This document shows positions 1-64,000 of a stretch of 64,000 bases of DNA, in pieces. Source of the DNA: Maricaulis sp. GTDB taxonomy: Bacteria > Pseudomonadota > Alphaproteobacteria > Caulobacterales > Maricaulaceae. The notes below the pieces were generated by a model. It did not search any database. It saw only the letters and a list, made by a program, of their open reading frames with translations, and had not been told where the DNA came from. Position numbers and translations under genes: made by a program. The stretch lies in NCBI RefSeq assembly GCF_015665295.1, contig NZ_JADFAJ010000007.1, positions 1 to 64,000 of the forward strand. The letters run 5' to 3'. How positions within the stretch are numbered: position 1 is the first letter of the stretch; the number at the start of each line of letters is the position of its first letter.

Positions 1-1
1 C

Positions 2-976
2 GCGGTTCTGTGGTTCGGTGCGGTCCAGGTCCAGGCCGGGGCGATCACGCCTGGCGCCATGACCCAGTTCGTCATGTATGCCTTTGTCGCGGTCAGCGGC
101 ATCGGCATGCTCACCGAGACCTATACCGAAATGATGCGCGCGGCCGGAGCGACGGAGCGGCTGATGGAATTGCTGGCGGCGCGCGCCTCGCTGCCGGTCG
201 CGGCACCGGTCGAGCGTCTCGCCGAGCCGGTGCGCGGCGCGATCGCTTTCGAGGGGGTGAGTTTCGCCTATCCGGGCCGCGAGGCCGAACCGGCCTTGCG
301 CCATGTCAGTTTCGCTGCCAGCCCCGGTGAGACGGTTGCGATTGTCGGACCATCGGGCGCCGGCAAGACAACCCTTTTCCAGCTCCTGCTCCGGCTGCAT
401 GACCCGCTTGAGGGGCGGATCTGTCTGGACGGGCATGATATCAGGCAGCTTGACCCGCAGGCCCTGCGCTCGAAGCTGGCCATCGTGCAGCAGAATGCGC
501 CGCTTTTTTCCGGCAGCGTGGCCGACAATATCCGTTTCGGACGGCCCGGCGCGAGCGATGCGGAGGTCCACGCCGCGGCGCGGGCAGCCAATGCCGAGAT
601 CTTCATCCAGGCCTTGCCGGACGGGTATGACACGGCGCTGGGCGAGCGGGCAGCAACACTGTCTGGCGGGCAACGCCAACGCCTCGCCATTGCCCGCGCC
701 ATCTTGCGCGACGCGCCGGTGCTCCTCCTCGACGAGGCGACGAGCGCGCTGGATTCCGAAAGCGAGCAACTGATCCAGGCCGCCGTCGAGACGCTGTCCG
801 AGGGGCGAACCACGCTGGTCATTGCCCATCGGCTGGCCACCGTGCGTTCGGCCGACCGGATCATCGTCCTCGAGAACGGGCAGGTCGTGGACACCGGGCG
901 CCATGAAGAGCTGCTGCGACGCGGCGGCCTCTATGCCCGTTATGTCGAGCTTCAGTTCGGACAGGCTGAAGCCTAG
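2..976 (+). CDS. ABC transporter ATP-binding/permease protein (5' partial)
   Basis: Frame is open to the window edge. Walker A GPSGAGKTT, signature LSGGQRQR, Walker B VLLLDEATS; residual TMD helix at the N-terminus. Confidence 0.93.
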   Translation, partial: AVLWFGAVQVQAGAITPGAMTQFVMYAFVAVSGIGMLTETYTEMMRAAGATERLMELLAARASLPVAAPVERLAEPVRGAIAFEGVSFAYPGREAEPALRHVSFAASPGETVAIVGPSGAGKTTLFQLLLRLHDPLEGRICLDGHDIRQLDPQALRSKLAIVQQNAPLFSGSVADNIRFGRPGASDAEVHAAARAANAEIFIQALPDGYDTALGERAATLSGGQRQRLAIARAILRDAPVLLLDEATSALDSESEQLIQAAVETLSEGRTTLVIAHRLATVRSADRIIVLENGQVVDTGRHEELLRRGGLYARYVELQFGQAEA

Positions 977-2934
977 TCCGCCGGTCCCGGCTTGGACGGC
1001 TTGGAGGGCTTGGTTGATTTGGAGGGCTTGGGCGGCTTGGGCGGCTTGGGCGGCTTGGGCGGCTTGGGCGGCTTGGACGGCTTGGCGTCACTGCGCACCA
1101 GCACATTTCGGCCGGGCGCCTTGCGGATCGGCTTGAGTTTGCCCTCACCGGGCGTCCGTGCCGGGACGTCGTCGCCGGAATGGCTCGCAAGCCAGTCACG
1201 CCAGTCACCCCACCAGGAACCGGGATGCTCGGTTGCGCCCTCGATCCAGGCCTCGACCGCTTCGGGAAGGGCCTCATTGGTCCAGTACTGGTATTTCTTC
1301 GCGTCCGGGTGGTTGATCACGCCGGCGATATGGCCCGAGCCGGCCATCATGAATCGCACCGGGCCGCCATAGAGCCGGGCAGCACGATAAACGGAAGGGT
1401 AGGGCGCGATGTGATCCTCGCGCGAGGCCTGGATATAGACCGGCGTCTTGACCGCGCCGAGGTCGAGCTTGTGGCCGCCGAGCTCAAGTTCGCCCTTTGC
1501 GAGCCGGTTATTCTTGTAGAAATTATCGAGATACCAGAGGTGCAACGCCTTGGGCATGCGGGTCTGATCGGCATTCCAGAACAGGAGGTCAAAGGCCTGT
1601 GGCTGGCGTCCGAGCAGGTAGTTGTTGACCACGAAGGACCAGACAAGGTCGTTTGAGCGCAACAGGTTGAACGTGTCCGCCATGGAGCGGCCGTCGAGCA
1701 CGCCGCCCTGGCTGTCCATGATGCGCTCGATCTCCTTGAGCCAGTTATCGTCGATGAAAATCAGCAGGTCGCCGGCCTTCTCGAAGTCTGACTGGGCAGC
1801 AAAGAAGGTCGCCGAGGCGATTCGCTCGGACTGGCCTTCTGCCTCAAGCCAGGCGAGGGCAGAGGACAAAAGCGTGCCCGCAACACAGTAACCGACCGCA
1901 TTGACCGCGGTTTCGCCGGTCGCTGCCTCAATTGCGTGCAGCGCTGCAAACAGGCCCTCATGCATGTAATCATTGAAGGTCTTGTCCTTGAGCTCCGGCC
2001 CGGGATTGACCCAGGAAATCAGGAAAACGGTAAAGCCCTGATCGACCAGCCAGCGGATCATGGAATTCTTTTCGCGCAGGTCCATGATGTAGAACTTGTT
2101 GATCCAGGGCGGCGCGATCAGCAATGGCCGCTGCTTCACCGTTTCGGTGGTCGGCGCGTACTGGATCAGCTCCATAAGCTCGTTCTCGAACACGACCTTG
2201 CCCGGCGCCGTGGCCATGTCGCGGCCAACCTGGAAGCCTTCCATGTCCGTCTGTTTGAGCGCCAGCCGCCCATCGCCCGAGGCGAGGTCGTCGAGCAGGT
2301 TCTGCAGACCGCGTGTGAGGTTCTCGCCCTGGCTCTGCATGGTCTCGCGCAGCACGTCCGGATTGGTCAGTGCGAAATTCGTCGGGGACAGGGCATCGGT
2401 CATCATGCGCGTCAGGAATTCGACCTTGCGCTTGGAGCGCTCATCAATGCCTTCGACACTGCCGACCAGCCCCATCAGGAAATGCTGATTGAGCAGGTAG
2501 GATTGCTTGATGGCATCGAAAACCGGGTTTTCCGACCAGTCCGTCGAGCGCCAGCGCTTGTCGCCCGGTTCCGGTTCGATCGCGGGCTTGGTCTCCGCCT
2601 CGCTGGCCATTACGCGTTTTGTCGTGTTCGACCAGAGATCGATATAGCCTTTCATCAGATCCGCCTGGGCCCGCATCATCAGGTCCGGCTGGGCGACGAT
2701 CTGTTTCCAGACTTCGTGGAATTCCGGCGCCGAATGGAAGGGGTCGGCATTGGGCAGGACGGTGTCGCCCTCCAGGGCCTTGCGCATCACGTCGGACAGG
2801 AGGTGTTGCGATTTCAGCGAGGCCTGCATGAGATTGCGGGAGAGGTGGTCGAGCGTCTCGAGCTCCTTCTCCGACAGCCCTGTCCAGCCCGCATTTGCGG
2901 AGCCGGCCTTGCCTTTGCCTGACTTGTCGCTCAT
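973..2934 (-). CDS. phaC: Class I poly(R)-hydroxyalkanoate synthase with KPP-rich C-terminal tail
   Basis: PhaC lipase-like box GYCVAGT, 'PPWINKFYIMDL' and 'SGHIAGVINHP' motifs; Lys/Pro repeat tail. Confidence 0.95.
   Translation of the reverse strand: MSDKSGKGKAGSANAGWTGLSEKELETLDHLSRNLMQASLKSQHLLSDVMRKALEGDTVLPNADPFHSAPEFHEVWKQIVAQPDLMMRAQADLMKGYIDLWSNTTKRVMASEAETKPAIEPEPGDKRWRSTDWSENPVFDAIKQSYLLNQHFLMGLVGSVEGIDERSKRKVEFLTRMMTDALSPTNFALTNPDVLRETMQSQGENLTRGLQNLLDDLASGDGRLALKQTDMEGFQVGRDMATAPGKVVFENELMELIQYAPTTETVKQRPLLIAPPWINKFYIMDLREKNSMIRWLVDQGFTVFLISWVNPGPELKDKTFNDYMHEGLFAALHAIEAATGETAVNAVGYCVAGTLLSSALAWLEAEGQSERIASATFFAAQSDFEKAGDLLIFIDDNWLKEIERIMDSQGGVLDGRSMADTFNLLRSNDLVWSFVVNNYLLGRQPQAFDLLFWNADQTRMPKALHLWYLDNFYKNNRLAKGELELGGHKLDLGAVKTPVYIQASREDHIAPYPSVYRAARLYGGPVRFMMAGSGHIAGVINHPDAKKYQYWTNEALPEAVEAWIEGATEHPGSWWGDWRDWLASHSGDDVPARTPGEGKLKPIRKAPGRNVLVRSDAKPSKPPKPPKPPKPPKPPKPSKSTKPSKPSKPGPAD
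1025..1078. repeat. 9-bp tandem repeat (GGCTTGGGC)x5 plus one variant copy
   Basis: Five perfect copies at 1025-1069, then GGCTTGGAC at 1070-1078; encodes KPPKPPKPP on the minus strand. Confidence 0.95.
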
Positions 2935-3017
2935 GGCAGTCCCTTGTTATCAACGGGTGACTCAGACCCTTATCAGCGTATAGAAAGCGCGACGCGCGTC
3001 CAGCGCGAGGAGAGCCC

Positions 3018-3347
3018 ATGCAACATGTCCTGATCGCCGTGTCCATCACGCTGCTTGTCGGTGGCTGCGCTGTCATCGACATGCCGACTGCTTCGGGGAG
3101 CAATCCGGACTGGGTTGAAGAGCGGCTCCGGGAGGCCGGGGATGGACGGCAGGCACCGGCAGTGGTACCGGTAACATCCATTCCGGCCAGCGAAGCGAAC
3201 GCCATGGATGTCGCGGCCCGTCGCCTGCTGGCGGAACGGGCTGCCATGGAAGCCGAGGCGCAACGCCGGGAAGAAGAAAACCGGCGCGGCTCTGCGGAGG
3301 AATTTGCGTCCCAGGGGCAGGCGCGTACCCAGCCGCCCCAGCAGTAA
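3018..3347 (+). CDS. Small putative lipoprotein
   Basis: Signal peptide with lipobox-like LVGGC; no recognised domain. Confidence 0.6.
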   Translation: MQHVLIAVSITLLVGGCAVIDMPTASGSNPDWVEERLREAGDGRQAPAVVPVTSIPASEANAMDVAARRLLAERAAMEAEAQRREEENRRGSAEEFASQGQARTQPPQQ

Positions 3348-3399
3348 ACAGGAAGTCACCGGCCGGCTCTGGTCCGCACGGTGTTTTGAGGAAGACGAG

Positions 3400-4356
3400 A
3401 TGAGCGACACGCATGCCCTGACCAATCTGGCCTTCCAGGCCGTTCGTGCGGCGGAAAGCGCCGCCGTTGCCGCATCCGCTTGGATCGGTCGTGGCGAAAA
3501 GGAGCTGGCGGACCAGGCTGCGGTTGACGCGCTGCGCACCGGCCTCAACGCCATGCCGATGAAGGGCCGGATCGTGATCGGTGAAGGCGAGCGTGACGAA
3601 GCGCCGATGCTGTTTATCGGCGAGGAAGTCGGCACCGGTGAAGGTCCCGAAATCGATATTGCGCTCGATCCGCTGGAAGGCACGTCACTGACCGCCAAGG
3701 GCCAGGCCAATGCCCTGGTGCTTGTCTCCTTCGCCCTGCGTGGCGGGCTTCTGCATGCACCGGACACCTATATGGACAAGATCGCCGTCGGACCGGGCCT
3801 GCCCGCCGGCGTTGTCGATCTGGATGCCACGCCGGGCGAGAATGTCCGCAACCTGGCCAAGGCCAAGGGTGTTGATGTTTCCGAGATCACGGTGTGCATC
3901 CTGGAGCGCGAGCGTCACCAATACATCATTGACGGCGTGAAAGAGGCCGGTGGCCGTATCCGCCTGATCCCCGATGGCGATGTGGCTGGCGGGATGGGCA
4001 CGGCCGGTCTCGGTGCCGGTGTCGACATGTATATCGGCCAGGGCGGTGCGCCCGAGGGCGTGCTGCTGGCGTCGGCGCTGCGCTGCATTGGCGGCCAGAT
4101 GCAGGCGCGCCTGGTCTTCCGCAATGATGACGAACGCGCCCGCGCGGCACGCACCGGCGTCACCGATCTCGATCGCAAGTATGACGTCGCCGAGCTGGCG
4201 GCCAGCCATTGCCTCTTCGTCGCCGCCGGTGTCACCGATGGCGATCTGGTCGACGGCGTCCGCAAGGAGGGCGATCTCGTCCACACGCATACGCTTTTGC
4301 TCGACTCAGCCGATCATTCCGTCCGCCGTATCCGGTCAGCCCGACCGGCGGTCTGA
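3400..4356 (+). CDS. glpX: Class II fructose-1,6-bisphosphatase
   Basis: GEGERDEAPML and DPLEGT metal-site motifs; ATG at 3400. Confidence 0.95.
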   Translation: MSDTHALTNLAFQAVRAAESAAVAASAWIGRGEKELADQAAVDALRTGLNAMPMKGRIVIGEGERDEAPMLFIGEEVGTGEGPEIDIALDPLEGTSLTAKGQANALVLVSFALRGGLLHAPDTYMDKIAVGPGLPAGVVDLDATPGENVRNLAKAKGVDVSEITVCILERERHQYIIDGVKEAGGRIRLIPDGDVAGGMGTAGLGAGVDMYIGQGGAPEGVLLASALRCIGGQMQARLVFRNDDERARAARTGVTDLDRKYDVAELAASHCLFVAAGVTDGDLVDGVRKEGDLVHTHTLLLDSADHSVRRIRSARPAV

Positions 4357-4367
4357 TTGATGGTGTG

Positions 4368-6179
4368 ATGCCTGACGAAATTCCGACACTGACAAGCGGC
4401 TCATCTCCACTTCTGGGGGTGAGCCGTTCGCTGTCCGGCAAGCGCTGGAAGCTGCGTGAGGCGGATGAGCGTGCCGTCGTCACCATCGCCCGCCAGCAGG
4501 GCGTGCCGGACGCCCTGGCCCGCGTGATCGCGGCGCGCGGCATAGCGCCTGAGGCTGCGGCCGGCTTTTTGTCGCCGCGCCTGCGCGACAGCTTTCCCGA
4601 CCCGTCCGATTTTGCCGACATGGACAAGGCCGCCGCCCTGGTCTGGGACGCCCTCGAAGCCGACCGGCCGATGGCTGTCTTCGCCGATTATGACGTCGAT
4701 GGCGCGACCTCCGCGGCGCAGCTGATCCGCTATTTCCGGCATTTCGGCCGCACCGCCGACATTTACGTGCCGGACCGTGTCGAGGAGGGCTATGGCCCGT
4801 CCGGCGCCGCCTTCGAGACCCTGCAGCAGCGCGGTGCCGAGCTGGTCATCACGGTGGATTGCGGCGCCGCCGCCCACGCCGCGCTGGAACACGCCGCCGG
4901 TATCGGGCTCGATGTCATCGTCATCGACCATCACCTGATGGATGAGACCATGCCGCCCGCGGCGGCCCTGGTGAATCCCAACCGCCTGGATGACAAGTCC
5001 GGATGCGGCCATCTGGCAGCCGCCGGAGTCACTTTCGTCTTTCTCGCAGCCCTTAACCGCGAAGGCCGCCGCCGCGGCACGGTCACGGCCGACAATGCGC
5101 CCGACCTGCTCGACTGGATCGACCTGGCGGCGCTCGGCACGATCTGCGACGTCGTCCCGCTGACCGGGGTCAATCGCGCCATCACCGCCCAGGGGCTCAA
5201 GGCCATGGGGCGATGGTCGCATCTTGGCCTGCGCTGCCTCGCCGAGACGTCGGGCGTGGAGGGCGAAGCCTCGACCTATCATGCCGGATTCCTGATCGGT
5301 CCGCGCATCAATGCCGGCGGCCGGGTCGGCAAATCGGATCTGGGTGCGACGCTCCTGACCACCCAAGACGAAGCGCTGGCCCGACGGATTGCCGGTGAAC
5401 TCGACACCCTCAATGCCGAACGGCGCGCAATCGAGGCGGATGTCCAGGCGGCCGCACTGGCCCAGCTGGAATCGCAGAACAGTGACCGTGCCATCTTGAT
5501 TGCGGCCGGCGAGGGCTGGCATCCCGGTGTGATTGGTGTTGCGGCCGGGCGCCTCAAGGAACGATTCGACAAGCCGGTCATCGTGATCGGGATTGACCGG
5601 TCTGCGTCGCCACCGGTGGGCAAGGGGTCGGGCCGGTCCGTGCCTGGCGTCAATCTGGGCGGTGCCATCGCGGCGGCCCGGGAGGCCGGCCTGCTCAGCT
5701 CAGGCGGCGGTCATGCCATGGCGGGTGGCCTGACCGTGGACCCGGACCGTATCACCGAACTTGTTGCCTTCCTTGACGCCCGGATGGGCCCGGAACTGGC
5801 TGCGGCGGCCGACGAAATGGCCTTGCGCGCGGATGGTGTCCTGACCGCCAGTGGTGTGAGCACCGAACTCGCCCAAATGCTCGAGCGGGCGGCGCCGTTT
5901 GGCCAGGGCAATGCCGAGCCGCGCTTCGTCCTGCCGCGAATGCGCGTCAGCTTCGCCAAACGGGTCGGGACCGATCATGTCCGTTTCACGCTCGGTGATC
6001 TGGACGGAAGACGCGTGGATGGGATCTGTTTTCGCTGCGCCGAAACGCCGATCGGTGAGGCCCTGCTGGCCGCGGGGGCGGACTTGTTCCACGCCTATGG
6101 TCGCCTTAAGCTGGACACTTGGCAGGGGCGCGAACGCGTGCAGCTGCACCTGGAGGACCTGGCGACTGTTGCGGAATGA
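4368..6179 (+). CDS. recJ: Single-stranded-DNA-specific exonuclease RecJ
   Basis: DHH motif (VIDHHLMDE), DYDVDGATS, SGGGHAMAGG; internal ATG at 4368 chosen as start. Confidence 0.95.
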   Translation: MPDEIPTLTSGSSPLLGVSRSLSGKRWKLREADERAVVTIARQQGVPDALARVIAARGIAPEAAAGFLSPRLRDSFPDPSDFADMDKAAALVWDALEADRPMAVFADYDVDGATSAAQLIRYFRHFGRTADIYVPDRVEEGYGPSGAAFETLQQRGAELVITVDCGAAAHAALEHAAGIGLDVIVIDHHLMDETMPPAAALVNPNRLDDKSGCGHLAAAGVTFVFLAALNREGRRRGTVTADNAPDLLDWIDLAALGTICDVVPLTGVNRAITAQGLKAMGRWSHLGLRCLAETSGVEGEASTYHAGFLIGPRINAGGRVGKSDLGATLLTTQDEALARRIAGELDTLNAERRAIEADVQAAALAQLESQNSDRAILIAAGEGWHPGVIGVAAGRLKERFDKPVIVIGIDRSASPPVGKGSGRSVPGVNLGGAIAAAREAGLLSSGGGHAMAGGLTVDPDRITELVAFLDARMGPELAAAADEMALRADGVLTASGVSTELAQMLERAAPFGQGNAEPRFVLPRMRVSFAKRVGTDHVRFTLGDLDGRRVDGICFRCAETPIGEALLAAGADLFHAYGRLKLDTWQGRERVQLHLEDLATVAE

Positions 6180-6246
6180 GTTTTTGCAGAAATCCCGCTT
6201 GCAAGGTCGCTCAGGCTTTTCTATACGACGGCCCTCACATCGCTGC

Positions 6247-6321
6247 GGTCCCTTCGTCTATCGGTTAGGACGCCAGGTTTTCAACCTGGAAAGAGGGGTT
6301 CGATTCCCCTAGGGACTGCCA
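6247..6321 (+). tRNA. tRNA-Glu (TTC), CCA encoded
   Basis: Cloverleaf: acceptor GGTCCCT/AGGGACT, anticodon stem-loop CCAGG-TTTTCAA-CCTGG, T-arm GGGGTTCGATTCCCC. Confidence 0.95.
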
Positions 6322-6832
6322 CGATGTGCCTCTCCTGAAATCGATCTCTTGAGACGCCGCCGTTGAATGATCCTCAACGGCGTTATCAGTGCGTCTCGTC
6401 CCGGAGCGCGCGCAGACCAGACTGTCCAAAGCCGCGATCACCGACCGGTTCGCACCCTTGCAGGTTGGCTTCGGCGGTGGCGATCGCTCGATTGTGGACT
6501 ATGATTTCGGTGCGCTTGCCGAGGATTTCAGCTTCCGCGCTGATTTGGCCAACATTCAGGTGAATTCGCGACGTATCGTTGCCGTTGGCATGCTCCATCG
6601 CAGCAGGCTCCTCGCCCTTGAGACGGACATGGAAGCACGTCGCGGGGTGCCTCTCGAAAACGCAATAGAGGTCACTGGTGATTTCGTCTGTGAGCCAAGG
6701 CCGGTGGAGTAGGCAGGGCCGGCTGGGCAGGACGAGGCCTGCGCCACCCGTCCTGCGATGACAGAGCGGATTTGCTTCAGCGCGGGGCGCGGGCTATAGG
6801 CCCACTCCGGTTATCGAGCGGAGAAAGCGGGC

Positions 6833-7342
6833 ATGGCCCATCTGTCGACCAAATCCTATGGCAATGAACGCGGATTGTCCTGCTGTTCGCGGCAATGGGC
6901 GGCTGACAGTCATTGCGCGCTGCTGCATGGCTATTCCTTCGGCTTCCATTTTGTCTTTGCGGCTGAACAGCTCGACAAGCGCGGCTGGGTCCTCGATTTC
7001 GGCAAGGGCGGTTTCGGTCCGATCAAGGCGTGGCTGCATGACATGTTCGACCACACCCTGCTGGTGGCCGAAGACGATCCGGAACGACCGGCGCTGGAAG
7101 CGCTGGGCGAGCGTGGCCTGGCCCGGGTTCGCATCGTTCAGGGGACTAGTTGCGAGCGGATGGCGGAGCTGGCCTTCCACAAAGCGTCCGAGATCGTCCT
7201 CGCGGCTACAGGCGGGCGTTGCTGGGTCGAGTCGGTGGAGTGTTCGGAGCACGCGTCCAATTCGGCCATTTTCCGGTCGTCAGCCGCCGTTGCGCAGCTT
7301 GCCGAGGCCGAGCGCCTTCAAGCCGAGCTGTCGAACGACTGA
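6833..7342 (+). CDS. 6-carboxytetrahydropterin synthase-like (QueD/PTPS family)
   Basis: 'CALLHGYSFGFHFVF', 'WVLDFG', 'FDHTLLV' and 'VECSEHASNSA' motifs typical of PTPS/QueD. Confidence 0.82.
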   Translation: MAHLSTKSYGNERGLSCCSRQWAADSHCALLHGYSFGFHFVFAAEQLDKRGWVLDFGKGGFGPIKAWLHDMFDHTLLVAEDDPERPALEALGERGLARVRIVQGTSCERMAELAFHKASEIVLAATGGRCWVESVECSEHASNSAIFRSSAAVAQLAEAERLQAELSND

Positions 7343-7679
7343 TTCGCTTCCACCGGACGAGTCGCCCACCGCGAACGGTTGATGCATCAAATTGATGCGC
7401 GCACGGACCGGTACCGACCGCGTGTGAACACTGTTATCTGCTCAAAAAACTCGCCTCATACGCGAATTTTGCAGCTTACCAAATTGTCATCCGGATCGCA
7501 TCAGGTAGCGTTGCAAAATTGTCTATACCACTAAATGTTGTGGAATTTGGGGTGAGAATGGCTCTCACTGTCAACATCTGGGGAATTTCTGAAGCAGCCA
7601 TTTGCCGGATTCACCTTCTCTTAACATGTCATTTTGTGTAACAATCCTTCGCTTGAGGGTTGTTTAAGCGAGTGACATT

Positions 7680-8204
7680 ATGGTTTTGGCTCACGAAGTC
7701 TTTGAAGACACAGAGATGCTTGAGCTCGAAGGCCGGGTTAAATGGTATGATCCGGCTCGAGGCTACGGTTTCATTGATGCGAATGACGGTCAGGGAGATA
7801 TCCTGCTCCACGCCAGTTGCCTTAGACGGTTCGGGCAGGGGCCGGCGCTTCCCAACGCGAAAATCGTCTGCAAGGCGGTCCAGGGTAACAAGGGACGCCA
7901 GGCGATCGAGTTGACGGCCATGACAGGTGGCGATGCCGAGGCTGAACCCCGGCCGCGCCGTTTTCATCCCTATGCGGTCGTCAACACCCCATTCTGCGAC
8001 GCGGTTGTGAAATGGTTCGACGCCCTGCGCGGTTATGGATTTGTGACCTGCGACGATGTCGAAGGTGATGTCTTCCTGCATGCCGCCACATTGCGACGTG
8101 CGGGCCTGGAGGATATCCAGCCGGGTGACCGGCTCGAAGTGCGCTGTGTGGAAGGTCCCAAAGGCGCGCTGGCCGCGGAAATCAAGGTCGCCGGCCTCAG
8201 CTGA
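7680..8204 (+). CDS. Two-domain cold-shock protein
   Basis: Two CSD copies: GRVKWYDPARGYGFIDANDGQGDILLHAS and AVVKWFDALRGYGFVTCDDVEGDVFLHAA. Confidence 0.92.
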   Translation: MVLAHEVFEDTEMLELEGRVKWYDPARGYGFIDANDGQGDILLHASCLRRFGQGPALPNAKIVCKAVQGNKGRQAIELTAMTGGDAEAEPRPRRFHPYAVVNTPFCDAVVKWFDALRGYGFVTCDDVEGDVFLHAATLRRAGLEDIQPGDRLEVRCVEGPKGALAAEIKVAGLS

Positions 8205-8290
8205 GCCCGCACACCGGGCCGGTGCAGAACGCCCGGCCTTGCTTGCGATTGAACGTTGCGTGCGAACCGGCGCGCGGCTAGCTTCGCCAC

Positions 8291-8860
8291 ATGCGAAACC
8301 TGATCCTTTCCGGCCTTCTGGCTCTTGGCCTTGCTGATGCCGCTTCGGCGCAGCAGACCGACCCGCAAGTCTCACAAGATCCGACCGCCGAGGATGCGAG
8401 CGTCCAGTTCGGTGGTCCTGATCCTGTACGTATCGTCACCGCCGTCGGCGACGAATATGAAATCATGGCCGAGATTGCCGCCACCCCCGAGCAGAAGCAG
8501 CGCGGGCTGATGTGGCGCGAGACGATCGAGCCGGGTACCGGCATGCTTTTTCATTATGATCCGGCCGAGCCGGCCTCGATGTGGATGCGTCACACCCTGG
8601 TCGATCTGGACCTCATCTATATCGATCCGGCTGGCGTCGTCGTGAAAATCATCGCCTTTGCCCAGGCCGAATCGCTGCGCAGCCTGTCGTCCGATGCGAC
8701 CGTGGCCGGCGTGCTTGAGCTGGGTGCCGGTCAGGCGATCGAGATGGGGCTGCGCCCGGGCGACACAGTCCACCATGCCTTTTTTGATAATGAGCAGGCG
8801 GAAGTGACCCCGTCCGAAGAGACTGCCGCTGCACAGGAAAGCGACGGCGAGGCGCAGTAG
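8291..8860 (+). CDS. DUF192 family secreted protein
   Basis: Signal peptide; 'TPEQKQRGLMWRETIEPGTGMLF' and 'PASMWMRHTLVDLDLIYID' typical of DUF192. Confidence 0.88.
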   Translation: MRNLILSGLLALGLADAASAQQTDPQVSQDPTAEDASVQFGGPDPVRIVTAVGDEYEIMAEIAATPEQKQRGLMWRETIEPGTGMLFHYDPAEPASMWMRHTLVDLDLIYIDPAGVVVKIIAFAQAESLRSLSSDATVAGVLELGAGQAIEMGLRPGDTVHHAFFDNEQAEVTPSEETAAAQESDGEAQ

Positions 8861-8901
8861 GCTTGCCTTAATCGGGCGGCGCTTACATAAGGACATCAAG
8901 T

Positions 8902-8978
8902 CGGGGCGTGGCGCAGTCTGGTAGCGCATTCGCTTTGGGAGCGAAGGGTCGCAAGTTCGAATCTTGCCGCCCCGACCA
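8902..8978 (+). tRNA. tRNA-Pro (TGG), CCA encoded
   Basis: Acceptor CGGGGCG/CGCCCCG, anticodon loop TTTGGGA, T-arm GTTCGAATC. Confidence 0.95.
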
Positions 8979-9036
8979 ATTGCCGTTGCTTGACCGGGTC
9001 GCTCCATACCGGTCGAGATTTGATTGGGAGAGGCGA

Positions 9037-9342
9037 ATGTTCGCGAAGATCTACCGTCCCGCACGCAATGCCATGCAATCCGGTCGCGGCAAGACCAAGA
9101 GATGGGTGCTCGAATTCTCTCCGGAAATGGCCAAGCGCCCGGACCCGCTGATGGGCTGGACCTCGTCTTCCGACATGCGCGGCCAGGTCAAGCTGAACTT
9201 TGACAGCCAGGACGATGCCGTGGCCTACGCCAAGCGCCAGGGCATTCCCTTCCAGGTCGTCGAGCCGCACGAGCCCAAGCGCTACGCCAAGTCCTATTCC
9301 GACAATTTCGCGGCCGACCGCAAACAGCCCTGGTCGCACTAG
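9037..9342 (+). CDS. ETC complex I subunit (NDUFS4-like) family protein
   Basis: '[24 protein letters not shown]...[22 protein letters not shown]' matches the ETC complex I subunit family as I recall it. Confidence 0.9.
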
Positions 9343-9360
9343 TACCGGCGCCTGAATTCC

Positions 9361-9437
9361 GCTTCCGTAGCTCAACCGGATAGAGCGCCCGCCTTCTAAG
9401 CGGATGGTTGCAGGTTCGAGTCCTGCCGGAAGCGCCA
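9361..9437 (+). tRNA. tRNA-Arg (TCT), CCA encoded
   Basis: Acceptor GCTTCCG/CGGAAGC, anticodon loop CTTCTAA, T-arm GTTCGAGTC. Confidence 0.95.
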
Positions 9438-9603
9438 TTTTTCCATTGGTCCCGCTCCGCTCGACCCGAGCCCGTCACCACTTATGGCGTTGAGGTCGAT
9501 GCTCACATGGAACGCGCTCAAGGCTGTGGGGTTTGAGAAGGGGCCTGCCGGGGGCGCCATTTTATCTCTCACGGCAGTTCGCTGCGCTCATGCCCCGGCC
9601 GGT

Positions 9604-10761
9604 TCAGGCCGCAGCGGCGACGGCATCAAACCCCCGCTCCAGGTCCGCGATCAGGTCTTCCGGCGCTTCCAGGCCGATCGACAGGCGGATCAGGGCGCCG
9701 TCATGCCTGCGGTCGGTCTTGGTGCGTTTCAATTGCGGATCGCAATGGATGGCGAGGCTTTCATAGCCGCCCCAGGAAAAGCCCATGCCGAAAAGCTCGA
9801 GCGCATCGAGGAAGCGCTCTGACGTCGGGATGTCCCAGCCCGGCACCTCAAAGGCGAAGAGGCCGCAGGCGCCGGTGAAATCACGCTTGAAGATGGCATG
9901 GTCGGGATGATCGGGCCGGGCCGGGTGGCGGATGGCGCCGACCTCGGCGCGGGCAGCCAGCCAGTCGGCGATCGCAAGGCTGGTGTCGGCGCTGCGCTGC
10001 ATGCGCACGCCCATTGAACGCAGGCCCCGCAAGGCGAGATAGGCATCATCCGGACCGGTGTGGAAGCCAAAGGCCCGCTCCGTCGTCTGCAAACGCTCGA
10101 ACAGGGCCTCATCGCGCGCCACGACAGCCCCCATCAGCAGGTCGGAATGCCCGCCGACATATTTGGTCAGCGCCTGGGCGGCATAATCGACACCGAGCTG
10201 CAGCGGTTTGAGCGTCAGGCCGGCGCTCCAGGTGTCGTCGATGATGGTGATGACGCCTTTCTCCCGCGCGACCCTCGCAATGGCGGGCACGTCCTGGAGT
10301 TCCATCGTCAGCGAGCCGGGGCTTTCCAGCAGGATGGCCTGGGTCTTGTCGGTGATGAGGTCACCGATCTGCGCGCCCATGCGCGGCGCAAAGAAGCGGG
10401 TGGTGACGCCATAGCGCGACAACTGGGTCAAAAGGAAATTGCGCACCGGGCCATAGATGCAGTCGGCCGCCAGGACTTCGCCGCCGGCTTCGGTCGCGGC
10501 GAGGATGGACAGCGTATTGGCCATCAGGCCGGAGGAGGTGAGCGCACAACCGGCGCCGCCCTGCAGCTCGCTCAGGGCCGAGCGAAGCGCGTCATGGGTT
10601 TCCAGCCCGACCCGGCCATAATGCTTGCGGCCGGGCGGAAAGTCGTAGAGGGCAGCCGCCGAAGGGGCGAGCACGGTCGAGCCGCGCGCCACCGACGGAT
10701 TGACCTGGCCGCGATCATCATGCGGGCGTCCGAGGCGGGTCAGGCGGGTTTCGTCTTTCAT
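9604..10761 (-). CDS. metC: Cystathionine beta-lyase family PLP enzyme
   Basis: Cys/Met metabolism PLP fold: YGRVGLETHDALRSALSELQGG, IDDTWSAG, ALTKYVGGHSDLLMG. Confidence 0.9.
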   Translation of the reverse strand: MKDETRLTRLGRPHDDRGQVNPSVARGSTVLAPSAAALYDFPPGRKHYGRVGLETHDALRSALSELQGGAGCALTSSGLMANTLSILAATEAGGEVLAADCIYGPVRNFLLTQLSRYGVTTRFFAPRMGAQIGDLITDKTQAILLESPGSLTMELQDVPAIARVAREKGVITIIDDTWSAGLTLKPLQLGVDYAAQALTKYVGGHSDLLMGAVVARDEALFERLQTTERAFGFHTGPDDAYLALRGLRSMGVRMQRSADTSLAIADWLAARAEVGAIRHPARPDHPDHAIFKRDFTGACGLFAFEVPGWDIPTSERFLDALELFGMGFSWGGYESLAIHCDPQLKRTKTDRRHDGALIRLSIGLEAPEDLIADLERGFDAVAAAA

Positions 10762-11588
10762 GGCGCGGCGCGTCCTGTTTCAATTTCGGTATCGGGACGG
10801 CTGCCCCATTCGCTCCAGGATCCGTCATAGACGGCGGACTCCCGTCCCAGACAATCCAGTGCCAGCGACAGAATGCAAGCCGTCACCCCAGACCCGCAGG
10901 TTGTGATGACCGGTCGGTCGAGATCGATACCGGCCTTCTCAAAGGCCTCGGCGCTGGCGCGCAGGTGTCCATCCGCGTCCAGAAGGGCGGTGAAGGGCAG
11001 GTTGCGGGCGCCGGGCATGTGTCCGCTACGCATGCCGGCCCGCGGCTCTGCCACCTGCGCCGCAAAGCGGGCTTCACCTCGCGCATCGAGAATCTGGTGG
11101 CTGCCGGTGCCGATGGCGGCGGAGACACGGTCGCGATCCGCCAGTTGTCCCGGTTGCAGGCGGGCGAGAAAATCACCGTCAGGCCAATGTGTTGCGGGTG
11201 TATCCTCGACCGGTCCATCAGCTGCGATCCAGGCCGGCAGGCCGCCATCAAGGACAGCGACATCGTCATGGCCCATCGTCCGGAACATCCACCAGACACG
11301 GGCCGCGCTGAACAGGCCATAGCGATCCCAGACGATCAGCCGGCTGTTGGCACGAATGCCGAGCGCGCGGGCATGCGTGGTGAAGCTCGCGGCGTCCGGC
11401 AGCATGTGGGGCAGGGGATTGGCGGTATCCTTGACCGTGTCGATGTCAAAGATACGGCTGCCGGGGATATAGCCGGCGGCGCCGTTCTGCGGTCCGCCGG
11501 GAAAGCTCCAGCTGCCATCGAGGAAGATTGTGTCCGGATCATCGAGACGGGTGCGTGCTTCGATGGCAGAAACCAGCCCGGCCGTCAT
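10758..11588 (-). CDS. sseA: 3-mercaptopyruvate sulfurtransferase (two rhodanese domains)
   Basis: 'GYIPGSRIFDID', 'VWDRYGLFSAARVWWMFRTMGH' and CGSGVTA active-site loop; ATG at 11588 overlaps the upstream stop. Confidence 0.92.
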   Translation of the reverse strand: MTAGLVSAIEARTRLDDPDTIFLDGSWSFPGGPQNGAAGYIPGSRIFDIDTVKDTANPLPHMLPDAASFTTHARALGIRANSRLIVWDRYGLFSAARVWWMFRTMGHDDVAVLDGGLPAWIAADGPVEDTPATHWPDGDFLARLQPGQLADRDRVSAAIGTGSHQILDARGEARFAAQVAEPRAGMRSGHMPGARNLPFTALLDADGHLRASAEAFEKAGIDLDRPVITTCGSGVTACILSLALDCLGRESAVYDGSWSEWGSRPDTEIETGRAAP

Positions 11589-12589
11589 CAGACCAGCCAG
11601 GCCGGCACGGGCAGGCCCTTTCCGCGCAGGAAGTCGGGATTGTAGAGTTTGGACTGATAGCGCGAGCCGTGATCGCAGAGAATGGTCACGATCGTGTGGC
11701 CGGGTCCGAGATCGCGGGCCATGCGCATGGCGCCGGCGATATTGACCCCCGATGATCCGCCCAGGCACAGGCCTTCATGCCGGGTCAGGTCGAAAATGAT
11801 CGGCAGGGCCTCCTCGTCGCTGATCCGGTAGGCGCGGTCGACCGTGATGCCCTTGAGATTGGCGGTGATCCGGCTCTGGCCGATGCCTTCGGTGATTGAT
11901 GTGCCTTCGGCTTTCAATTCCCCGTCCTTGTAGAAGCCATAGAGCGCCGCGCCGCCCGGATCGGCGAGACCGATCTGGATTCCGGCGCGCTTGGCCTTGA
12001 GGCCTTGGGAGAGGCCGCCGAGTGTCCCGCCTGAGCCGACCGCGCAGATGAAGCCATGCAGCTCGCCTTCAGTCTGGTCCCAGATCTCCATCGCCGTGGT
12101 CGCTGCGTGAAAGTCGCGATTGGCGGTATTGTCGAACTGGTTGGCCCAGATCGCGCCGTTCGGCTCGCTCTCGTTCAGCTCGGCGGCCAGCGTGCCGGAA
12201 TAGCGGGCATAATGATTGGGGTTGGCGTAGGGCACGGCATCAACCTCGATCAACTCGGCGCCCAGCAGCCGGATCGCGTCCTTCTTCTCCTTGGACTGCG
12301 TGCGCGGGAAGACGATCACGACGCGATAACCCAGTGCAGCGCCGACCAGCGCCAGCCCGATCCCGGTATTGCCGGCCGTTCCCTCGACAATCGTTCCGCC
12401 GGGACGCAGCGCACCGCTGGCCTCGGCCGCCCGTATGATGCCCAGCGCGGCGCGATCCTTGATCGATCCGCCCGGATTGAGGAATTCGGCCTTGCCGAGG
12501 ATCTCGCATCCGGTCGCCTCGGAGGCTGCGTTGAGGCGAAGAAGGGGCGTATGTCCGATCAGGTCGATGACAGTTCGGGCGGCTGGCAC
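11588..12589 (-). CDS. Cysteine synthase family PLP enzyme
   Basis: 'LIGHTPLLRL', 'NPGGSIKDRAA', 'GTAGNTGIGLA', 'GSGGTLGG'. GTG start at 12589 preceded by AGGAG; longer ORF-track start rejected. Confidence 0.9.
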   Translation of the reverse strand: MPAARTVIDLIGHTPLLRLNAASEATGCEILGKAEFLNPGGSIKDRAALGIIRAAEASGALRPGGTIVEGTAGNTGIGLALVGAALGYRVVIVFPRTQSKEKKDAIRLLGAELIEVDAVPYANPNHYARYSGTLAAELNESEPNGAIWANQFDNTANRDFHAATTAMEIWDQTEGELHGFICAVGSGGTLGGLSQGLKAKRAGIQIGLADPGGAALYGFYKDGELKAEGTSITEGIGQSRITANLKGITVDRAYRISDEEALPIIFDLTRHEGLCLGGSSGVNIAGAMRMARDLGPGHTIVTILCDHGSRYQSKLYNPDFLRGKGLPVPAWLV

Positions 12590-12698
12590 GGGCGGATCTC
12601 CTGTATTGACGTCTGCCGGGTACCAGTTGGGTGTCGCGGATGGCGAATAAAATGGCAAGCGCTGCAATCCGGACGGCTGCGCGATGCGTAGACAGGAC

Positions 12699-13343
12699 AT
12701 GACCCATTTCCCACAAGTCTGCCCCGCCCGCTTGAGTGTGTTGCTGCTCGCGACCGTGCCCCTTGCCGCCGCTGAGGCCGAGACGCCGCGTGATGTTGTT
12801 TTTGACGTTTTTCGCAATGGTTCGCCCTTCGGTGAACATGCGGTTCGCTTTGCGGAATTGCCCGGCGGCGAGCTGCAGGTCGATATCGATATCGAGCTTC
12901 GTGTCGGCTTTGGTCCCGTGACCGTGTTTCGCTATGAGCACGAATCCGAAGAGGTCTGGGCGGACGGCCAGCTGCAGAGGCTGGAGGCGTCAACGCTCAA
13001 GGACGGCGATCGTGAGCGCTACAGCCTGCAGCGCCGGTCGGACGGTCGCTTTGACAATGCCGGCCAGGTCATTGAGGCCCTGGTGCCGTCCAGTCACTGG
13101 TCCGGCTACAGCCCCGGACTTCCGGCTGTCCTCAATACCGAGACCGGCGAGCCGATGGAGGTCGAGATCGTGGATCTCGGGCGGACAATGGTTGAAACCG
13201 CAGGCGGCCCTGTGGCGGCGCGTCATTTGCGGATGACCGGTACTGTTTCGGTTGATCTCTGGTATGACGATGCGGGCCGATGGGTCGGCTGTGCCTTCAC
13301 GATCCAGAATCAGGACATCGTCTACCGCTTGCGTGACGCCTAG
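12699..13343 (+). CDS. DUF6134 family secreted protein
   Basis: Signal peptide plus beta-rich domain 'VFRNGSPFGEHAVRF...LWYDDAGRWVG'. Confidence 0.7.
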   Translation: MTHFPQVCPARLSVLLLATVPLAAAEAETPRDVVFDVFRNGSPFGEHAVRFAELPGGELQVDIDIELRVGFGPVTVFRYEHESEEVWADGQLQRLEASTLKDGDRERYSLQRRSDGRFDNAGQVIEALVPSSHWSGYSPGLPAVLNTETGEPMEVEIVDLGRTMVETAGGPVAARHLRMTGTVSVDLWYDDAGRWVGCAFTIQNQDIVYRLRDA

Positions 13344-14824
13344 CTGTCGATCCCGAGCACGGCCGCCGCTTGCGCGTCGGACTTCATCGACTGGTAGGCT
13401 TCCAGCGCCTGGTCACGGCCTGTCTTCAGATCAATGACGGGATGCGGATAGGTCTTGCCGAGCGTGACGCCTGCCATGGCGAGCACGCCGGCCGGCTCGC
13501 TCCAGGGCGCGTGGATCTGTTTCCGGCCCAACCCGGCGAGTTCCGGCACCCAGCGGCGCACATAGCTGCCGTCGGGGTCGAATCTCTCCCCCTGGGTGAC
13601 CGGGTTGAAAATGCGGAAATAGGGCGCGGCGTCGGCGCCGGACCCGGCCACCCACTGCCAGCTGGCGGCATTCACATTGAGGTCGGCATCAACCAGCGTG
13701 TCCTCGAACCAGTCCATGCCCTCGCGCCAGTGAACGCCGAGATGCTTGATCAGGAAGGAGGCGACGATCATGCGGGTGCGATTGTGCATCCAGCCGGTCG
13801 CCCATAATTGCCGCATCGCGGCATCGACGATGGGCACACCCGTCTGGCCGCGCTTCCAGGCGTCCAGGCCGGCCGGATTGTCGCGCCAGGGAAAATGGTC
13901 GAACTGGCGATTGAAATTCATGCGTCGCAGGTCGTCGAAATGGGACGCGAGATAGATCGCGAAATCACGCCAGCCCACCTCCGACAGGAATTTCTCGGTC
14001 TGCTTGTAGAGTCCGGTCTGTTCCGCCTGCGCCCGGGCCCTGTGCCAGATGGTGCGTGGCGAAATCTCGCCCCAGGCCAGATGCGGCGACAGGCGGGATG
14101 TGCCCTCGATGTCCGGGCGGTCACGGTCTTCGGGGTATTGCCCCAGGGCATTCGCCAGGAAGCTGTCGAGCCGGGCATGGGCGGCGTCTTCGCCGGGCGT
14201 CCAGTCGGCGTCAAACCCGGTCGACCAGTCCGGTGCGCGGGGCAGGAGATTCCAGCTGTCCAGTGCCTCGCTGGCGATCTCGGGGCCGGCCGGGAGCCGG
14301 GTCGGCGCGGGCAGCGGGGCGCGTGGCTCGAGGGTTTTCAACGCGGATTTCCAGAACGGGGTGAAGACGCGATAGGGTGCGCCCGATCCGTTGAGATGGG
14401 TTGGCAGGTCGATCAGCGTGCTTGCGCGAAAACCGCGCGCCTTGACCCCGACACTTTCCAGCTGCCGGGCGAGGGGGCAATCGCGCGCGCTGATGTGCGG
14501 CACATCGGACCGGTTCCAGAAGGCCTCGCTGCACCCGGCTTCCCGGCTGATAGCGGGCAGAAGGGTTGCGGCATCCCCCGACCGCAGGACGAGCTTCCCG
14601 CCCAGCGCGCTGATCGCGCCGGACAGACCAATCAGGGAGTGGTGCAGCCACCATCTCGACGCGGCGCCGGGTGCGAGTTCAAAGGCGCTGCCCGCCTCAT
14701 GGATATAGACGCACACGAGGGGGCGACCGCTTTGCACGGCGGCATGCAAGGCGGGATTATCCTGAAGTCGCAGATCGCGTCTGAACCAGACGAGAGCTGC
14801 GCCGGTGGCGCTCGAACTTGCCAT
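13340..14824 (-). CDS. phrB: Deoxyribodipyrimidine photolyase
   Basis: '[16 protein letters not shown]', '[13 protein letters not shown]', '[14 protein letters not shown]', '[30 protein letters not shown]'. Confidence 0.96.
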
Positions 14825-14955
14825 TCCCGTCCTGTCGCTCAATAAGGGCCTTGTCCGGTTACGTCGTCGAACCGATATCGGATCAGTCCGGAACGCACAG
14901 GTGTTGCTGCGGGTTCCGGCGAGCGACAGGATCCGCACCGACAAGGAGACAGAGC

Positions 14956-15804
14956 GTGAGCCAGGTTAATTCCGTCATTTCCATTCCGCGTCCCGGTCAG
15001 ACCCCGATCGAGATCGGCAATGACCGCAAGCTCACCATGATCGCCGGCCCGTGCCAGCTCGAGAGCCGCCAGCACGGTCTGGAGGTCTCGGCCCAGCTGC
15101 GCGAGATCGCTGACCGTCTCGATATCGGGCTGATCTACAAGACCTCTTTCGACAAGGCGAACCGCACCAGTATCAAAGCCCAGCGCGGCCTCGGCCTGGA
15201 AGCCTCCCTGCCGGTCTTTGCGGAAATCCGTGAAACCAGTGGCCTGCCGGTCCTGACCGATGTGCACAGCGAAGAGCAGGCCCGCATCGCGGCTCAGGCC
15301 GTCGACATCATCCAGATCCCGGCCTTCCTGTGCCGCCAGACCGACCTGCTCATTGCTGCCGCGCAAACCGGCAAGCCGATCAATGTGAAGAAGGGCCAGT
15401 TCCTGGCTCCCTGGGACATGAAGAATGTCATCGAGAAGATCGCGGCAGCCGGCAATCCCAACATCATGGCCTGCGAGCGCGGTGCGAGCTTTGGCTACAA
15501 CACGCTGGTCTCGGACATGCGCTCCCTGCCGATCATGGCGCAATTTGGTGCGCCGGTCGTGTTCGATGCGACCCATTCGGTCCAGCAACCGGGCGGGCAG
15601 GGTTCGTCCTCCGGCGGTCAACGCGAATTCGTGCCGACCCTGGCCCGGGCAGCCGTGTCGATCGGTGTCGCGGCCGTGTTCATGGAAACCCATCCGGATC
15701 CGGACAATGCGCCGTCAGACGGCCCCAACATGGTCCCGCTCAATGAGTTCGAGGGGCTGGTGAAGCGTCTCCTGGAATTCGACGCCCTGGCGAAGGGCTA
15801 TTAG
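14956..15804 (+). CDS. kdsA: 3-deoxy-8-phosphooctulonate synthase
   Basis: 'IAGPCQLES', '[12 protein letters not shown]', '[13 protein letters not shown]'; GTG start at 14956. Confidence 0.95.
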
Positions 15805-15851
15805 GGCCAGGGGCGACGGGCCGGACAAAGGTCGGGCCACGGTCCGGCGGA

Positions 15852-17054
15852 TCAGAATTCGCGCCGGTCGGGGATGGGAACCACCGGCGCTTCCTCGACC
15901 TCTTCGATCATGTCGAGCGGCGGCGCCCAGCGCCGTTCCTCCTGCAAGATACTGGTCAGTGCAAAGGTCCGCCGCGCCGCGTCGAGACGCAAATCCTCGT
16001 AGAAGAGATTGAAGGGCGGTTCGCGGAAATCCTCGGCGAGTCGATGCGGTCTTTGCAGGTCGCGGTGCCGGGGTTCGTCGACAAACAGGATTCCGTCGGC
16101 GCACTGGGCGCCTGTCTGACCGGGGATCGGGGCCGGGGTGGTGTCCGGCGGCAGGCCTTCCGCCGCGACACCGCCACGGTGCTGTCGGGCGGTGGCGTAT
16201 TCACTGGTCCGCGCGCCGAGGATCGGATTGATGCACAACAGGCCCCGCCCTTCCACAAAGGATAATTCACCGGTCGGGGTCCAGCTCATCGAACGCTCGG
16301 TCAGGATGCGAATCCGGTCTGATTCGTCGGGCCGGGCATAGGAATAGGTGTGCACGCAGCGGACATCCTCGGGCGTCTCACACGGCGGGATGGTCGCGAG
16401 TGGCCCGGAAAACAGGTCCAGCGGGACCGGCGCCTCGATGATATAGGCGGCGACCAGCCGGGCACGCAGGTCTGGCGAGTCGGCGAGGCGATTGAGCAGC
16501 AAACCGAGAACATGAAAACCGCCCTGGCCGATGCCGGCCAGGAGGATGGGACGATCCTCGCCTGCTTCCACCAGGAAGGCGTCGAAGGCCCGTTCCACAT
16601 CGGCATAGGCAAACAGGCGCGCCTGCACGCTGTCCTCGCGATTATTCATGAAGGCGTAGAGCGAGGCCTGGCGGTAGCGCGGAACATAGAGCGCGCCGGA
16701 CCGGGCGAAGGGCACGGCATAGTTTGGCAGGGCAATTCCGATCACGCCACGATTGGCGGTGTCCTTGTCGAGCTGGGCATTCCAGTTCGACCCGCCCGAA
16801 TAGGTGGTCGGATGAACGAAAAAAACCGCGGGTTCCTCTGCGCTCTCGGGATTGCCGGTCGCATACCACGCACTGGCATTGGCATAATCGGCACCATCGG
16901 GTGGCGTATAGGTCTGAAAGGGCTCGCCCGGATCCTGGAATGTCTGGAAAATCTGGTCGCGCAGGAACCAACTCGCCAGCGCCGCGATGATCAGCAGGCC
17001 GGCAATGCCGGTGAGGATCATCCAGCGCGCGATCATGATCGGATTCGCGAGCAT
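15852..17054 (-). CDS. DUF3089 family (alpha/beta-hydrolase-like) protein
   Basis: 'VFFVHPTTYSGGSNWNA', 'VERAFDAFL', 'ILAGIGQGG' motifs. Confidence 0.85.
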   Translation of the reverse strand: MLANPIMIARWMILTGIAGLLIIAALASWFLRDQIFQTFQDPGEPFQTYTPPDGADYANASAWYATGNPESAEEPAVFFVHPTTYSGGSNWNAQLDKDTANRGVIGIALPNYAVPFARSGALYVPRYRQASLYAFMNNREDSVQARLFAYADVERAFDAFLVEAGEDRPILLAGIGQGGFHVLGLLLNRLADSPDLRARLVAAYIIEAPVPLDLFSGPLATIPPCETPEDVRCVHTYSYARPDESDRIRILTERSMSWTPTGELSFVEGRGLLCINPILGARTSEYATARQHRGGVAAEGLPPDTTPAPIPGQTGAQCADGILFVDEPRHRDLQRPHRLAEDFREPPFNLFYEDLRLDAARRTFALTSILQEERRWAPPLDMIEEVEEAPVVPIPDRREF

Positions 17055-17212
17055 GTGTTCGGTCTTCCCTCTTTACTCAACGCATCGTGCGCGCATTGTG
17101 TCGCGGCGATTGGCGACCCATTTCGCTTACCCTATGCTGACCCGGCTGCCGGGGGGTAGTGTCTACGCCTACCGGGTGTCACCTGGCCGGGCGCCACCTT
17201 GACGGGATCACC

Positions 17213-17893
17213 ATGTTTCGCTGGCTTCGCAACAGTTTTCTCACAGGCATTGTCATCGCCACCCCGCTGGGTGTGACCTTCTACCTTATCGTGTCATTCG
17301 TCGGCTTCGTGGACAATGTGGTCAAGCCCCTGATCCCGACGCGCTATAATCCCGAGACATACCTGCCGGCGGACTTCACCATCCCCGGCCTCGGCGTGCT
17401 GATTGCGGTCATACTGCTTACGGCACTGGGCGCCCTGGCGGCGAATTTCTTCGGCCGCACCCTGATCGGCATCGGCGATCGCATTCTCAATGGCGTGCCG
17501 CTGGTTCGCAATGTCTACGGCGCGCTGAAGCAGATCATGGAGACGGTGTTCTCGGGCAAGGCCAATTCCTTCAAGGAGGTCGTGCTGATCGAGTATCCGA
17601 TGAAGGGGCTCTACGTGGTCGCCTTCGTTTCGGCGCAGGGGCAGGGGGATCTCAAGAAGAAGATCAGCGAGGATGTGGTGGCGCTCTTCGTTCCGACGAC
17701 GCCCAACCCGACCTCCGGATTCCTGCTCTACACGCCGAAATCCAACACCATCCATGTCGACATGTCGGTCGAGGAGGCCGCCAAGCTGATCATCTCGTTC
17801 GGCATGGTCACGCCGGACAAACTGCCCAGTGAGGTCAAGGCCAAGCTGCCGACCGGGGTCATGTCACCTTACCGTCCGGACGAGCCGGACTAG
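17213..17893 (+). CDS. DUF502 family membrane protein
   Basis: 'NSFLTGIVIATPLGVTFYLI', 'VPLVRNVYGALKQIMETV', 'VPTTPNPTSGFLLYTPK'. Confidence 0.9.
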   Translation: MFRWLRNSFLTGIVIATPLGVTFYLIVSFVGFVDNVVKPLIPTRYNPETYLPADFTIPGLGVLIAVILLTALGALAANFFGRTLIGIGDRILNGVPLVRNVYGALKQIMETVFSGKANSFKEVVLIEYPMKGLYVVAFVSAQGQGDLKKKISEDVVALFVPTTPNPTSGFLLYTPKSNTIHVDMSVEEAAKLIISFGMVTPDKLPSEVKAKLPTGVMSPYRPDEPD

Positions 17894-19974
17894 CCGGAGC
17901 GCAGGAAGCGCACACCCTGGTCATGGTCGAACAGGTAGAGCAGGGTGCGAAGTGCTTCACCAAGCTCGCCCTTCAGCTCCGGGTCCTGGTGCACGATCAG
18001 CCGGGCATGGTCATTGGCAAGTTCAATGAGCGCTGAATGAGCTTCGAGGTCTGCCAGCCGAAATTGCGGCAGACCGCTCTGCCGGAGGCCGAGCGGGTCG
18101 CCGGCACCGCGCAGACGCCAGTCCTCCTCGGCAATCTGGAACCCGTCATCGGTCTCGCGCATCATCTCCAGACGTGCCCGCGCCGTGTCCCCCAGCGGTC
18201 CCTTGTAGAGCAGCAGGCATGAGGAGGGCTTGTCGCCGCGTCCGACCCGGCCACGCAACTGGTGCAACTGGGCAAGCCCGAAGCGCTCGGCATGTTCGAT
18301 GATCATGACCGTGGCATCGGGCGCATCGACACCCACCTCGATGACCGTGGTGGCCACCAGAACATCCATCTCGCCAGCCCGGAACCGGGTCGCGATATCT
18401 TCCTTCTCCGCCGGCTTCATGCGCCCGTGCAGAAGGCCGACGCGCTGATCGCCGAGCGCCGCGCGCAGATGGCGCCAGCGATCTTCGGCGGCCGAGAGCT
18501 CGGACATCTCGCTCTCCTCGACCAGAGGACAGACCCAATAGACCCGGTCGCCACGACCGATCGCCCGCCGCACGCCCTCAACGACCTCGTCCAGCCGGTC
18601 CATCGACACGAGCCGGGTGTCGGGCGGTATCCGTCCGGCCGGCTTTTCATCCAGCCGGGAAACGTCAAGATCACCATAGACCGACAGCGACAGGGTGCGC
18701 GGGATTGGCGTGGCGGTCATCACCAGCGTGTCGGGGCGATGTCCTTTTGAGGTCAGGCGCATCCGGTCGGAAACACCGAACCGGTGCTGCTCATCGATCA
18801 CGACCAGGCCAAGATCGGCAAACTCTATTCCGTCCTGGAAGAGCGCGTGGGTACCGCACACGACGTCCACCTCACCGCGCGCCATTCTTTCCAGGATGGC
18901 GGCGCGGGATTTTCCCTTGTCACGTCCGGTCAGGGCTGTGACGGAAATTCCTGCAGGTTCAAGCGTCTCGGTCAGGGTCTTTGCGTGTTGCCTTGCAAGG
19001 ATTTCGGTCGGCGCCATGATCGCTGTCTGGACGCCGGCATCGGCGGCGTGGGCAGCCGCGAGGGCCGCGACAAAGGTTTTGCCGGCGCCGACATCACCGT
19101 GCAGCAACCGGGTCATGCGGGCCTGCGAGCGCATGTCGGCCCGGATTTCCTCGAAGGCACGCAGCTGTGCCCCGGTCGGCTTGAAAGGCGCGGCAGCGAG
19201 AACGGTGTCGACGCGGTCGCCATTGCTTGCCAGTGCCCGTCCCGGCTGGGCCCGGCGGCGGGCGCGGACAATCTGCAGGGCGAGCTGGCGGGCGAAGATC
19301 TCGTCAAAGGCGAGACGCGCGCGTTCGGGCCGGTCGGGGTCGAGAGAGACCGCGCCCTCCGGCGCGTGCAGGGCTTTCATCGCCGGCTTGAAAGCCGGCC
19401 AGCCATGCGACCCGCGCAGATCGCCGGGTATCCATTCCGGCAGGTCCGGCAGGAAGGTCAGAGCGCCGGCAATGGCGCGGCGCATGACTTTTGCAGTGAG
19501 ACCGGCGGTCAGCGGATAGACCGGCTCGATCAGCGCCATGTCGGCCGCTTCGTCCTCGCTGGCAATCAGATCCGGGTGGACAATCTGGATCTCCGATCCG
19601 AAGCGCTCGAGCTTGCCTGACACGACCCGGGTTTCGCCTTCGGGCAGGAGCTTGCTCAGATAGTCACGTCGAGCGTGGAAGAAGATCAGGTGCAAAAACC
19701 CGGTCTGATCGCGCATCCGCACCTTGTAGGGCTGGCCCTGTCGCTGGGCTGGAATGTGCGTTTCCACGATCGCGGTGAGCGTCACGATCTCACCGGTCGG
19801 CGAATCGGCGATGGCGACCCGGCGGCTGCGATCCACCACGCCCGTGGGCGGTGTGAACAGGACATCGCGAATGCGCCCGCCACACACTTTTTCCACCAGC
19901 GTCGCCAGGCGCGGGCCGATGCCGGGCAGTTTGGTGACATCCTGGAAGAGCGGAAAGAGAATCTCGGGGCGCAT
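17890..19974 (-). CDS. recG: ATP-dependent DNA helicase RecG
   Basis: 'LLHGDVGAGKTFVA', 'VIDEQHRFGV', 'HQLRGRVGRG', 'GAGDPLGLRQSG'; internal ATG (MRPEILF) chosen. Confidence 0.96.
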   Translation of the reverse strand: MRPEILFPLFQDVTKLPGIGPRLATLVEKVCGGRIRDVLFTPPTGVVDRSRRVAIADSPTGEIVTLTAIVETHIPAQRQGQPYKVRMRDQTGFLHLIFFHARRDYLSKLLPEGETRVVSGKLERFGSEIQIVHPDLIASEDEAADMALIEPVYPLTAGLTAKVMRRAIAGALTFLPDLPEWIPGDLRGSHGWPAFKPAMKALHAPEGAVSLDPDRPERARLAFDEIFARQLALQIVRARRRAQPGRALASNGDRVDTVLAAAPFKPTGAQLRAFEEIRADMRSQARMTRLLHGDVGAGKTFVAALAAAHAADAGVQTAIMAPTEILARQHAKTLTETLEPAGISVTALTGRDKGKSRAAILERMARGEVDVVCGTHALFQDGIEFADLGLVVIDEQHRFGVSDRMRLTSKGHRPDTLVMTATPIPRTLSLSVYGDLDVSRLDEKPAGRIPPDTRLVSMDRLDEVVEGVRRAIGRGDRVYWVCPLVEESEMSELSAAEDRWRHLRAALGDQRVGLLHGRMKPAEKEDIATRFRAGEMDVLVATTVIEVGVDAPDATVMIIEHAERFGLAQLHQLRGRVGRGDKPSSCLLLYKGPLGDTARARLEMMRETDDGFQIAEEDWRLRGAGDPLGLRQSGLPQFRLADLEAHSALIELANDHARLIVHQDPELKGELGEALRTLLYLFDHDQGVRFLRSG

Positions 19975-20050
19975 GTTCTGCACCTTATCGGCAAGTTGTG
20001 CGGCTGCCACCGGTCGACGGCGGCGATGGGGAGGACTATATGCCCCGGTC

Positions 20051-20344
20051 ATGACCGATCACACAGAAACCCAACGCAAGAAACTGCGCATTCGCGCCTG
20101 GCGCCGCGGCTTCAAGGAAGCCGACCTCATCCTTGGGCGTTATGCGGACGCGCATCTGGACGGGCTCGATGCGGCTGAACTCGATGCTTTCGAGACGCTG
20201 CTCGACGAGGCTGATGCCGATATCTACGCCTGGATCATCGGCAAGGTGCCGACTCCGGAGCGTTTCGACACCTCGGTCATGGCCGCGCTCAAGGAATTCC
20301 GTGTTGATGCCGACGCCGCATTCGGTGACGGGCCAAAGGAATAG
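20051..20344 (+). CDS. sdhE: FAD assembly factor SdhE
   Basis: 'KKLRIRAWRRGFKEADLILGRYAD', 'DADIYAWIIG'. Confidence 0.92.
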   Translation: MTDHTETQRKKLRIRAWRRGFKEADLILGRYADAHLDGLDAAELDAFETLLDEADADIYAWIIGKVPTPERFDTSVMAALKEFRVDADAAFGDGPKE

Positions 20345-20349
20345 GCATT

Positions 20350-23300
20350 GTGAGCGACACGACGACGACCGGCCTGTCGGAAATTGAGATGATCGCGGCC
20401 GTGCGGGGCCAGGCGACCGTATGCGGAGCGCCGGAAGGCCTGGATGCGCTCGTCTTCGCCGATACGGCGCGTCTGCGCGGCGGCGTGAACGTGTTTGTGG
20501 CGCGCGATGATTCCCGCGCCGCCGCCTTTGTATCCGCGCTGCAATTTTTCGCGCCGGATACTGAATTGCTGAGACTGCCGGCCTGGGACTGCCAGCCCTA
20601 TGACCGGATTTCGCCCAGCCCGCGGATCGCGGCGCGTCGTGCGGCAACCCTGGCGCGGCTGGCGTCTGCCGGCTTGCCGGATACGGTGCTGGTCGTCACC
20701 ACGGTCAATGCGATGGCCCAGCGCGTACCACCGCGTGCTGTCCTCGAGGGGGCCGGGATCGCCATTCGCCCGGGCGGAAGTGTCGAGCTCGACGCACTGA
20801 TCCGCCATTTCACGGTCAATGGCTATGCCCGCGCGACAACAGTGATGGAGCCCGGCGACTTCGCCGTGCGGGGCGGGGTTGTGGATGTCTATCCGCCGGG
20901 CGCCGCGGAACCGGTCCGGCTCGACTTTTTCGGCGACACGCTGGAATCGATCCGCGCCTTTGATCCGGAAACCCAACGCTCCCTGCGCCAGCTCAAGGCC
21001 GTGGACTTCACCCCGGTCAGTGAGGTCCTGCTGGATGAGGCGAGCATTTCGCGCTTCCGGTCTGGTTTCGTGAAGACGTTCGGCGCCGTGCGCGGCGGTG
21101 ATCCGGTCTATGAAGCGGTCAGCGCCGGCGCTCGTCCGGCCGGTGTCGAACACTGGATGCCGCTGTTCTACGAGCATCTCGACACGCCGTTCGACTATCT
21201 GCCCGACAACACGCTAATCGCGATTGACCATCTCGCCGATGAAGCGCTCGACGAACGTCTGAGCCAGGTTGCCGATTATTACGACGCGCGCATTGCGGCC
21301 GGTGAGAGCAAGCATGAATCGGCCCTGTCGGCACCGACCTATCGGGCCCTGCCGGCCAAGGCGCTCTATTTTGCCCCTCAGGACTGGGACAGGGCGCTGG
21401 GTGATCGACCCGTGCGCCGCTATACGGCTTTTCGCGATCCCGGCGCGCAGACCATCGATATTGCCGGCAAGCAGGGGCGGGGCTTTACCGCCGAGCGCGC
21501 CGCCGAGAACACCAATGTGTTCGACGCTGTGGCCTCGCACATCAAAGCCCTGACCGGCGCCGGCAAGACCGTCATGCTGGCCTCCTGGACCGGCGGTGCC
21601 TCGGAGCGACTGGCCAGCGTCCTGCAGGATCACGGCCTGGCGCGGATCCCGCTTCTGGAAAGCTGGTCCGACGTGGCCTCTGGCGGCAAGGGCGGTGTGT
21701 GCCGCGCCGTGCTGCCACTGGAACGCGGCTTCGAGACCGAGACCCTGGCCGTAATTTCCGAGCAGGACATTCTCGGTGACCGGCTGGCGCGACCACGCAA
21801 GAAGCGCAAGTCAGCCGATATCATCGTCGAGGCCGGCGCCCTGTCACCCGGCGACCTCGTCATCCATGTGGACCATGGTCTCGGACGGTTTATCGGCCTG
21901 AAAACCCTGCCGGTGCAGGATGCGCCGCACGATTGTATCGAGCTGGAATATGCCGGCCAGGCCAAGCTCTATCTGCCGGTCGAGAATATCGAGCTCCTGT
22001 CGCGCTATGGCGCCGAGTCGGAGACAGCGCAGCTTGACAAGCTGGGCGGTGTGGCGTGGCAGGCCCGCAAGGCAAAAGCCAAGAAGCGGCTTCGCGACAT
22101 GGCTGACCAGCTCATCAAGATCGCGGCTCAGCGGCTGGCGCGCACGGCCGAGCCAATCGAGCCGGCATCGGGCGTATTCGACGAATTCTGTGCGGCCTTC
22201 CCCTATCCCGAAACAGATGATCAGCTCAACGCGATCGACGATGTCCTGACCGATCTGGGCAAGGGACGCCCCATGGACCGGCTGATTTGCGGCGATGTCG
22301 GCTTTGGCAAGACCGAGGTCGCGCTGCGGGCCGCCTTCGTGGTGGCCATGAGTGGTCAGCAGGTGGCCATCGTCGCACCGACGACCCTGCTGGCCCGGCA
22401 GCACTTCAAGACGTTCAGCGACCGTTTCCGCGGCTGGCCGGTCAAGGTGCGCCTGTTGTCGCGCCTGGTCTCGGCCAAGGAAGCCAAGGCCACGCGCGAC
22501 GAGCTCGCGGCCGGCAAGGTCGAGATTGTCATCGGTACGCATGCGCTGCTGGCGAAGACCGTGAAATTCTCCGATCTCGGCCTTCTGGTCGTCGACGAGG
22601 AGCAGCATTTCGGAGTCAAGCACAAGGAAAGGCTGAAGGAATTGCGCTCCGACGTGCACGTCCTGACGCTGACTGCGACGCCGATCCCGCGCACGCTGCA
22701 GCTCGCTCTCACGGGTATTCGTGACCTCTCCATCATCGCCACGCCGCCGGTCGACCGCCTGGCCGTGCGCACCTATGTCGCGCCCTTTGATCCGGTCAGC
22801 GTGCGCGAAGCCCTGCTGCGCGAGAAATACCGCGGCGGACAGGCCTTTTTCGTGGTGCCGCGGATCACCGATCTGGACGAGACCGTGACCTTCCTGCGCG
22901 AGAGTGTGCCCGAGGTGAGTTTCGTGTCGGCACACGGCCAGATGGCGGCCTCGCAGCTCGAGGACATCATGACCGCCTTCTATGAGGGCCGGTATGACGT
23001 CCTGCTTTCGACCACGATCGTGGAATCCGGGATCGACATTCCCACCGCCAACACGCTGATCGTCCACCGGGCCGACCGGTTCGGCCTGTCGCAGCTCTAC
23101 CAGCTGCGCGGGCGGGTCGGGCGCTCCAAGACGCGCGCCTATGCCTATCTGACAACCCCGATGCGCCAGAAGATCACCGACAGCGCTGAAAAGCGGCTCA
23201 AGGTCATGCAATCGCTCGACTCGCTCGGCGCCGGTTTCACCCTGGCCTCGCATGATCTCGATCTGCGCGGCGGTGGCAATCTTCTCGGCGAGGAACAGTC

Positions 23301-23865
23301 AGGCCATATCAGGGATGTCGGGGTCGAACTCTACCAGTCCATGCTGGAAGAGGCGGTCGCCTCGCTGCGCTCCGGCGGCGATGAGAGCGAGGAGGGCGAC
23401 TGGTCGCCGCAAATCAATGCCGGCGCCGCCGTCCTCATTCCCGATTATTATGTCGCGGATCTCGATGTTCGCCTGCAGCTTTATCGCCGCCTGTCCTCGC
23501 TCGACGAAAAGGCCGAGCGTGAAGGCTATGCCGCGGAGCTGATCGACCGCTTCGGCCCGCTTCCCGGTGAGGTCGAGACACTGCTTCGCGTCGTGGCCGT
23601 CAAGGCATTGTGCAAGAAGGCCGGTATCGAGAAGGTCGATGCCGGGCCCAAGGGCGCGGTCATCCATTTCCGCAATGACCGTTTTGCCGATCCAGCTGGG
23701 CTCATCGCCCACATCTCGGCCAATCCGGCGCTGTTCAAGGTCCGTCCCGACCACAAGCTGGTGCTGCGCGCCGAATGGGACGAGCCGGAAGACCGTCTGC
23801 GGGCCATCGAGCGCGCCATGGCGCCGCTGGCTGACCTGGCGATAAAGGCAAGGGCGGCGAGTTGA
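20350..23865 (+). CDS. mfd: Transcription-repair coupling factor
   Basis: 1171 aa; CarD-like RID 'GDLVIHVDHGLGRFIGL', helicase motifs 'GDVGFGKTEVA' and 'DEEQHFGVKHKE', TRCF domain. Confidence 0.97.
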   Translation: MSDTTTTGLSEIEMIAAVRGQATVCGAPEGLDALVFADTARLRGGVNVFVARDDSRAAAFVSALQFFAPDTELLRLPAWDCQPYDRISPSPRIAARRAATLARLASAGLPDTVLVVTTVNAMAQRVPPRAVLEGAGIAIRPGGSVELDALIRHFTVNGYARATTVMEPGDFAVRGGVVDVYPPGAAEPVRLDFFGDTLESIRAFDPETQRSLRQLKAVDFTPVSEVLLDEASISRFRSGFVKTFGAVRGGDPVYEAVSAGARPAGVEHWMPLFYEHLDTPFDYLPDNTLIAIDHLADEALDERLSQVADYYDARIAAGESKHESALSAPTYRALPAKALYFAPQDWDRALGDRPVRRYTAFRDPGAQTIDIAGKQGRGFTAERAAENTNVFDAVASHIKALTGAGKTVMLASWTGGASERLASVLQDHGLARIPLLESWSDVASGGKGGVCRAVLPLERGFETETLAVISEQDILGDRLARPRKKRKSADIIVEAGALSPGDLVIHVDHGLGRFIGLKTLPVQDAPHDCIELEYAGQAKLYLPVENIELLSRYGAESETAQLDKLGGVAWQARKAKAKKRLRDMADQLIKIAAQRLARTAEPIEPASGVFDEFCAAFPYPETDDQLNAIDDVLTDLGKGRPMDRLICGDVGFGKTEVALRAAFVVAMSGQQVAIVAPTTLLARQHFKTFSDRFRGWPVKVRLLSRLVSAKEAKATRDELAAGKVEIVIGTHALLAKTVKFSDLGLLVVDEEQHFGVKHKERLKELRSDVHVLTLTATPIPRTLQLALTGIRDLSIIATPPVDRLAVRTYVAPFDPVSVREALLREKYRGGQAFFVVPRITDLDETVTFLRESVPEVSFVSAHGQMAASQLEDIMTAFYEGRYDVLLSTTIVESGIDIPTANTLIVHRADRFGLSQLYQLRGRVGRSKTRAYAYLTTPMRQKITDSAEKRLKVMQSLDSLGAGFTLASHDLDLRGGGNLLGEEQSGHIRDVGVELYQSMLEEAVASLRSGGDESEEGDWSPQINAGAAVLIPDYYVADLDVRLQLYRRLSSLDEKAEREGYAAELIDRFGPLPGEVETLLRVVAVKALCKKAGIEKVDAGPKGAVIHFRNDRFADPAGLIAHISANPALFKVRPDHKLVLRAEWDEPEDRLRAIERAMAPLADLAIKARAAS

Positions 23866-24041
23866 TCCGGGCAGGCAGGGCCACACCCTTCAACAGGGGA
23901 TGGGCGTGTTGCCGGCAATTGTCCGACCTTGGCATCCGCCATGGCTCGCCGCTGCCGCACCATTGCGATCAGCCTGGCGCGGCTGGCCGGACCGGGTGCC
24001 GCTGGCAGGGGCGTCTGCATGCGCGCCGGACGCCGGGCTGA

Positions 24042-25358
24042 TCAGGCGCTGGCGATAATCGGTCTGGGCCGGACCAGACTGCGCAAAGCGCGTTCCACCA
24101 ACGCTTCGGCGGTTTCCCCGGGGCGGGTCTGAATCGGTGCGGCGCGCACGCTGAGCCGGAAGGGTCGCAGCGGATCATCGCTTTCGAATGCGGTGCATTC
24201 GGCAATCGCCGCGACACGGGCCGCCACGCAGTCAATCCCGACCGGGTCGGTGAAGGGCAGGACGGCGAGGAAAACATCTTCCTCGAACCGTGCCGCCGCA
24301 TCTTCGGTGCGCAGCAGATGACGCAGCATGGCCGCGAATTGGCGCCGGGCCTTTTCCGCGGATACCTCATCGGGCCGCTCATGTCCTTCCGGCAGCAAGG
24401 TCTGCAAGGCAATCAGCGAGAAATTGAGCTCGTCACGGCCGGCCGCGTTGAGCAGGTCCTGGATGTGCGAAACCAGATAGGCGGAATGAAAGAGCCCGGT
24501 TTCGATATCCAGCGAGCGGGTGTCGCGGCAGGATTCAAGGATCGCCTTTGCCTCGCGCCGGCGACGACGTTCCGCGGTCAGCGTCAGCACGCGTTCGCGC
24601 AATTCCCCGTCCTCGGTGCGCGGCGGCAGGAGGTCGGAGACGCCGCGCGCAAAGGCTTCTTCAGCCGCCCCGGGGTCGACCTCATCGGTCAGCAACAGCA
24701 CGGGCGTGTGGTAGAGCCGCGCATTGCGGCGCATGGCGGACGAGATCGTGAAGGCGATATCGCGCTTGCCCGAGGCATTCAGCACCACGGCGTCGAAGGC
24801 ACGCTCGTGCAGATAGTCAAAGGCGGAATAGGACGAGAAGGCGGCAATCACGTCGGCATTCACCGCGGCGAGCGTGTGCTGCAGCGCCATGAAGCGCGGC
24901 GAGGCATCACCGACATAAAGAACGCAAGGCGGCTGGTCGTGCCGTTCCACAAGACCCGGTTTCTGACCGTAAAGCATGCTGACCTCGGTGCGCCGCCGCG
25001 CCATGATTTCCATGGTGTGCAGGCGGAAGAGGGCGCGGATGCGGGCGGCGACCTGGACGGCCGGAGCAGGCTCGCGGACCCAGGCATCGACCTGGTCGGT
25101 GGGGCCAAAGCTGTCGGGTCCGACGACGAGAAGCGGTCTTTCGCCCGGTGCAAACCGATCAAAAGCCCTGATGCCGTCTTCGACATCGCGATCACTTTCG
25201 GCGAGTATGACGGCGACCGCCCAGTAATGGTGGCGGCGGGCAGGCGGGCTGTCCGCGCGGACGAGACGGCAATTCAGCGCGAGGCGCCCGAGCTTTTCAG
25301 CCAAGGCTTCCACACGATCGGACAATCCGAATACAAGGACGTCGAGTTCGCGTCCCAT
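24042..25358 (-). CDS. PopA/PleD-like protein: two degenerate REC domains and a degenerate GGDEF with intact I-site
   Basis: GGEEF position reads EEDVF; I-site position reads RTED; REC2 acceptor position reads AVVLN (no Asp). Start MGRELDVL at 25358. Confidence 0.75.
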   Translation of the reverse strand: MGRELDVLVFGLSDRVEALAEKLGRLALNCRLVRADSPPARRHHYWAVAVILAESDRDVEDGIRAFDRFAPGERPLLVVGPDSFGPTDQVDAWVREPAPAVQVAARIRALFRLHTMEIMARRRTEVSMLYGQKPGLVERHDQPPCVLYVGDASPRFMALQHTLAAVNADVIAAFSSYSAFDYLHERAFDAVVLNASGKRDIAFTISSAMRRNARLYHTPVLLLTDEVDPGAAEEAFARGVSDLLPPRTEDGELRERVLTLTAERRRRREAKAILESCRDTRSLDIETGLFHSAYLVSHIQDLLNAAGRDELNFSLIALQTLLPEGHERPDEVSAEKARRQFAAMLRHLLRTEDAAARFEEDVFLAVLPFTDPVGIDCVAARVAAIAECTAFESDDPLRPFRLSVRAAPIQTRPGETAEALVERALRSLVRPRPIIASA

Positions 25359-25453
25359 TCGTCCCCCAGCCATTGCCCCCGGTCCTCCGGTATTTCGCGA
25401 GTTTGTCACAAGTGCCACGCTTTCAAAACAATCGATTCGAGAGGTGAAGTCCC

Positions 25454-26545
25454 ATGAAAGCCCAAGGTCCTCTAAAAGGCGTTAAAGTGCTGGAGTTTGT
25501 CGGCCTGGGTCCGGCGCCTTTTTGCGCCATGATGCTGTCGGATATGGGCGCGGACGTGGTCCGGATCGACCGGCCGGGCGCGCATGGCGGCGGTGCCCAT
25601 GATGTGATGGCGCGCGGACGGCGCTCGATCGCACTCAATCTCAAGGACGAGGCCGAGCTCGAGACGGCCCGACAACTCATCGCTTCGGCCGACATAGTGC
25701 TGGAAGGCTATCGCCCCGGTGTCATGGAGCGTCTGGGCCTGGGACCGGACATCGCATTGAACCGCAATCCGGCGCTGGTCTATGGCCGCATGACGGGATG
25801 GGGGCAATTCGGCCCACTGGCCCATGCTGCCGGTCATGACCTCAACTATATCGCCCTGACCGGCGCCCTCGGCGCGATCGGGGATGCAGAGAAGCCGGCC
25901 ATTCCGCTCAATCTTGTCGGCGATTTCGGCGGGGGCGCCATGTATCTCGGCTTTGGTGTGCTGGCGGCCCTGCATCATGCCCGTGCGACGGGTGAGGGCC
26001 AGGTCGTCGACGCCGCCATTGTCGATGGCGCGACCTCATTGATGGCCTCGCAACACCAGCTGGCAGCCTTTGGCCTCTGGTCGCCCAGGCGCGGCACCAA
26101 TCTGCTCGACGGCGCCGCGCATTTCTACACGGTCTATGAATGCGCTGATGGCGGCTTTGTCTCGGTCGGCCCTCTGGAGCCGGAATTCTATGCCCTGTTG
26201 TGCGAAAAGACCGGCTTCGATGGTGAGGCCTGGCCGGCCGACTGGAGCGGCAAGGGCTGGCCGGAGGCCAAGGCGGCCCTGGCGGCCCTGTTCCGCAGTC
26301 AGTCACGGGCGCATTGGTGTGACTTGCTGGAAGGCACGGATGCCTGTTTCGCGCCGGTCCTCGATTATGAAGAATCGGCCCGCCATCCGCACATGGTCGA
26401 GCGCGGCGTCTATGTCGAGCTGGACGGGGTGAGGCAGGCGGCTCCCGCGCCGCGGTTCTCGCGCACGCCCGGTGCGATCCAGGGAGCCGCACCGAAACCG
26501 GGAGCGGATCGCGAGGCGGTCCTGGCCGACTGGCTCGACGCGTGA
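25454..26545 (+). CDS. CaiB/BaiF CoA-transferase family (alpha-methylacyl-CoA racemase-like)
   Basis: '[36 protein letters not shown]', '[13 protein letters not shown]', '[11 protein letters not shown]'. Confidence 0.93.
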
Positions 26546-26561
26546 ACCACGCGCCGGCCTG

Positions 26562-27722
26562 CTAGCTGCGGGCGTGGCTTGTATCGATACCGTCTGTCTT
26601 CGCCCTGGACAGGTCGCAGGCGCGCAGGTCGGCAAAGCGCAGGCGCGCCTTTGACAGGTTGGCCGCTAGCTCGCGTCCGCCACCGAGTGTGAGCGGGTCG
26701 AGGCACGCGCCGCGCAGGTCCGCATGGGAGAGATCGGCGCCGGACAGGTCGGCGCCGCGCAGGTCCGCCTCGCGCAGATCACAGCGCCGCAGATCAGCGC
26801 CCACGAGGCGGGCGCCCTGAAGCTCGGCGCCGCGCATGTCGAGCCCCGAAAAATTGGCTCGGACCGCTTGCAGCGCGGTCAGCGGGGCTGCCGCGAGCGG
26901 TTCCACAGTGCGAAGGTCGAGGCCGTCCAGCCTTGCCGGACTGCCGTCCTTGCCGCTGGTGCGGACCCGCTTGATGTGGTCATCAATGCGCTGTTGTGGG
27001 GTTCTATGGTCAGTGTCGGCCGGCAAGTCCGGCAAATCGGGCGGATCGGGAAGGGGACCGGTGCGCATGCCCTTGGTCGTCGCCATGCTCAGATCGGCAT
27101 CGGCGGCCATGGTCCCGCGCAGGTCTGCATCGCTCAGATTGGCGCTGCCGAAACCTGTCGCCGTCATCAGAGCGCCGGCAAAGTTCGCCCCTTCCAGGTC
27201 AGCGCGATTGAAGCGCGTGCCGGCAAGGCTGGTTTCATCGAATTTCGCGCCCCGCGCGCTCACCCCTGCGAGACGCGCATTGTCGAGGACGGACCCGGAC
27301 AGGCTCGCGCCATCAAGACAGGTCGGCTGGCTGCTTGCCGCCGAGTGCTCGGATCCGGAACGCGCCAGTTCGCGAAAATCAGCGCCTTCGCAATGGCTGG
27401 CGCTGAGATCGGCGCCGCTGAAATCGCAGCCGCGCAGATCGGCACCCTCGAGCCGGCACCGGACCAGCCGCCCGTCATTCAACCGGGCTCCGGCGAGGCG
27501 GGCGCCGCGCAGGTCAGCGCCTTCCAGGTCACATCCGCTCATGATGCAGTCTCTCAGGTCCGCATCGCGCAGGTTTCGCGCCACCATCGACAGCCCGGCC
27601 AGGGACTGGCCGTTCAGGCGTGCAAGCTGGCCACCGGGCTGCCCGTCGAGCAGCCGAGCATGGGCCTCGCAGATCCGGTCGAGCGTGATCTGGTCGATGG
27701 AAGAGGCGGCGGTCTGGGGCAA
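26562..27722 (-). CDS. Pentapeptide-repeat protein (two repeat blocks)
   Basis: Many A(D/N)LxG repeats in two blocks separated by a 'PDPPDLPDLPADTDHRTPQQRIDDHIKRVRTSG' linker. Confidence 0.9.
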   Translation of the reverse strand: MPQTAASSIDQITLDRICEAHARLLDGQPGGQLARLNGQSLAGLSMVARNLRDADLRDCIMSGCDLEGADLRGARLAGARLNDGRLVRCRLEGADLRGCDFSGADLSASHCEGADFRELARSGSEHSAASSQPTCLDGASLSGSVLDNARLAGVSARGAKFDETSLAGTRFNRADLEGANFAGALMTATGFGSANLSDADLRGTMAADADLSMATTKGMRTGPLPDPPDLPDLPADTDHRTPQQRIDDHIKRVRTSGKDGSPARLDGLDLRTVEPLAAAPLTALQAVRANFSGLDMRGAELQGARLVGADLRRCDLREADLRGADLSGADLSHADLRGACLDPLTLGGGRELAANLSKARLRFADLRACDLSRAKTDGIDTSHARS

Positions 27723-27907
27723 GCGCGGGTCCGGTCTGACGGTCGGGATTCGGGGAGCTGTGTCGGCAGAATAGACGATGGCGGGACGTTCAGGAAAGCG
27801 TTCATGTCGGGTTCAGGGGCGCTGCGCCATCTTCATCCTCGAGATCAGCGGACACCTTTTTAGTCCCTCGCTCGTTCGCTGGGCTCGGTATCGTAAAGAT
27901 AGCCCCC

Positions 27908-27940
27908 GAAACGCCGATCGCCCCCAACGATCGGCGTTTC
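27908..27940. other. Perfect 13-bp inverted repeat (hairpin), 7-nt loop
   Basis: GAAACGCCGATCG-CCCCCAA-CGATCGGCGTTTC. Confidence 0.9.
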
Positions 27941-28044
27941 TTCATTCCGGCAGCCCGGTAAATGCGGCCCGCCCATGGGGTGACAGGTTTTGTCCATCGC
28001 CTCTGCCATTGTGATCCTCAACGAACACGCGATGGAGAGATCAA

Positions 28045-28293
28045 ATGGCAATCGCAATCAATGCATATGTTGACGGTGTCAGTGGCCTGCGCAATGTGGT
28101 CCCGCACCGCTTCCGTGACGGTTTCTATCGCATGCAGCGCCCCGGTGACGAGATCGACTGTCTGCATGTTGAAGACCTGCGCTCGGTGTGCCGCTACCTC
28201 AACAAGGGCTACCAGCTGGCGATGAGCACGGCGGACGGACACTCCATGCCGTGCTGGCAGTCGGCGGAAAGCGTCCGCATCGCGATCCGTTAG
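28045..28293 (+). CDS. Hypothetical protein, 82 aa
   Basis: ORF with ATG following GGAGAGATCAA ribosome-binding context. Confidence 0.6.
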   Translation: MAIAINAYVDGVSGLRNVVPHRFRDGFYRMQRPGDEIDCLHVEDLRSVCRYLNKGYQLAMSTADGHSMPCWQSAESVRIAIR

Positions 28294-28300
28294 CGGCGGA

Positions 28301-29293
28301 TCAGGGAAGGCCCGGAAAATCGCTGCGGCGGTGATCCTTGACCATGGCCGCAAGTTCCGGCGGTGCAAGCACGTCGACCTGGTCGCCCCAGGCATAAAGG
28401 TGCCAGCACATTTCCAGCCAGCCACAGGCGTTGAAACGGATGATGAGCGAGCCGTCGTCTGTGGTCTCGCTGGTCTGGCCGGGATGGAAGCGGTAGCGAG
28501 CGGCGTGCGGCGCAGCCATCGGGGTGAATTTCCAGACGACTTCCGCGAACTCGCGCTCGTCCTGGAAAACACCGAAAGCCCGATTGGCATAGGCGTCGAA
28601 ATCAAATCCTGCCTCGCGGGCAAACCAGTCCTCGGTCGCCTCGGCGGCCTCGATGTCCTCGACCCGGAAATGCCGCATATGCCCGTCGGTCCGGTCGCGA
28701 TCGCGGCCGACCAGATAGCGCCGGGCGCCGAGCAGCAGGCCATAGGGCTCGATCCAGCGCTCGCGCGCCGTCTCGTCGCGGCGCCCGCGATAGCGGATTT
28801 TCAATACGAACGGCCCCTTGAGCGCATCGGCGATGGCCGCGTCGACCTGGGGATCCGAGGCCGGTTGCGGACCGGGACGAGCAGCGTGGCCCATGGCTTC
28901 GAGCAGGGCTTCCTCGTCAGCCTCGATCCGCGCGCGGCCACGATCCGGCATCAGGATATCAAGGGTCGACCGCAGGCTGCGCAATTGCCCGGCCTCGCGG
29001 GTCAGACCCTCACGGTCAAGTGTCGAGATGGCCAGCTCCAGCGCGGCGACCTCATCGGCCTGCGGGGCGAAAAATTCACCGACCCGACGCCGCGGCACCC
29101 GCCAGCGCTTGATGCCCTCGCTGTCGACATGATCCTCGGTGTCGGGAAAGACCTGTTCGAGCGCCTGTGTCATGCGCTGGGCCGTCCGGCGGACGCAGCC
29201 GAATTCGGTTTCGATCTCATTGAGTGAAATGCCGCTGTAATTGCTCGCCAGGCGGGCCAGGCGCAGCAGGTCGACGGCTTTGGAAAATGACAT
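28301..29293 (-). CDS. WYL-domain HTH transcriptional regulator (YafY-like)
   Basis: N-terminal HTH 'ISLNEIETEFGCVRRTAQRMTQAL'; WYL-type core 'VLKIRYRGRRDETARERWIEPYGLLLGARRYLVGRDRDR'. Confidence 0.88.
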   Translation of the reverse strand: MSFSKAVDLLRLARLASNYSGISLNEIETEFGCVRRTAQRMTQALEQVFPDTEDHVDSEGIKRWRVPRRRVGEFFAPQADEVAALELAISTLDREGLTREAGQLRSLRSTLDILMPDRGRARIEADEEALLEAMGHAARPGPQPASDPQVDAAIADALKGPFVLKIRYRGRRDETARERWIEPYGLLLGARRYLVGRDRDRTDGHMRHFRVEDIEAAEATEDWFAREAGFDFDAYANRAFGVFQDEREFAEVVWKFTPMAAPHAARYRFHPGQTSETTDDGSLIIRFNACGWLEMCWHLYAWGDQVDVLAPPELAAMVKDHRRSDFPGLP

Positions 29294-29373
29294 GTCGCAT
29301 CCCTGATTTTCTGTCCCGTCCCGCCGGCCCGATCTGCTAGACTCGGCGGCGCGCGAATTGCATTCGACAGGAC

Positions 29374-30288
29374 ATGGACGACGCACTCAACCCGAACCCG
29401 CCGAAACGGTCGTTTCTGATCCGTTTCACAAGCGTCATGATTGCCGCGATCAGCCGCTCGATGGCCCGTGATGTCATGCTGTTTGCCGGTGGCGCCTCCT
29501 TCTTCGGCATGCTGGCCCTGTTTCCGGCGATTGCGCTGGCGATGTCGGTCTATGGACTGGTGTTTTCCGCCAGCGATGCCGAACAGCAGATCGCGCGGAT
29601 CGCCGAAGTGATGCCGCCGGGCGCGCAGGACTTTGTGCTGGGCCAGATGGGTCGCCTGGCCGATGCGCCGATTGCGGCCCTGTCGCTGAACGGTTTCATC
29701 GCCCTGATGATCGCCCTGTTTGCCGCCTCGCGCGGCGCCAAGGCGATCATTGCCGGCCTCAACCATCTCGCCGAGGACCGGGATATCCGCAATATCCTGC
29801 AATTCAACATTCTGGCGATGATGAGCGTCCTGGTCGGCGGTGCCTTGCTGACCGCTGCCAATCTCGCCGTGCTCTTGATCCCGGTTCTCCTCGCCCGCCT
29901 TTTCCGCATGCTGGGGCTGGAGGCACTGGATATGGGGTCGATCGTCAATGAGTGGTCGGCCGCGGCCGCCTTCATGTTCATCGCGCTCGAACTGCTCTAC
30001 CGGGTTACCATGCGCAAACGCCAGGCGGCGGTGAGCTGGCGCGCATCGACCGCTGCCGCAATTGTTGCGACGGCGCTGTGGCTGGGACTGTCGAAAGGAT
30101 TTTCCACCTATGTCGGTGAAGTGATCGATTTCAGCGTTTACGGCTCACTCGGCGCACTTGTCGTCTTCCTTCTGTGGATTTATTGGTCCGCCTATGCCGT
30201 CTTCTTCGGTGGTGCCCTGGCTATCGAGATCGACAACCGGGTCAAGGCGGCTCGCGGCGAGGGCCAGTCGATTTCAGGCGCGGGCTAG
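29374..30288 (+). CDS. YihY/BrkB family inner membrane protein
   Basis: 'AGGASFFGMLALFPAIALAMSVYG', 'LWIYWSAYAVFFGGALAIEID'. Confidence 0.9.
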   Translation: MDDALNPNPPKRSFLIRFTSVMIAAISRSMARDVMLFAGGASFFGMLALFPAIALAMSVYGLVFSASDAEQQIARIAEVMPPGAQDFVLGQMGRLADAPIAALSLNGFIALMIALFAASRGAKAIIAGLNHLAEDRDIRNILQFNILAMMSVLVGGALLTAANLAVLLIPVLLARLFRMLGLEALDMGSIVNEWSAAAAFMFIALELLYRVTMRKRQAAVSWRASTAAAIVATALWLGLSKGFSTYVGEVIDFSVYGSLGALVVFLLWIYWSAYAVFFGGALAIEIDNRVKAARGEGQSISGAG

Positions 30289-30348
30289 CTATTTGCCGCG
30301 CCCGCGATATAAACATGAACCGAATATCAACTTCGAAACGGGGTTCGC

Positions 30349-31053
30349 ATGAAAAAGGTATTTTCCGACGCCCAGGCCGCGCTTGACGGCCTGGTCTTCG
30401 ACGGGATGACGATCATGGCCGGCGGGTTCGGCCTGTGCGGCATTCCGGAGAATTCCATCGCCGCCCTGCACAAGGCGGGCGTGAAGGACCTCACTGTCAT
30501 CTCCAACAATTGCGGTGTCGACGGTTTCGGTCTCGGTGTCCTGCTCGATGCCAAGCAGATCAAGAAGATGGTCTCCTCCTATGTGGGTGAAAACAAGGAG
30601 TTCGAGCGCCAATTCCTGTCCGGCGAGCTGGAGCTGGAATTCAATCCGCAGGGCACGCTGGCCGAGCGGATCCGCGCCGGCGGTGCCGGCATACCGGGCT
30701 TTTTCACCAAGACCGGTGTCGGCACGCTGATCGCCGAGGGCAAGGAGCACCGCGAGTTCGACGGCGAGACCTATATCATGGAGACCGGCCTCAAGGCGGA
30801 TGTTTCCATCGTCAAGGCCTGGAAGGCCGACCCGCAGGGCAATCTGGTCTTCCGCAAGACCGCCCGCAATTTCAACCCGATGATGGCAACGGCCGGCAAG
30901 GTCACCGTGGCCGAGGTCGAGGAAATCGTCGAGCTTGGTTCGCTCGATCCGGACGAGATCCACACGCCGGGCATTTTTGTGCAGCGCCTGTTTGTGGGTG
31001 AATTCGAGAAACGCATCGAGCAGCGCACGGTGCGCGAAAGGGAGGTCGCATAA
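30349..31053 (+). CDS. scoA: 3-oxoacid CoA-transferase subunit A
   Basis: '[31 protein letters not shown]'; KTGVGT. Confidence 0.95.
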
Positions 31054-31712
31054 TGGCCTGGACACGTGATGAAATGGCGGCCCGCGCCGCCCGGGAACTG
31101 GAAGACGGTTTCTATGTCAATCTCGGCATCGGCATTCCGACGCTGGTGGCCAATCATATCGCTGACGATATCGACGTCACCCTGCAGTCGGAAAACGGCA
31201 TGCTGGGCATGGGGCCCTTTCCCTATGATGACGAGGTTGATCCCGATCTGATCAATGCCGGCAAGCAGACGATCACCGAGCTGCGCCGCACCTCCTATTT
31301 CTCCTCGGCCGACAGTTTCGCCATGATCCGGGGCGGTCATATCGACCTGTCCATCCTTGGCGCGATGGAGATTTCCGAGACGGGTGACATTGCCAACTGG
31401 ATGATCCCGGGCAAGCTGGTCAAAGGCATGGGCGGCGCGATGGATCTGGTCGCCGGTGTCAAGCGCGTCGTGGTGATCATGGATCATGCCAACAAGGCCG
31501 GCGAGCCGAAGCTCCTGAAGGAATGCACCCTGCCGCTGACCGGCAAGGCCTGTGTTGATCGCATCATCACCACGCTCGGCGTGTTTGATGTGGTCGAGGA
31601 CGGTCTCAAGCTGATCGAGCTTGCGCCCGGTGTCTCGCTGGACCTCGTGGCCGCCCAGACAGAGGCAAAATACACGGTCTCCGACGGCCTGCTCCAGCAC
31701 GAGCCTGCCTGA
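31053..31712 (+). CDS. scoB: 3-oxoacid CoA-transferase subunit B
   Basis: '[12 protein letters not shown]', '[14 protein letters not shown]', '[18 protein letters not shown]'. Confidence 0.95.
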
Positions 31713-31743
31713 CTGTATTCAGGCGACAAGTTATTGAAATGAG

Positions 31744-31772
31744 GAGGCGGTTCACTGAAATGTGAGCCGCCT
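31744..31772 (+). terminator. Putative intrinsic terminator after scoB
   Basis: AGGCGGTTCAC-N-GTGAGCCGCCT stem (one G-U pair) between scoB and the RND operon; weak T-tract. Confidence 0.55.
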
Positions 31773-31848
31773 TAGCATTGTTTAATCCGGATTTCACACT
31801 GCCAGCCGGGTCGGCTCGGTTAGGACAGGCATGCGAGGGGAGACTCAC

Positions 31849-34800
31849 ATGCCACTGACACGCTTGTCACTGAACAATCCGGCTGCGGTTTTTGTCGGGA
31901 TCGCTCTGATCGTCCTGATCGGGATTGTCGCCTTCACCCGGCTGCCCATCCAGCTCTTCCCCGACACGGAACGCCCCCAGGTCAATATCGCGACCTTCTG
32001 GCGCTCGGCCTCGCCACTGGAAATGGAAAGCGAGATCATCGAGCCGCAGGAGCAATTGCTCACCGGTCTGCCCGGTCTCGAGGAGATGCGGGTCTTTGTG
32101 GGCGAGGGCTCGGCCTTCATCAATCTCACCTTTGCGCTCGAAACCGACATGACCCAGACGGCGATCGACATATCGAATCGCCTGTCGCAATTGCCGCCCC
32201 TGCCGCGCGATGCGATCGGTCCGAATATTGGCGGTTTCGGCGGCGATGCGCAGCAGAGCCTGATCTGGTTCTTCATGCAGGCGCTGCCCGGAAACCCGAA
32301 CGAGATCCATGATTACTCCGCCTTCGTGGAGGATACGATTATCCCGCGCCTCGAGGGTATTCCCGGTGTCGCCAGTGTGCAGATCGGGTGGGGGCAGCGA
32401 CCGGAGGAATTGCAGGTCACAATCGACCCTTACCGCGCTGCTGCGCTGGGCGTGACCCTGCCGCAGATTTCCGCAGCGATCGTCAATAATTCCGACGTTT
32501 CCGGCGGCAATGCTGAAATCGGACGCCGCTCCTACCAGATGCGGTTCGAGGGTGAGTTCGAACCGGAAGAGCTGGACGAGCTGGTGATCGTCTGGCGCGA
32601 CGGCATGCCGGTCCGGTTGGGGGATGTGGCCACGGTTGCGGTCAATTATGGCGAGCGCAATAATTTCACCTACCAGAACGGCAATCCCGCCATGGGGCTG
32701 GAAGTGCGCCGCCAGCCAGGTGCGAACGTCCTCGCGGCCCTCGATGCCGTGAAGGCAGAAGTCGCTGACATCAACGAAAACCTGCTCGCCGAGCGCCAGC
32801 TTGTCATGGCACCGTCCTTTGACGCGTCAGTCTTCATCATGCGGGCGATTGACCTGTTGCGGACCAATCTCGTGCTGGGTGTGGTGCTGGCGATCTTCGG
32901 GCTCTGGCTCTTCCTGCGCCGGGCGCGGGCGACATTGATCATCTCGCTGGCCATCCCGGTTTCGCTGCTTTCGACCCTGATCGTGCTTTTCCTGCTGGGG
33001 CGCTCGCTCAATGTGATCTCGCTGGCGGGCCTGGCCTTTGCCACCGGCATGGTCATGGATGCGGCGATCATCGTGCTGGAGAACATCATCCGGCGACGGG
33101 AGGCGGGCGAAGACGCCGACACGGCCTCCGACAAGGGCGCTCGGCAGGTCTGGGGCGCGCTCCTGGCGTCTACCACGACGACGGTCGCGATCTTCCTGCC
33201 CATCATTTTCACGCGAAACGCAGAAGGCCAGATATTCGCCGATCTGGCGGTGACGATTGCGGTCGGGGTTGCGATCTCGATGATTGTTGCCGTGACCGTC
33301 TTGCCGGTCGCGGCGAAATACTGGGTGCGCGATCGGGCGATCGTGACGCAGCAACCCATTCTCAACCGGATCGGCGATTTCGTGCTGATGATCAGTGACA
33401 GGCCGCGGCGGCGCATTGCCGTGGTGGCGAGCCTGATCATCCTGCCGCTGGTCTTCACCTGGTTCCAGCGACCGGACATGGATTACCTGCCGCCCGTGCG
33501 CCGTGACGCAGTCGATGTCTTTTTCATGTTTCCGCCCGGTTCCAATCTCGACTGGGTCGAGGAAGAGGTCGCCGCCACCGTCATTGAACGCCTCGCACCC
33601 TATATGAGTGGCGAACGGGAACCGGCCCTGCGCAATTACTATTTCGGCACCTTCCCCGGCGGCGGCGGCGCAACGGCCGGCATTCGCGTTCTCGACCAGT
33701 CCCGCGTCGGCGAGCTGGAACGCATCGTCCGCGAGGAAATCATTACCGGGATTCCCGACGTCGTCGGTTTCGCCCAGCAGGGCAGCCTGTTCGGCGGCTT
33801 CTCGCAAGGCGGCAATATCCAGGTCAATATCCAGTCCTCGGACGAGAGCGCCCGCGCGCGGGCGACCCAGGTCGGCCTGCAAATGCTTCGTGAGCGTTTT
33901 CCCGGCGTGAACATCAATGCCAATCCGCCCCCGCAATCGACCCAGCCACGCCTGACACTGGTGCCGGATGATCGCCGGATCCAGGAAGCCGGCTGGGCCC
34001 GACGCAATGTCGCCGGCATGATTTCCATGCTCGGGGACGGCCAGTTCATCGGCGAGTATTTTGATGGTGAGAGCCGGATGAACATCATCCTGCGTTCCGA
34101 AGGCTGGGACACGCCGGACCAGCTCGCCGGGCTTCCCATCGCAACGCCGACCGGTGCGGTCGTGCCGCTGGGTGATCTCGTGCAAATCCGCGAGGAAGTG
34201 GGTGTCGGTGGCATCCAGCGCCTCAATCGTCGGCGGACCGTCACCATCAATATCAACCAGCCCGACGGCGTATCGCTGGAAGAGATTCTCAGCGTGGTCC
34301 AGGACGAGGTCGAGCCGGCCATTCGCGCGGAACTCCCGCCGGACGGCTCGGTGATCTATGGCGGCAGCGCCGACAGTCTCGACCGGGCCATCAATACCAT
34401 GCTGATGAATATGGGCATGGCGATGGTGATCCTCTTCCTGATCCTTGCCGGCATGTTTCGCTCACTCCGAGATGCGGTGCTTGTACTGGTCTCGATCCCG
34501 CTGGCCGGGGTTGGCGGGGTCGCGATGCTGCAGATCCTCAATCTGTTCGTGACGCAGCCACTCGATCTGCTCACCATGATGGGCTTCGTCATTCTGCTCG
34601 GCCTGGTGATCAATAATGCCATCCTCCTGGTCGATCAGACCCGGCAGGGCGAACGCGACGGGTTGGGCTGCCGCGAGGCGGTGGAGCAAGCCCTGCAAAT
34701 GCGCCTGCGGCCGATCTTCATGTCGACCATGACCAGCCTGCTGGGCATGCTGCCACTGCTTCTGGTGCCCGGCGTCGGCAGTGCGATCTATCGCGGCCTC

Positions 34801-34932
34801 GCTGCCGCCATTGTCGGCGGCATGAGTATCAGCCTGGTCTTCACCCTTGTCCTCATTCCCTGCCTGCTGCGGCTGGGTGAGGCCAAGCGGTCGCCGATTG
34901 CACTTTCAACCCCGACAGTCCCGGCCGAATAG
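31849..34932 (+). CDS. RND efflux transporter permease
   Basis: ~1027 aa; 'IPVSLLSTLIVLFLLGRSLNVISLAGLAFATGMVMDAAIIVLENI', 'GFVILLGLVINNAILLVD'. Confidence 0.95.
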   Translation: MPLTRLSLNNPAAVFVGIALIVLIGIVAFTRLPIQLFPDTERPQVNIATFWRSASPLEMESEIIEPQEQLLTGLPGLEEMRVFVGEGSAFINLTFALETDMTQTAIDISNRLSQLPPLPRDAIGPNIGGFGGDAQQSLIWFFMQALPGNPNEIHDYSAFVEDTIIPRLEGIPGVASVQIGWGQRPEELQVTIDPYRAAALGVTLPQISAAIVNNSDVSGGNAEIGRRSYQMRFEGEFEPEELDELVIVWRDGMPVRLGDVATVAVNYGERNNFTYQNGNPAMGLEVRRQPGANVLAALDAVKAEVADINENLLAERQLVMAPSFDASVFIMRAIDLLRTNLVLGVVLAIFGLWLFLRRARATLIISLAIPVSLLSTLIVLFLLGRSLNVISLAGLAFATGMVMDAAIIVLENIIRRREAGEDADTASDKGARQVWGALLASTTTTVAIFLPIIFTRNAEGQIFADLAVTIAVGVAISMIVAVTVLPVAAKYWVRDRAIVTQQPILNRIGDFVLMISDRPRRRIAVVASLIILPLVFTWFQRPDMDYLPPVRRDAVDVFFMFPPGSNLDWVEEEVAATVIERLAPYMSGEREPALRNYYFGTFPGGGGATAGIRVLDQSRVGELERIVREEIITGIPDVVGFAQQGSLFGGFSQGGNIQVNIQSSDESARARATQVGLQMLRERFPGVNINANPPPQSTQPRLTLVPDDRRIQEAGWARRNVAGMISMLGDGQFIGEYFDGESRMNIILRSEGWDTPDQLAGLPIATPTGAVVPLGDLVQIREEVGVGGIQRLNRRRTVTININQPDGVSLEEILSVVQDEVEPAIRAELPPDGSVIYGGSADSLDRAINTMLMNMGMAMVILFLILAGMFRSLRDAVLVLVSIPLAGVGGVAMLQILNLFVTQPLDLLTMMGFVILLGLVINNAILLVDQTRQGERDGLGCREAVEQALQMRLRPIFMSTMTSLLGMLPLLLVPGVGSAIYRGLAAAIVGGMSISLVFTLVLIPCLLRLGEAKRSPIALSTPTVPAE

Positions 34933-34953
34933 GCCATCAGCGGAGGCACATCC

Positions 34954-36027
34954 ATGCTGACCCATGCCATCCATCGCGCGCTTTCACCGCTTGCCGTCTT
35001 CATCGGGCTCGTCGTTGCGGTCCCGTCAGCCCCGGCCCAGCAGTCACCGCCTCCGGCGGTTGTGCGGACCGCCGATGTCGTCGCGCTCGACATGGCCCGG
35101 ACCATCACGACCCCGGCCAGCGTGATGTCGCGCAATGATGCCCAGATCGCCGCCGAAGCCTCCGGCCGCATCAGTTTCATCGCCGAGCCCGGCGATGAAA
35201 TAGCGGAAGGCGGGCTGATCGCCCAGATGGATGATCGGCAGGCCCGCATTGACCTGGAATCGGCCCGGGCCAGGCATGCGCGGGCGGCGGCCAATGCGAG
35301 CTACCAGAATGCCGAGGCCTTGCGTTACCAACAATTGGCAGAAAACGGCACAGTGCCGGCGACGCGCCTGCGCGAGGTCGAGTTGGCGCGTGACCTGGCC
35401 GTGCAGGATGCCCGCGAGGCGCGCTCGGCGCTCGACCGGGCCGAGCTGGCGCTGGAGCGGACGCAGATCCGTGCCCCTTTCGCCGGCCGTGTTGCAGAAC
35501 GCCTGATCCAGGTGGGGGAATTGTCGGCACCGGGGCGGGACATCGCGCGCCTCGTGGATATCGAGCACAAGGAGGCGGTCGCGCAGGTCCCCGTCGCCGT
35601 GGCGCCCTTTCTTCGCGTCGGCATGAATGTGACGCTGTCGCTGTCGGACGACAGCGCCATCCGGGCGCCGATCCGCGCCATCATTCCGGTCGGCAACGCG
35701 GTTTCGCGAACGTTCGAGGTCCGCATCGACCTGGAGGGGTCGGACTGGATCATCGGGTCGGCCGCCCGCGTGGCCTTGCCCACCGAGACGCCCCGGACGC
35801 AACTCGCCGCGCCCTATGACGCGGTGATCTTGCGGGCCAATGGCAATTTCATTTTCGTGATTGACGCTGAGTCAGTCGCCCACCAGGTCGCCGTCGCGCC
35901 GGGCGTGCGGACAGATGGCTATATCGCCATCGCGGGCGAGGTTGAAGTCGGGGACCGCGTCGTGGTTTCCGGTGCCGAGACCCTGTCGGAAGGCCGCGTG
36001 GTGAGTGAATTGGGAGAGGACGCGTAG
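34954..36027 (+). CDS. RND efflux periplasmic adaptor subunit (MFP)
   Basis: 'ASGRISFIAEPGDEIAEGGLIAQMDDRQ', 'TQIRAPFAGRVAERLIQVGE'. Confidence 0.93.
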   Translation: MLTHAIHRALSPLAVFIGLVVAVPSAPAQQSPPPAVVRTADVVALDMARTITTPASVMSRNDAQIAAEASGRISFIAEPGDEIAEGGLIAQMDDRQARIDLESARARHARAAANASYQNAEALRYQQLAENGTVPATRLREVELARDLAVQDAREARSALDRAELALERTQIRAPFAGRVAERLIQVGELSAPGRDIARLVDIEHKEAVAQVPVAVAPFLRVGMNVTLSLSDDSAIRAPIRAIIPVGNAVSRTFEVRIDLEGSDWIIGSAARVALPTETPRTQLAAPYDAVILRANGNFIFVIDAESVAHQVAVAPGVRTDGYIAIAGEVEVGDRVVVSGAETLSEGRVVSELGEDA

Positions 36028-36099
36028 AAAGATGAGCGAATCTCGACAACTTCATTTATAGGTTGCATTCTCCGCATCACTCGGGGGACGAGGTTTGCC

Positions 36100-37440
36100 A
36101 TGAGTGCCGGTATTTTCGATGTCCCGCAATCTTACTCGGGGCTGCTTGACGATGTCGTTGACCGGTACCGGATTACCGAGGAGGTCGACGACGCGTTTTT
36201 CAAGCGATCGATCATCCGGAATGTTTTCTTTTCCGGCGAAATCCTGATCAATGACGGCTACCTCGTCAATCACCCTCATGCCCTTCCTCAGGTACTTGAT
36301 GAAGACAGCCTCCTGAGGGTTATGGTCAAAAACCGTTTTGTCAAAGTGCTGGCGCGGTCACAAAACCCTGAAGCCTTCGCGTCAAATCCGGAAGTGATGG
36401 CGGCCAAGCAGATACGCACATTCCAGGAACTCGTGTCGCGGCCTGACTGGCGATCCATCAAACAAGATCTCGAACACTGGTCGGAAGGTCTTTTCGCCGG
36501 GAACATGGTCGAAGGTTGGCCCAAATACCAGATCCATGCCGGCTTCAGGAAGTTGTTTGAGGCCGCCCTGTCACAGCAACCTGAAGCAGTGGGGCTGGGA
36601 CAGCTCACCAAGTCGGTTCTGGAGGATTTTGCCGCGCGCTATCTCGATCATGCAAGCTATGAGGAAGGCCCCCGTACTGCTGTGGAAGAGGTCGCGAAGG
36701 AAATGCGGGACCAAGGTGTCATCACGAACAGCGATCTGCTCGATATCATGAACATGGCCAATCAATGCTATCACTATAACTTTGCGATGTGCATGAGTGC
36801 CGAGCGTGAAACGCCTGTCGTTGCGGATACATCAATCGGACCCGCTTTTCAGCATATCCTTCAGTTGGACAACGCGATCGAACAAGGTCTTGACGATGTC
36901 CCCGTTCTCGCGATTCCCAAAGGCTTTCCGATCGACAATGGCGCGATATTTGATCGCTTGCTCGATCATCAGAGCAAGTTGTGCCGTGCCAAGCACGAGT
37001 TCTTGTATCGGGTCACGGCCGTCTACTCCGGCCAGGACGGGTTCCGTCGCGAAGGCGCGGTCAAAGATCTGAAAGAGGCCGTGCTGGAATACCGCCGTCT
37101 GCTTGCGGAGCATTTCTCAGGCTTGGTCGGAGCGGTGGATTTTGCGCCTCGTCGGTACGCGATGATCACGTTCGGATTCGGTCGGCTAGGCTCTGCCGTG
37201 GGTGCTGACTTGGGCGTGCTGGCGGCTAATCTTGTGTCAACAAGGGGCGTTTCGTCTTTTGTCCATAAGCTCACCAGGCCGATCAGACGCAGGATGCTTG
37301 AAATCGCTCTCGATCCGGATGCAGGCGAGACCAAGATGATCGAATTCACGGCAAAAGAAATTCGACCGCGTTTTGCATCACTTGCGTTCAACACCGCCGC
37401 TGTTGAAGCTCACACGGCGGACCTGCCCAGCATCCCCTGA
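36100..37440 (+). CDS. Hypothetical protein, 446 aa, no recognised domain
   Basis: Long ORF with ATG; lower GC than its neighbours. Confidence 0.8.
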   Translation: MSAGIFDVPQSYSGLLDDVVDRYRITEEVDDAFFKRSIIRNVFFSGEILINDGYLVNHPHALPQVLDEDSLLRVMVKNRFVKVLARSQNPEAFASNPEVMAAKQIRTFQELVSRPDWRSIKQDLEHWSEGLFAGNMVEGWPKYQIHAGFRKLFEAALSQQPEAVGLGQLTKSVLEDFAARYLDHASYEEGPRTAVEEVAKEMRDQGVITNSDLLDIMNMANQCYHYNFAMCMSAERETPVVADTSIGPAFQHILQLDNAIEQGLDDVPVLAIPKGFPIDNGAIFDRLLDHQSKLCRAKHEFLYRVTAVYSGQDGFRREGAVKDLKEAVLEYRRLLAEHFSGLVGAVDFAPRRYAMITFGFGRLGSAVGADLGVLAANLVSTRGVSSFVHKLTRPIRRRMLEIALDPDAGETKMIEFTAKEIRPRFASLAFNTAAVEAHTADLPSIP

Positions 37441-37450
37441 TCACGTCGGG

Positions 37451-38836
37451 TCAGCACGCAACCACGTTCACAGCCAGTCCGCCCTGGCTGGTTTCCTTGT
37501 ACTTCTCCTGCATGTCGACACCGGTCTGGCGCATGGTCTCGATAACCTGGTCGAGCGAGACCTTCATGTCCGACGAGGTTGCGCGCAGGGCCAGCCGGGC
37601 GGCGTCGATCGCCTTGATGGCGCCGATCGCATTGCGCTCGATACACGGGATCTGGACCAGACCGCCGACCGGGTCACAGGTCAGGCCGAGATTGTGTTCC
37701 ATGCCGATCTCGGCGGCGTCCTCGATCTGGGCGTTATTGGCACCCATGGCTGCGGCAAGGGCAGCAGCTGCCATCGAACAGGCGACGCCGACCTCGCCCT
37801 GGCAACCGGCCTCGGCGCCGGAGATCGAAGCATTCTTCTTGTAGAGCGAGCCGATGGCCGCAGCCGTCAGGAAAAAGCGCTGCAACGCCTCCTCGTCGTC
37901 GGGGTCGCGATGATACTTGTCGAAATAGCGGGCCACGGCCGGGATGATGCCGGCCGCGCCATTGGTCGGTGCCGTGACGACCCGGCCGCCGGCGGCATTT
38001 TCTTCATTGACCGCCATCGCCCACAGATTGATCCAGTCCATGGCCGCCAACGGGTCCTTCTTCGGATCGACAGGCTCGGCGACAAGATCACGATACAGCT
38101 TGGGCGCCCGTCGCTTGACGTTCAACCCGCCGGGCAGGATGCCGTCATGGCGCAGACCGCGGTCGATGCAGTCCTCCATCGCCCGCCACAGGCCTTCCAC
38201 TCCCGCCCGGATCGTGTCCTCGGGAAGGAAGGTGCGCTCATTGGCCAGCATGATGCGATGGATCGACAGGCCGGTGCGCTCGCCAATCTCCAGGAGTTCG
38301 GCTGCGGAGTTGAAGGGGTAGGGCTCGCCTTCTTTCACATCGGCTGCGGAATTGCGTCCGGCCTCGTTTTCATCGATGACGAAACCGCCGCCGATCGAAT
38401 ACCAGATCTCTTCTTTCAGCACGCTGCCGTCTTCGCAGAACGCCCGGAACTTCATGCCATTGGCGTGGAAGGGCAGGCGGATATCGCCGCGAAAATCGAG
38501 GTCGCGGCGTTCGTCGAAGGCAATTTCCTGTCCGGTGGAAAGCCTGAGCGTCTTGCTGGCGCGGATGCGTGCCAGGCGATCCGGGATGGTGTCGGGATTG
38601 ATCCGGGCCGGGTCATGGCCTTCAAACCCCAGGAGGACGGCCGTATCCGTGCCATGGCCCAGGCCCGTCAGGGCGAGGGAACCATAGAGGTCTGCCTGCA
38701 AGCGTGCGAGCGCTTGCCCGGAAGCCTGCGCGAGCACGCGCTCGACAAAGACCTTGGCGGCCTTCATCGGGCCAACCGTATGGGAGCTGGAGGGCCCGAC
38801 GCCGATCTTGAACAGATCGAAAACACCGAAATGCAT
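37451..38836 (-). CDS. sdaA: L-serine ammonia-lyase
   Basis: 'FDLFKIGVGPSSSHTVGPMKAA', 'TAPTNGAAGIIPAV', 'GCQGEVGVACSMAAAALA', 'EHNLGLTCDPVGGLVQIPCIERNA'. Start at MHFGVFD. Confidence 0.95.
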   Translation of the reverse strand: MHFGVFDLFKIGVGPSSSHTVGPMKAAKVFVERVLAQASGQALARLQADLYGSLALTGLGHGTDTAVLLGFEGHDPARINPDTIPDRLARIRASKTLRLSTGQEIAFDERRDLDFRGDIRLPFHANGMKFRAFCEDGSVLKEEIWYSIGGGFVIDENEAGRNSAADVKEGEPYPFNSAAELLEIGERTGLSIHRIMLANERTFLPEDTIRAGVEGLWRAMEDCIDRGLRHDGILPGGLNVKRRAPKLYRDLVAEPVDPKKDPLAAMDWINLWAMAVNEENAAGGRVVTAPTNGAAGIIPAVARYFDKYHRDPDDEEALQRFFLTAAAIGSLYKKNASISGAEAGCQGEVGVACSMAAAALAAAMGANNAQIEDAAEIGMEHNLGLTCDPVGGLVQIPCIERNAIGAIKAIDAARLALRATSSDMKVSLDQVIETMRQTGVDMQEKYKETSQGGLAVNVVAC

Positions 38837-38894
38837 GGCAGGTACTCGCTTTGACGCTGCGAAGTCAGACGCGGTGAAGTCAGCCGTCGTGACG

Positions 38895-39161
38895 TCAGCC
38901 TTCGCCGAGACCTTGGTCACGTGTGAAGGCGTTGAAGCAGATAATGGTCTGGGTGTCCTTGATACCGGGAATGGTCTGAACCTTCTGGTTCACGAACCGT
39001 CCGATATCGGCCTCGTCCTTCAGGGTGAAGCGGGCCAGCAGGTCGAAGGCGCCGGAGATCGAGTGCACCATCGGCGCTTCGTCGAGATCGTCAACCAGCT
39101 TGGCGGCGACGTCATAGGTGTGACCCAGCTCGCATTTGATAAAGACGTAGAATTGACGCAT
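38895..39161 (-). CDS. Stand-alone Lrp/AsnC ligand-binding (RAM) domain protein
   Basis: 88 aa 'FVFIKCELGHTYDVA...ISGAFDLLARFTLKDEADIGRFV'-type RAM fold with no HTH. Confidence 0.87.
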   Translation of the reverse strand: MRQFYVFIKCELGHTYDVAAKLVDDLDEAPMVHSISGAFDLLARFTLKDEADIGRFVNQKVQTIPGIKDTQTIICFNAFTRDQGLGEG

Positions 39162-39302
39162 GGCAAACTCCTCGGAACGGCCGCGTCGGCTGTCGATTCT
39201 GGCGCGGCGGGTTGGACATTATCGACAAGTGGCGACGGGTTGAACCGCCCAGTGAGACGCGCGCTGCTTCCTTCGCCAGTGCGAAATCCCGCGGTACCGG
39301 AC

Positions 39303-40532
39303 TCAGGTCACAGCGGCCCGGATATTGAACCGGTCCTGGCGCCATTCCCCGCTTTGCATGATTGAGGCGAGCCGATCGACCGCCGTCCAGACGTCTTCAT
39401 AGCCGACATAAAGCGGCGTGAAGCCAAAGCGCAATATGTCCGGTGCCCGGAAGTCACCGATCACACCGCGCGCGATCAGGGCCTGCATGATGGCATAGCC
39501 ATGCTCATGCGCGATCGAGACCTGGGAACCACGCTTGTCGGCGTTGCGCGGACTGCGAAGCTCGAACCCTTCGAGCCGCGTTTCGACCAGTTTGATGAAC
39601 AAGTCCCCGAGCGCCCTGGATTTGGCCCGGATCGCGGCCATGTCGGCTTCCAGCATGATATCGAGGCCGCACTCCAGCGCCGCCATGCCGAGAATGGCCG
39701 GCGTGCCGCACTGGAAACGGTCAATCCCGGATGCCGGTTCATAGGCATCGTCGAAATCAAACGGGCGCGCATGGCCGAGCCAGCCGGACAGGACCGGGAA
39801 GATCCGCTCATGATGGCGCTGGGCCACAAACAGAAACGCCGGCGCACCCGGGCCGCCATTGAGGTATTTATAGCCGCAGCCCACGGCGAAATCGGCGTTG
39901 CAGGCGTTGAGGTCGACGGGCAGGGCTCCGGCCGAATGGCTCAGGTCCCAGATCACCGGAATGCCGAGCGCCTGGGCTTTCGCCGTCAGCTCCGCCATGT
40001 TGTGCAGGGAGCCGGACTTGTAGTGGGTATGGGTCAGGAGCAGGGCCGCTACGTCCGGGCTGAGCGCGTCCTCGAGGGCGTCACGCGCGACCAGGCTCTG
40101 GCGGATGCGTCCGCCGGAAAGCACGGCCAGGCCTTCCATCATATAGGCATCGGTCGGAAAATTGCCGGTCTCCGAGAGGATGATCGAGCGCTCGGGATTT
40201 AGTTGAAGAGAGGCGGTGAGTGCCTTGAAAATATTCACCGATGTTGACTCACCCGCAATGACTTCATGGGCGTTGGCGCCTATCAATCGGGCGATCTTGC
40301 CACCGAGCCGCCTCGGCGCGTTGATCCAGTCATGCATGTTCCAGGAGCGGATCAGGTCTTCGCCCCATTCGTCCCGAACCACGCTGTCCAGTCGCTCCGC
40401 CACGCCGACCGGGCGGGCACCCAGCGAATTGCCATCGAGGTAGATCACGCCCTCGGGCAGGGCGAAGCGGTTTCGGAAACCGGCCAGCGGATCCTGCGCG
40501 TCGAGGGCACGGACATCGTCCAGGCTTGTCAT
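39303..40532 (-). CDS. kynU: Kynureninase
   Basis: 'IYLDGNSLGARP', 'WDLSHSAGALPVDLNACNADFAVGCGYKYLNGGPGAPAF'. Confidence 0.96.
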   Translation of the reverse strand: MTSLDDVRALDAQDPLAGFRNRFALPEGVIYLDGNSLGARPVGVAERLDSVVRDEWGEDLIRSWNMHDWINAPRRLGGKIARLIGANAHEVIAGESTSVNIFKALTASLQLNPERSIILSETGNFPTDAYMMEGLAVLSGGRIRQSLVARDALEDALSPDVAALLLTHTHYKSGSLHNMAELTAKAQALGIPVIWDLSHSAGALPVDLNACNADFAVGCGYKYLNGGPGAPAFLFVAQRHHERIFPVLSGWLGHARPFDFDDAYEPASGIDRFQCGTPAILGMAALECGLDIMLEADMAAIRAKSRALGDLFIKLVETRLEGFELRSPRNADKRGSQVSIAHEHGYAIMQALIARGVIGDFRAPDILRFGFTPLYVGYEDVWTAVDRLASIMQSGEWRQDRFNIRAAVT

Positions 40533-41158
40533 GGGAGCTCCCTCAACACGGCCCGTACCGGTGCGGCATCTGCGCCGGCAATTTTCAGGGGCAGGGCAAT
40601 CAACTCATAAGGTCCGTCGGGCACGCCGTCGAGGACGAGACCTTCCAGTATGCGCATGTCGTGGCGCCGGACCGCGTGATGCGCGTCCATGGACTTGGAC
40701 GTTTCCGGGTCCAGCGAGGCGGCGTCGACCCCGATCAGGCGGCAGCCACACGCCGCGAGCCGGTCGATGGTGTCGGCATGAAGGGCGCGAAAGTCCGAGT
40801 CCCAGGCGTCATGCGGGAAGGTCTTGCAGGTCCGGATGAGAACCCGGGTTTCACCCTCGATCGCGGACCAGTCCAGATCATCCGGCCTGACATGCGGCCC
40901 GGTGCCGCTGGCCGTTACCAGCACGCATGTCCCGACATAGACGTCGAGGCCGGCCCCGGCGATATCGACGCCGGCAGGATCATAATGGCTCGGAGCGTCG
41001 GCGTGGGCACCGCTGTGGGTGGACAGGGTGAGGCGCGAGACCTTCACCGGGCAATCCGGTCCGATCGTCCAGACCGTTTCGCAGGAAAAGGCCGTATCGC
41101 CGGGCCAGACCGGAAGGTCGGGGCGGAGCGTTTGTGATATGTCCCAGAGCTTTGCCAT
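40529..41158 (-). CDS. kynB: Arylformamidase (kynurenine formamidase, cyclase family)
   Basis: 'LWDISQTLRPDLPVWPGDTAF', 'STHSGAHADAPSHYD', 'IGVDAASLDP'. Confidence 0.95.
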   Translation of the reverse strand: MAKLWDISQTLRPDLPVWPGDTAFSCETVWTIGPDCPVKVSRLTLSTHSGAHADAPSHYDPAGVDIAGAGLDVYVGTCVLVTASGTGPHVRPDDLDWSAIEGETRVLIRTCKTFPHDAWDSDFRALHADTIDRLAACGCRLIGVDAASLDPETSKSMDAHHAVRRHDMRILEGLVLDGVPDGPYELIALPLKIAGADAAPVRAVLRELP

Positions 41159-41163
41159 GACGA

Positions 41164-42012
41164 TCAGAGCGAGGTCCGCACGGTCCAGATCTCCGGGAAA
41201 AAGCGCAGGTCCAGCGCCTTGACCAGATAGGAAACCCCGCCGGTGCCACCCGTGCCGCGGCGATAGCCGATGATGCGCTCGACTGTTTTCATGTGATTGA
41301 AGCGCCATTGCTGGAACTTGTGTTCCAGGTCAACGAGTTTCTCGCCGAGTTCATAGGCTTCCCAATGGGTGTCGCTGTCGTGATAGACCGTGCGCCAGAT
41401 ATCCTCCACCGCCGGACTGGCCTCGTAGGGCTGCGACCAGTCACGCTCCAGCCGGTCGGCGGGAATGTCGTATCCCTTGCGTGACAGCCAGCGCAGCGCC
41501 TCATCCCACAGGCTGGGACTGTTGAGGGCCTCGCTGACCATCTTGTGGGCCGGCGGATTGCTGGCATGGACGCGGGCGAGGGCGCCATTCTTGTTGCCGA
41601 GCCGGTATTCCAGCGTGCGGTACTGGAAGGACTGGAAACCGGACGAGGCCCCCAGCTTGTCGCGGAAGGCGAGATAGTCGGTCGGTGTCATCGTGGCCAG
41701 GACTTCCCAGGCCTGGATCAATTGTTCCTGGACGCGACTGACGCGCGCGAATTTCTTCAAAGCGGGTCCGACATCATCGCGCCGCAAATCGTCAAGCGCA
41801 GCCCCGGTCTCGTGAAGCAACAGTTTCATCCACAATTCGGCGACATGATGGATGATGACGAACAGCATTTCGTCATGCTCGTCGGTGATGGGTTTCTGGG
41901 CCGCCAGCAGCGTGTCGAGCGCGAGATATCCGCCATAGGACATTTCGTCCTTGAAATCCCAGTGGATGTCCTCGCCGGACACGTCCACCCGGGAGGTGAA
42001 GGTCTCGCTCAT
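41164..42012 (-). CDS. kynA: Tryptophan 2,3-dioxygenase
   Basis: 'MSYGGYLALDTLLAAQKP', 'DEMLFVIIHHVAELWMKLLLHE', 'SSGFQSFQYRTLEYRLGNKN', 'GTGGTGGVSYL'. Confidence 0.96.
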   Translation of the reverse strand: MSETFTSRVDVSGEDIHWDFKDEMSYGGYLALDTLLAAQKPITDEHDEMLFVIIHHVAELWMKLLLHETGAALDDLRRDDVGPALKKFARVSRVQEQLIQAWEVLATMTPTDYLAFRDKLGASSGFQSFQYRTLEYRLGNKNGALARVHASNPPAHKMVSEALNSPSLWDEALRWLSRKGYDIPADRLERDWSQPYEASPAVEDIWRTVYHDSDTHWEAYELGEKLVDLEHKFQQWRFNHMKTVERIIGYRRGTGGTGGVSYLVKALDLRFFPEIWTVRTSL

Positions 42013-42176
42013 GCCGCTACTCTCCGTTCTCCGGCCGCGGATCGGATCGACTCGCGAACGCCATCGTCCTTGCGTCGAGGTGTAGGGTCTAACGAGGCCG
42101 ACTGGCAACCGCGATGGATGCTTGTAGCCGGCGGTGAGCTTGCCTAGCTTGCCGCGGCATCGGCAAGGAGACGGAC

Positions 42177-42761
42177 ATGGAAGCGGCGGTTGAACAGACG
42201 GTCTGGGACGTTATCGCGCTCTATCTGCGTCAGGGTTACCTGCACATTCTGCCCAAGGGGCTCGACCATATCCTGTTCGTCCTGGCGCTGTTCTTTGCCT
42301 CGACGCGGATGAAGCCGCTGATCTGGCAGATAACGGCCTTCACGCTCGCTCACACGCTAACCCTCGGTCTCGCCACGCTCGGCTATGTCCGGCTGGACCC
42401 GGCGATTGTCGAGCCGATCATCGCGCTGTCGATTGCCTTCGTCGCCATCGAGAACCTGGTTTTCAGGGACATGACGCGCTGGCGCCCGGCGATCGTCTTT
42501 GCCTTCGGCTTGTTCCACGGGCTGGGCTTTGCCGGTGTGCTGGCCGAGTATGGCCTGCCGCAGGACCAGATCCTGCCATCCCTGCTGAGCTTCAATGTCG
42601 GGGTCGAAGCCGGGCAGCTGACCATTGTCAGCGTGTGCTGGCTTGTCCTGCATCGCTTTGCAGACGCGACCTGGTACCCCTGGCTGGTCCGGATCGCCTC
42701 TGGCGCCATCGCGCTGATGGCGATCTGGTGGACGATCGAACGGGTCTTCCTGGGCGGCTGA
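42177..42761 (+). CDS. HupE/UreJ family membrane protein
   Basis: 'GYLHILPKGLDHILFVLALFF', 'HTLTLGLATLG', 'FGLFHGLGFAGVL'. Confidence 0.9.
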   Translation: MEAAVEQTVWDVIALYLRQGYLHILPKGLDHILFVLALFFASTRMKPLIWQITAFTLAHTLTLGLATLGYVRLDPAIVEPIIALSIAFVAIENLVFRDMTRWRPAIVFAFGLFHGLGFAGVLAEYGLPQDQILPSLLSFNVGVEAGQLTIVSVCWLVLHRFADATWYPWLVRIASGAIALMAIWWTIERVFLGG

Positions 42762-42786
42762 TCCCGGTCCGACCTGGCAGCAACGA

Positions 42787-42818
42787 AAAAGGGCGGCGCC
42801 GGATGACGCCGCCCTTTT
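42787..42818. terminator. Bidirectional intrinsic terminator between convergent genes
   Basis: Perfect 12-bp stem AAAAGGGCGGCG-CCGGATGA-CGCCGCCCTTTT with A/T-flanked ends. Confidence 0.9.
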
Positions 42819-42839
42819 CATGTGTCTGTCTCTCAGGGC

Positions 42840-44702
42840 CTACCAGCCGCAATCGCGGTCGGCATTGGCTTGCTGCAGGTGGTTCATGAGCGGCTGGAAG
42901 TAGGCGATGATGGCCGAGCCATCCATCTCGCGGGTACCGGTGAAGGCTTCCAGCGCGTCCGGCCAGGGCTGGCTGGCACCCATTTCCATCATCGCGTTGA
43001 AGCGGGCACCGACTTCCTCATTGCCGTAAATCGAACAGCGATGCAGCGGGCCTTCCCAGCCGGCCATTTCACAGGCGGCTTCATGAAACTGGAACTGCAT
43101 GATGAAGCTCAGGAAGTAGCGCAGATAGGGCACATTGTTGGCGATGTGATACTTCGAGCCCGGATCGAAGGCACCGTCACCGCGCTCAACCGGCGGCACA
43201 ATGCCCTGATAGTTTTCGCGCAACTCCCACCAGGCGTCATTATAGTCTTCCGGCTGGATCTCGCCGCGCAGCACGCGCCAGCGCCACTGGTCCATCATGA
43301 TGGCGAAGGGCAGGAAGGCGATCTTGTCGAGGGCGGTATCCATCAGCAGGCCGAGATCCGCCGAGGCGTCCGGCACATCGGCCGGATCGAGCAGACCGAT
43401 CTGGACCAGATAATCCGGTGTCACCGAGAGCGCGATAAAGTCGCCGATGGCCTCGTGGAAGCCATCATGGGCGCCGTTCTGGAAGAGGAAGTCCTGCTGA
43501 TTGTAGGCGCGCTGGTAGAAATTGTGTCCCAGCTCGTGGTGCACGGTGACGAAGTCATCGGCATTGACGCGGGTACACATCTTGATGCGCAGATCATCAA
43601 CGCTGTCGAGATTCCAGGCCGAGGCGTGGCAGGCGACTTGCCGGTCACGCGGCTGGGTGATCAGGGAGCGTTCCCAGAACGTGTCCGGGAGCTCTTCCAT
43701 ACCGAGCGAGGTGAAGAAGGTTTCCGCCGTTTCCGTCATGCGGATCGGATCATAGTCGGCATCGACCAGCAATTGCGTCAGGTCATAGGCCGGACCGGCA
43801 TCACTGACCGAGGCGACATCACTCAGCGCGGCCCAGGACTGGGCCCACATATTGCCCAGCAGGTCAGCCCGGATCGGCCCTTCAGCCGCCTGGACCTCGT
43901 CGCCATAAAGCTCGTTCAGATCGTCGCGGACATAACAGTGGAGCTGCTCATAGAGCGGCTCGACCTGGCCCCACAGACGCTCGACCTCGGCTTCCATCGC
44001 GGCGGCCGGCATATCGTAGTTCGACAGCCACATTTCAGCGAGATCGGAGAAACCCAGATCGCGGGCGCCGGCATTGGCGATCTCCACCATCTCGGCATAG
44101 TCCGTCGCCATCTGTTCGGGACCATAGCTGTCGCGCCAGCCGGCCCAGACATGGGCGAGGAATTCCGGATCGCGGCTGGTCCGCATGATGTTTTCCAGCT
44201 CATTGTGATCGACCATTTCACCGTCGATTTCCATCAGGCCGGTGGAGTAGGCGGACCCCATACGCGTTGACAATTCCGACAGGCGCGCGGCCGCGGCACT
44301 GTCTGACGGTGCCGGGAGTGTGATGCCGGCACGCAGGACATTCATCTTGCGGGACATCTCGGTGGTCAGTTCGAGCTCGTTGTAGCGTGCGGTCTCGGTC
44401 GCCAGGCGCACAGCCATCTCGGTGCCCTGTGTCGACATCCGCTCGAGCAGCCAGTTGGTGTCATAGGTGATGAAGTTGTTCTGCACCCAGGCCGTTCGCG
44501 CGCCGAATTCGCTGAAAGCGCGCAGTTCGGTCTCCGCGTCGGTCAGGAAGCGCTCGGCATCGGCGAGCGTGACCGCGGTATCTGTCGGCGTGTTCGCCGC
44601 GTAGCTGTCGCCCGTTCCCGCCGGGGGTTCGGTCGGGGCGCTGCACCCCGCCATAACAGCCAGAAGGGCGCCGGAGGCGACGCCTGCCATCAATCGTTTC
44701 AT
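42840..44702 (-). CDS. M2 family (ACE-like) metallopeptidase lipoprotein
   Basis: Zinc motif HHELGHNFYQRAY, 'NDGFHEAIGD'-like 'GAHDGFHEAIGDFI', lipobox VMAGC. Confidence 0.93.
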   Translation of the reverse strand: MKRLMAGVASGALLAVMAGCSAPTEPPAGTGDSYAANTPTDTAVTLADAERFLTDAETELRAFSEFGARTAWVQNNFITYDTNWLLERMSTQGTEMAVRLATETARYNELELTTEMSRKMNVLRAGITLPAPSDSAAAARLSELSTRMGSAYSTGLMEIDGEMVDHNELENIMRTSRDPEFLAHVWAGWRDSYGPEQMATDYAEMVEIANAGARDLGFSDLAEMWLSNYDMPAAAMEAEVERLWGQVEPLYEQLHCYVRDDLNELYGDEVQAAEGPIRADLLGNMWAQSWAALSDVASVSDAGPAYDLTQLLVDADYDPIRMTETAETFFTSLGMEELPDTFWERSLITQPRDRQVACHASAWNLDSVDDLRIKMCTRVNADDFVTVHHELGHNFYQRAYNQQDFLFQNGAHDGFHEAIGDFIALSVTPDYLVQIGLLDPADVPDASADLGLLMDTALDKIAFLPFAIMMDQWRWRVLRGEIQPEDYNDAWWELRENYQGIVPPVERGDGAFDPGSKYHIANNVPYLRYFLSFIMQFQFHEAACEMAGWEGPLHRCSIYGNEEVGARFNAMMEMGASQPWPDALEAFTGTREMDGSAIIAYFQPLMNHLQQANADRDCGW

Positions 44703-44809
44703 GGTTTCTCTCCCCATCTGTCCTGAGACAGAAATGACTCCTGACCTCTATGGTGAAGCGCGCTTCGTGCACGTCAAGCGGTCAAAGCGGGGCAATGCGT
44801 CCGAGATTC

Positions 44810-45223
44810 TCAAATCTTGTTGAGAATTTCCGCTTCAGCCATCAGGGCAAAAAGTGAGTCGTTGGTCATTTCTGCCGGATTGAACTTGTCATTCCCGGAA
44901 TACTTGGAAACCAGCCCGCGATTTTGTTCATTGTCGGCAAAATACGCCATGGACCAGACGTGAAAGGCACGCTGGGTCACCTGGTCGCAACTCACTAGCT
45001 GTACCGCATTATGCCGCGGGTCGGCGCAGATCCGGTGATAGGTCCGGCTGATCGCGCTGCGGCTGCCTTCGAGGGTCTGCAGGAACCAGCTTCCGTCGAA
45101 CCAGAGCGCGCCGGTAATGTTGTCCGCCTTGTTCTTGCGGCGGGCCGTTTCGAGGATCTGGTCGATATCCATATCGACTTCGCGGTTTGCACGGCTGAAA
45201 TAAATGAGACGGGTCAGAAACAT
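44810..45223 (-). CDS. Stand-alone BLUF-domain blue-light photoreceptor
   Basis: 'LTRLIYFSRA', 'NITGALWFDGSWFLQTLEG' and 'HVWSMAYF' retain the Tyr, Asn, Gln and Trp/Met of BLUF domains. Confidence 0.9.
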   Translation of the reverse strand: MFLTRLIYFSRANREVDMDIDQILETARRKNKADNITGALWFDGSWFLQTLEGSRSAISRTYHRICADPRHNAVQLVSCDQVTQRAFHVWSMAYFADNEQNRGLVSKYSGNDKFNPAEMTNDSLFALMAEAEILNKI

Positions 45224-45296
45224 GGCGGGCTCCAGTGGCGTCAAGCCAGCTTACATCGCCATGACTCGGGTGCAATCGAATAGGGCGTGCTGACGC

Positions 45297-45746
45297 TCAA
45301 CCGCCACGCTTCAGGGTTTGCATCACCTTTTCCATCCCGTCGAGAAATGCGGAGCGATCGCGCGGGCCAAAGGGTTTGGCGCCGGACGTCATGGCCCCGG
45401 CTTCGCGCAGGTCGGTCATCAGGTTCCGGGTCGCCAGCGAGGCGCCGATATTGTCGGCAGTCCAAAGCTTGCCGCGCGGATCGAGGCCCAGGGCGCCGGC
45501 CTTGATGCAGCGATCGGCGAGCGGAATATCCGCCGTGATGAAGACATCGCCCGGACCGATCTGCTCGGCGATCCAGTCATCGGCGGCGTCGAGACGCCCT
45601 TCGACAATGACCAGCCTGGCCCATTGCGAATTGGGACGCCGCAGCCCGCCATCACAGACGAAGAGCATCTCGCATCGGTGCCGCTCTCCGACACGGATGA
45701 TCTCGTCCTTTACCGGACAGGCGTCGGCATCGACATAGATGGTCAT
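45297..45746 (-). CDS. YaiI/YqxD family (DUF188) protein
   Basis: '[21 protein letters not shown]', '[20 protein letters not shown]', '[11 protein letters not shown]'. Confidence 0.93.
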
Positions 45747-45750
45747 GGCC

Positions 45751-46881
45751 CTAGAGCTCGCCCACCAGGGCCAGCATGGCGTCCAGATTGGCGGCGCCGA
45801 GCTTGCGACAGCGCTCCGGCGACCAGCCGAATTCCGGGTCGGGCAGATCGGCATTATCCTTGAAGGGCATTTCCAGCGTCATTGCCAGGCATTTGAATTC
45901 ATTGGCGAGATAATTGGTGCAGATGGACAGGTCCGCCGTGCCCGGCGCATCGACATCATAGCCGTGCTCGGTCTGGAAGTCCGGACTGGCGAGGCAGAGC
46001 GCGTCCTTGTAGGCGTCCAGCAAGTCCTGGCCTCGGGAGTCGAAATTCGGGGCCCCTTCGCCGCCGGCGATGAAATTATGGGGAAGCGCCTCATCGCCAT
46101 GGACATCGAGTGCGAGATCGATACCGGTATCGCGCATCCGGCCCAGGACATGGAAGACTTCCGGGGAAGTCTCCGGCGTCGCCTTGTCCCACTCGCGATT
46201 GAGATTGACGCCCTTGGCATTGGTGCGCAGGTGCCCGCGCTTCGAGCCGTCCGGATTCATGTTGGGCACGATATGAAAGACGGCCTGCTCGCGCAGCTTG
46301 CGGGCGACCGGGTCGTCATCATCAAGCAGGCGACCGAGAAAGCCTTCCATCCACCACTCTGCCATGGTCTCGCCGGGATGCTGGCGGGCGGTGACCCAGA
46401 TGGTTCGCGTGGCACTGTCGGCCTCGCCGACCGTCATGAGGTCGATGGCCTGTCCGTCCAGGGTTTCACCGAGCACTTCCAGTTCGACGGCGTGGTGCAA
46501 TTGCGCCCAGGCGATCAGGTCCTGGTGCCGCTCCATCGAGAAAGGCGCGAAATAGGCAAACCAGACCGTATCGGCTTCAGGAACATGGTGCAGGGTCAGA
46601 ACGCCGTCGGCGTAGTCCGTGTCGATCCGGAACCAGGTCTCGCGATCATAGGAGGCGCAGGCCTGATAGTCCGTCCAGCCTTCCAGATAGGCGGCTCCAC
46701 CGGCGTTCTCGATTGCCATGGTGAGCTGCTCGCCCATCGCTCCGGTGACCCGGAAATGGAACCATTGATAGAAATCCGAGCCATTGTCCTTGCGGATTTC
46801 CAGACGGATGCGACCGGGATCAGCGGCGTCGAGCACCTCGATATTGCCGCTGTCGAAGGCGTCGGTGATGTGAAGGCCCAT
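45751..46881 (-). CDS. M14 family zinc carboxypeptidase, cytosolic-carboxypeptidase-like (CCP)
   Basis: N-terminal beta domain then '[19 protein letters not shown]', '[26 protein letters not shown]', 'DVHGDE'. Confidence 0.9.
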
Positions 46882-47013
46882 GTCTGGCTCCGCTTTCCTC
46901 GCTAAAGGGTGACTCGCATGTGAAGCTGATAGACCATATCGCTCCGCCACGCGACGGCGCACCTGCGTCGGGCGGAGGCCGGCAGACCGGCGAATGGCTC
47001 TGGAGACACACGC

Positions 47014-47499
47014 ATGATGATCTGGATTTCGCGGGCAATCCGCTTTGGCCTGCCGCTCTTTGTATCGGCAATTTTTCTCGACTCGCTGCGCTACAAGTTC
47101 ACGGACGCGCCCGAGACGCAGGTGATTTTCGGTCGCCTCGATGGCTGGGCGTCCAGCCTGGGCGCGGCGGGTCTGTTCGACCATGCCGGCCTGTTCAGCC
47201 AATACGTCATCGGATCGGCGGAACTTGTTGCTTCTGCGCTCCTATTGATCGGCTTCATACCTGCCCTGAGCCGTTTTCAGGTAATCGGAAGCGCCCTCGG
47301 TATCGCCATCATGACCGGCGCGATCAGCTTCCACCTGTTCACGCCGCTCGGCATTGATCCCAACAGTGATGGCGGCGGGCTGTTCGTGGCCGCCTGTCTG
47401 GTCTGGCTGTCCTGCGTGACCCTGCTGGCCATCAAGCGTCAGGAAGCACTGGCGCTCGGCTGTGATCTTGCGCGCGCGATCATTCCCGCCAGACGATAG
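47014..47499 (+). CDS. DoxX-like membrane protein
   Basis: Four predicted TM helices with DoxX-like pattern (PLFVSAIFLDSLRYKF...GSAELVASALLLIG). Confidence 0.6.
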   Translation: MMIWISRAIRFGLPLFVSAIFLDSLRYKFTDAPETQVIFGRLDGWASSLGAAGLFDHAGLFSQYVIGSAELVASALLLIGFIPALSRFQVIGSALGIAIMTGAISFHLFTPLGIDPNSDGGGLFVAACLVWLSCVTLLAIKRQEALALGCDLARAIIPARR

Positions 47500-48116
47500 G
47501 CCAGCAACAAGGCGAGAATTCCTCCATGAATCCAGGGGCCGAACTGGTTGCCCTTGACCATGAAGCCGTGGTGGAGAACGGCCAGGATGGCGAGCGGGTA
47601 AACCAGCCGGTGCAGGCCCTGCCAGCGCCGGCTGCCGAGCCAGCGCTGCATGCGGTTGAACGAGGTGATCGCCAACGGAACCAGCAGCACAAAGGCCGTC
47701 ATGCCGAGCGTGATGTAGATCCGCTCGGCAACATCGCGCCACAGACCGGCGAGGGCACCCGACACGCTCATTCCGGCTGCCAGGAAAAGGTCGAGACCGA
47801 GATAGGCCAGGATGTGCAGGAGCGCATACCAGAAGGCCGCCAGGCCGATCCGGCGCCGGATCATCATGACCGGTCCCCATCGCGTGATATCGCGGACCGG
47901 CGTCACCGCCAGCGAGACCAGGAGGATACGGATCGCCGTATCGCCGAGGAAGCGATGGGTCGTCTCGATGGGGTTGAAGCCGAGATCATGATTGCCGCCG
48001 GTGAGCAGCATCGTCCACTGCCAGGCCAGCCACAGGCCCGGCAGGGCGAGCAGCCAGAAGGCCAGCGGCTTCATGATGTGTCGGCTGAAGGTCCGAAGGA
48101 CCGGATTGCGGGCCAT
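47439..48116 (-). CDS. msrQ: Protein-methionine-sulfoxide reductase heme-binding subunit
   Basis: Six-TM ferric-reductase-like protein: 'RIGLAAFWYALLHILAYLGLD', 'WQGLHRLVYPLAILAVLHH'; next to msrP. Confidence 0.93.
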   Translation of the reverse strand: MARNPVLRTFSRHIMKPLAFWLLALPGLWLAWQWTMLLTGGNHDLGFNPIETTHRFLGDTAIRILLVSLAVTPVRDITRWGPVMMIRRRIGLAAFWYALLHILAYLGLDLFLAAGMSVSGALAGLWRDVAERIYITLGMTAFVLLVPLAITSFNRMQRWLGSRRWQGLHRLVYPLAILAVLHHGFMVKGNQFGPWIHGGILALLLAYRLAGMIARARSQPSASAS

Positions 48117-48138
48117 GCTGGTTGCGCTTCCCGTTGGC

Positions 48139-49122
48139 CTAGTGGTTCTCGATCAGGTCCATGCCGGCATACATGTGGGCGACCTGTTCGGCATAACCGT
48201 TGAACATTTCGGTATCACGGCGGGCAAAGACATTGCCGCCGATGACCCGCTCCGAGGCCTGGCTCCAGCGCGGATGGGCGCGGTTCGGATTGACGTTGGA
48301 ATAGAAGCCGTACTCATGGGGGGCTGACCGGTTCCAGCTGGTCTCCGGCTGTTCCGAAACAAAGCGGATCTTCACAATCGACTTGATCGATTTGTAGCCA
48401 TATTTCCACGGCACAACGAGGCGGACCGGGGCGCCATTCTGGTTCGGCAGCACCTCGCCATAAAGTCCGACCGCCAGGAAGGCGAGCTCATTCATGGCCT
48501 CATCCATGCGCAGCCCCTCGACATAGGGCCAGTCCAGCACCCGAAAGCGCGTGCCGCGCATTTCGTCGCGATCGAGCCGGGTTTCGAACTGGACATAGCG
48601 GGCATCGGAGGTCGGCTGGAAAGCGGCCAGGACCTGCGCCAGCGGCACACCGACCCAGGGGATCACCATGGACCAGGCCTCGACACAGCGAAGCCGGTAT
48701 ATGCGTTCCTCGAGCGCCGAAAAATCGACCACGTCTTCAAGCGAAAACACACCGGTCCGGTCAGCATGTCCTTCGACCCCGATGGTCCAGGGATCGGTGG
48801 TCATCGCGTCGGAATAGCGCGCCGGATCATCCTTGCCGACGCCGAATTCGTAGAAATTATTGTAGCCCGTGACAGCCGGGTAGGGCGTCTGCTCGTCGGC
48901 AACCGTATACCGGGTCGGTGTATAGGACAAAGCCCCGCTGGTCGGACGCGCGCCGGCTGCCACGGTCTGTGCGGCCTGAGATGTCTGGGCCTCGCAGCCG
49001 GCCAGCCCGCTCAATGCCAGCGCGCCGCCGGAGGCGATGATCTTGCGGCGATTCAGAAAGAGGCCCTTGGGCGTAATCTCGGTTTCCCGACTCTGCCAGG
49101 GGCGGTTTTTGCGAATGAACAT
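48139..49122 (-). CDS. msrP: Protein-methionine-sulfoxide reductase catalytic subunit
   Basis: Tat-like signal NRRKIIASGG; 'NNFYEFGVGKDDPA', 'YRLRCVEAWSMVIPWVGVPL', 'VPWKYGYKSIKSIVKI'. Confidence 0.95.
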   Translation of the reverse strand: MFIRKNRPWQSRETEITPKGLFLNRRKIIASGGALALSGLAGCEAQTSQAAQTVAAGARPTSGALSYTPTRYTVADEQTPYPAVTGYNNFYEFGVGKDDPARYSDAMTTDPWTIGVEGHADRTGVFSLEDVVDFSALEERIYRLRCVEAWSMVIPWVGVPLAQVLAAFQPTSDARYVQFETRLDRDEMRGTRFRVLDWPYVEGLRMDEAMNELAFLAVGLYGEVLPNQNGAPVRLVVPWKYGYKSIKSIVKIRFVSEQPETSWNRSAPHEYGFYSNVNPNRAHPRWSQASERVIGGNVFARRDTEMFNGYAEQVAHMYAGMDLIENH

Positions 49123-49249
49123 GTTTTGGTATCCGTGCCTGCTTGCTTAAAGAAATAGGGCAATTTGCGCCGACGTCTTCCCCTTCAACGGTTTCGTGAT
49201 GATTGCAGGCGAGGATGTTATTCCTGATCACGATCTGCGGGAGGCGCGG

Positions 49250-49987
49250 ATGTTGCGGAACATGCTGAACATATTGTTCGCAATTGCGGGCGCGCTGGGT
49301 GTTGCGGGCACGGCCCCGGCTGACGGGCCGATCACCTGGCATAGTGAAAACATACAGTTGCTCAAGGGGTTCGACTATGAACTCGGGCCCGAGGCGCGAA
49401 CGATCATGACGCTCGAGCATGCCCATCGCTCCGACTGGGGAGATGTGTTCGTGTTTGCCGACATCACCTTCGAGCCTGATGGCGATATCCAGGCCTATGG
49501 CGAGATCACGCCGCGCCTGTCCCTGTCCCGGCTGAGCGGTCGGGCCTGGTCCGCCGGTCCGGTGAGTGATGTCCTGCTGGCCCTGAACTATGAACGCGGC
49601 GAGCAGGGTGTGGAGCGCTATCTCGGTGGCATCGCCGCGGATCTCGACATCGAGGGATTCCGCGTCTTCCGGGTGCACGCCTTTTTGCGCGATGATCCGC
49701 GCCGCGACGGCACCACGGGCCAGCTCACAATTGTCTGGAACCGGCCATTCACGCTCGGTGAGGAACAGTTTCTCGCCGAGGGATTTGCCGATATTGCCGG
49801 GGCGGAAGGCAGTGGCGTCGCCAATCAATTGGTTGTGCCACGGCTTCTGTGGGATGTTGGTGCGCACTACGGCACGGCCGGGCGGATATGGCTCGGGCTT
49901 GAATGGCAGTACTGGCACAACAAGTTTGGCGTTGACGGCGTCACTGAATCCGTGCCGCAAGTGCAATTGAAATGGGTGTTGCACTAG
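49250..49987 (+). CDS. Outer-membrane Tsx-like/DUF5020-type protein
   Basis: Signal peptide, repeated amphipathic strands, 'LLWDVGAHYGTAGRIWLGLEWQYWHNKFGVDGVTESVPQVQLKWVLH' C-terminus. Confidence 0.7.
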   Translation: MLRNMLNILFAIAGALGVAGTAPADGPITWHSENIQLLKGFDYELGPEARTIMTLEHAHRSDWGDVFVFADITFEPDGDIQAYGEITPRLSLSRLSGRAWSAGPVSDVLLALNYERGEQGVERYLGGIAADLDIEGFRVFRVHAFLRDDPRRDGTTGQLTIVWNRPFTLGEEQFLAEGFADIAGAEGSGVANQLVVPRLLWDVGAHYGTAGRIWLGLEWQYWHNKFGVDGVTESVPQVQLKWVLH

Positions 49988-50020
49988 GCGCGCCCTCCAG
50001 CCGCCTGACAGGGGTCTTCA

Positions 50021-51565
50021 TTGCCCAGCCAACCCAGCCGTTCCACGCTCAATGTTCGCAACGCCACACTGGACGATATACCGCGCATCATCGCACTCGT
50101 CGGCAAGGTCTACCCCGAGATGGGGGCCTATTCGGCGAGCATGCTGCAGGGCCAGATCAGCGTCTTCTCCGAAGGCCAGGTCGTGGTTGAATATGATGGC
50201 GACATTGTCGGTTATGCCGCCAGTTTCATCATTGACGGTGACACTGCGCTGAAACCCCACACCTGGGATGCCATCACCGGTGGCGGCTATGCCTCGCGTC
50301 ATAATCCCTAGGGTGAGTGGCTGTACGGCATGGAAGTCTGCGTCGATCCGGACCGACGGCGTCTGCGTATCGGCCAGCGCCTGTATGACGCCCGCAAGGA
50401 ATTGGCCGAGCGATACGAGCTGGAAGGCATTGTCTTTGGCGGACGGATGCCGAACTGGCAGCGCAAGCGCAAGCAGTTTCCGACCGCCAGGGCCTATCTT
50501 GACGCGGTCATGGCGCAGGAAGTCTCCGATCCGGTCATCCGGTTTCAGACCCGCATGGGGTTCGAGCCGATCGGTGTCCTCAAGGCCTATCTTCCCAGCG
50601 ACCGGGCGTCGCGCGGCTGGGCCAGCCACATGGTCTGGCGCAACCCCTATGCGGTCGAGCAGAAACTGAGTGCCAATGCGCCGCCGGGCGCCAAGGATAT
50701 CGTCCGCGTCGCGACCGTGCAGTTCCAGCAGCGCAAGGTCGAGAGCTTTGATGAATTCATCAGCAATATCGAGTATTTTGTCGATGTAACCTCGGATTAT
50801 CGCTGCGATTTCGTCGTCTTTCCCGAGCTCTTCACCCTGCAGCTCCTGGCGCTGGAAGAGACCCGTCTCTCGCCGGCCCAGTCGATCGAGCGCCTGACCG
50901 AATACACGCCGCACTTTGTCGAGAAAATGCGCGAGCTGGCGATCAGCTACAACATCAACATCATCGGCGGGTCACACCCGACCCGGACCGAGGATGATGA
51001 TATCCAGAATGTCGCATATGTCTTCCTGCGCGATGGCTCCGTCCACGCCCAGGAGAAGATCCATCCGACACCGTCAGAGCGGCATTGGTGGAATATTCTC
51101 GGCGGCGACGAGATCATCACCATCCCGACCGATTGCGGACCGATCGGCGTTCTGATCTGTTACGACAGCGAATTCCCGGAACTGGCCCGCAAGCTGGTTG
51201 ATGCGGGCGCCAAGCTGCTTTTCGTGCCCTTCTGTACCGATAATCGCCAGGGCTATCTGCGCGTGCGTTATTGCGCCCAGGCGCGGGCCATCGAGAACCA
51301 GTGCTATGTTGTGATGTCCGGTAATGTGGGAAATCTGCCAGGCGTGGAAAACATGGACATCCAGTATGCCCAGTCCTGCATCCTGACCCCGTGCGACTTC
51401 CGCTTCGCCCGCGACGGGATCGCGGCCGAATGCACCGAGAATGTCGAAACGGTCGCCATTGCGGATCTCGATCTGACCGATCTCGACTGGGCCCGCCAGG
51501 AGGGCACTGTCCGCAATCTGCGGGACCGTCGTTTCGATCTCTACAAGGTTGACTGGAAAAACTGA
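50021..51565 (+). pseudogene. Bifunctional GNAT N-acetyltransferase/carbon-nitrogen hydrolase with in-frame TAG at 50309-50311
   Basis: Same reading frame before and after the TAG: ...GGYASRHNP*GEWLYGMEVCVDPDRRRLRIGQRLY...; nitrilase motifs FPELF, EKIHPTPSE, GVLICYDSEFPE. Confidence 0.8.
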
Positions 51566-52053
51566 TGCCGATCACGGTGCGGCTCGCCGGGCGGGATGAT
51601 CTTGATCGCATTGACGCGATCGAGGCGGCCAGCTTCACGGCGGACCGGTTTCCGCGGCGCAATCTGGCCCGCATGCTGACCGGCGGACGCACCCGCTTCT
51701 TTCTGGCCGAGACCGAGGCCGGCAAGGGCGGCTATCTGGCCCTGAGCCTGAGGCGGCGCAGCCGGGTGGCACGCGTCTATTCACTGGCTGTCGATCCGGG
51801 CTCGCGGCGGCAGGGCGTCGCCGAGGCGCTTTTCGCCGCCGCCCGCGCCTGCGCTGACACGGAAGAATGCCGGGTGCTGCGGCTCGAGGTGCGGCCCTCG
51901 AACACGGCCGCTGTCAAATTATATGAACGTCTCGGATTTCACTTGCGTGACAGGCGAGTTGCCTATTACGAGGACGGCGAGACAGCCTTGGTTCTGGAGG
52001 CCCCGATCGGGACCGAATCCACGACCCTTCCAGCGGAGCATGGCCCATTGTGA
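51565..52053 (+). CDS. GNAT family N-acetyltransferase
   Basis: 'VYSLAVDPGSRRQGVAEALFAAA', 'LRLEVRPSNTAAVKLYERLGF'. Confidence 0.9.
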   Translation: MPITVRLAGRDDLDRIDAIEAASFTADRFPRRNLARMLTGGRTRFFLAETEAGKGGYLALSLRRRSRVARVYSLAVDPGSRRQGVAEALFAAARACADTEECRVLRLEVRPSNTAAVKLYERLGFHLRDRRVAYYEDGETALVLEAPIGTESTTLPAEHGPL

Positions 52054-53523
52054 GCGACTGGCTCATCCTCGTTGAATTTCCAGCACGAGACCCCACACAA
52101 AGTACTGCGCATTCGTGATTACCTGGCCAATCCAGGCCTGTTTACGCAGCGACGGCCCAACATCCTCAACCTCGCGCGCTCCTACGGCTATCAGACCCAA
52201 GGCTATTATGCGTCTCTCCTGGCTGAGGCGCGCGGCCACCGCATAGCGCCGACGGCACAGACCATGGTCGAGCTGTCGCGCAAGACGCTCTACGCCCAGG
52301 CCTTGCCCGAGCTGAATGCCGCCCTTGTCCGTGAACGCAGCGACGCATCGCCGCTTCCGGCCTCCCTGACCGTTGCCTTCGGCCGCGTCGACCAGCCCGG
52401 CCTCGGCCGGTTCGGCAAGCTCCTGTTCGACTGGTTCCGGGTTCCGGTTCTCGAGATCACGCTGAGCAAGTCCGGGCAGGGGATCGAACGCATCCGCCCG
52501 CTCGCGCCCAATGCCCTCAAGGGTGACGCCCGTGCTTTCTTTCTCGATGCGCTGGCGCATCACACGCAGCGCGGTTGGTCAGATCGCAAGGAAAGGGCGC
52601 CGGCGCGCTGGTCGCTGGCCGTCCTGACCGATCCGGCGGAAGAGATGCCGCCATCAAGGCCGTCTTCGTTGAAGCGCCTGGCGACAGTGGCGGCCCGCAT
52701 GGGAGTCGAGGTCGCACCCATCGGTCCCAATGATCTGGCCAGCCTCGCCGAGTACGACGCGCTCTTTATCCGCATGACCACGGCGATCGACAATGTCACC
52801 TACCGTTTCGCCCGTCGGGCGGAGCAGGAGGGCATGCCTGTGATTGATGACACCACCTCGATGATCCGCTGCACCAACAAGGTCTTCCTCAAGGAGTTGC
52901 TGGAGCTTGGCGGCGTGCCGGCGCCGCGCACCGAAGTGATCGACGAGAACCAGTCCCTCGACGGATTGATGGACCGGCTCGGCTCGCCGGTGGTGCTCAA
53001 GGCGCCGGACGGATCGTTTTCACGCTCCGTGCACAAGGTCGCCAGCGAAGCCGACCTCAAGGTTCGCGCGAAACAGCTTTTCGAGGATACCGCCCTCATC
53101 ATCGCCCAGGAATACCTGCCGACCAGTTTTGACTGGCGGGTCGGCGTGCTGGATGGCGAGGCGCTGTTCGCCTGCCAGTACAAGATGGCCAAGGGGCACT
53201 GGCAGATCATCAAGCATCTTGAAGGCGGCAAGGCGCTGGAAGGCGGCTCTGCCACATTCGACGTCGCCGATGCGCCGCCAGCCGTTATCGAGACAGCGCT
53301 GGCGGCGGCCCGCCTGATCGGACGCGGACTGTACGGCATTGATCTCAAGGAAACGCCTGACGGCGTCTATGTCATCGAGATCAACGACAATCCCAATCTC
53401 GAGAGTGACGTCGAGGGGCTGATCCTGAAGGACAAGCTCTGGGAGGCCATCATCAGCTGGTTCTCGCGTCGCCTCGAAGCGCGCATCGGCGCATCAGCAA
53501 GCGCGATCAGCCCGAAGGCCTGA
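52050..53523 (+). pseudogene. RimK-like ATP-grasp protein with apparent N-terminal frameshift (main ORF open from 52072, TTG)
   Basis: GTG at 52050 (GTGA overlap with upstream gene) gives VSDWLILVE, then the family sequence continues in another frame as NFQHETPHKVLRIRDYL; ATP-grasp body intact. Confidence 0.7.
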
Positions 53524-53540
53524 TCACGACACCGGATATC

Positions 53541-54023
53541 TCAGCGTACCGGGCCCTGCGCAGACCGTCTTGGCAGGTCCGGACCCGAAGCGAGTTCGAG
53601 CGCGGTGATCTGATAGGCGCCGACAAGATTGGCCGGCATCAAGCCGAGAGTCTGGCCGCGAACGCTGGCCGGCAGGACCAACTCGAACGTGTTTTCGCCT
53701 TCAGCCATGTCCCATTGCACCGAACGGCCGTTGGAAAACCCGGAGCCCTCGACAAAATGCGTGCCCGGCAGTTGAAGCTGGCCCCGGGCGTCGCCCGGCA
53801 GCGTGATGCGCATCCGCAGGCACACGGTTTCGCCGGCAAGCGCCTGCGGAACTTCCAGAGATATGAGCGGTGACCGGTTGTCGGAAACGGCTTGCCCGTT
53901 TTCACCGATGCTGACATTGCGCAGGCGGGTCGTGTCTTCGCCAAGGGGCAGAACCGTATCCTGCCAATTGCATTGCGCGGCGCGTTCCGCATTGCGGGCG
54001 AGAACCCACCGTCCAAACGGGGA
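53541..54023 (-). pseudogene. 5'-truncated remnant of an unidentified protein
   Basis: Open frame SPFGRWVLARNAERAAQCNWQDTVLPLGEDTTRLRNVSI... preceded by TGA; no ATG/GTG/TTG until 53825. Confidence 0.5.
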
Positions 54024-54149
54024 TCAGGTCGCCCTCGATCGACAAAGCGACAGACCGCAGGATCATCAATTATTAATGATTGGCACCTGTTGGGCCAGCG
54101 AGGCGACGCCCAAATAAATCATTGTTTTTTTAGGCCAATTTTCGCTTGA

Positions 54150-54237
54150 TGGCGGAGGGGGAGGGATTCGAACCCCCGGAACCTCGCGGTTCAACGGTTT
54201 TCAAGACCGCCGCAATCGACCACTCTGCCACCCCTCC
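54150..54237 (-). tRNA. tRNA-Ser (TGA), CCA encoded
   Basis: GGAGGGG acceptor, anticodon loop CTTGAAA, long variable arm, T-arm GGGGGTTCGAATCCCTC. Confidence 0.95.
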
Positions 54238-54341
54238 GGCATCCTCAATTAGACGGCTTGGCGGTCGAAGCGCAACTGTCGACATGCAGCTTACGCTCCT
54301 TTCACCATTCCGGGCTAAAAGATTGTCTGACGGATTTTCGG

Positions 54342-55292
54342 ATGCGGAGTGGGTGCGGCGTGCAAAAGTGGCGGCTTTATCTTGCTGGGCTGGCCTTGAG
54401 CCTGGTGGCGGCGTGTTCATCCACGCCGGACAATCTGCGTCATTATTCCGGCTCCGGATCGGGTACAAATGCGGCCCGAACATGGCAGCCCGCGAGCACC
54501 AGCTCGACGCGGGCAGGGTCTGCCGTTGATACGCGTGGGCTTATTGCCGCATCAAGTGATCATCAGAAGGTGGGGCGCCCCTACACGGTGGCCGGGCGGA
54601 CGTATCGGCCGACCCGCGACGACCGCTACGACGAGACCGGGATCGCATCCTGGTACGGACCGACCTTTCACGGTCGTCCGACCGCGAATGGCGAGACGTT
54701 CGACCAGCACGCCATGACGGCGGCTCACACCACATTGCCAATTCCCTCGATCGTCGAAGTGACCAATCTGGAAAACGGGCGTTCGGTAATTGTCCGCCTC
54801 AATGATCGCGGGCCCTTCGTGGACAATCGTCTGATCGACCTCAGTCGGGCCGCCGCGACAGAGCTTGACTTCATCGGCGCCGGCCTGGCGCATGTCCGCG
54901 TGCGCTATCTGGGGCCGGCGCATGAGGCAGGAACGCCGCCGGACCGGGTCTATCAGGCCAATGCCGATCCGGCGCCGGCACCGGCAGCCCCTCGGCTTGC
55001 GGCGGCGGAAGCGGCCACAATCGAGCCGACTCCGGCCTGGCAGCCGGCCAGCGCATCCACCGGCCGGTTTTCCCTGCAGCTTGGCGCGTTTTCCGATCCT
55101 GACAACGCCCAGACCTTCGCCCGGCGCCTCAATGGTGCCGGCGACGTGTGGGTCGAGTCGGGACGTTCCGACCGGGGACAGGTCTGGCGGGTCTTTTTCG
55201 GTCGCTGGCCTGATCGCAGCGCAGCCCAGACCGCACGCGGCTCACTGGCTGATTGGGGCATTTATGATGCCCGTATTGTCGCTCTGGACTGA
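54342..55292 (+). CDS. rlpA: RlpA-like septal lytic transglycosylase/lipoprotein with SPOR domain
   Basis: Lipobox VAACSS, '[34 protein letters not shown]', C-terminal SPOR '[21 protein letters not shown]'. Confidence 0.93.
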
Positions 55293-55403
55293 CGGCGCCA
55301 CTGCCGACTTCGTGCCCGCGGCGCTGGACGCCATCGTCTTGCCGCGCTTCAATGCTCACCTCGCCTCTAAGCAGTTCCGATTCCGGCCAGGGAGCGTATC
55401 GAC

Positions 55404-56549
55404 GTGCGCGTCATTTCTGTACTTGCCATCCTTCTTTCGCTCGTGATCACCGTGCCGCTTGCGGCACAGACCACGTTTCAGACCGACGCCAGCCACGCCG
55501 TCATACTTGACGCAGAAACCGGCGAAGTCCTGTTCTCGCGCAATGGCGATGAGGCCATGGCTCCCGCTTCGATGAGCAAGATGATGACCGTCCTGATGGT
55601 CATCGAGGCGCTGGAGGCCGGGTCACTGTCGCTCGACGATGAGCTGCCGGTATCCGAGCACGCATGGCGAACCGGTGGCGCGGCATCGGGCTCCTCGACC
55701 ATGTTCCTGGAAGTCAATTCCAGGGCCCGGGTCGAGGACCTGTTGCGCGGCATCATCATCCAGTCCGGCAATGACGCCTGCATTGTGGTGGCTGAAGCCA
55801 TTGGCGGCAGCGAGCAGGGCTTTGCTGACATGATGACCGACCGGGCACACGAGCTTGGCCTGACCAGTGCCAGCTTTGCCAATTCGACCGGCTGGCCACA
55901 CCCGGACCACCGCATCAGCGCCCTCGACCTGGCGCGCCTCGCGCGGATACTGATCGAAGATCATCCGGCGTATTACGGCATCTGGGCCGAACGCGAATTC
56001 ACCTATAACGGCATTCGCCAGTTCAACCGCAATCCGCTGCTGGGCGTGTTTTCCGGCGCAGACGGTCTGAAGACTGGTCATACCGAAGAAAGTGGCTACG
56101 GCCTCGTGGGCTCGGCGGAGCGCGATGGCGAGCGTCGCATCATCGTTTTCAACGGCATGGATTCCAATTCGTCGCGCGCCACCGAGGCCGAGCGCATGAT
56201 GCGGGCGGCCCTGTCTGACTATGGTCTCTACCGCCTGTTCGAGGCAGGCGAGCTGGTTGATCACCAGGCCGAGGTATTCATGGGAGAAACCGAGACCATT
56301 GCGCTTCGTGTCGATCGCGACATCACGGCCGGCCTGCACCGTCGCGCCCGGCGCGATCTGAGTGTCACGGTGAATTATGACGGCCCGCTGGTCGCCCCGA
56401 TCAATGCCGGTGATGTCGTCGGGACGCTGATCGTGGAAGCGCCGGATTATCCGCCACACGCGTATGATCTCGTCGCAGCGGAGAGCGTCGCCCGGAAAGG
56501 GCTGATGGGCCGCATCGGTGCCGCGCTCGCCCACATGCTGCGGGGCTGA
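55404..56549 (+). CDS. D-alanyl-D-alanine carboxypeptidase
   Basis: 'APASMSKMMTVLM' (SxxK), 'SGND' (SxN), 'DGLKTGHTEESGYGLVGSA' (KTG). Confidence 0.95.
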   Translation: MRVISVLAILLSLVITVPLAAQTTFQTDASHAVILDAETGEVLFSRNGDEAMAPASMSKMMTVLMVIEALEAGSLSLDDELPVSEHAWRTGGAASGSSTMFLEVNSRARVEDLLRGIIIQSGNDACIVVAEAIGGSEQGFADMMTDRAHELGLTSASFANSTGWPHPDHRISALDLARLARILIEDHPAYYGIWAEREFTYNGIRQFNRNPLLGVFSGADGLKTGHTEESGYGLVGSAERDGERRIIVFNGMDSNSSRATEAERMMRAALSDYGLYRLFEAGELVDHQAEVFMGETETIALRVDRDITAGLHRRARRDLSVTVNYDGPLVAPINAGDVVGTLIVEAPDYPPHAYDLVAAESVARKGLMGRIGAALAHMLRG

Positions 56550-56554
56550 ACCGC

Positions 56555-57190
56555 GTGGCCCCGGGGAAATTCATCACGCTGGAAGGCGGCGAGGGGGCCG
56601 GCAAGACCACGCTGATCGGCGGCTTGACCCAGAGCCTCGCCGACCGTGGCCTCGACGTGGTCGTGACCCGCGAGCCGGGCGGTACACCCGGCGCGGAATT
56701 GTTGCGCAATATTCTGCTCAATGGCGATGTTGAACGCTGGTCGTCCCGCGCCGAAGCCTTGCTGATGTATGCCGCGCGGGTCGATCATGTCGAGCGTTGC
56801 ATCAAGCCGGCGCTCGCCCGCGGTGCCTGGGTCCTGTGCGACCGCTTTGCCGACTCGACCCGGGCCTACCAGGGCGTCGGTGGCGGGTTGGGAGCCGACG
56901 AACTCGCCGAGCTCCAGCATTTTGCATTGGGAGCGTTTGCGCCCGACCTGACCCTGATCGTTGATCTTGATCCGGCCATCGGGCTGAAACGGACAATCCA
57001 GCGCGGCGAAAAGGCGACCCGGTTCGAGAAATTCGACGCCGGCTATCATGCCCGGCTTCGCCAGGCCTTTCTCGATATCGCAGCGGAAGCCCCGGAGCGC
57101 TGTGTCGTACTGGATGGGTCGCTGGCGCCGGAAGCGGTGATGACGGCCGCATTGACGGCGGTCGACACGCGCCTGACCGCATCGACATGA
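56555..57190 (+). CDS. tmk: Thymidylate kinase
   Basis: 'ITLEGGEGAGKTT', 'TREPGGTPGAE', 'DRFADSTRAYQG'; GTG start. Confidence 0.96.
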   Translation: MAPGKFITLEGGEGAGKTTLIGGLTQSLADRGLDVVVTREPGGTPGAELLRNILLNGDVERWSSRAEALLMYAARVDHVERCIKPALARGAWVLCDRFADSTRAYQGVGGGLGADELAELQHFALGAFAPDLTLIVDLDPAIGLKRTIQRGEKATRFEKFDAGYHARLRQAFLDIAAEAPERCVVLDGSLAPEAVMTAALTAVDTRLTAST

Positions 57191-58236
57191 GTACTGACCC
57201 GGATATCGGTTCCGACGTCCAGCCGGGCTGTCTGCCACCGCGCCAGCGCTATGACCTGTTCGGACATGACGACGCAGAGCAGGCCTTTGCCGATGCCTGG
57301 CAGAGCGGCCGCATGCATCACGCCTGGATGATTACCGGACCGCGCGGGGTCGGCAAGGCGAGCCTGGCCTGGCGCGCCGCCCGACGCGTCCTCGGCGCCC
57401 GCCCGATGCCGGAAGCCGGACCGCTGGGTGCCAGTGCCCAGGACCCGGTTTGCAAGCTGATCGAGTCACAGGCCACGCCCGATCTTCTGCTGCTGCGACG
57501 GCCCTGGGACGAAAAACGCAAACGCTGGCGCGGCGAAATCACGGTCGAGGAGGCCCGCCGGGCACCGCATTTTTTCGAGATGAGTTCCGGTGGTGGCGGC
57601 TGGCGCGTCTGTATTGTCGACAGCGCGGATGACATGAACAATAACGCCGCGAATGCGCTGCTCAAAACCCTGGAAGAGCCACCGCGTCGCGGTGTGCTCT
57701 TCCTTGTCACACATACGCCCGGTCGGTTGCCGGCCACGATCCGGTCTCGCTGCCGCCGCCTGACCCTGCGGTCACCAACGGTTGATGCGACGGCCCGCTG
57801 GCTTGAAGGAGCCGGCTTTGCGAGTGACGCCGGATCAGCGTTGGCGGCGTCGAAACTGGCGGGCGGCGCACCGGGGCGGGCCCTGACCCTGATTGCGGGC
57901 GGCGGGGTCGAGCTGGCGGCCGAGGTCAATCTGCTGGTTGATCGTGGCGCAGCCGCCAGCGATGCCGATATCCGCAAGATCGCCGAGCGTCTGAGCCTGA
58001 AGGGCCAGGAAGAAATGCGCGACCTTTTCTATGAGGTACTCGCCAATGCGATCCGCGGTCTGGCCCGTGACCGTGCAGAGGCCGGACGCGATGCGACGGA
58101 CTGGCTGGACAGCTGGCGTAATCTCAACGCGCTTGTCCGCGATGCCAACGCCCTCTATCTCGACCCCAGACAGACGATTTTGAGCGCGCTCGGCCAGGTC
58201 CGCGATGTCGCGCGCAAGGAAAAGGCCCGCGCCTAG
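57187..58236 (+). CDS. holB: DNA polymerase III subunit delta'
   Basis: 'MHHAWMITGPRGVGKASLAWRAAR', 'NNNAANALLKTLEEPP', 'TIRSRCRRL'. Confidence 0.95.
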   Translation: MSTDPDIGSDVQPGCLPPRQRYDLFGHDDAEQAFADAWQSGRMHHAWMITGPRGVGKASLAWRAARRVLGARPMPEAGPLGASAQDPVCKLIESQATPDLLLLRRPWDEKRKRWRGEITVEEARRAPHFFEMSSGGGGWRVCIVDSADDMNNNAANALLKTLEEPPRRGVLFLVTHTPGRLPATIRSRCRRLTLRSPTVDATARWLEGAGFASDAGSALAASKLAGGAPGRALTLIAGGGVELAAEVNLLVDRGAAASDADIRKIAERLSLKGQEEMRDLFYEVLANAIRGLARDRAEAGRDATDWLDSWRNLNALVRDANALYLDPRQTILSALGQVRDVARKEKARA

Positions 58237-58238
58237 AC

Positions 58239-59021
58239 ATGTTCATCGACAGTCACGTCAATCTGCACGGCGAACAATTCGCCGAGGATCTCGATGCGGT
58301 CATTGACCGGGCCCGCGCGGCCGGGGTCGGTCGCATGATCACCATCTGCTGTCAGCTGACTGATTTTGAAGCGGTTTCAGCCATTGCCGAAGCGCATCAC
58401 GATATCTGGTGCACGATCGGCGCGCATCCGCATCACGCCAAGGACCGGCCGGATATCAGCGCTGACGAGCTGATCGAGATTGCCCAGCATCCCAAAGTCG
58501 TCGGGATTGGCGAAACCGGGCTCGATTTTCACTACGGGTACTCGCCAAAAGAAGAGCAATTCCAATCCCTTCTGGCTCATGTTGAAGCAGCCCGCCGAAC
58601 CGATTTGCCGTTGATCCTGCACACGCGCGACGCCGATGAGGCGATGGCCGACCTGCTGGAAGCGGAGATGGGGAAGGGGGCGTTCCGCCCGCTCCTGCAT
58701 TGCTATACCGGCGGTGCGGAGCTGGCACGGCGCGCAGCCAGGCTGGGCGCTTACTTCGCGGCCTCGGGCATCATCACCTTCAAAAAGGCAGAGGATGTTC
58801 GTGCCGTTTTCCGGGACCAGGTCGCCGATGACCGCGTGATCGTCGAGACCGATTGCCCGTATCTCGCGCCGGTCCCGCATCGCGGACGTCGCTGTGAGCC
58901 GGCCTTCCTGCCGGATGTCGCACGCGGCCTGGCGGCCGTGAAAGGCTGGAGCGAGGCCGAGTGCGAGCAACGCACCACCGAGAATTTCTTCCGCCTGTTT
59001 GACCGGGTTCCGCGGCCGTGA
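58239..59021 (+). CDS. TatD family metal-dependent hydrolase
   Basis: 'FIDSHVNLHGEQF', 'GIGETGLDFHYGYSPKEEQ', 'ETDCPYLAPVPHRGRRCEPAFL'. Confidence 0.95.
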   Translation: MFIDSHVNLHGEQFAEDLDAVIDRARAAGVGRMITICCQLTDFEAVSAIAEAHHDIWCTIGAHPHHAKDRPDISADELIEIAQHPKVVGIGETGLDFHYGYSPKEEQFQSLLAHVEAARRTDLPLILHTRDADEAMADLLEAEMGKGAFRPLLHCYTGGAELARRAARLGAYFAASGIITFKKAEDVRAVFRDQVADDRVIVETDCPYLAPVPHRGRRCEPAFLPDVARGLAAVKGWSEAECEQRTTENFFRLFDRVPRP

Positions 59022-59869
59022 GCGGCGTCACCCGCCTGACCCTGCTGGGGACGGGGTCCTCCGGCGGTGTGCCGCGGGCCAATGGTGACTGGGGGGCCTG
59101 CGATCCCGCCAATCCGAGAAACCGCCGCCGTCGCTGTTCAGCGCTAATCGAACACGCGCAGACCCGTGTTGACCTTGAGGCCGGCGAGGCCGTGACGCGG
59201 GTTGTGATCGACACATCACCGGATTTTCGTGAGCAGATGTTGTCGGCCTCGGTAACGCGCATTGATGGTGTGGTGATGACCCACGATCATGCCGACCAGA
59301 CCCATGGCATTGATGACCTGCGGGCCTTTGCCTATCTCCAGCGCCAGCGCATTCCGGTCTGGATGGACAAGCCGACCGCAAAAACCCTGACCAGCCGGTT
59401 TGGCTATACCTTCGAGGCACCGGCCAATTCCGGCTATCCGCCGATCCTGGACCAGCGCGACATGCCGGACTTTGGCGAACCGGTTGTTATCGAGGGGCCG
59501 GGCGGTCCGGTCGGCATCATTCCGTTTGACCAGGAACATGGCCGGATCCGGTCATTGGGATTCCGGATCGGTCAGATCGCATACTCGGCCGACATCAATG
59601 GTCTGCCGGACACCAGCGCGGCGATCCTGTCCGGGATCGATTGCTGGGTGGTCGATGCCTTGCGCGACGAACCGCACCCGACACATTTTCATCTCGATGA
59701 CGCGCTCGCGGCGCTGCGCCGCGTCAACGCGCCGCTCGGTGTCCTGACCAATCTCCACATCACGCTGGATCATGCCGAGCTGGCAGCGCGATTGCCGGAC
59801 GGTGTCCGTCCGGGCCATGACGGGCTGGTGGTGGAAGAGGCCGACGGCGCTGTTTTGATCCGCGACTGA
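59018..59869 (+). CDS. MBL-fold metallo-hydrolase (PhnP-like)
   Basis: 'LLGTGSSGGVPRANGDWGACDPANPRNRRRRCSALIE', 'MTHDHADQTHGIDDLR'. Confidence 0.94.
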   Translation: MSGVTRLTLLGTGSSGGVPRANGDWGACDPANPRNRRRRCSALIEHAQTRVDLEAGEAVTRVVIDTSPDFREQMLSASVTRIDGVVMTHDHADQTHGIDDLRAFAYLQRQRIPVWMDKPTAKTLTSRFGYTFEAPANSGYPPILDQRDMPDFGEPVVIEGPGGPVGIIPFDQEHGRIRSLGFRIGQIAYSADINGLPDTSAAILSGIDCWVVDALRDEPHPTHFHLDDALAALRRVNAPLGVLTNLHITLDHAELAARLPDGVRPGHDGLVVEEADGAVLIRD

Positions 59870-59939
59870 TCGATCCGGCCCGGTTTTCCGGTCAAGGTCC
59901 GATTGGCTTGCCTGCCTCGGATCATCGTCAATTGTTTCT

Positions 59940-59955
59940 CATAATATTTATTATG
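59940..59955. other. Perfect AT-rich palindrome CATAATA-TT-TATTATG
   Basis: 7-bp arms, 2-bp spacer, in a 330-bp intergenic region. Confidence 0.6.
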
Positions 59956-60200
59956 CGCTATATTGATGTGCATGTCTGGCGCTCCATCGCGGCGCCCTGC
60001 TTTCGCGACAATCCAATTTATCTCATCCTTTTCATACGCTAAGGATGACTTCTTGCGGCTCCATATGAGCGCCGCCTTCGTTCGCGTGGTATGAGAGGTG
60101 CCGATTTTCTTCCTGCTTTAAGTATCGCTGGCGGGCTTACAGCACTGCAAATCGGATTATGGTCGCCGTGCAATCACCTTCGCCAGAATCCGGAGCCGTC

Positions 60201-61034
60201 ATGTCCACGCCGCCCGAAAACCTCCCGCCGATCGACCGCCTCCTCGCCATCATGGCAAAGCTTCGCGATCCCGATGGCGGCTGTCCCTGGGATCTGGAAC
60301 AGGATTTTGCGAGCATCGCGCCCTACACGATCGAGGAAGCCTATGAGGTGGCCGATGCGATCGAGCGCAAGCGCTATGACGAGCTCAAGGACGAGTTGGG
60401 TGATCTCCTGCTCCAGGTCGTGTTCCACAGCCGGATGGCCGAGGAAGCGGATCTGTTCCGCTTCGACGACGTGGCTGCAGCGATCAATGACAAGATGATC
60501 CGGCGTCACCCGCATGTTTTCGGGGATGCCAGCACGCGTGATTCACAGACCCAGACGGCCGAGTGGGAAGCGATCAAGGCGGCGGAACGCAAGGCGAGTG
60601 ACAAGGGCGAGAGCCTGCTGGACGACGTTCCGGTCGCCCTGCCCGCCCTCAAGCGTGCCCAGAAGCTGCAAAAGCGCGCGGCCACGGTCGGCTTTGACTG
60701 GCCGGATGCCGAACGGGTGCTCGACAAGGTGGATGAGGAACTGGCTGAAGTACGTGAGGCCATGGCGGCCGGCGATGCCGAGGCTGTGGCCGAGGAGATC
60801 GGTGACCTGATCTTTGTGTGCACCAATCTCGGTCGCAAGATGAAAGTCGATGTTGAAGCCGCCACGCGCAGCGCCAACGCCAAGTTCGAGCGCCGTTTCC
60901 GCCATATCGAGGTGACACTGTCAGCGCGCGGTCAGCGCATGCAGGACACGTCGCTGGAGGCCATGGAAGACTTGTGGGACGAGGCCAAAAAGATCGAGAA
61001 ATCCGGGAAAACTTCGCAGGCCGAGCCGGTCTGA
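60201..61034 (+). CDS. mazG: Nucleoside triphosphate pyrophosphohydrolase
   Basis: 'LRDPDGGCPWDLEQDFASIAPYTIEEAYEVADAIE', 'DELGDLLLQVVFHSRMAEE'. Confidence 0.95.
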   Translation: MSTPPENLPPIDRLLAIMAKLRDPDGGCPWDLEQDFASIAPYTIEEAYEVADAIERKRYDELKDELGDLLLQVVFHSRMAEEADLFRFDDVAAAINDKMIRRHPHVFGDASTRDSQTQTAEWEAIKAAERKASDKGESLLDDVPVALPALKRAQKLQKRAATVGFDWPDAERVLDKVDEELAEVREAMAAGDAEAVAEEIGDLIFVCTNLGRKMKVDVEAATRSANAKFERRFRHIEVTLSARGQRMQDTSLEAMEDLWDEAKKIEKSGKTSQAEPV

Positions 61035-61050
61035 TCCGGCCGGAACCGGA

Positions 61051-62403
61051 TCAGAAATCGTCTTCGTCCTCGACCTCGCCGATACCCTGCGGGATGGCCA
61101 GTTCGGGAAATTGCGAGCGGAAACGGCCGGCTTCGACCGGATGCAGTCGAACCTGCATGGTGGTGGCACCGTTGTCCGGATCAATCTTGCTGGCCAGGAC
61201 ATCGCCATGCGCATGCAACCAGGCCAGTGCCCGCGCGTCCTGCGGCGGGATGAGTATCTCGAGGCGCTCATCATTCGTCGACAAGGCGCGCTCGATGGCA
61301 TCGACCAGGGTGGCCACACCCTCGCCTGTCACGGCCGACAGCGCCAGCTTGACCGGCTTTCCGGCCTTCAGATTGGCCATCTGGACGGTGATGGCGAGAT
61401 CCTCGGACTGGTCTTCATCCAGCCGGTCAGCCTTGTTCCAGGCTTCCAGCATGGCTTGTTCGTGGGCCGGCCCCGCCTCGATCGCATCGAGCACGCTCTC
61501 GACATCCTGGATGCGTCCTTCACGGTCCGGATCCGAGGCATCGATGATATGGACCAGAAGATCGGCTTCGCGCACTTCTTCCAGGGTCGCCCGGAATGCC
61601 GCGATCAGCTCGGTCGGCAGATCGGTGATGAATCCCACAGTGTCCGACAGGAGTATGCGGGTCCCGCCAGGCAGGTCGACGGCCCTCACCGTCGGGTCGA
61701 GCGTGGCAAACGGCATGTCCTGGGCGAAAACGCCGGCGCCTGTCAGCGCGTTGAACAGGGTCGATTTGCCGGCATTCGTATAGCCAACCAGCGCCACTGT
61801 CGGAAACGGGACATCCTGGCGCTGCGAGCGATGCAGCGCCCGGGTGCGGCGCACCTCGTCGAGCTGACGGCGGAGTTTCGCCATTTTCTCGTTCAGCAGG
61901 CGGCGGTCTGTCTCGATCTGGGTTTCACCGGGGCCGGCAAGGAAGCCGCGACCGCCACGCTGACGCTCCAGGTGGGTCCAGGTCCGCACTAGGCGGGAGC
62001 GCTCATAGGCCAGGCGCGCCAGCTCGACCTGCAGCACACCTTCCTTGGTCCGCGCGCGCTGGCCAAAGATTTCCAGGATCAGACCGGTCCGGTCGATCAC
62101 TTTCACATTCCAGGCTTTTTCCAGATTGCGTTGCTGGATCGGCGACAGCGCCGTGTCGATCACAGCGACATTCGCTTCCAGATCGACAATCATCTCGCCG
62201 AGTTCAGCGAGCTTTCCGCGGCCGAAATACCGGCCGCTGTCGATCTTGCGGGTTTGCAATATGAAGGCATCCGCGACTTCGAGGTCGAGGGCTTCGGCCA
62301 GTCCGGAGGCTTCTTCGAGACGTGCTTCCGCACGACCCATTTCAGCGCGGCTGGCCGGATGAATGACAAGGGCGCGCGATACCGGCGCCTCGCGCTCAAT
62401 CAA
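61051..62403 (-). CDS. hflX: Ribosome-associated GTPase HflX
   Basis: '[21 protein letters not shown]', '[19 protein letters not shown]', '[10 protein letters not shown]'. Confidence 0.96.
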
Positions 62404-62672
62404 TCCGTGGCGCTCTCTTCCACTGCGTCTTCATCCACCTTGTCATCTTCGAACAAGGATACCGGGGCGCCCGGCATGATGGTCGAGATGGCGTGCTTGT
62501 AGACGAGCTGGGACAGCCCGTCGCGGCGAAGCAGGACACAGAAATTGTCGAACCAGGTCACAACGCCCTGCAACTTGACCCCGTTCACGAGGAAAATGGT
62601 CAGGGGCGTCTTCGTTTTACGCACAGAGTTCAGGAAGACATCCTGGAGATTTTGTTTTTTATCGTGCGACAT
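62400..62672 (-). CDS. hfq: RNA chaperone Hfq
   Basis: '[60 protein letters not shown]'. Confidence 0.97.
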
Positions 62673-62778
62673 GTTGGCTCCGCGTGTGTCGCTTTGATCA
62701 GCGATTCGTATGTAGGGTATACAGCCCCTGCCTTTCCCTGCAACCACTTCATTTTGCATGGGAAGCTCGTCCGTGCAC

Positions 62779-63624
62779 TCATGCCTCGGCGAGATAGGCC
62801 TCGCGCAGCGCGCTTGCCAGTGAGCCCGGTTGTCCGTTTGCAATCACATGGTTGTCAATGGAAACCACTGGAGTCACGAAAGACGTCGCCGAGGTCAGGA
62901 AAGCCTCGCGGGCCTCTCTTGCCTCTTGCGGTGTGAAGGCGCGCTCCTCGACTTCCAACCCAAGCTTTTGAGCACATTCGAGAATTCGAGCCCGCGTTAT
63001 GCCATGTAAAATGCCGTGATCGGCCTGACGGGTCAGCAGTTTTCCGGCCTTGGTGACGATCCATGCATTGGTTGAGCTGCCCTCGGTGATGAAGCCGGCG
63101 GCATCGACCTGCCAGGCTTCCACGGCCCCCGCCTCCTGCGCGGCTTGCTTGGCGAGGACATTTGGCAACAGGTTGACGGTTTTGATGTCGCAGCGTGCCC
63201 AGCGCTGATCCGGCACGGTGATCACGGCAATTCCCGCTTCGGCGCGCGCGTCAGCCGCCACGAAATCAAGCCGTTTGCAGGTCAGTACGATCGTTGGCGT
63301 GATGGGGGTTTTCGGGAATGCGTGATCGCGCCGCGCCTGGCCGCGGGAAATCTGCAGATAGACGAGCCCGTTGCGGAGCCGATTGCGGCGCAGAAGTTCG
63401 CATATGACCCGTTCCAGTGCCGGTCGCGTGCGAGGCTCCGGGATCCGCAATTCACCCAGTGACCGTGACAGGCGACTGAAATGCCCGTCTGCATCCATCA
63501 GCTGGCTGTTGCGGACACTCCAGACTTCATAGACCGCATCCGCAAACTGGAAACCGCGGTCCTCGATATGGATGGCGGCATCGCCATGGCGGCAGAAGCG
63601 CCCGTTGACATAGGCATATCGCAT
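62779..63624 (-). CDS. D-amino-acid transaminase (class IV PLP aminotransferase)
   Basis: '[30 protein letters not shown]', '[12 protein letters not shown]'. Confidence 0.93.
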
Positions 63625-63634
63625 CGGTTTTTCG

Positions 63635-64000
63635 TCACTTCCTGATGAAAAGCGCCCACACCGCAGCGACAGCGGCGAGCACCTCCAATCGCCCCAGAAT
63701 CATGGCTGAAATAAGGATCGGCTTGCTCTGGTCCGGCACCTGGGTCCAGCTTGCCAAAGGATGCGACTGGTCCAGCAAGGGGCCGATATTCGCGAGCGCC
63801 GCCGTCATCGCCAGGAAGGCATCCTCGAAGCCCAGCCCGGTCGCGGCCAGCGCCATGGTTCCAAGACCGATCGAGGCCACAAAGGCGAGGACATAGGCCC
63901 AGATCCCGACCAGGGCCGTCTCATGCACGCGGCGCCCCCGAAAGCTGACCGGCATGACGCTGCGCGGGTCTGAAAGCACGGCAAGCTCGGCGCCCATGCG
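63635..64000 (-). CDS. TrkH family potassium uptake protein (partial, C-terminus)
   Basis: 'FLAMTAALANIGP', 'ILGRLEVLAAVAAVWALF'; runs off the window end. Confidence 0.9.
   Translation of the reverse strand, partial: RMGAELAVLSDPRSVMPVSFRGRRVHETALVGIWAYVLAFVASIGLGTMALAATGLGFEDAFLAMTAALANIGPLLDQSHPLASWTQVPDQSKPILISAMILGRLEVLAAVAAVWALFIRK

Follow-up and report, generated by a model that had tools for sequence, protein, structure and literature searches.

In Caulobacter, c-di-GMP-bound PopA dimerises, reaches the cell pole and, together with RcdA and CpdR, hands CtrA and other clients to ClpXP (PMC3764195, PMC8973945, PMC7083601, PMC11519897). RcdA binding has been reported for the N-terminal part of the protein, and the monomeric, c-di-GMP-free form has an effect, with SmrF, on flagellar filament length (PMC8973945). 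A PopA clade that carries the I-site and lacks the GGDEF signature has already been drawn (PMC10333796), and PopA homologues outside Caulobacter have already been published, as in Hyphomonas neptunium, where HNE_1984, annotated popA, was identified as homologous to C. crescentus PopA through reciprocal best hits (PMC7200025). CtrA of H. neptunium is nevertheless stable and is not degraded, although popA (HNE_1984), rcdA and cpdR are all present (PMC7200025).

Two further proteins invite comparison. C. crescentus PleD (PDB 1w25, 2v0n, 2wb4, 9g85, 9g86) shares the REC-REC-GGDEF order and the three I-site residues with the protein described here, but it is an active cyclase with a GGEEF signature and a phosphorylatable REC1, neither of which is found in our protein, and it belongs to a clade of its own. 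PelD of Pseudomonas aeruginosa also senses c-di-GMP through the RxxD motif of a degenerate GGDEF domain (PMC10333796); however, it is a membrane GAF-GGDEF protein concerned with exopolysaccharide production, and its origin is separate.

The gene analysed here lies in a 64,000-nucleotide stretch of Maricaulis sp. DNA, referred to as the window. It adds a member with lineage-specific differences to the known PopA homologues and extends the PopA-type c-di-GMP effector to a lineage beyond Caulobacter, with sequence evidence over five families. Seen alongside the stability of CtrA in Hyphomonas, it poses a testable question, namely what role PopA plays where CtrA escapes degradation.

Gene and domain architecture

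The popA orthologue occupies positions 24042..25358 of the minus strand and encodes 438 amino acids, from an ATG at 25358 to a stop at 24042. The full open reading frame (24042-25418, minus strand) is a 458-residue frame with a GTG start, but comparison with genus relatives showed that ATG 25358 and its AGGGGG Shine-Dalgarno sequence are both conserved throughout the genus, making this the best-supported start; the longer version beginning with GTG at 25418 was rejected because the codons upstream of ATG 25358 are not conserved across the genus. The reading frame is real and syntenic. It is under purifying selection, with whole-gene dN/dS of ~0.05-0.26 in pairs with genus relatives, values that are rough because synonymous sites are near saturation, and in the more distant genus pairs REC1 and the linker tend to be the least constrained. 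The popA gene of one genus member (L022, G004:C14) has a run of N within REC1, which is probably an assembly gap rather than a broken gene.

Pfam returned weak response-regulator and weak GGDEF matches, each under the curated cut-off, and NCBIfam a PleD match (1e-22) far under its cut-off; with the AlphaFold2 model, these searches confirmed the order REC-REC-GGDEF. All features lie on the minus strand. The REC1-like domain (25065..25358, residues 1-98) is followed by the REC1 alpha-5 helix and linker (24936..25064, residues 99-141), in which R112 and R123, equivalent to PleD R121 and R132, are invariant. The REC2-like domain (24573..24935, residues 142-262) is the most conserved of the domains (HERxFDAVVLNA), and the degenerate GGDEF domain spans 24069..24572 (residues 263-430). 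As had been noted in the initial annotation, the acceptor Asp is absent from both REC1 (VILAES) and REC2 (VVLNASG). REC2 of C. crescentus PleD likewise has no acceptor Asp, whereas the REC1 Asp is retained in Caulobacter PopA and lost in the window's genus.

Orthology and genomic context

The window protein and the PopA of a C. vibrioides-type genome (G339) are reciprocal best hits, with 34% identity over 362 aa (2e-54). When that PopA was used as query against the window's genome, the next-best match, among the top PleD- and GGDEF-like loci of that genome, scored 1e-9, some 43 orders of magnitude behind. Numbered from its TTG start, the G339 protein carries the I-site Arg at position 357 and an Asp in REC1 at position 55, in line with the published numbering of Caulobacter PopA. 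In two genomes of family f3 the encoded PleD shows 100% identity with the C. crescentus PleD of the PDB across 331 aa, and f3 is therefore equated with the Caulobacteraceae. A phylogeny with PopA and PleD, one of the checks suggested initially, gathered PleD in a single clade at 100/100 and left the window protein outside it, with PopA, while the deeper branching order among the long branches is uncertain.

Genomic context is similarly conserved. The convergent neighbour of popA in the window is mfd, encoding the transcription-repair coupling factor (20350..23865, plus strand), a marker of the popA locus in four of the five families, and its divergent neighbour, often conserved beside popA, encodes a Family III CoA-transferase (25454..26545, plus strand). 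In the window's own family (f1) and in f2, f3 and f5 (Parvularculaceae), popA is convergent with mfd and adjoins it or lies very near, and its other flank is often occupied by the same CoA-transferase; in family f4, mfd was not seen in the stretches examined. Also near popA, at 26562-27722 on the minus strand, is a gene for a pentapeptide-repeat protein in which eight stretches of repeats were matched and for which no curated NCBIfam family scored above cut-off.

The initial suggestion that this protein might be the equivalent of PopA is thus borne out, as the reciprocal best hits, the conserved gene neighbourhood, the tree, the modelled fold and the unvarying I-site triad all agree, and on these comparisons the gene is classed as a PopA orthologue that falls outside the PleD clade. 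PopA of C. crescentus/vibrioides (CC1842, CCNA_01918) resembles it in domain order, in the mfd and CoA-transferase neighbourhood, in loss of the GGDEF signature, in the RxxD motif with a third Arg and in the PleD fold. It differs in REC1, which in the window protein cannot be aligned to it by BLAST, has lost its acceptor Asp and is modelled without helix alpha-2. With 25% identity (8e-14), HNE_1984 is less similar to Caulobacter PopA than the window protein.

The I-site and the catalytic site

A phmmer search of the PDB aligned RTEDAAARFEEDVF of the window protein opposite RAIDLPCRYGGEEF of PleD, placing RTED opposite RAID and FEEDVF opposite YGGEEF. This agrees with the earlier alignment by eye, according to which RxxD is kept at the correct I-site spacing and GGEEF is lost. 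The primary I-site, R350-T-E-D353, is encoded at 24300..24311 and the degenerate signature EEDVF, which replaces GGEEF, at 24270..24284. To this can be added a third I-site residue, R381 (24216..24218), equivalent to PleD R390, since the initial annotation had named RxxD alone. R350, D353 and R381 correspond to PleD R359, D362 and R390, the I-site residues of the GGDEF domain in the PleD structure. Another RTED, at residues 247-250, is not the I-site.

The three residues did not vary in any of 106 orthologues (106/106), which were drawn from 61 relatives together with two additional families, irrespective of the state of the I-site and among which overall identity drops to ~16%. In the 91-row alignment only 6 of the 438 columns are invariant, and three of these are the I-site triad; by simple counting, under a random draw, the chance of the triad falling within six invariant columns is ~1.4e-6. 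The positions equivalent to PleD D327, N335, D344, G368, G369 and E371, meanwhile, are Q, E, E, E, E and V. As the triad is invariant while the catalytic positions are lost, catalysis appears to be gone and the allosteric site to be held under absolute constraint. Two residues of REC2 that assist c-di-GMP binding in PleD, R148 and R178, are not retained in the window protein, and PleD orthologues also vary there.

Predicted structure and divergence of REC1

The AlphaFold2 model, built from 91 sequences (pLDDT 91.8, pTM 0.90), adopts the PleD fold. This was another of the checks proposed at the outset, and the best PDB matches of the model were c-di-GMP-bound PleD structures (1.8e-21). Over the whole chain, TM scores against PleD structures were ~0.5 and the rmsd was large, as would be expected were the domains oriented differently; single GGDEF domains reached 0.7-0.8 (normalised by target). 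A model of the C. vibrioides-type PopA gave the same outcome in the structure search. In the Caulobacter PopA model helix alpha-2 is formed (residues 37-46), whereas in the window protein there is none between the second and third strands (residues 34-47).

The N-terminal domain also stands apart in sequence. Mean identity between the window's genus and the Caulobacteraceae is 18% for REC1, 26% for the alpha-5 helix and linker, 44% for REC2 and 29% for GGDEF, and REC1 could not be aligned by BLAST to residues 1-72 of Caulobacter PopA. These comparisons point to drift in the putative adaptor-contact domain as against absolute constraint on the ligand site.

CtrA, RcdA and CpdR

The window's genome encodes an RcdA family member (9e-57) and a CpdR-like protein with 71% identity to a CpdR query. 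CtrA in five genus members (L215, at G000:C4:76341-77024, L210, L211, L214 and L217) ends in -KASA or -KAAS, whereas C. vibrioides CtrA ends in Ala-Ala. The CtrA of family f2 still ends in -AA, so the tail alone cannot account for CtrA stability. H. neptunium appears to belong to f2, a different and more distant family, as the published figures for its PopA (25% identity, 80% coverage, 8e-14) and CtrA (76%; PMC7200025) fit f2 and not f1.

In several family f2 genomes (e.g. G122, G143, G045, G135 and G130) the PopA profile finds only PleD, and popA seems to have been lost there. The RcdA family (DUF1465) is present in all of them; RcdA was kept in all genomes tested, and no signal of co-loss of PopA and RcdA was found. 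With RcdA retained in such f2 genera, PopA seems to be the dispensable layer.

Proposed function and alternatives

Taken as a whole, the evidence makes it highly probable that the window gene is a PopA orthologue descended from a PleD-like diguanylate cyclase, that catalysis and phosphorylation were lost while the allosteric c-di-GMP site was retained, and that the product is a c-di-GMP-gated polar adaptor. As c-di-GMP rises, the ligand would be bound in the degenerate GGDEF domain by R350, D353 and R381, and binding would bring about dimerisation or a rearrangement of the domains; the ligand-bound form would then be recruited to the cell pole, where clients would be presented to adaptor-primed ClpXP. 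Binding of c-di-GMP by these three residues is very likely, given the precedent of Caulobacter PopA and the presence of genes for RcdA and a CpdR-like protein, and polar localisation and adaptor function, by analogy with Caulobacter, are most likely. That CtrA is a client in the window's organism is less certain, and caution over CtrA proteolysis is warranted because REC1 has diverged, the CtrA C-terminus is altered and CtrA is stable in Hyphomonas.

The shared domain order, and the fact that PleD is the closest solved structure, might suggest a PleD paralogue or an active or conditionally active diguanylate cyclase. This was rejected and is exceedingly improbable, as every catalytic position checked is lost, a separate true PleD is encoded elsewhere in the window's genome (G000:C10:91340-92686) and the tree splits the two clades at 100/100. 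It is also very unlikely that RxxD is a remnant of the parent cyclase in a protein that has lost ligand binding: the absence of the PleD REC2 residues R148 and R178 would be in keeping with such decay, but relaxed evolution would not yield a triad that accounts for half of the six columns invariant across 91 diverse sequences.

A more serious competitor to CtrA delivery, possible but on balance rather doubtful, is that the PopA of this genus binds c-di-GMP without being coupled to CtrA proteolysis and acts instead through another client or in a c-di-GMP-free polar role such as flagellum control. The diverged REC1 modelled without alpha-2, the change of the CtrA C-terminus to -ASA or -AAS and the stability of H. 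neptunium CtrA despite popA, rcdA and cpdR (PMC7200025) all point this way, as do the presence of RcdA in f2 genera that lack PopA, by which the two are separable, and the c-di-GMP-free role of PopA with SmrF in filament length (PMC8973945). Against this, the window's genome has genes for both RcdA and a CpdR-like protein, -ASA and -AAS may remain recognisable by ClpX, and the family of H. neptunium appears to be a different and more distant one whose CtrA ends in -AA, so that the tail is no predictor of stability. A fuller version, in which PopA has been rewired in the genus, with I-site sensing kept, REC1 remodelled, CtrA no longer delivered to ClpXP, other clients taken on and the promoter tied through GANTC to the CcrM/GcrA clock, is unlikely. 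The c-di-GMP-gated polar adaptor remains the preferred reading, with the identity of its clients as the less certain part.

Upstream region

A GANTC site, the CcrM methylation motif, lies at 25434..25438 (minus strand), within the 95-bp divergent intergenic region and 80 nt before the popA start codon; it could serve the CoA-transferase instead of popA. In 18 of 18 genus members it falls between -77 and -80 relative to that ATG, N alternating between A and T. GANTC is also enriched upstream of popA in the Caulobacteraceae (14/18) and in the rest of f1 (11/18), against ~0.2 sites expected from local density, counts that come from related sequences and hence are not independent; over-representation upstream of popA was not found in f2 or f5. 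A second conserved block, GTGGCA(C/T)TTGTGACAAACTC, lies upstream of popA at ~25397-25420 (minus strand) in most genus members and is a putative promoter or leader element.
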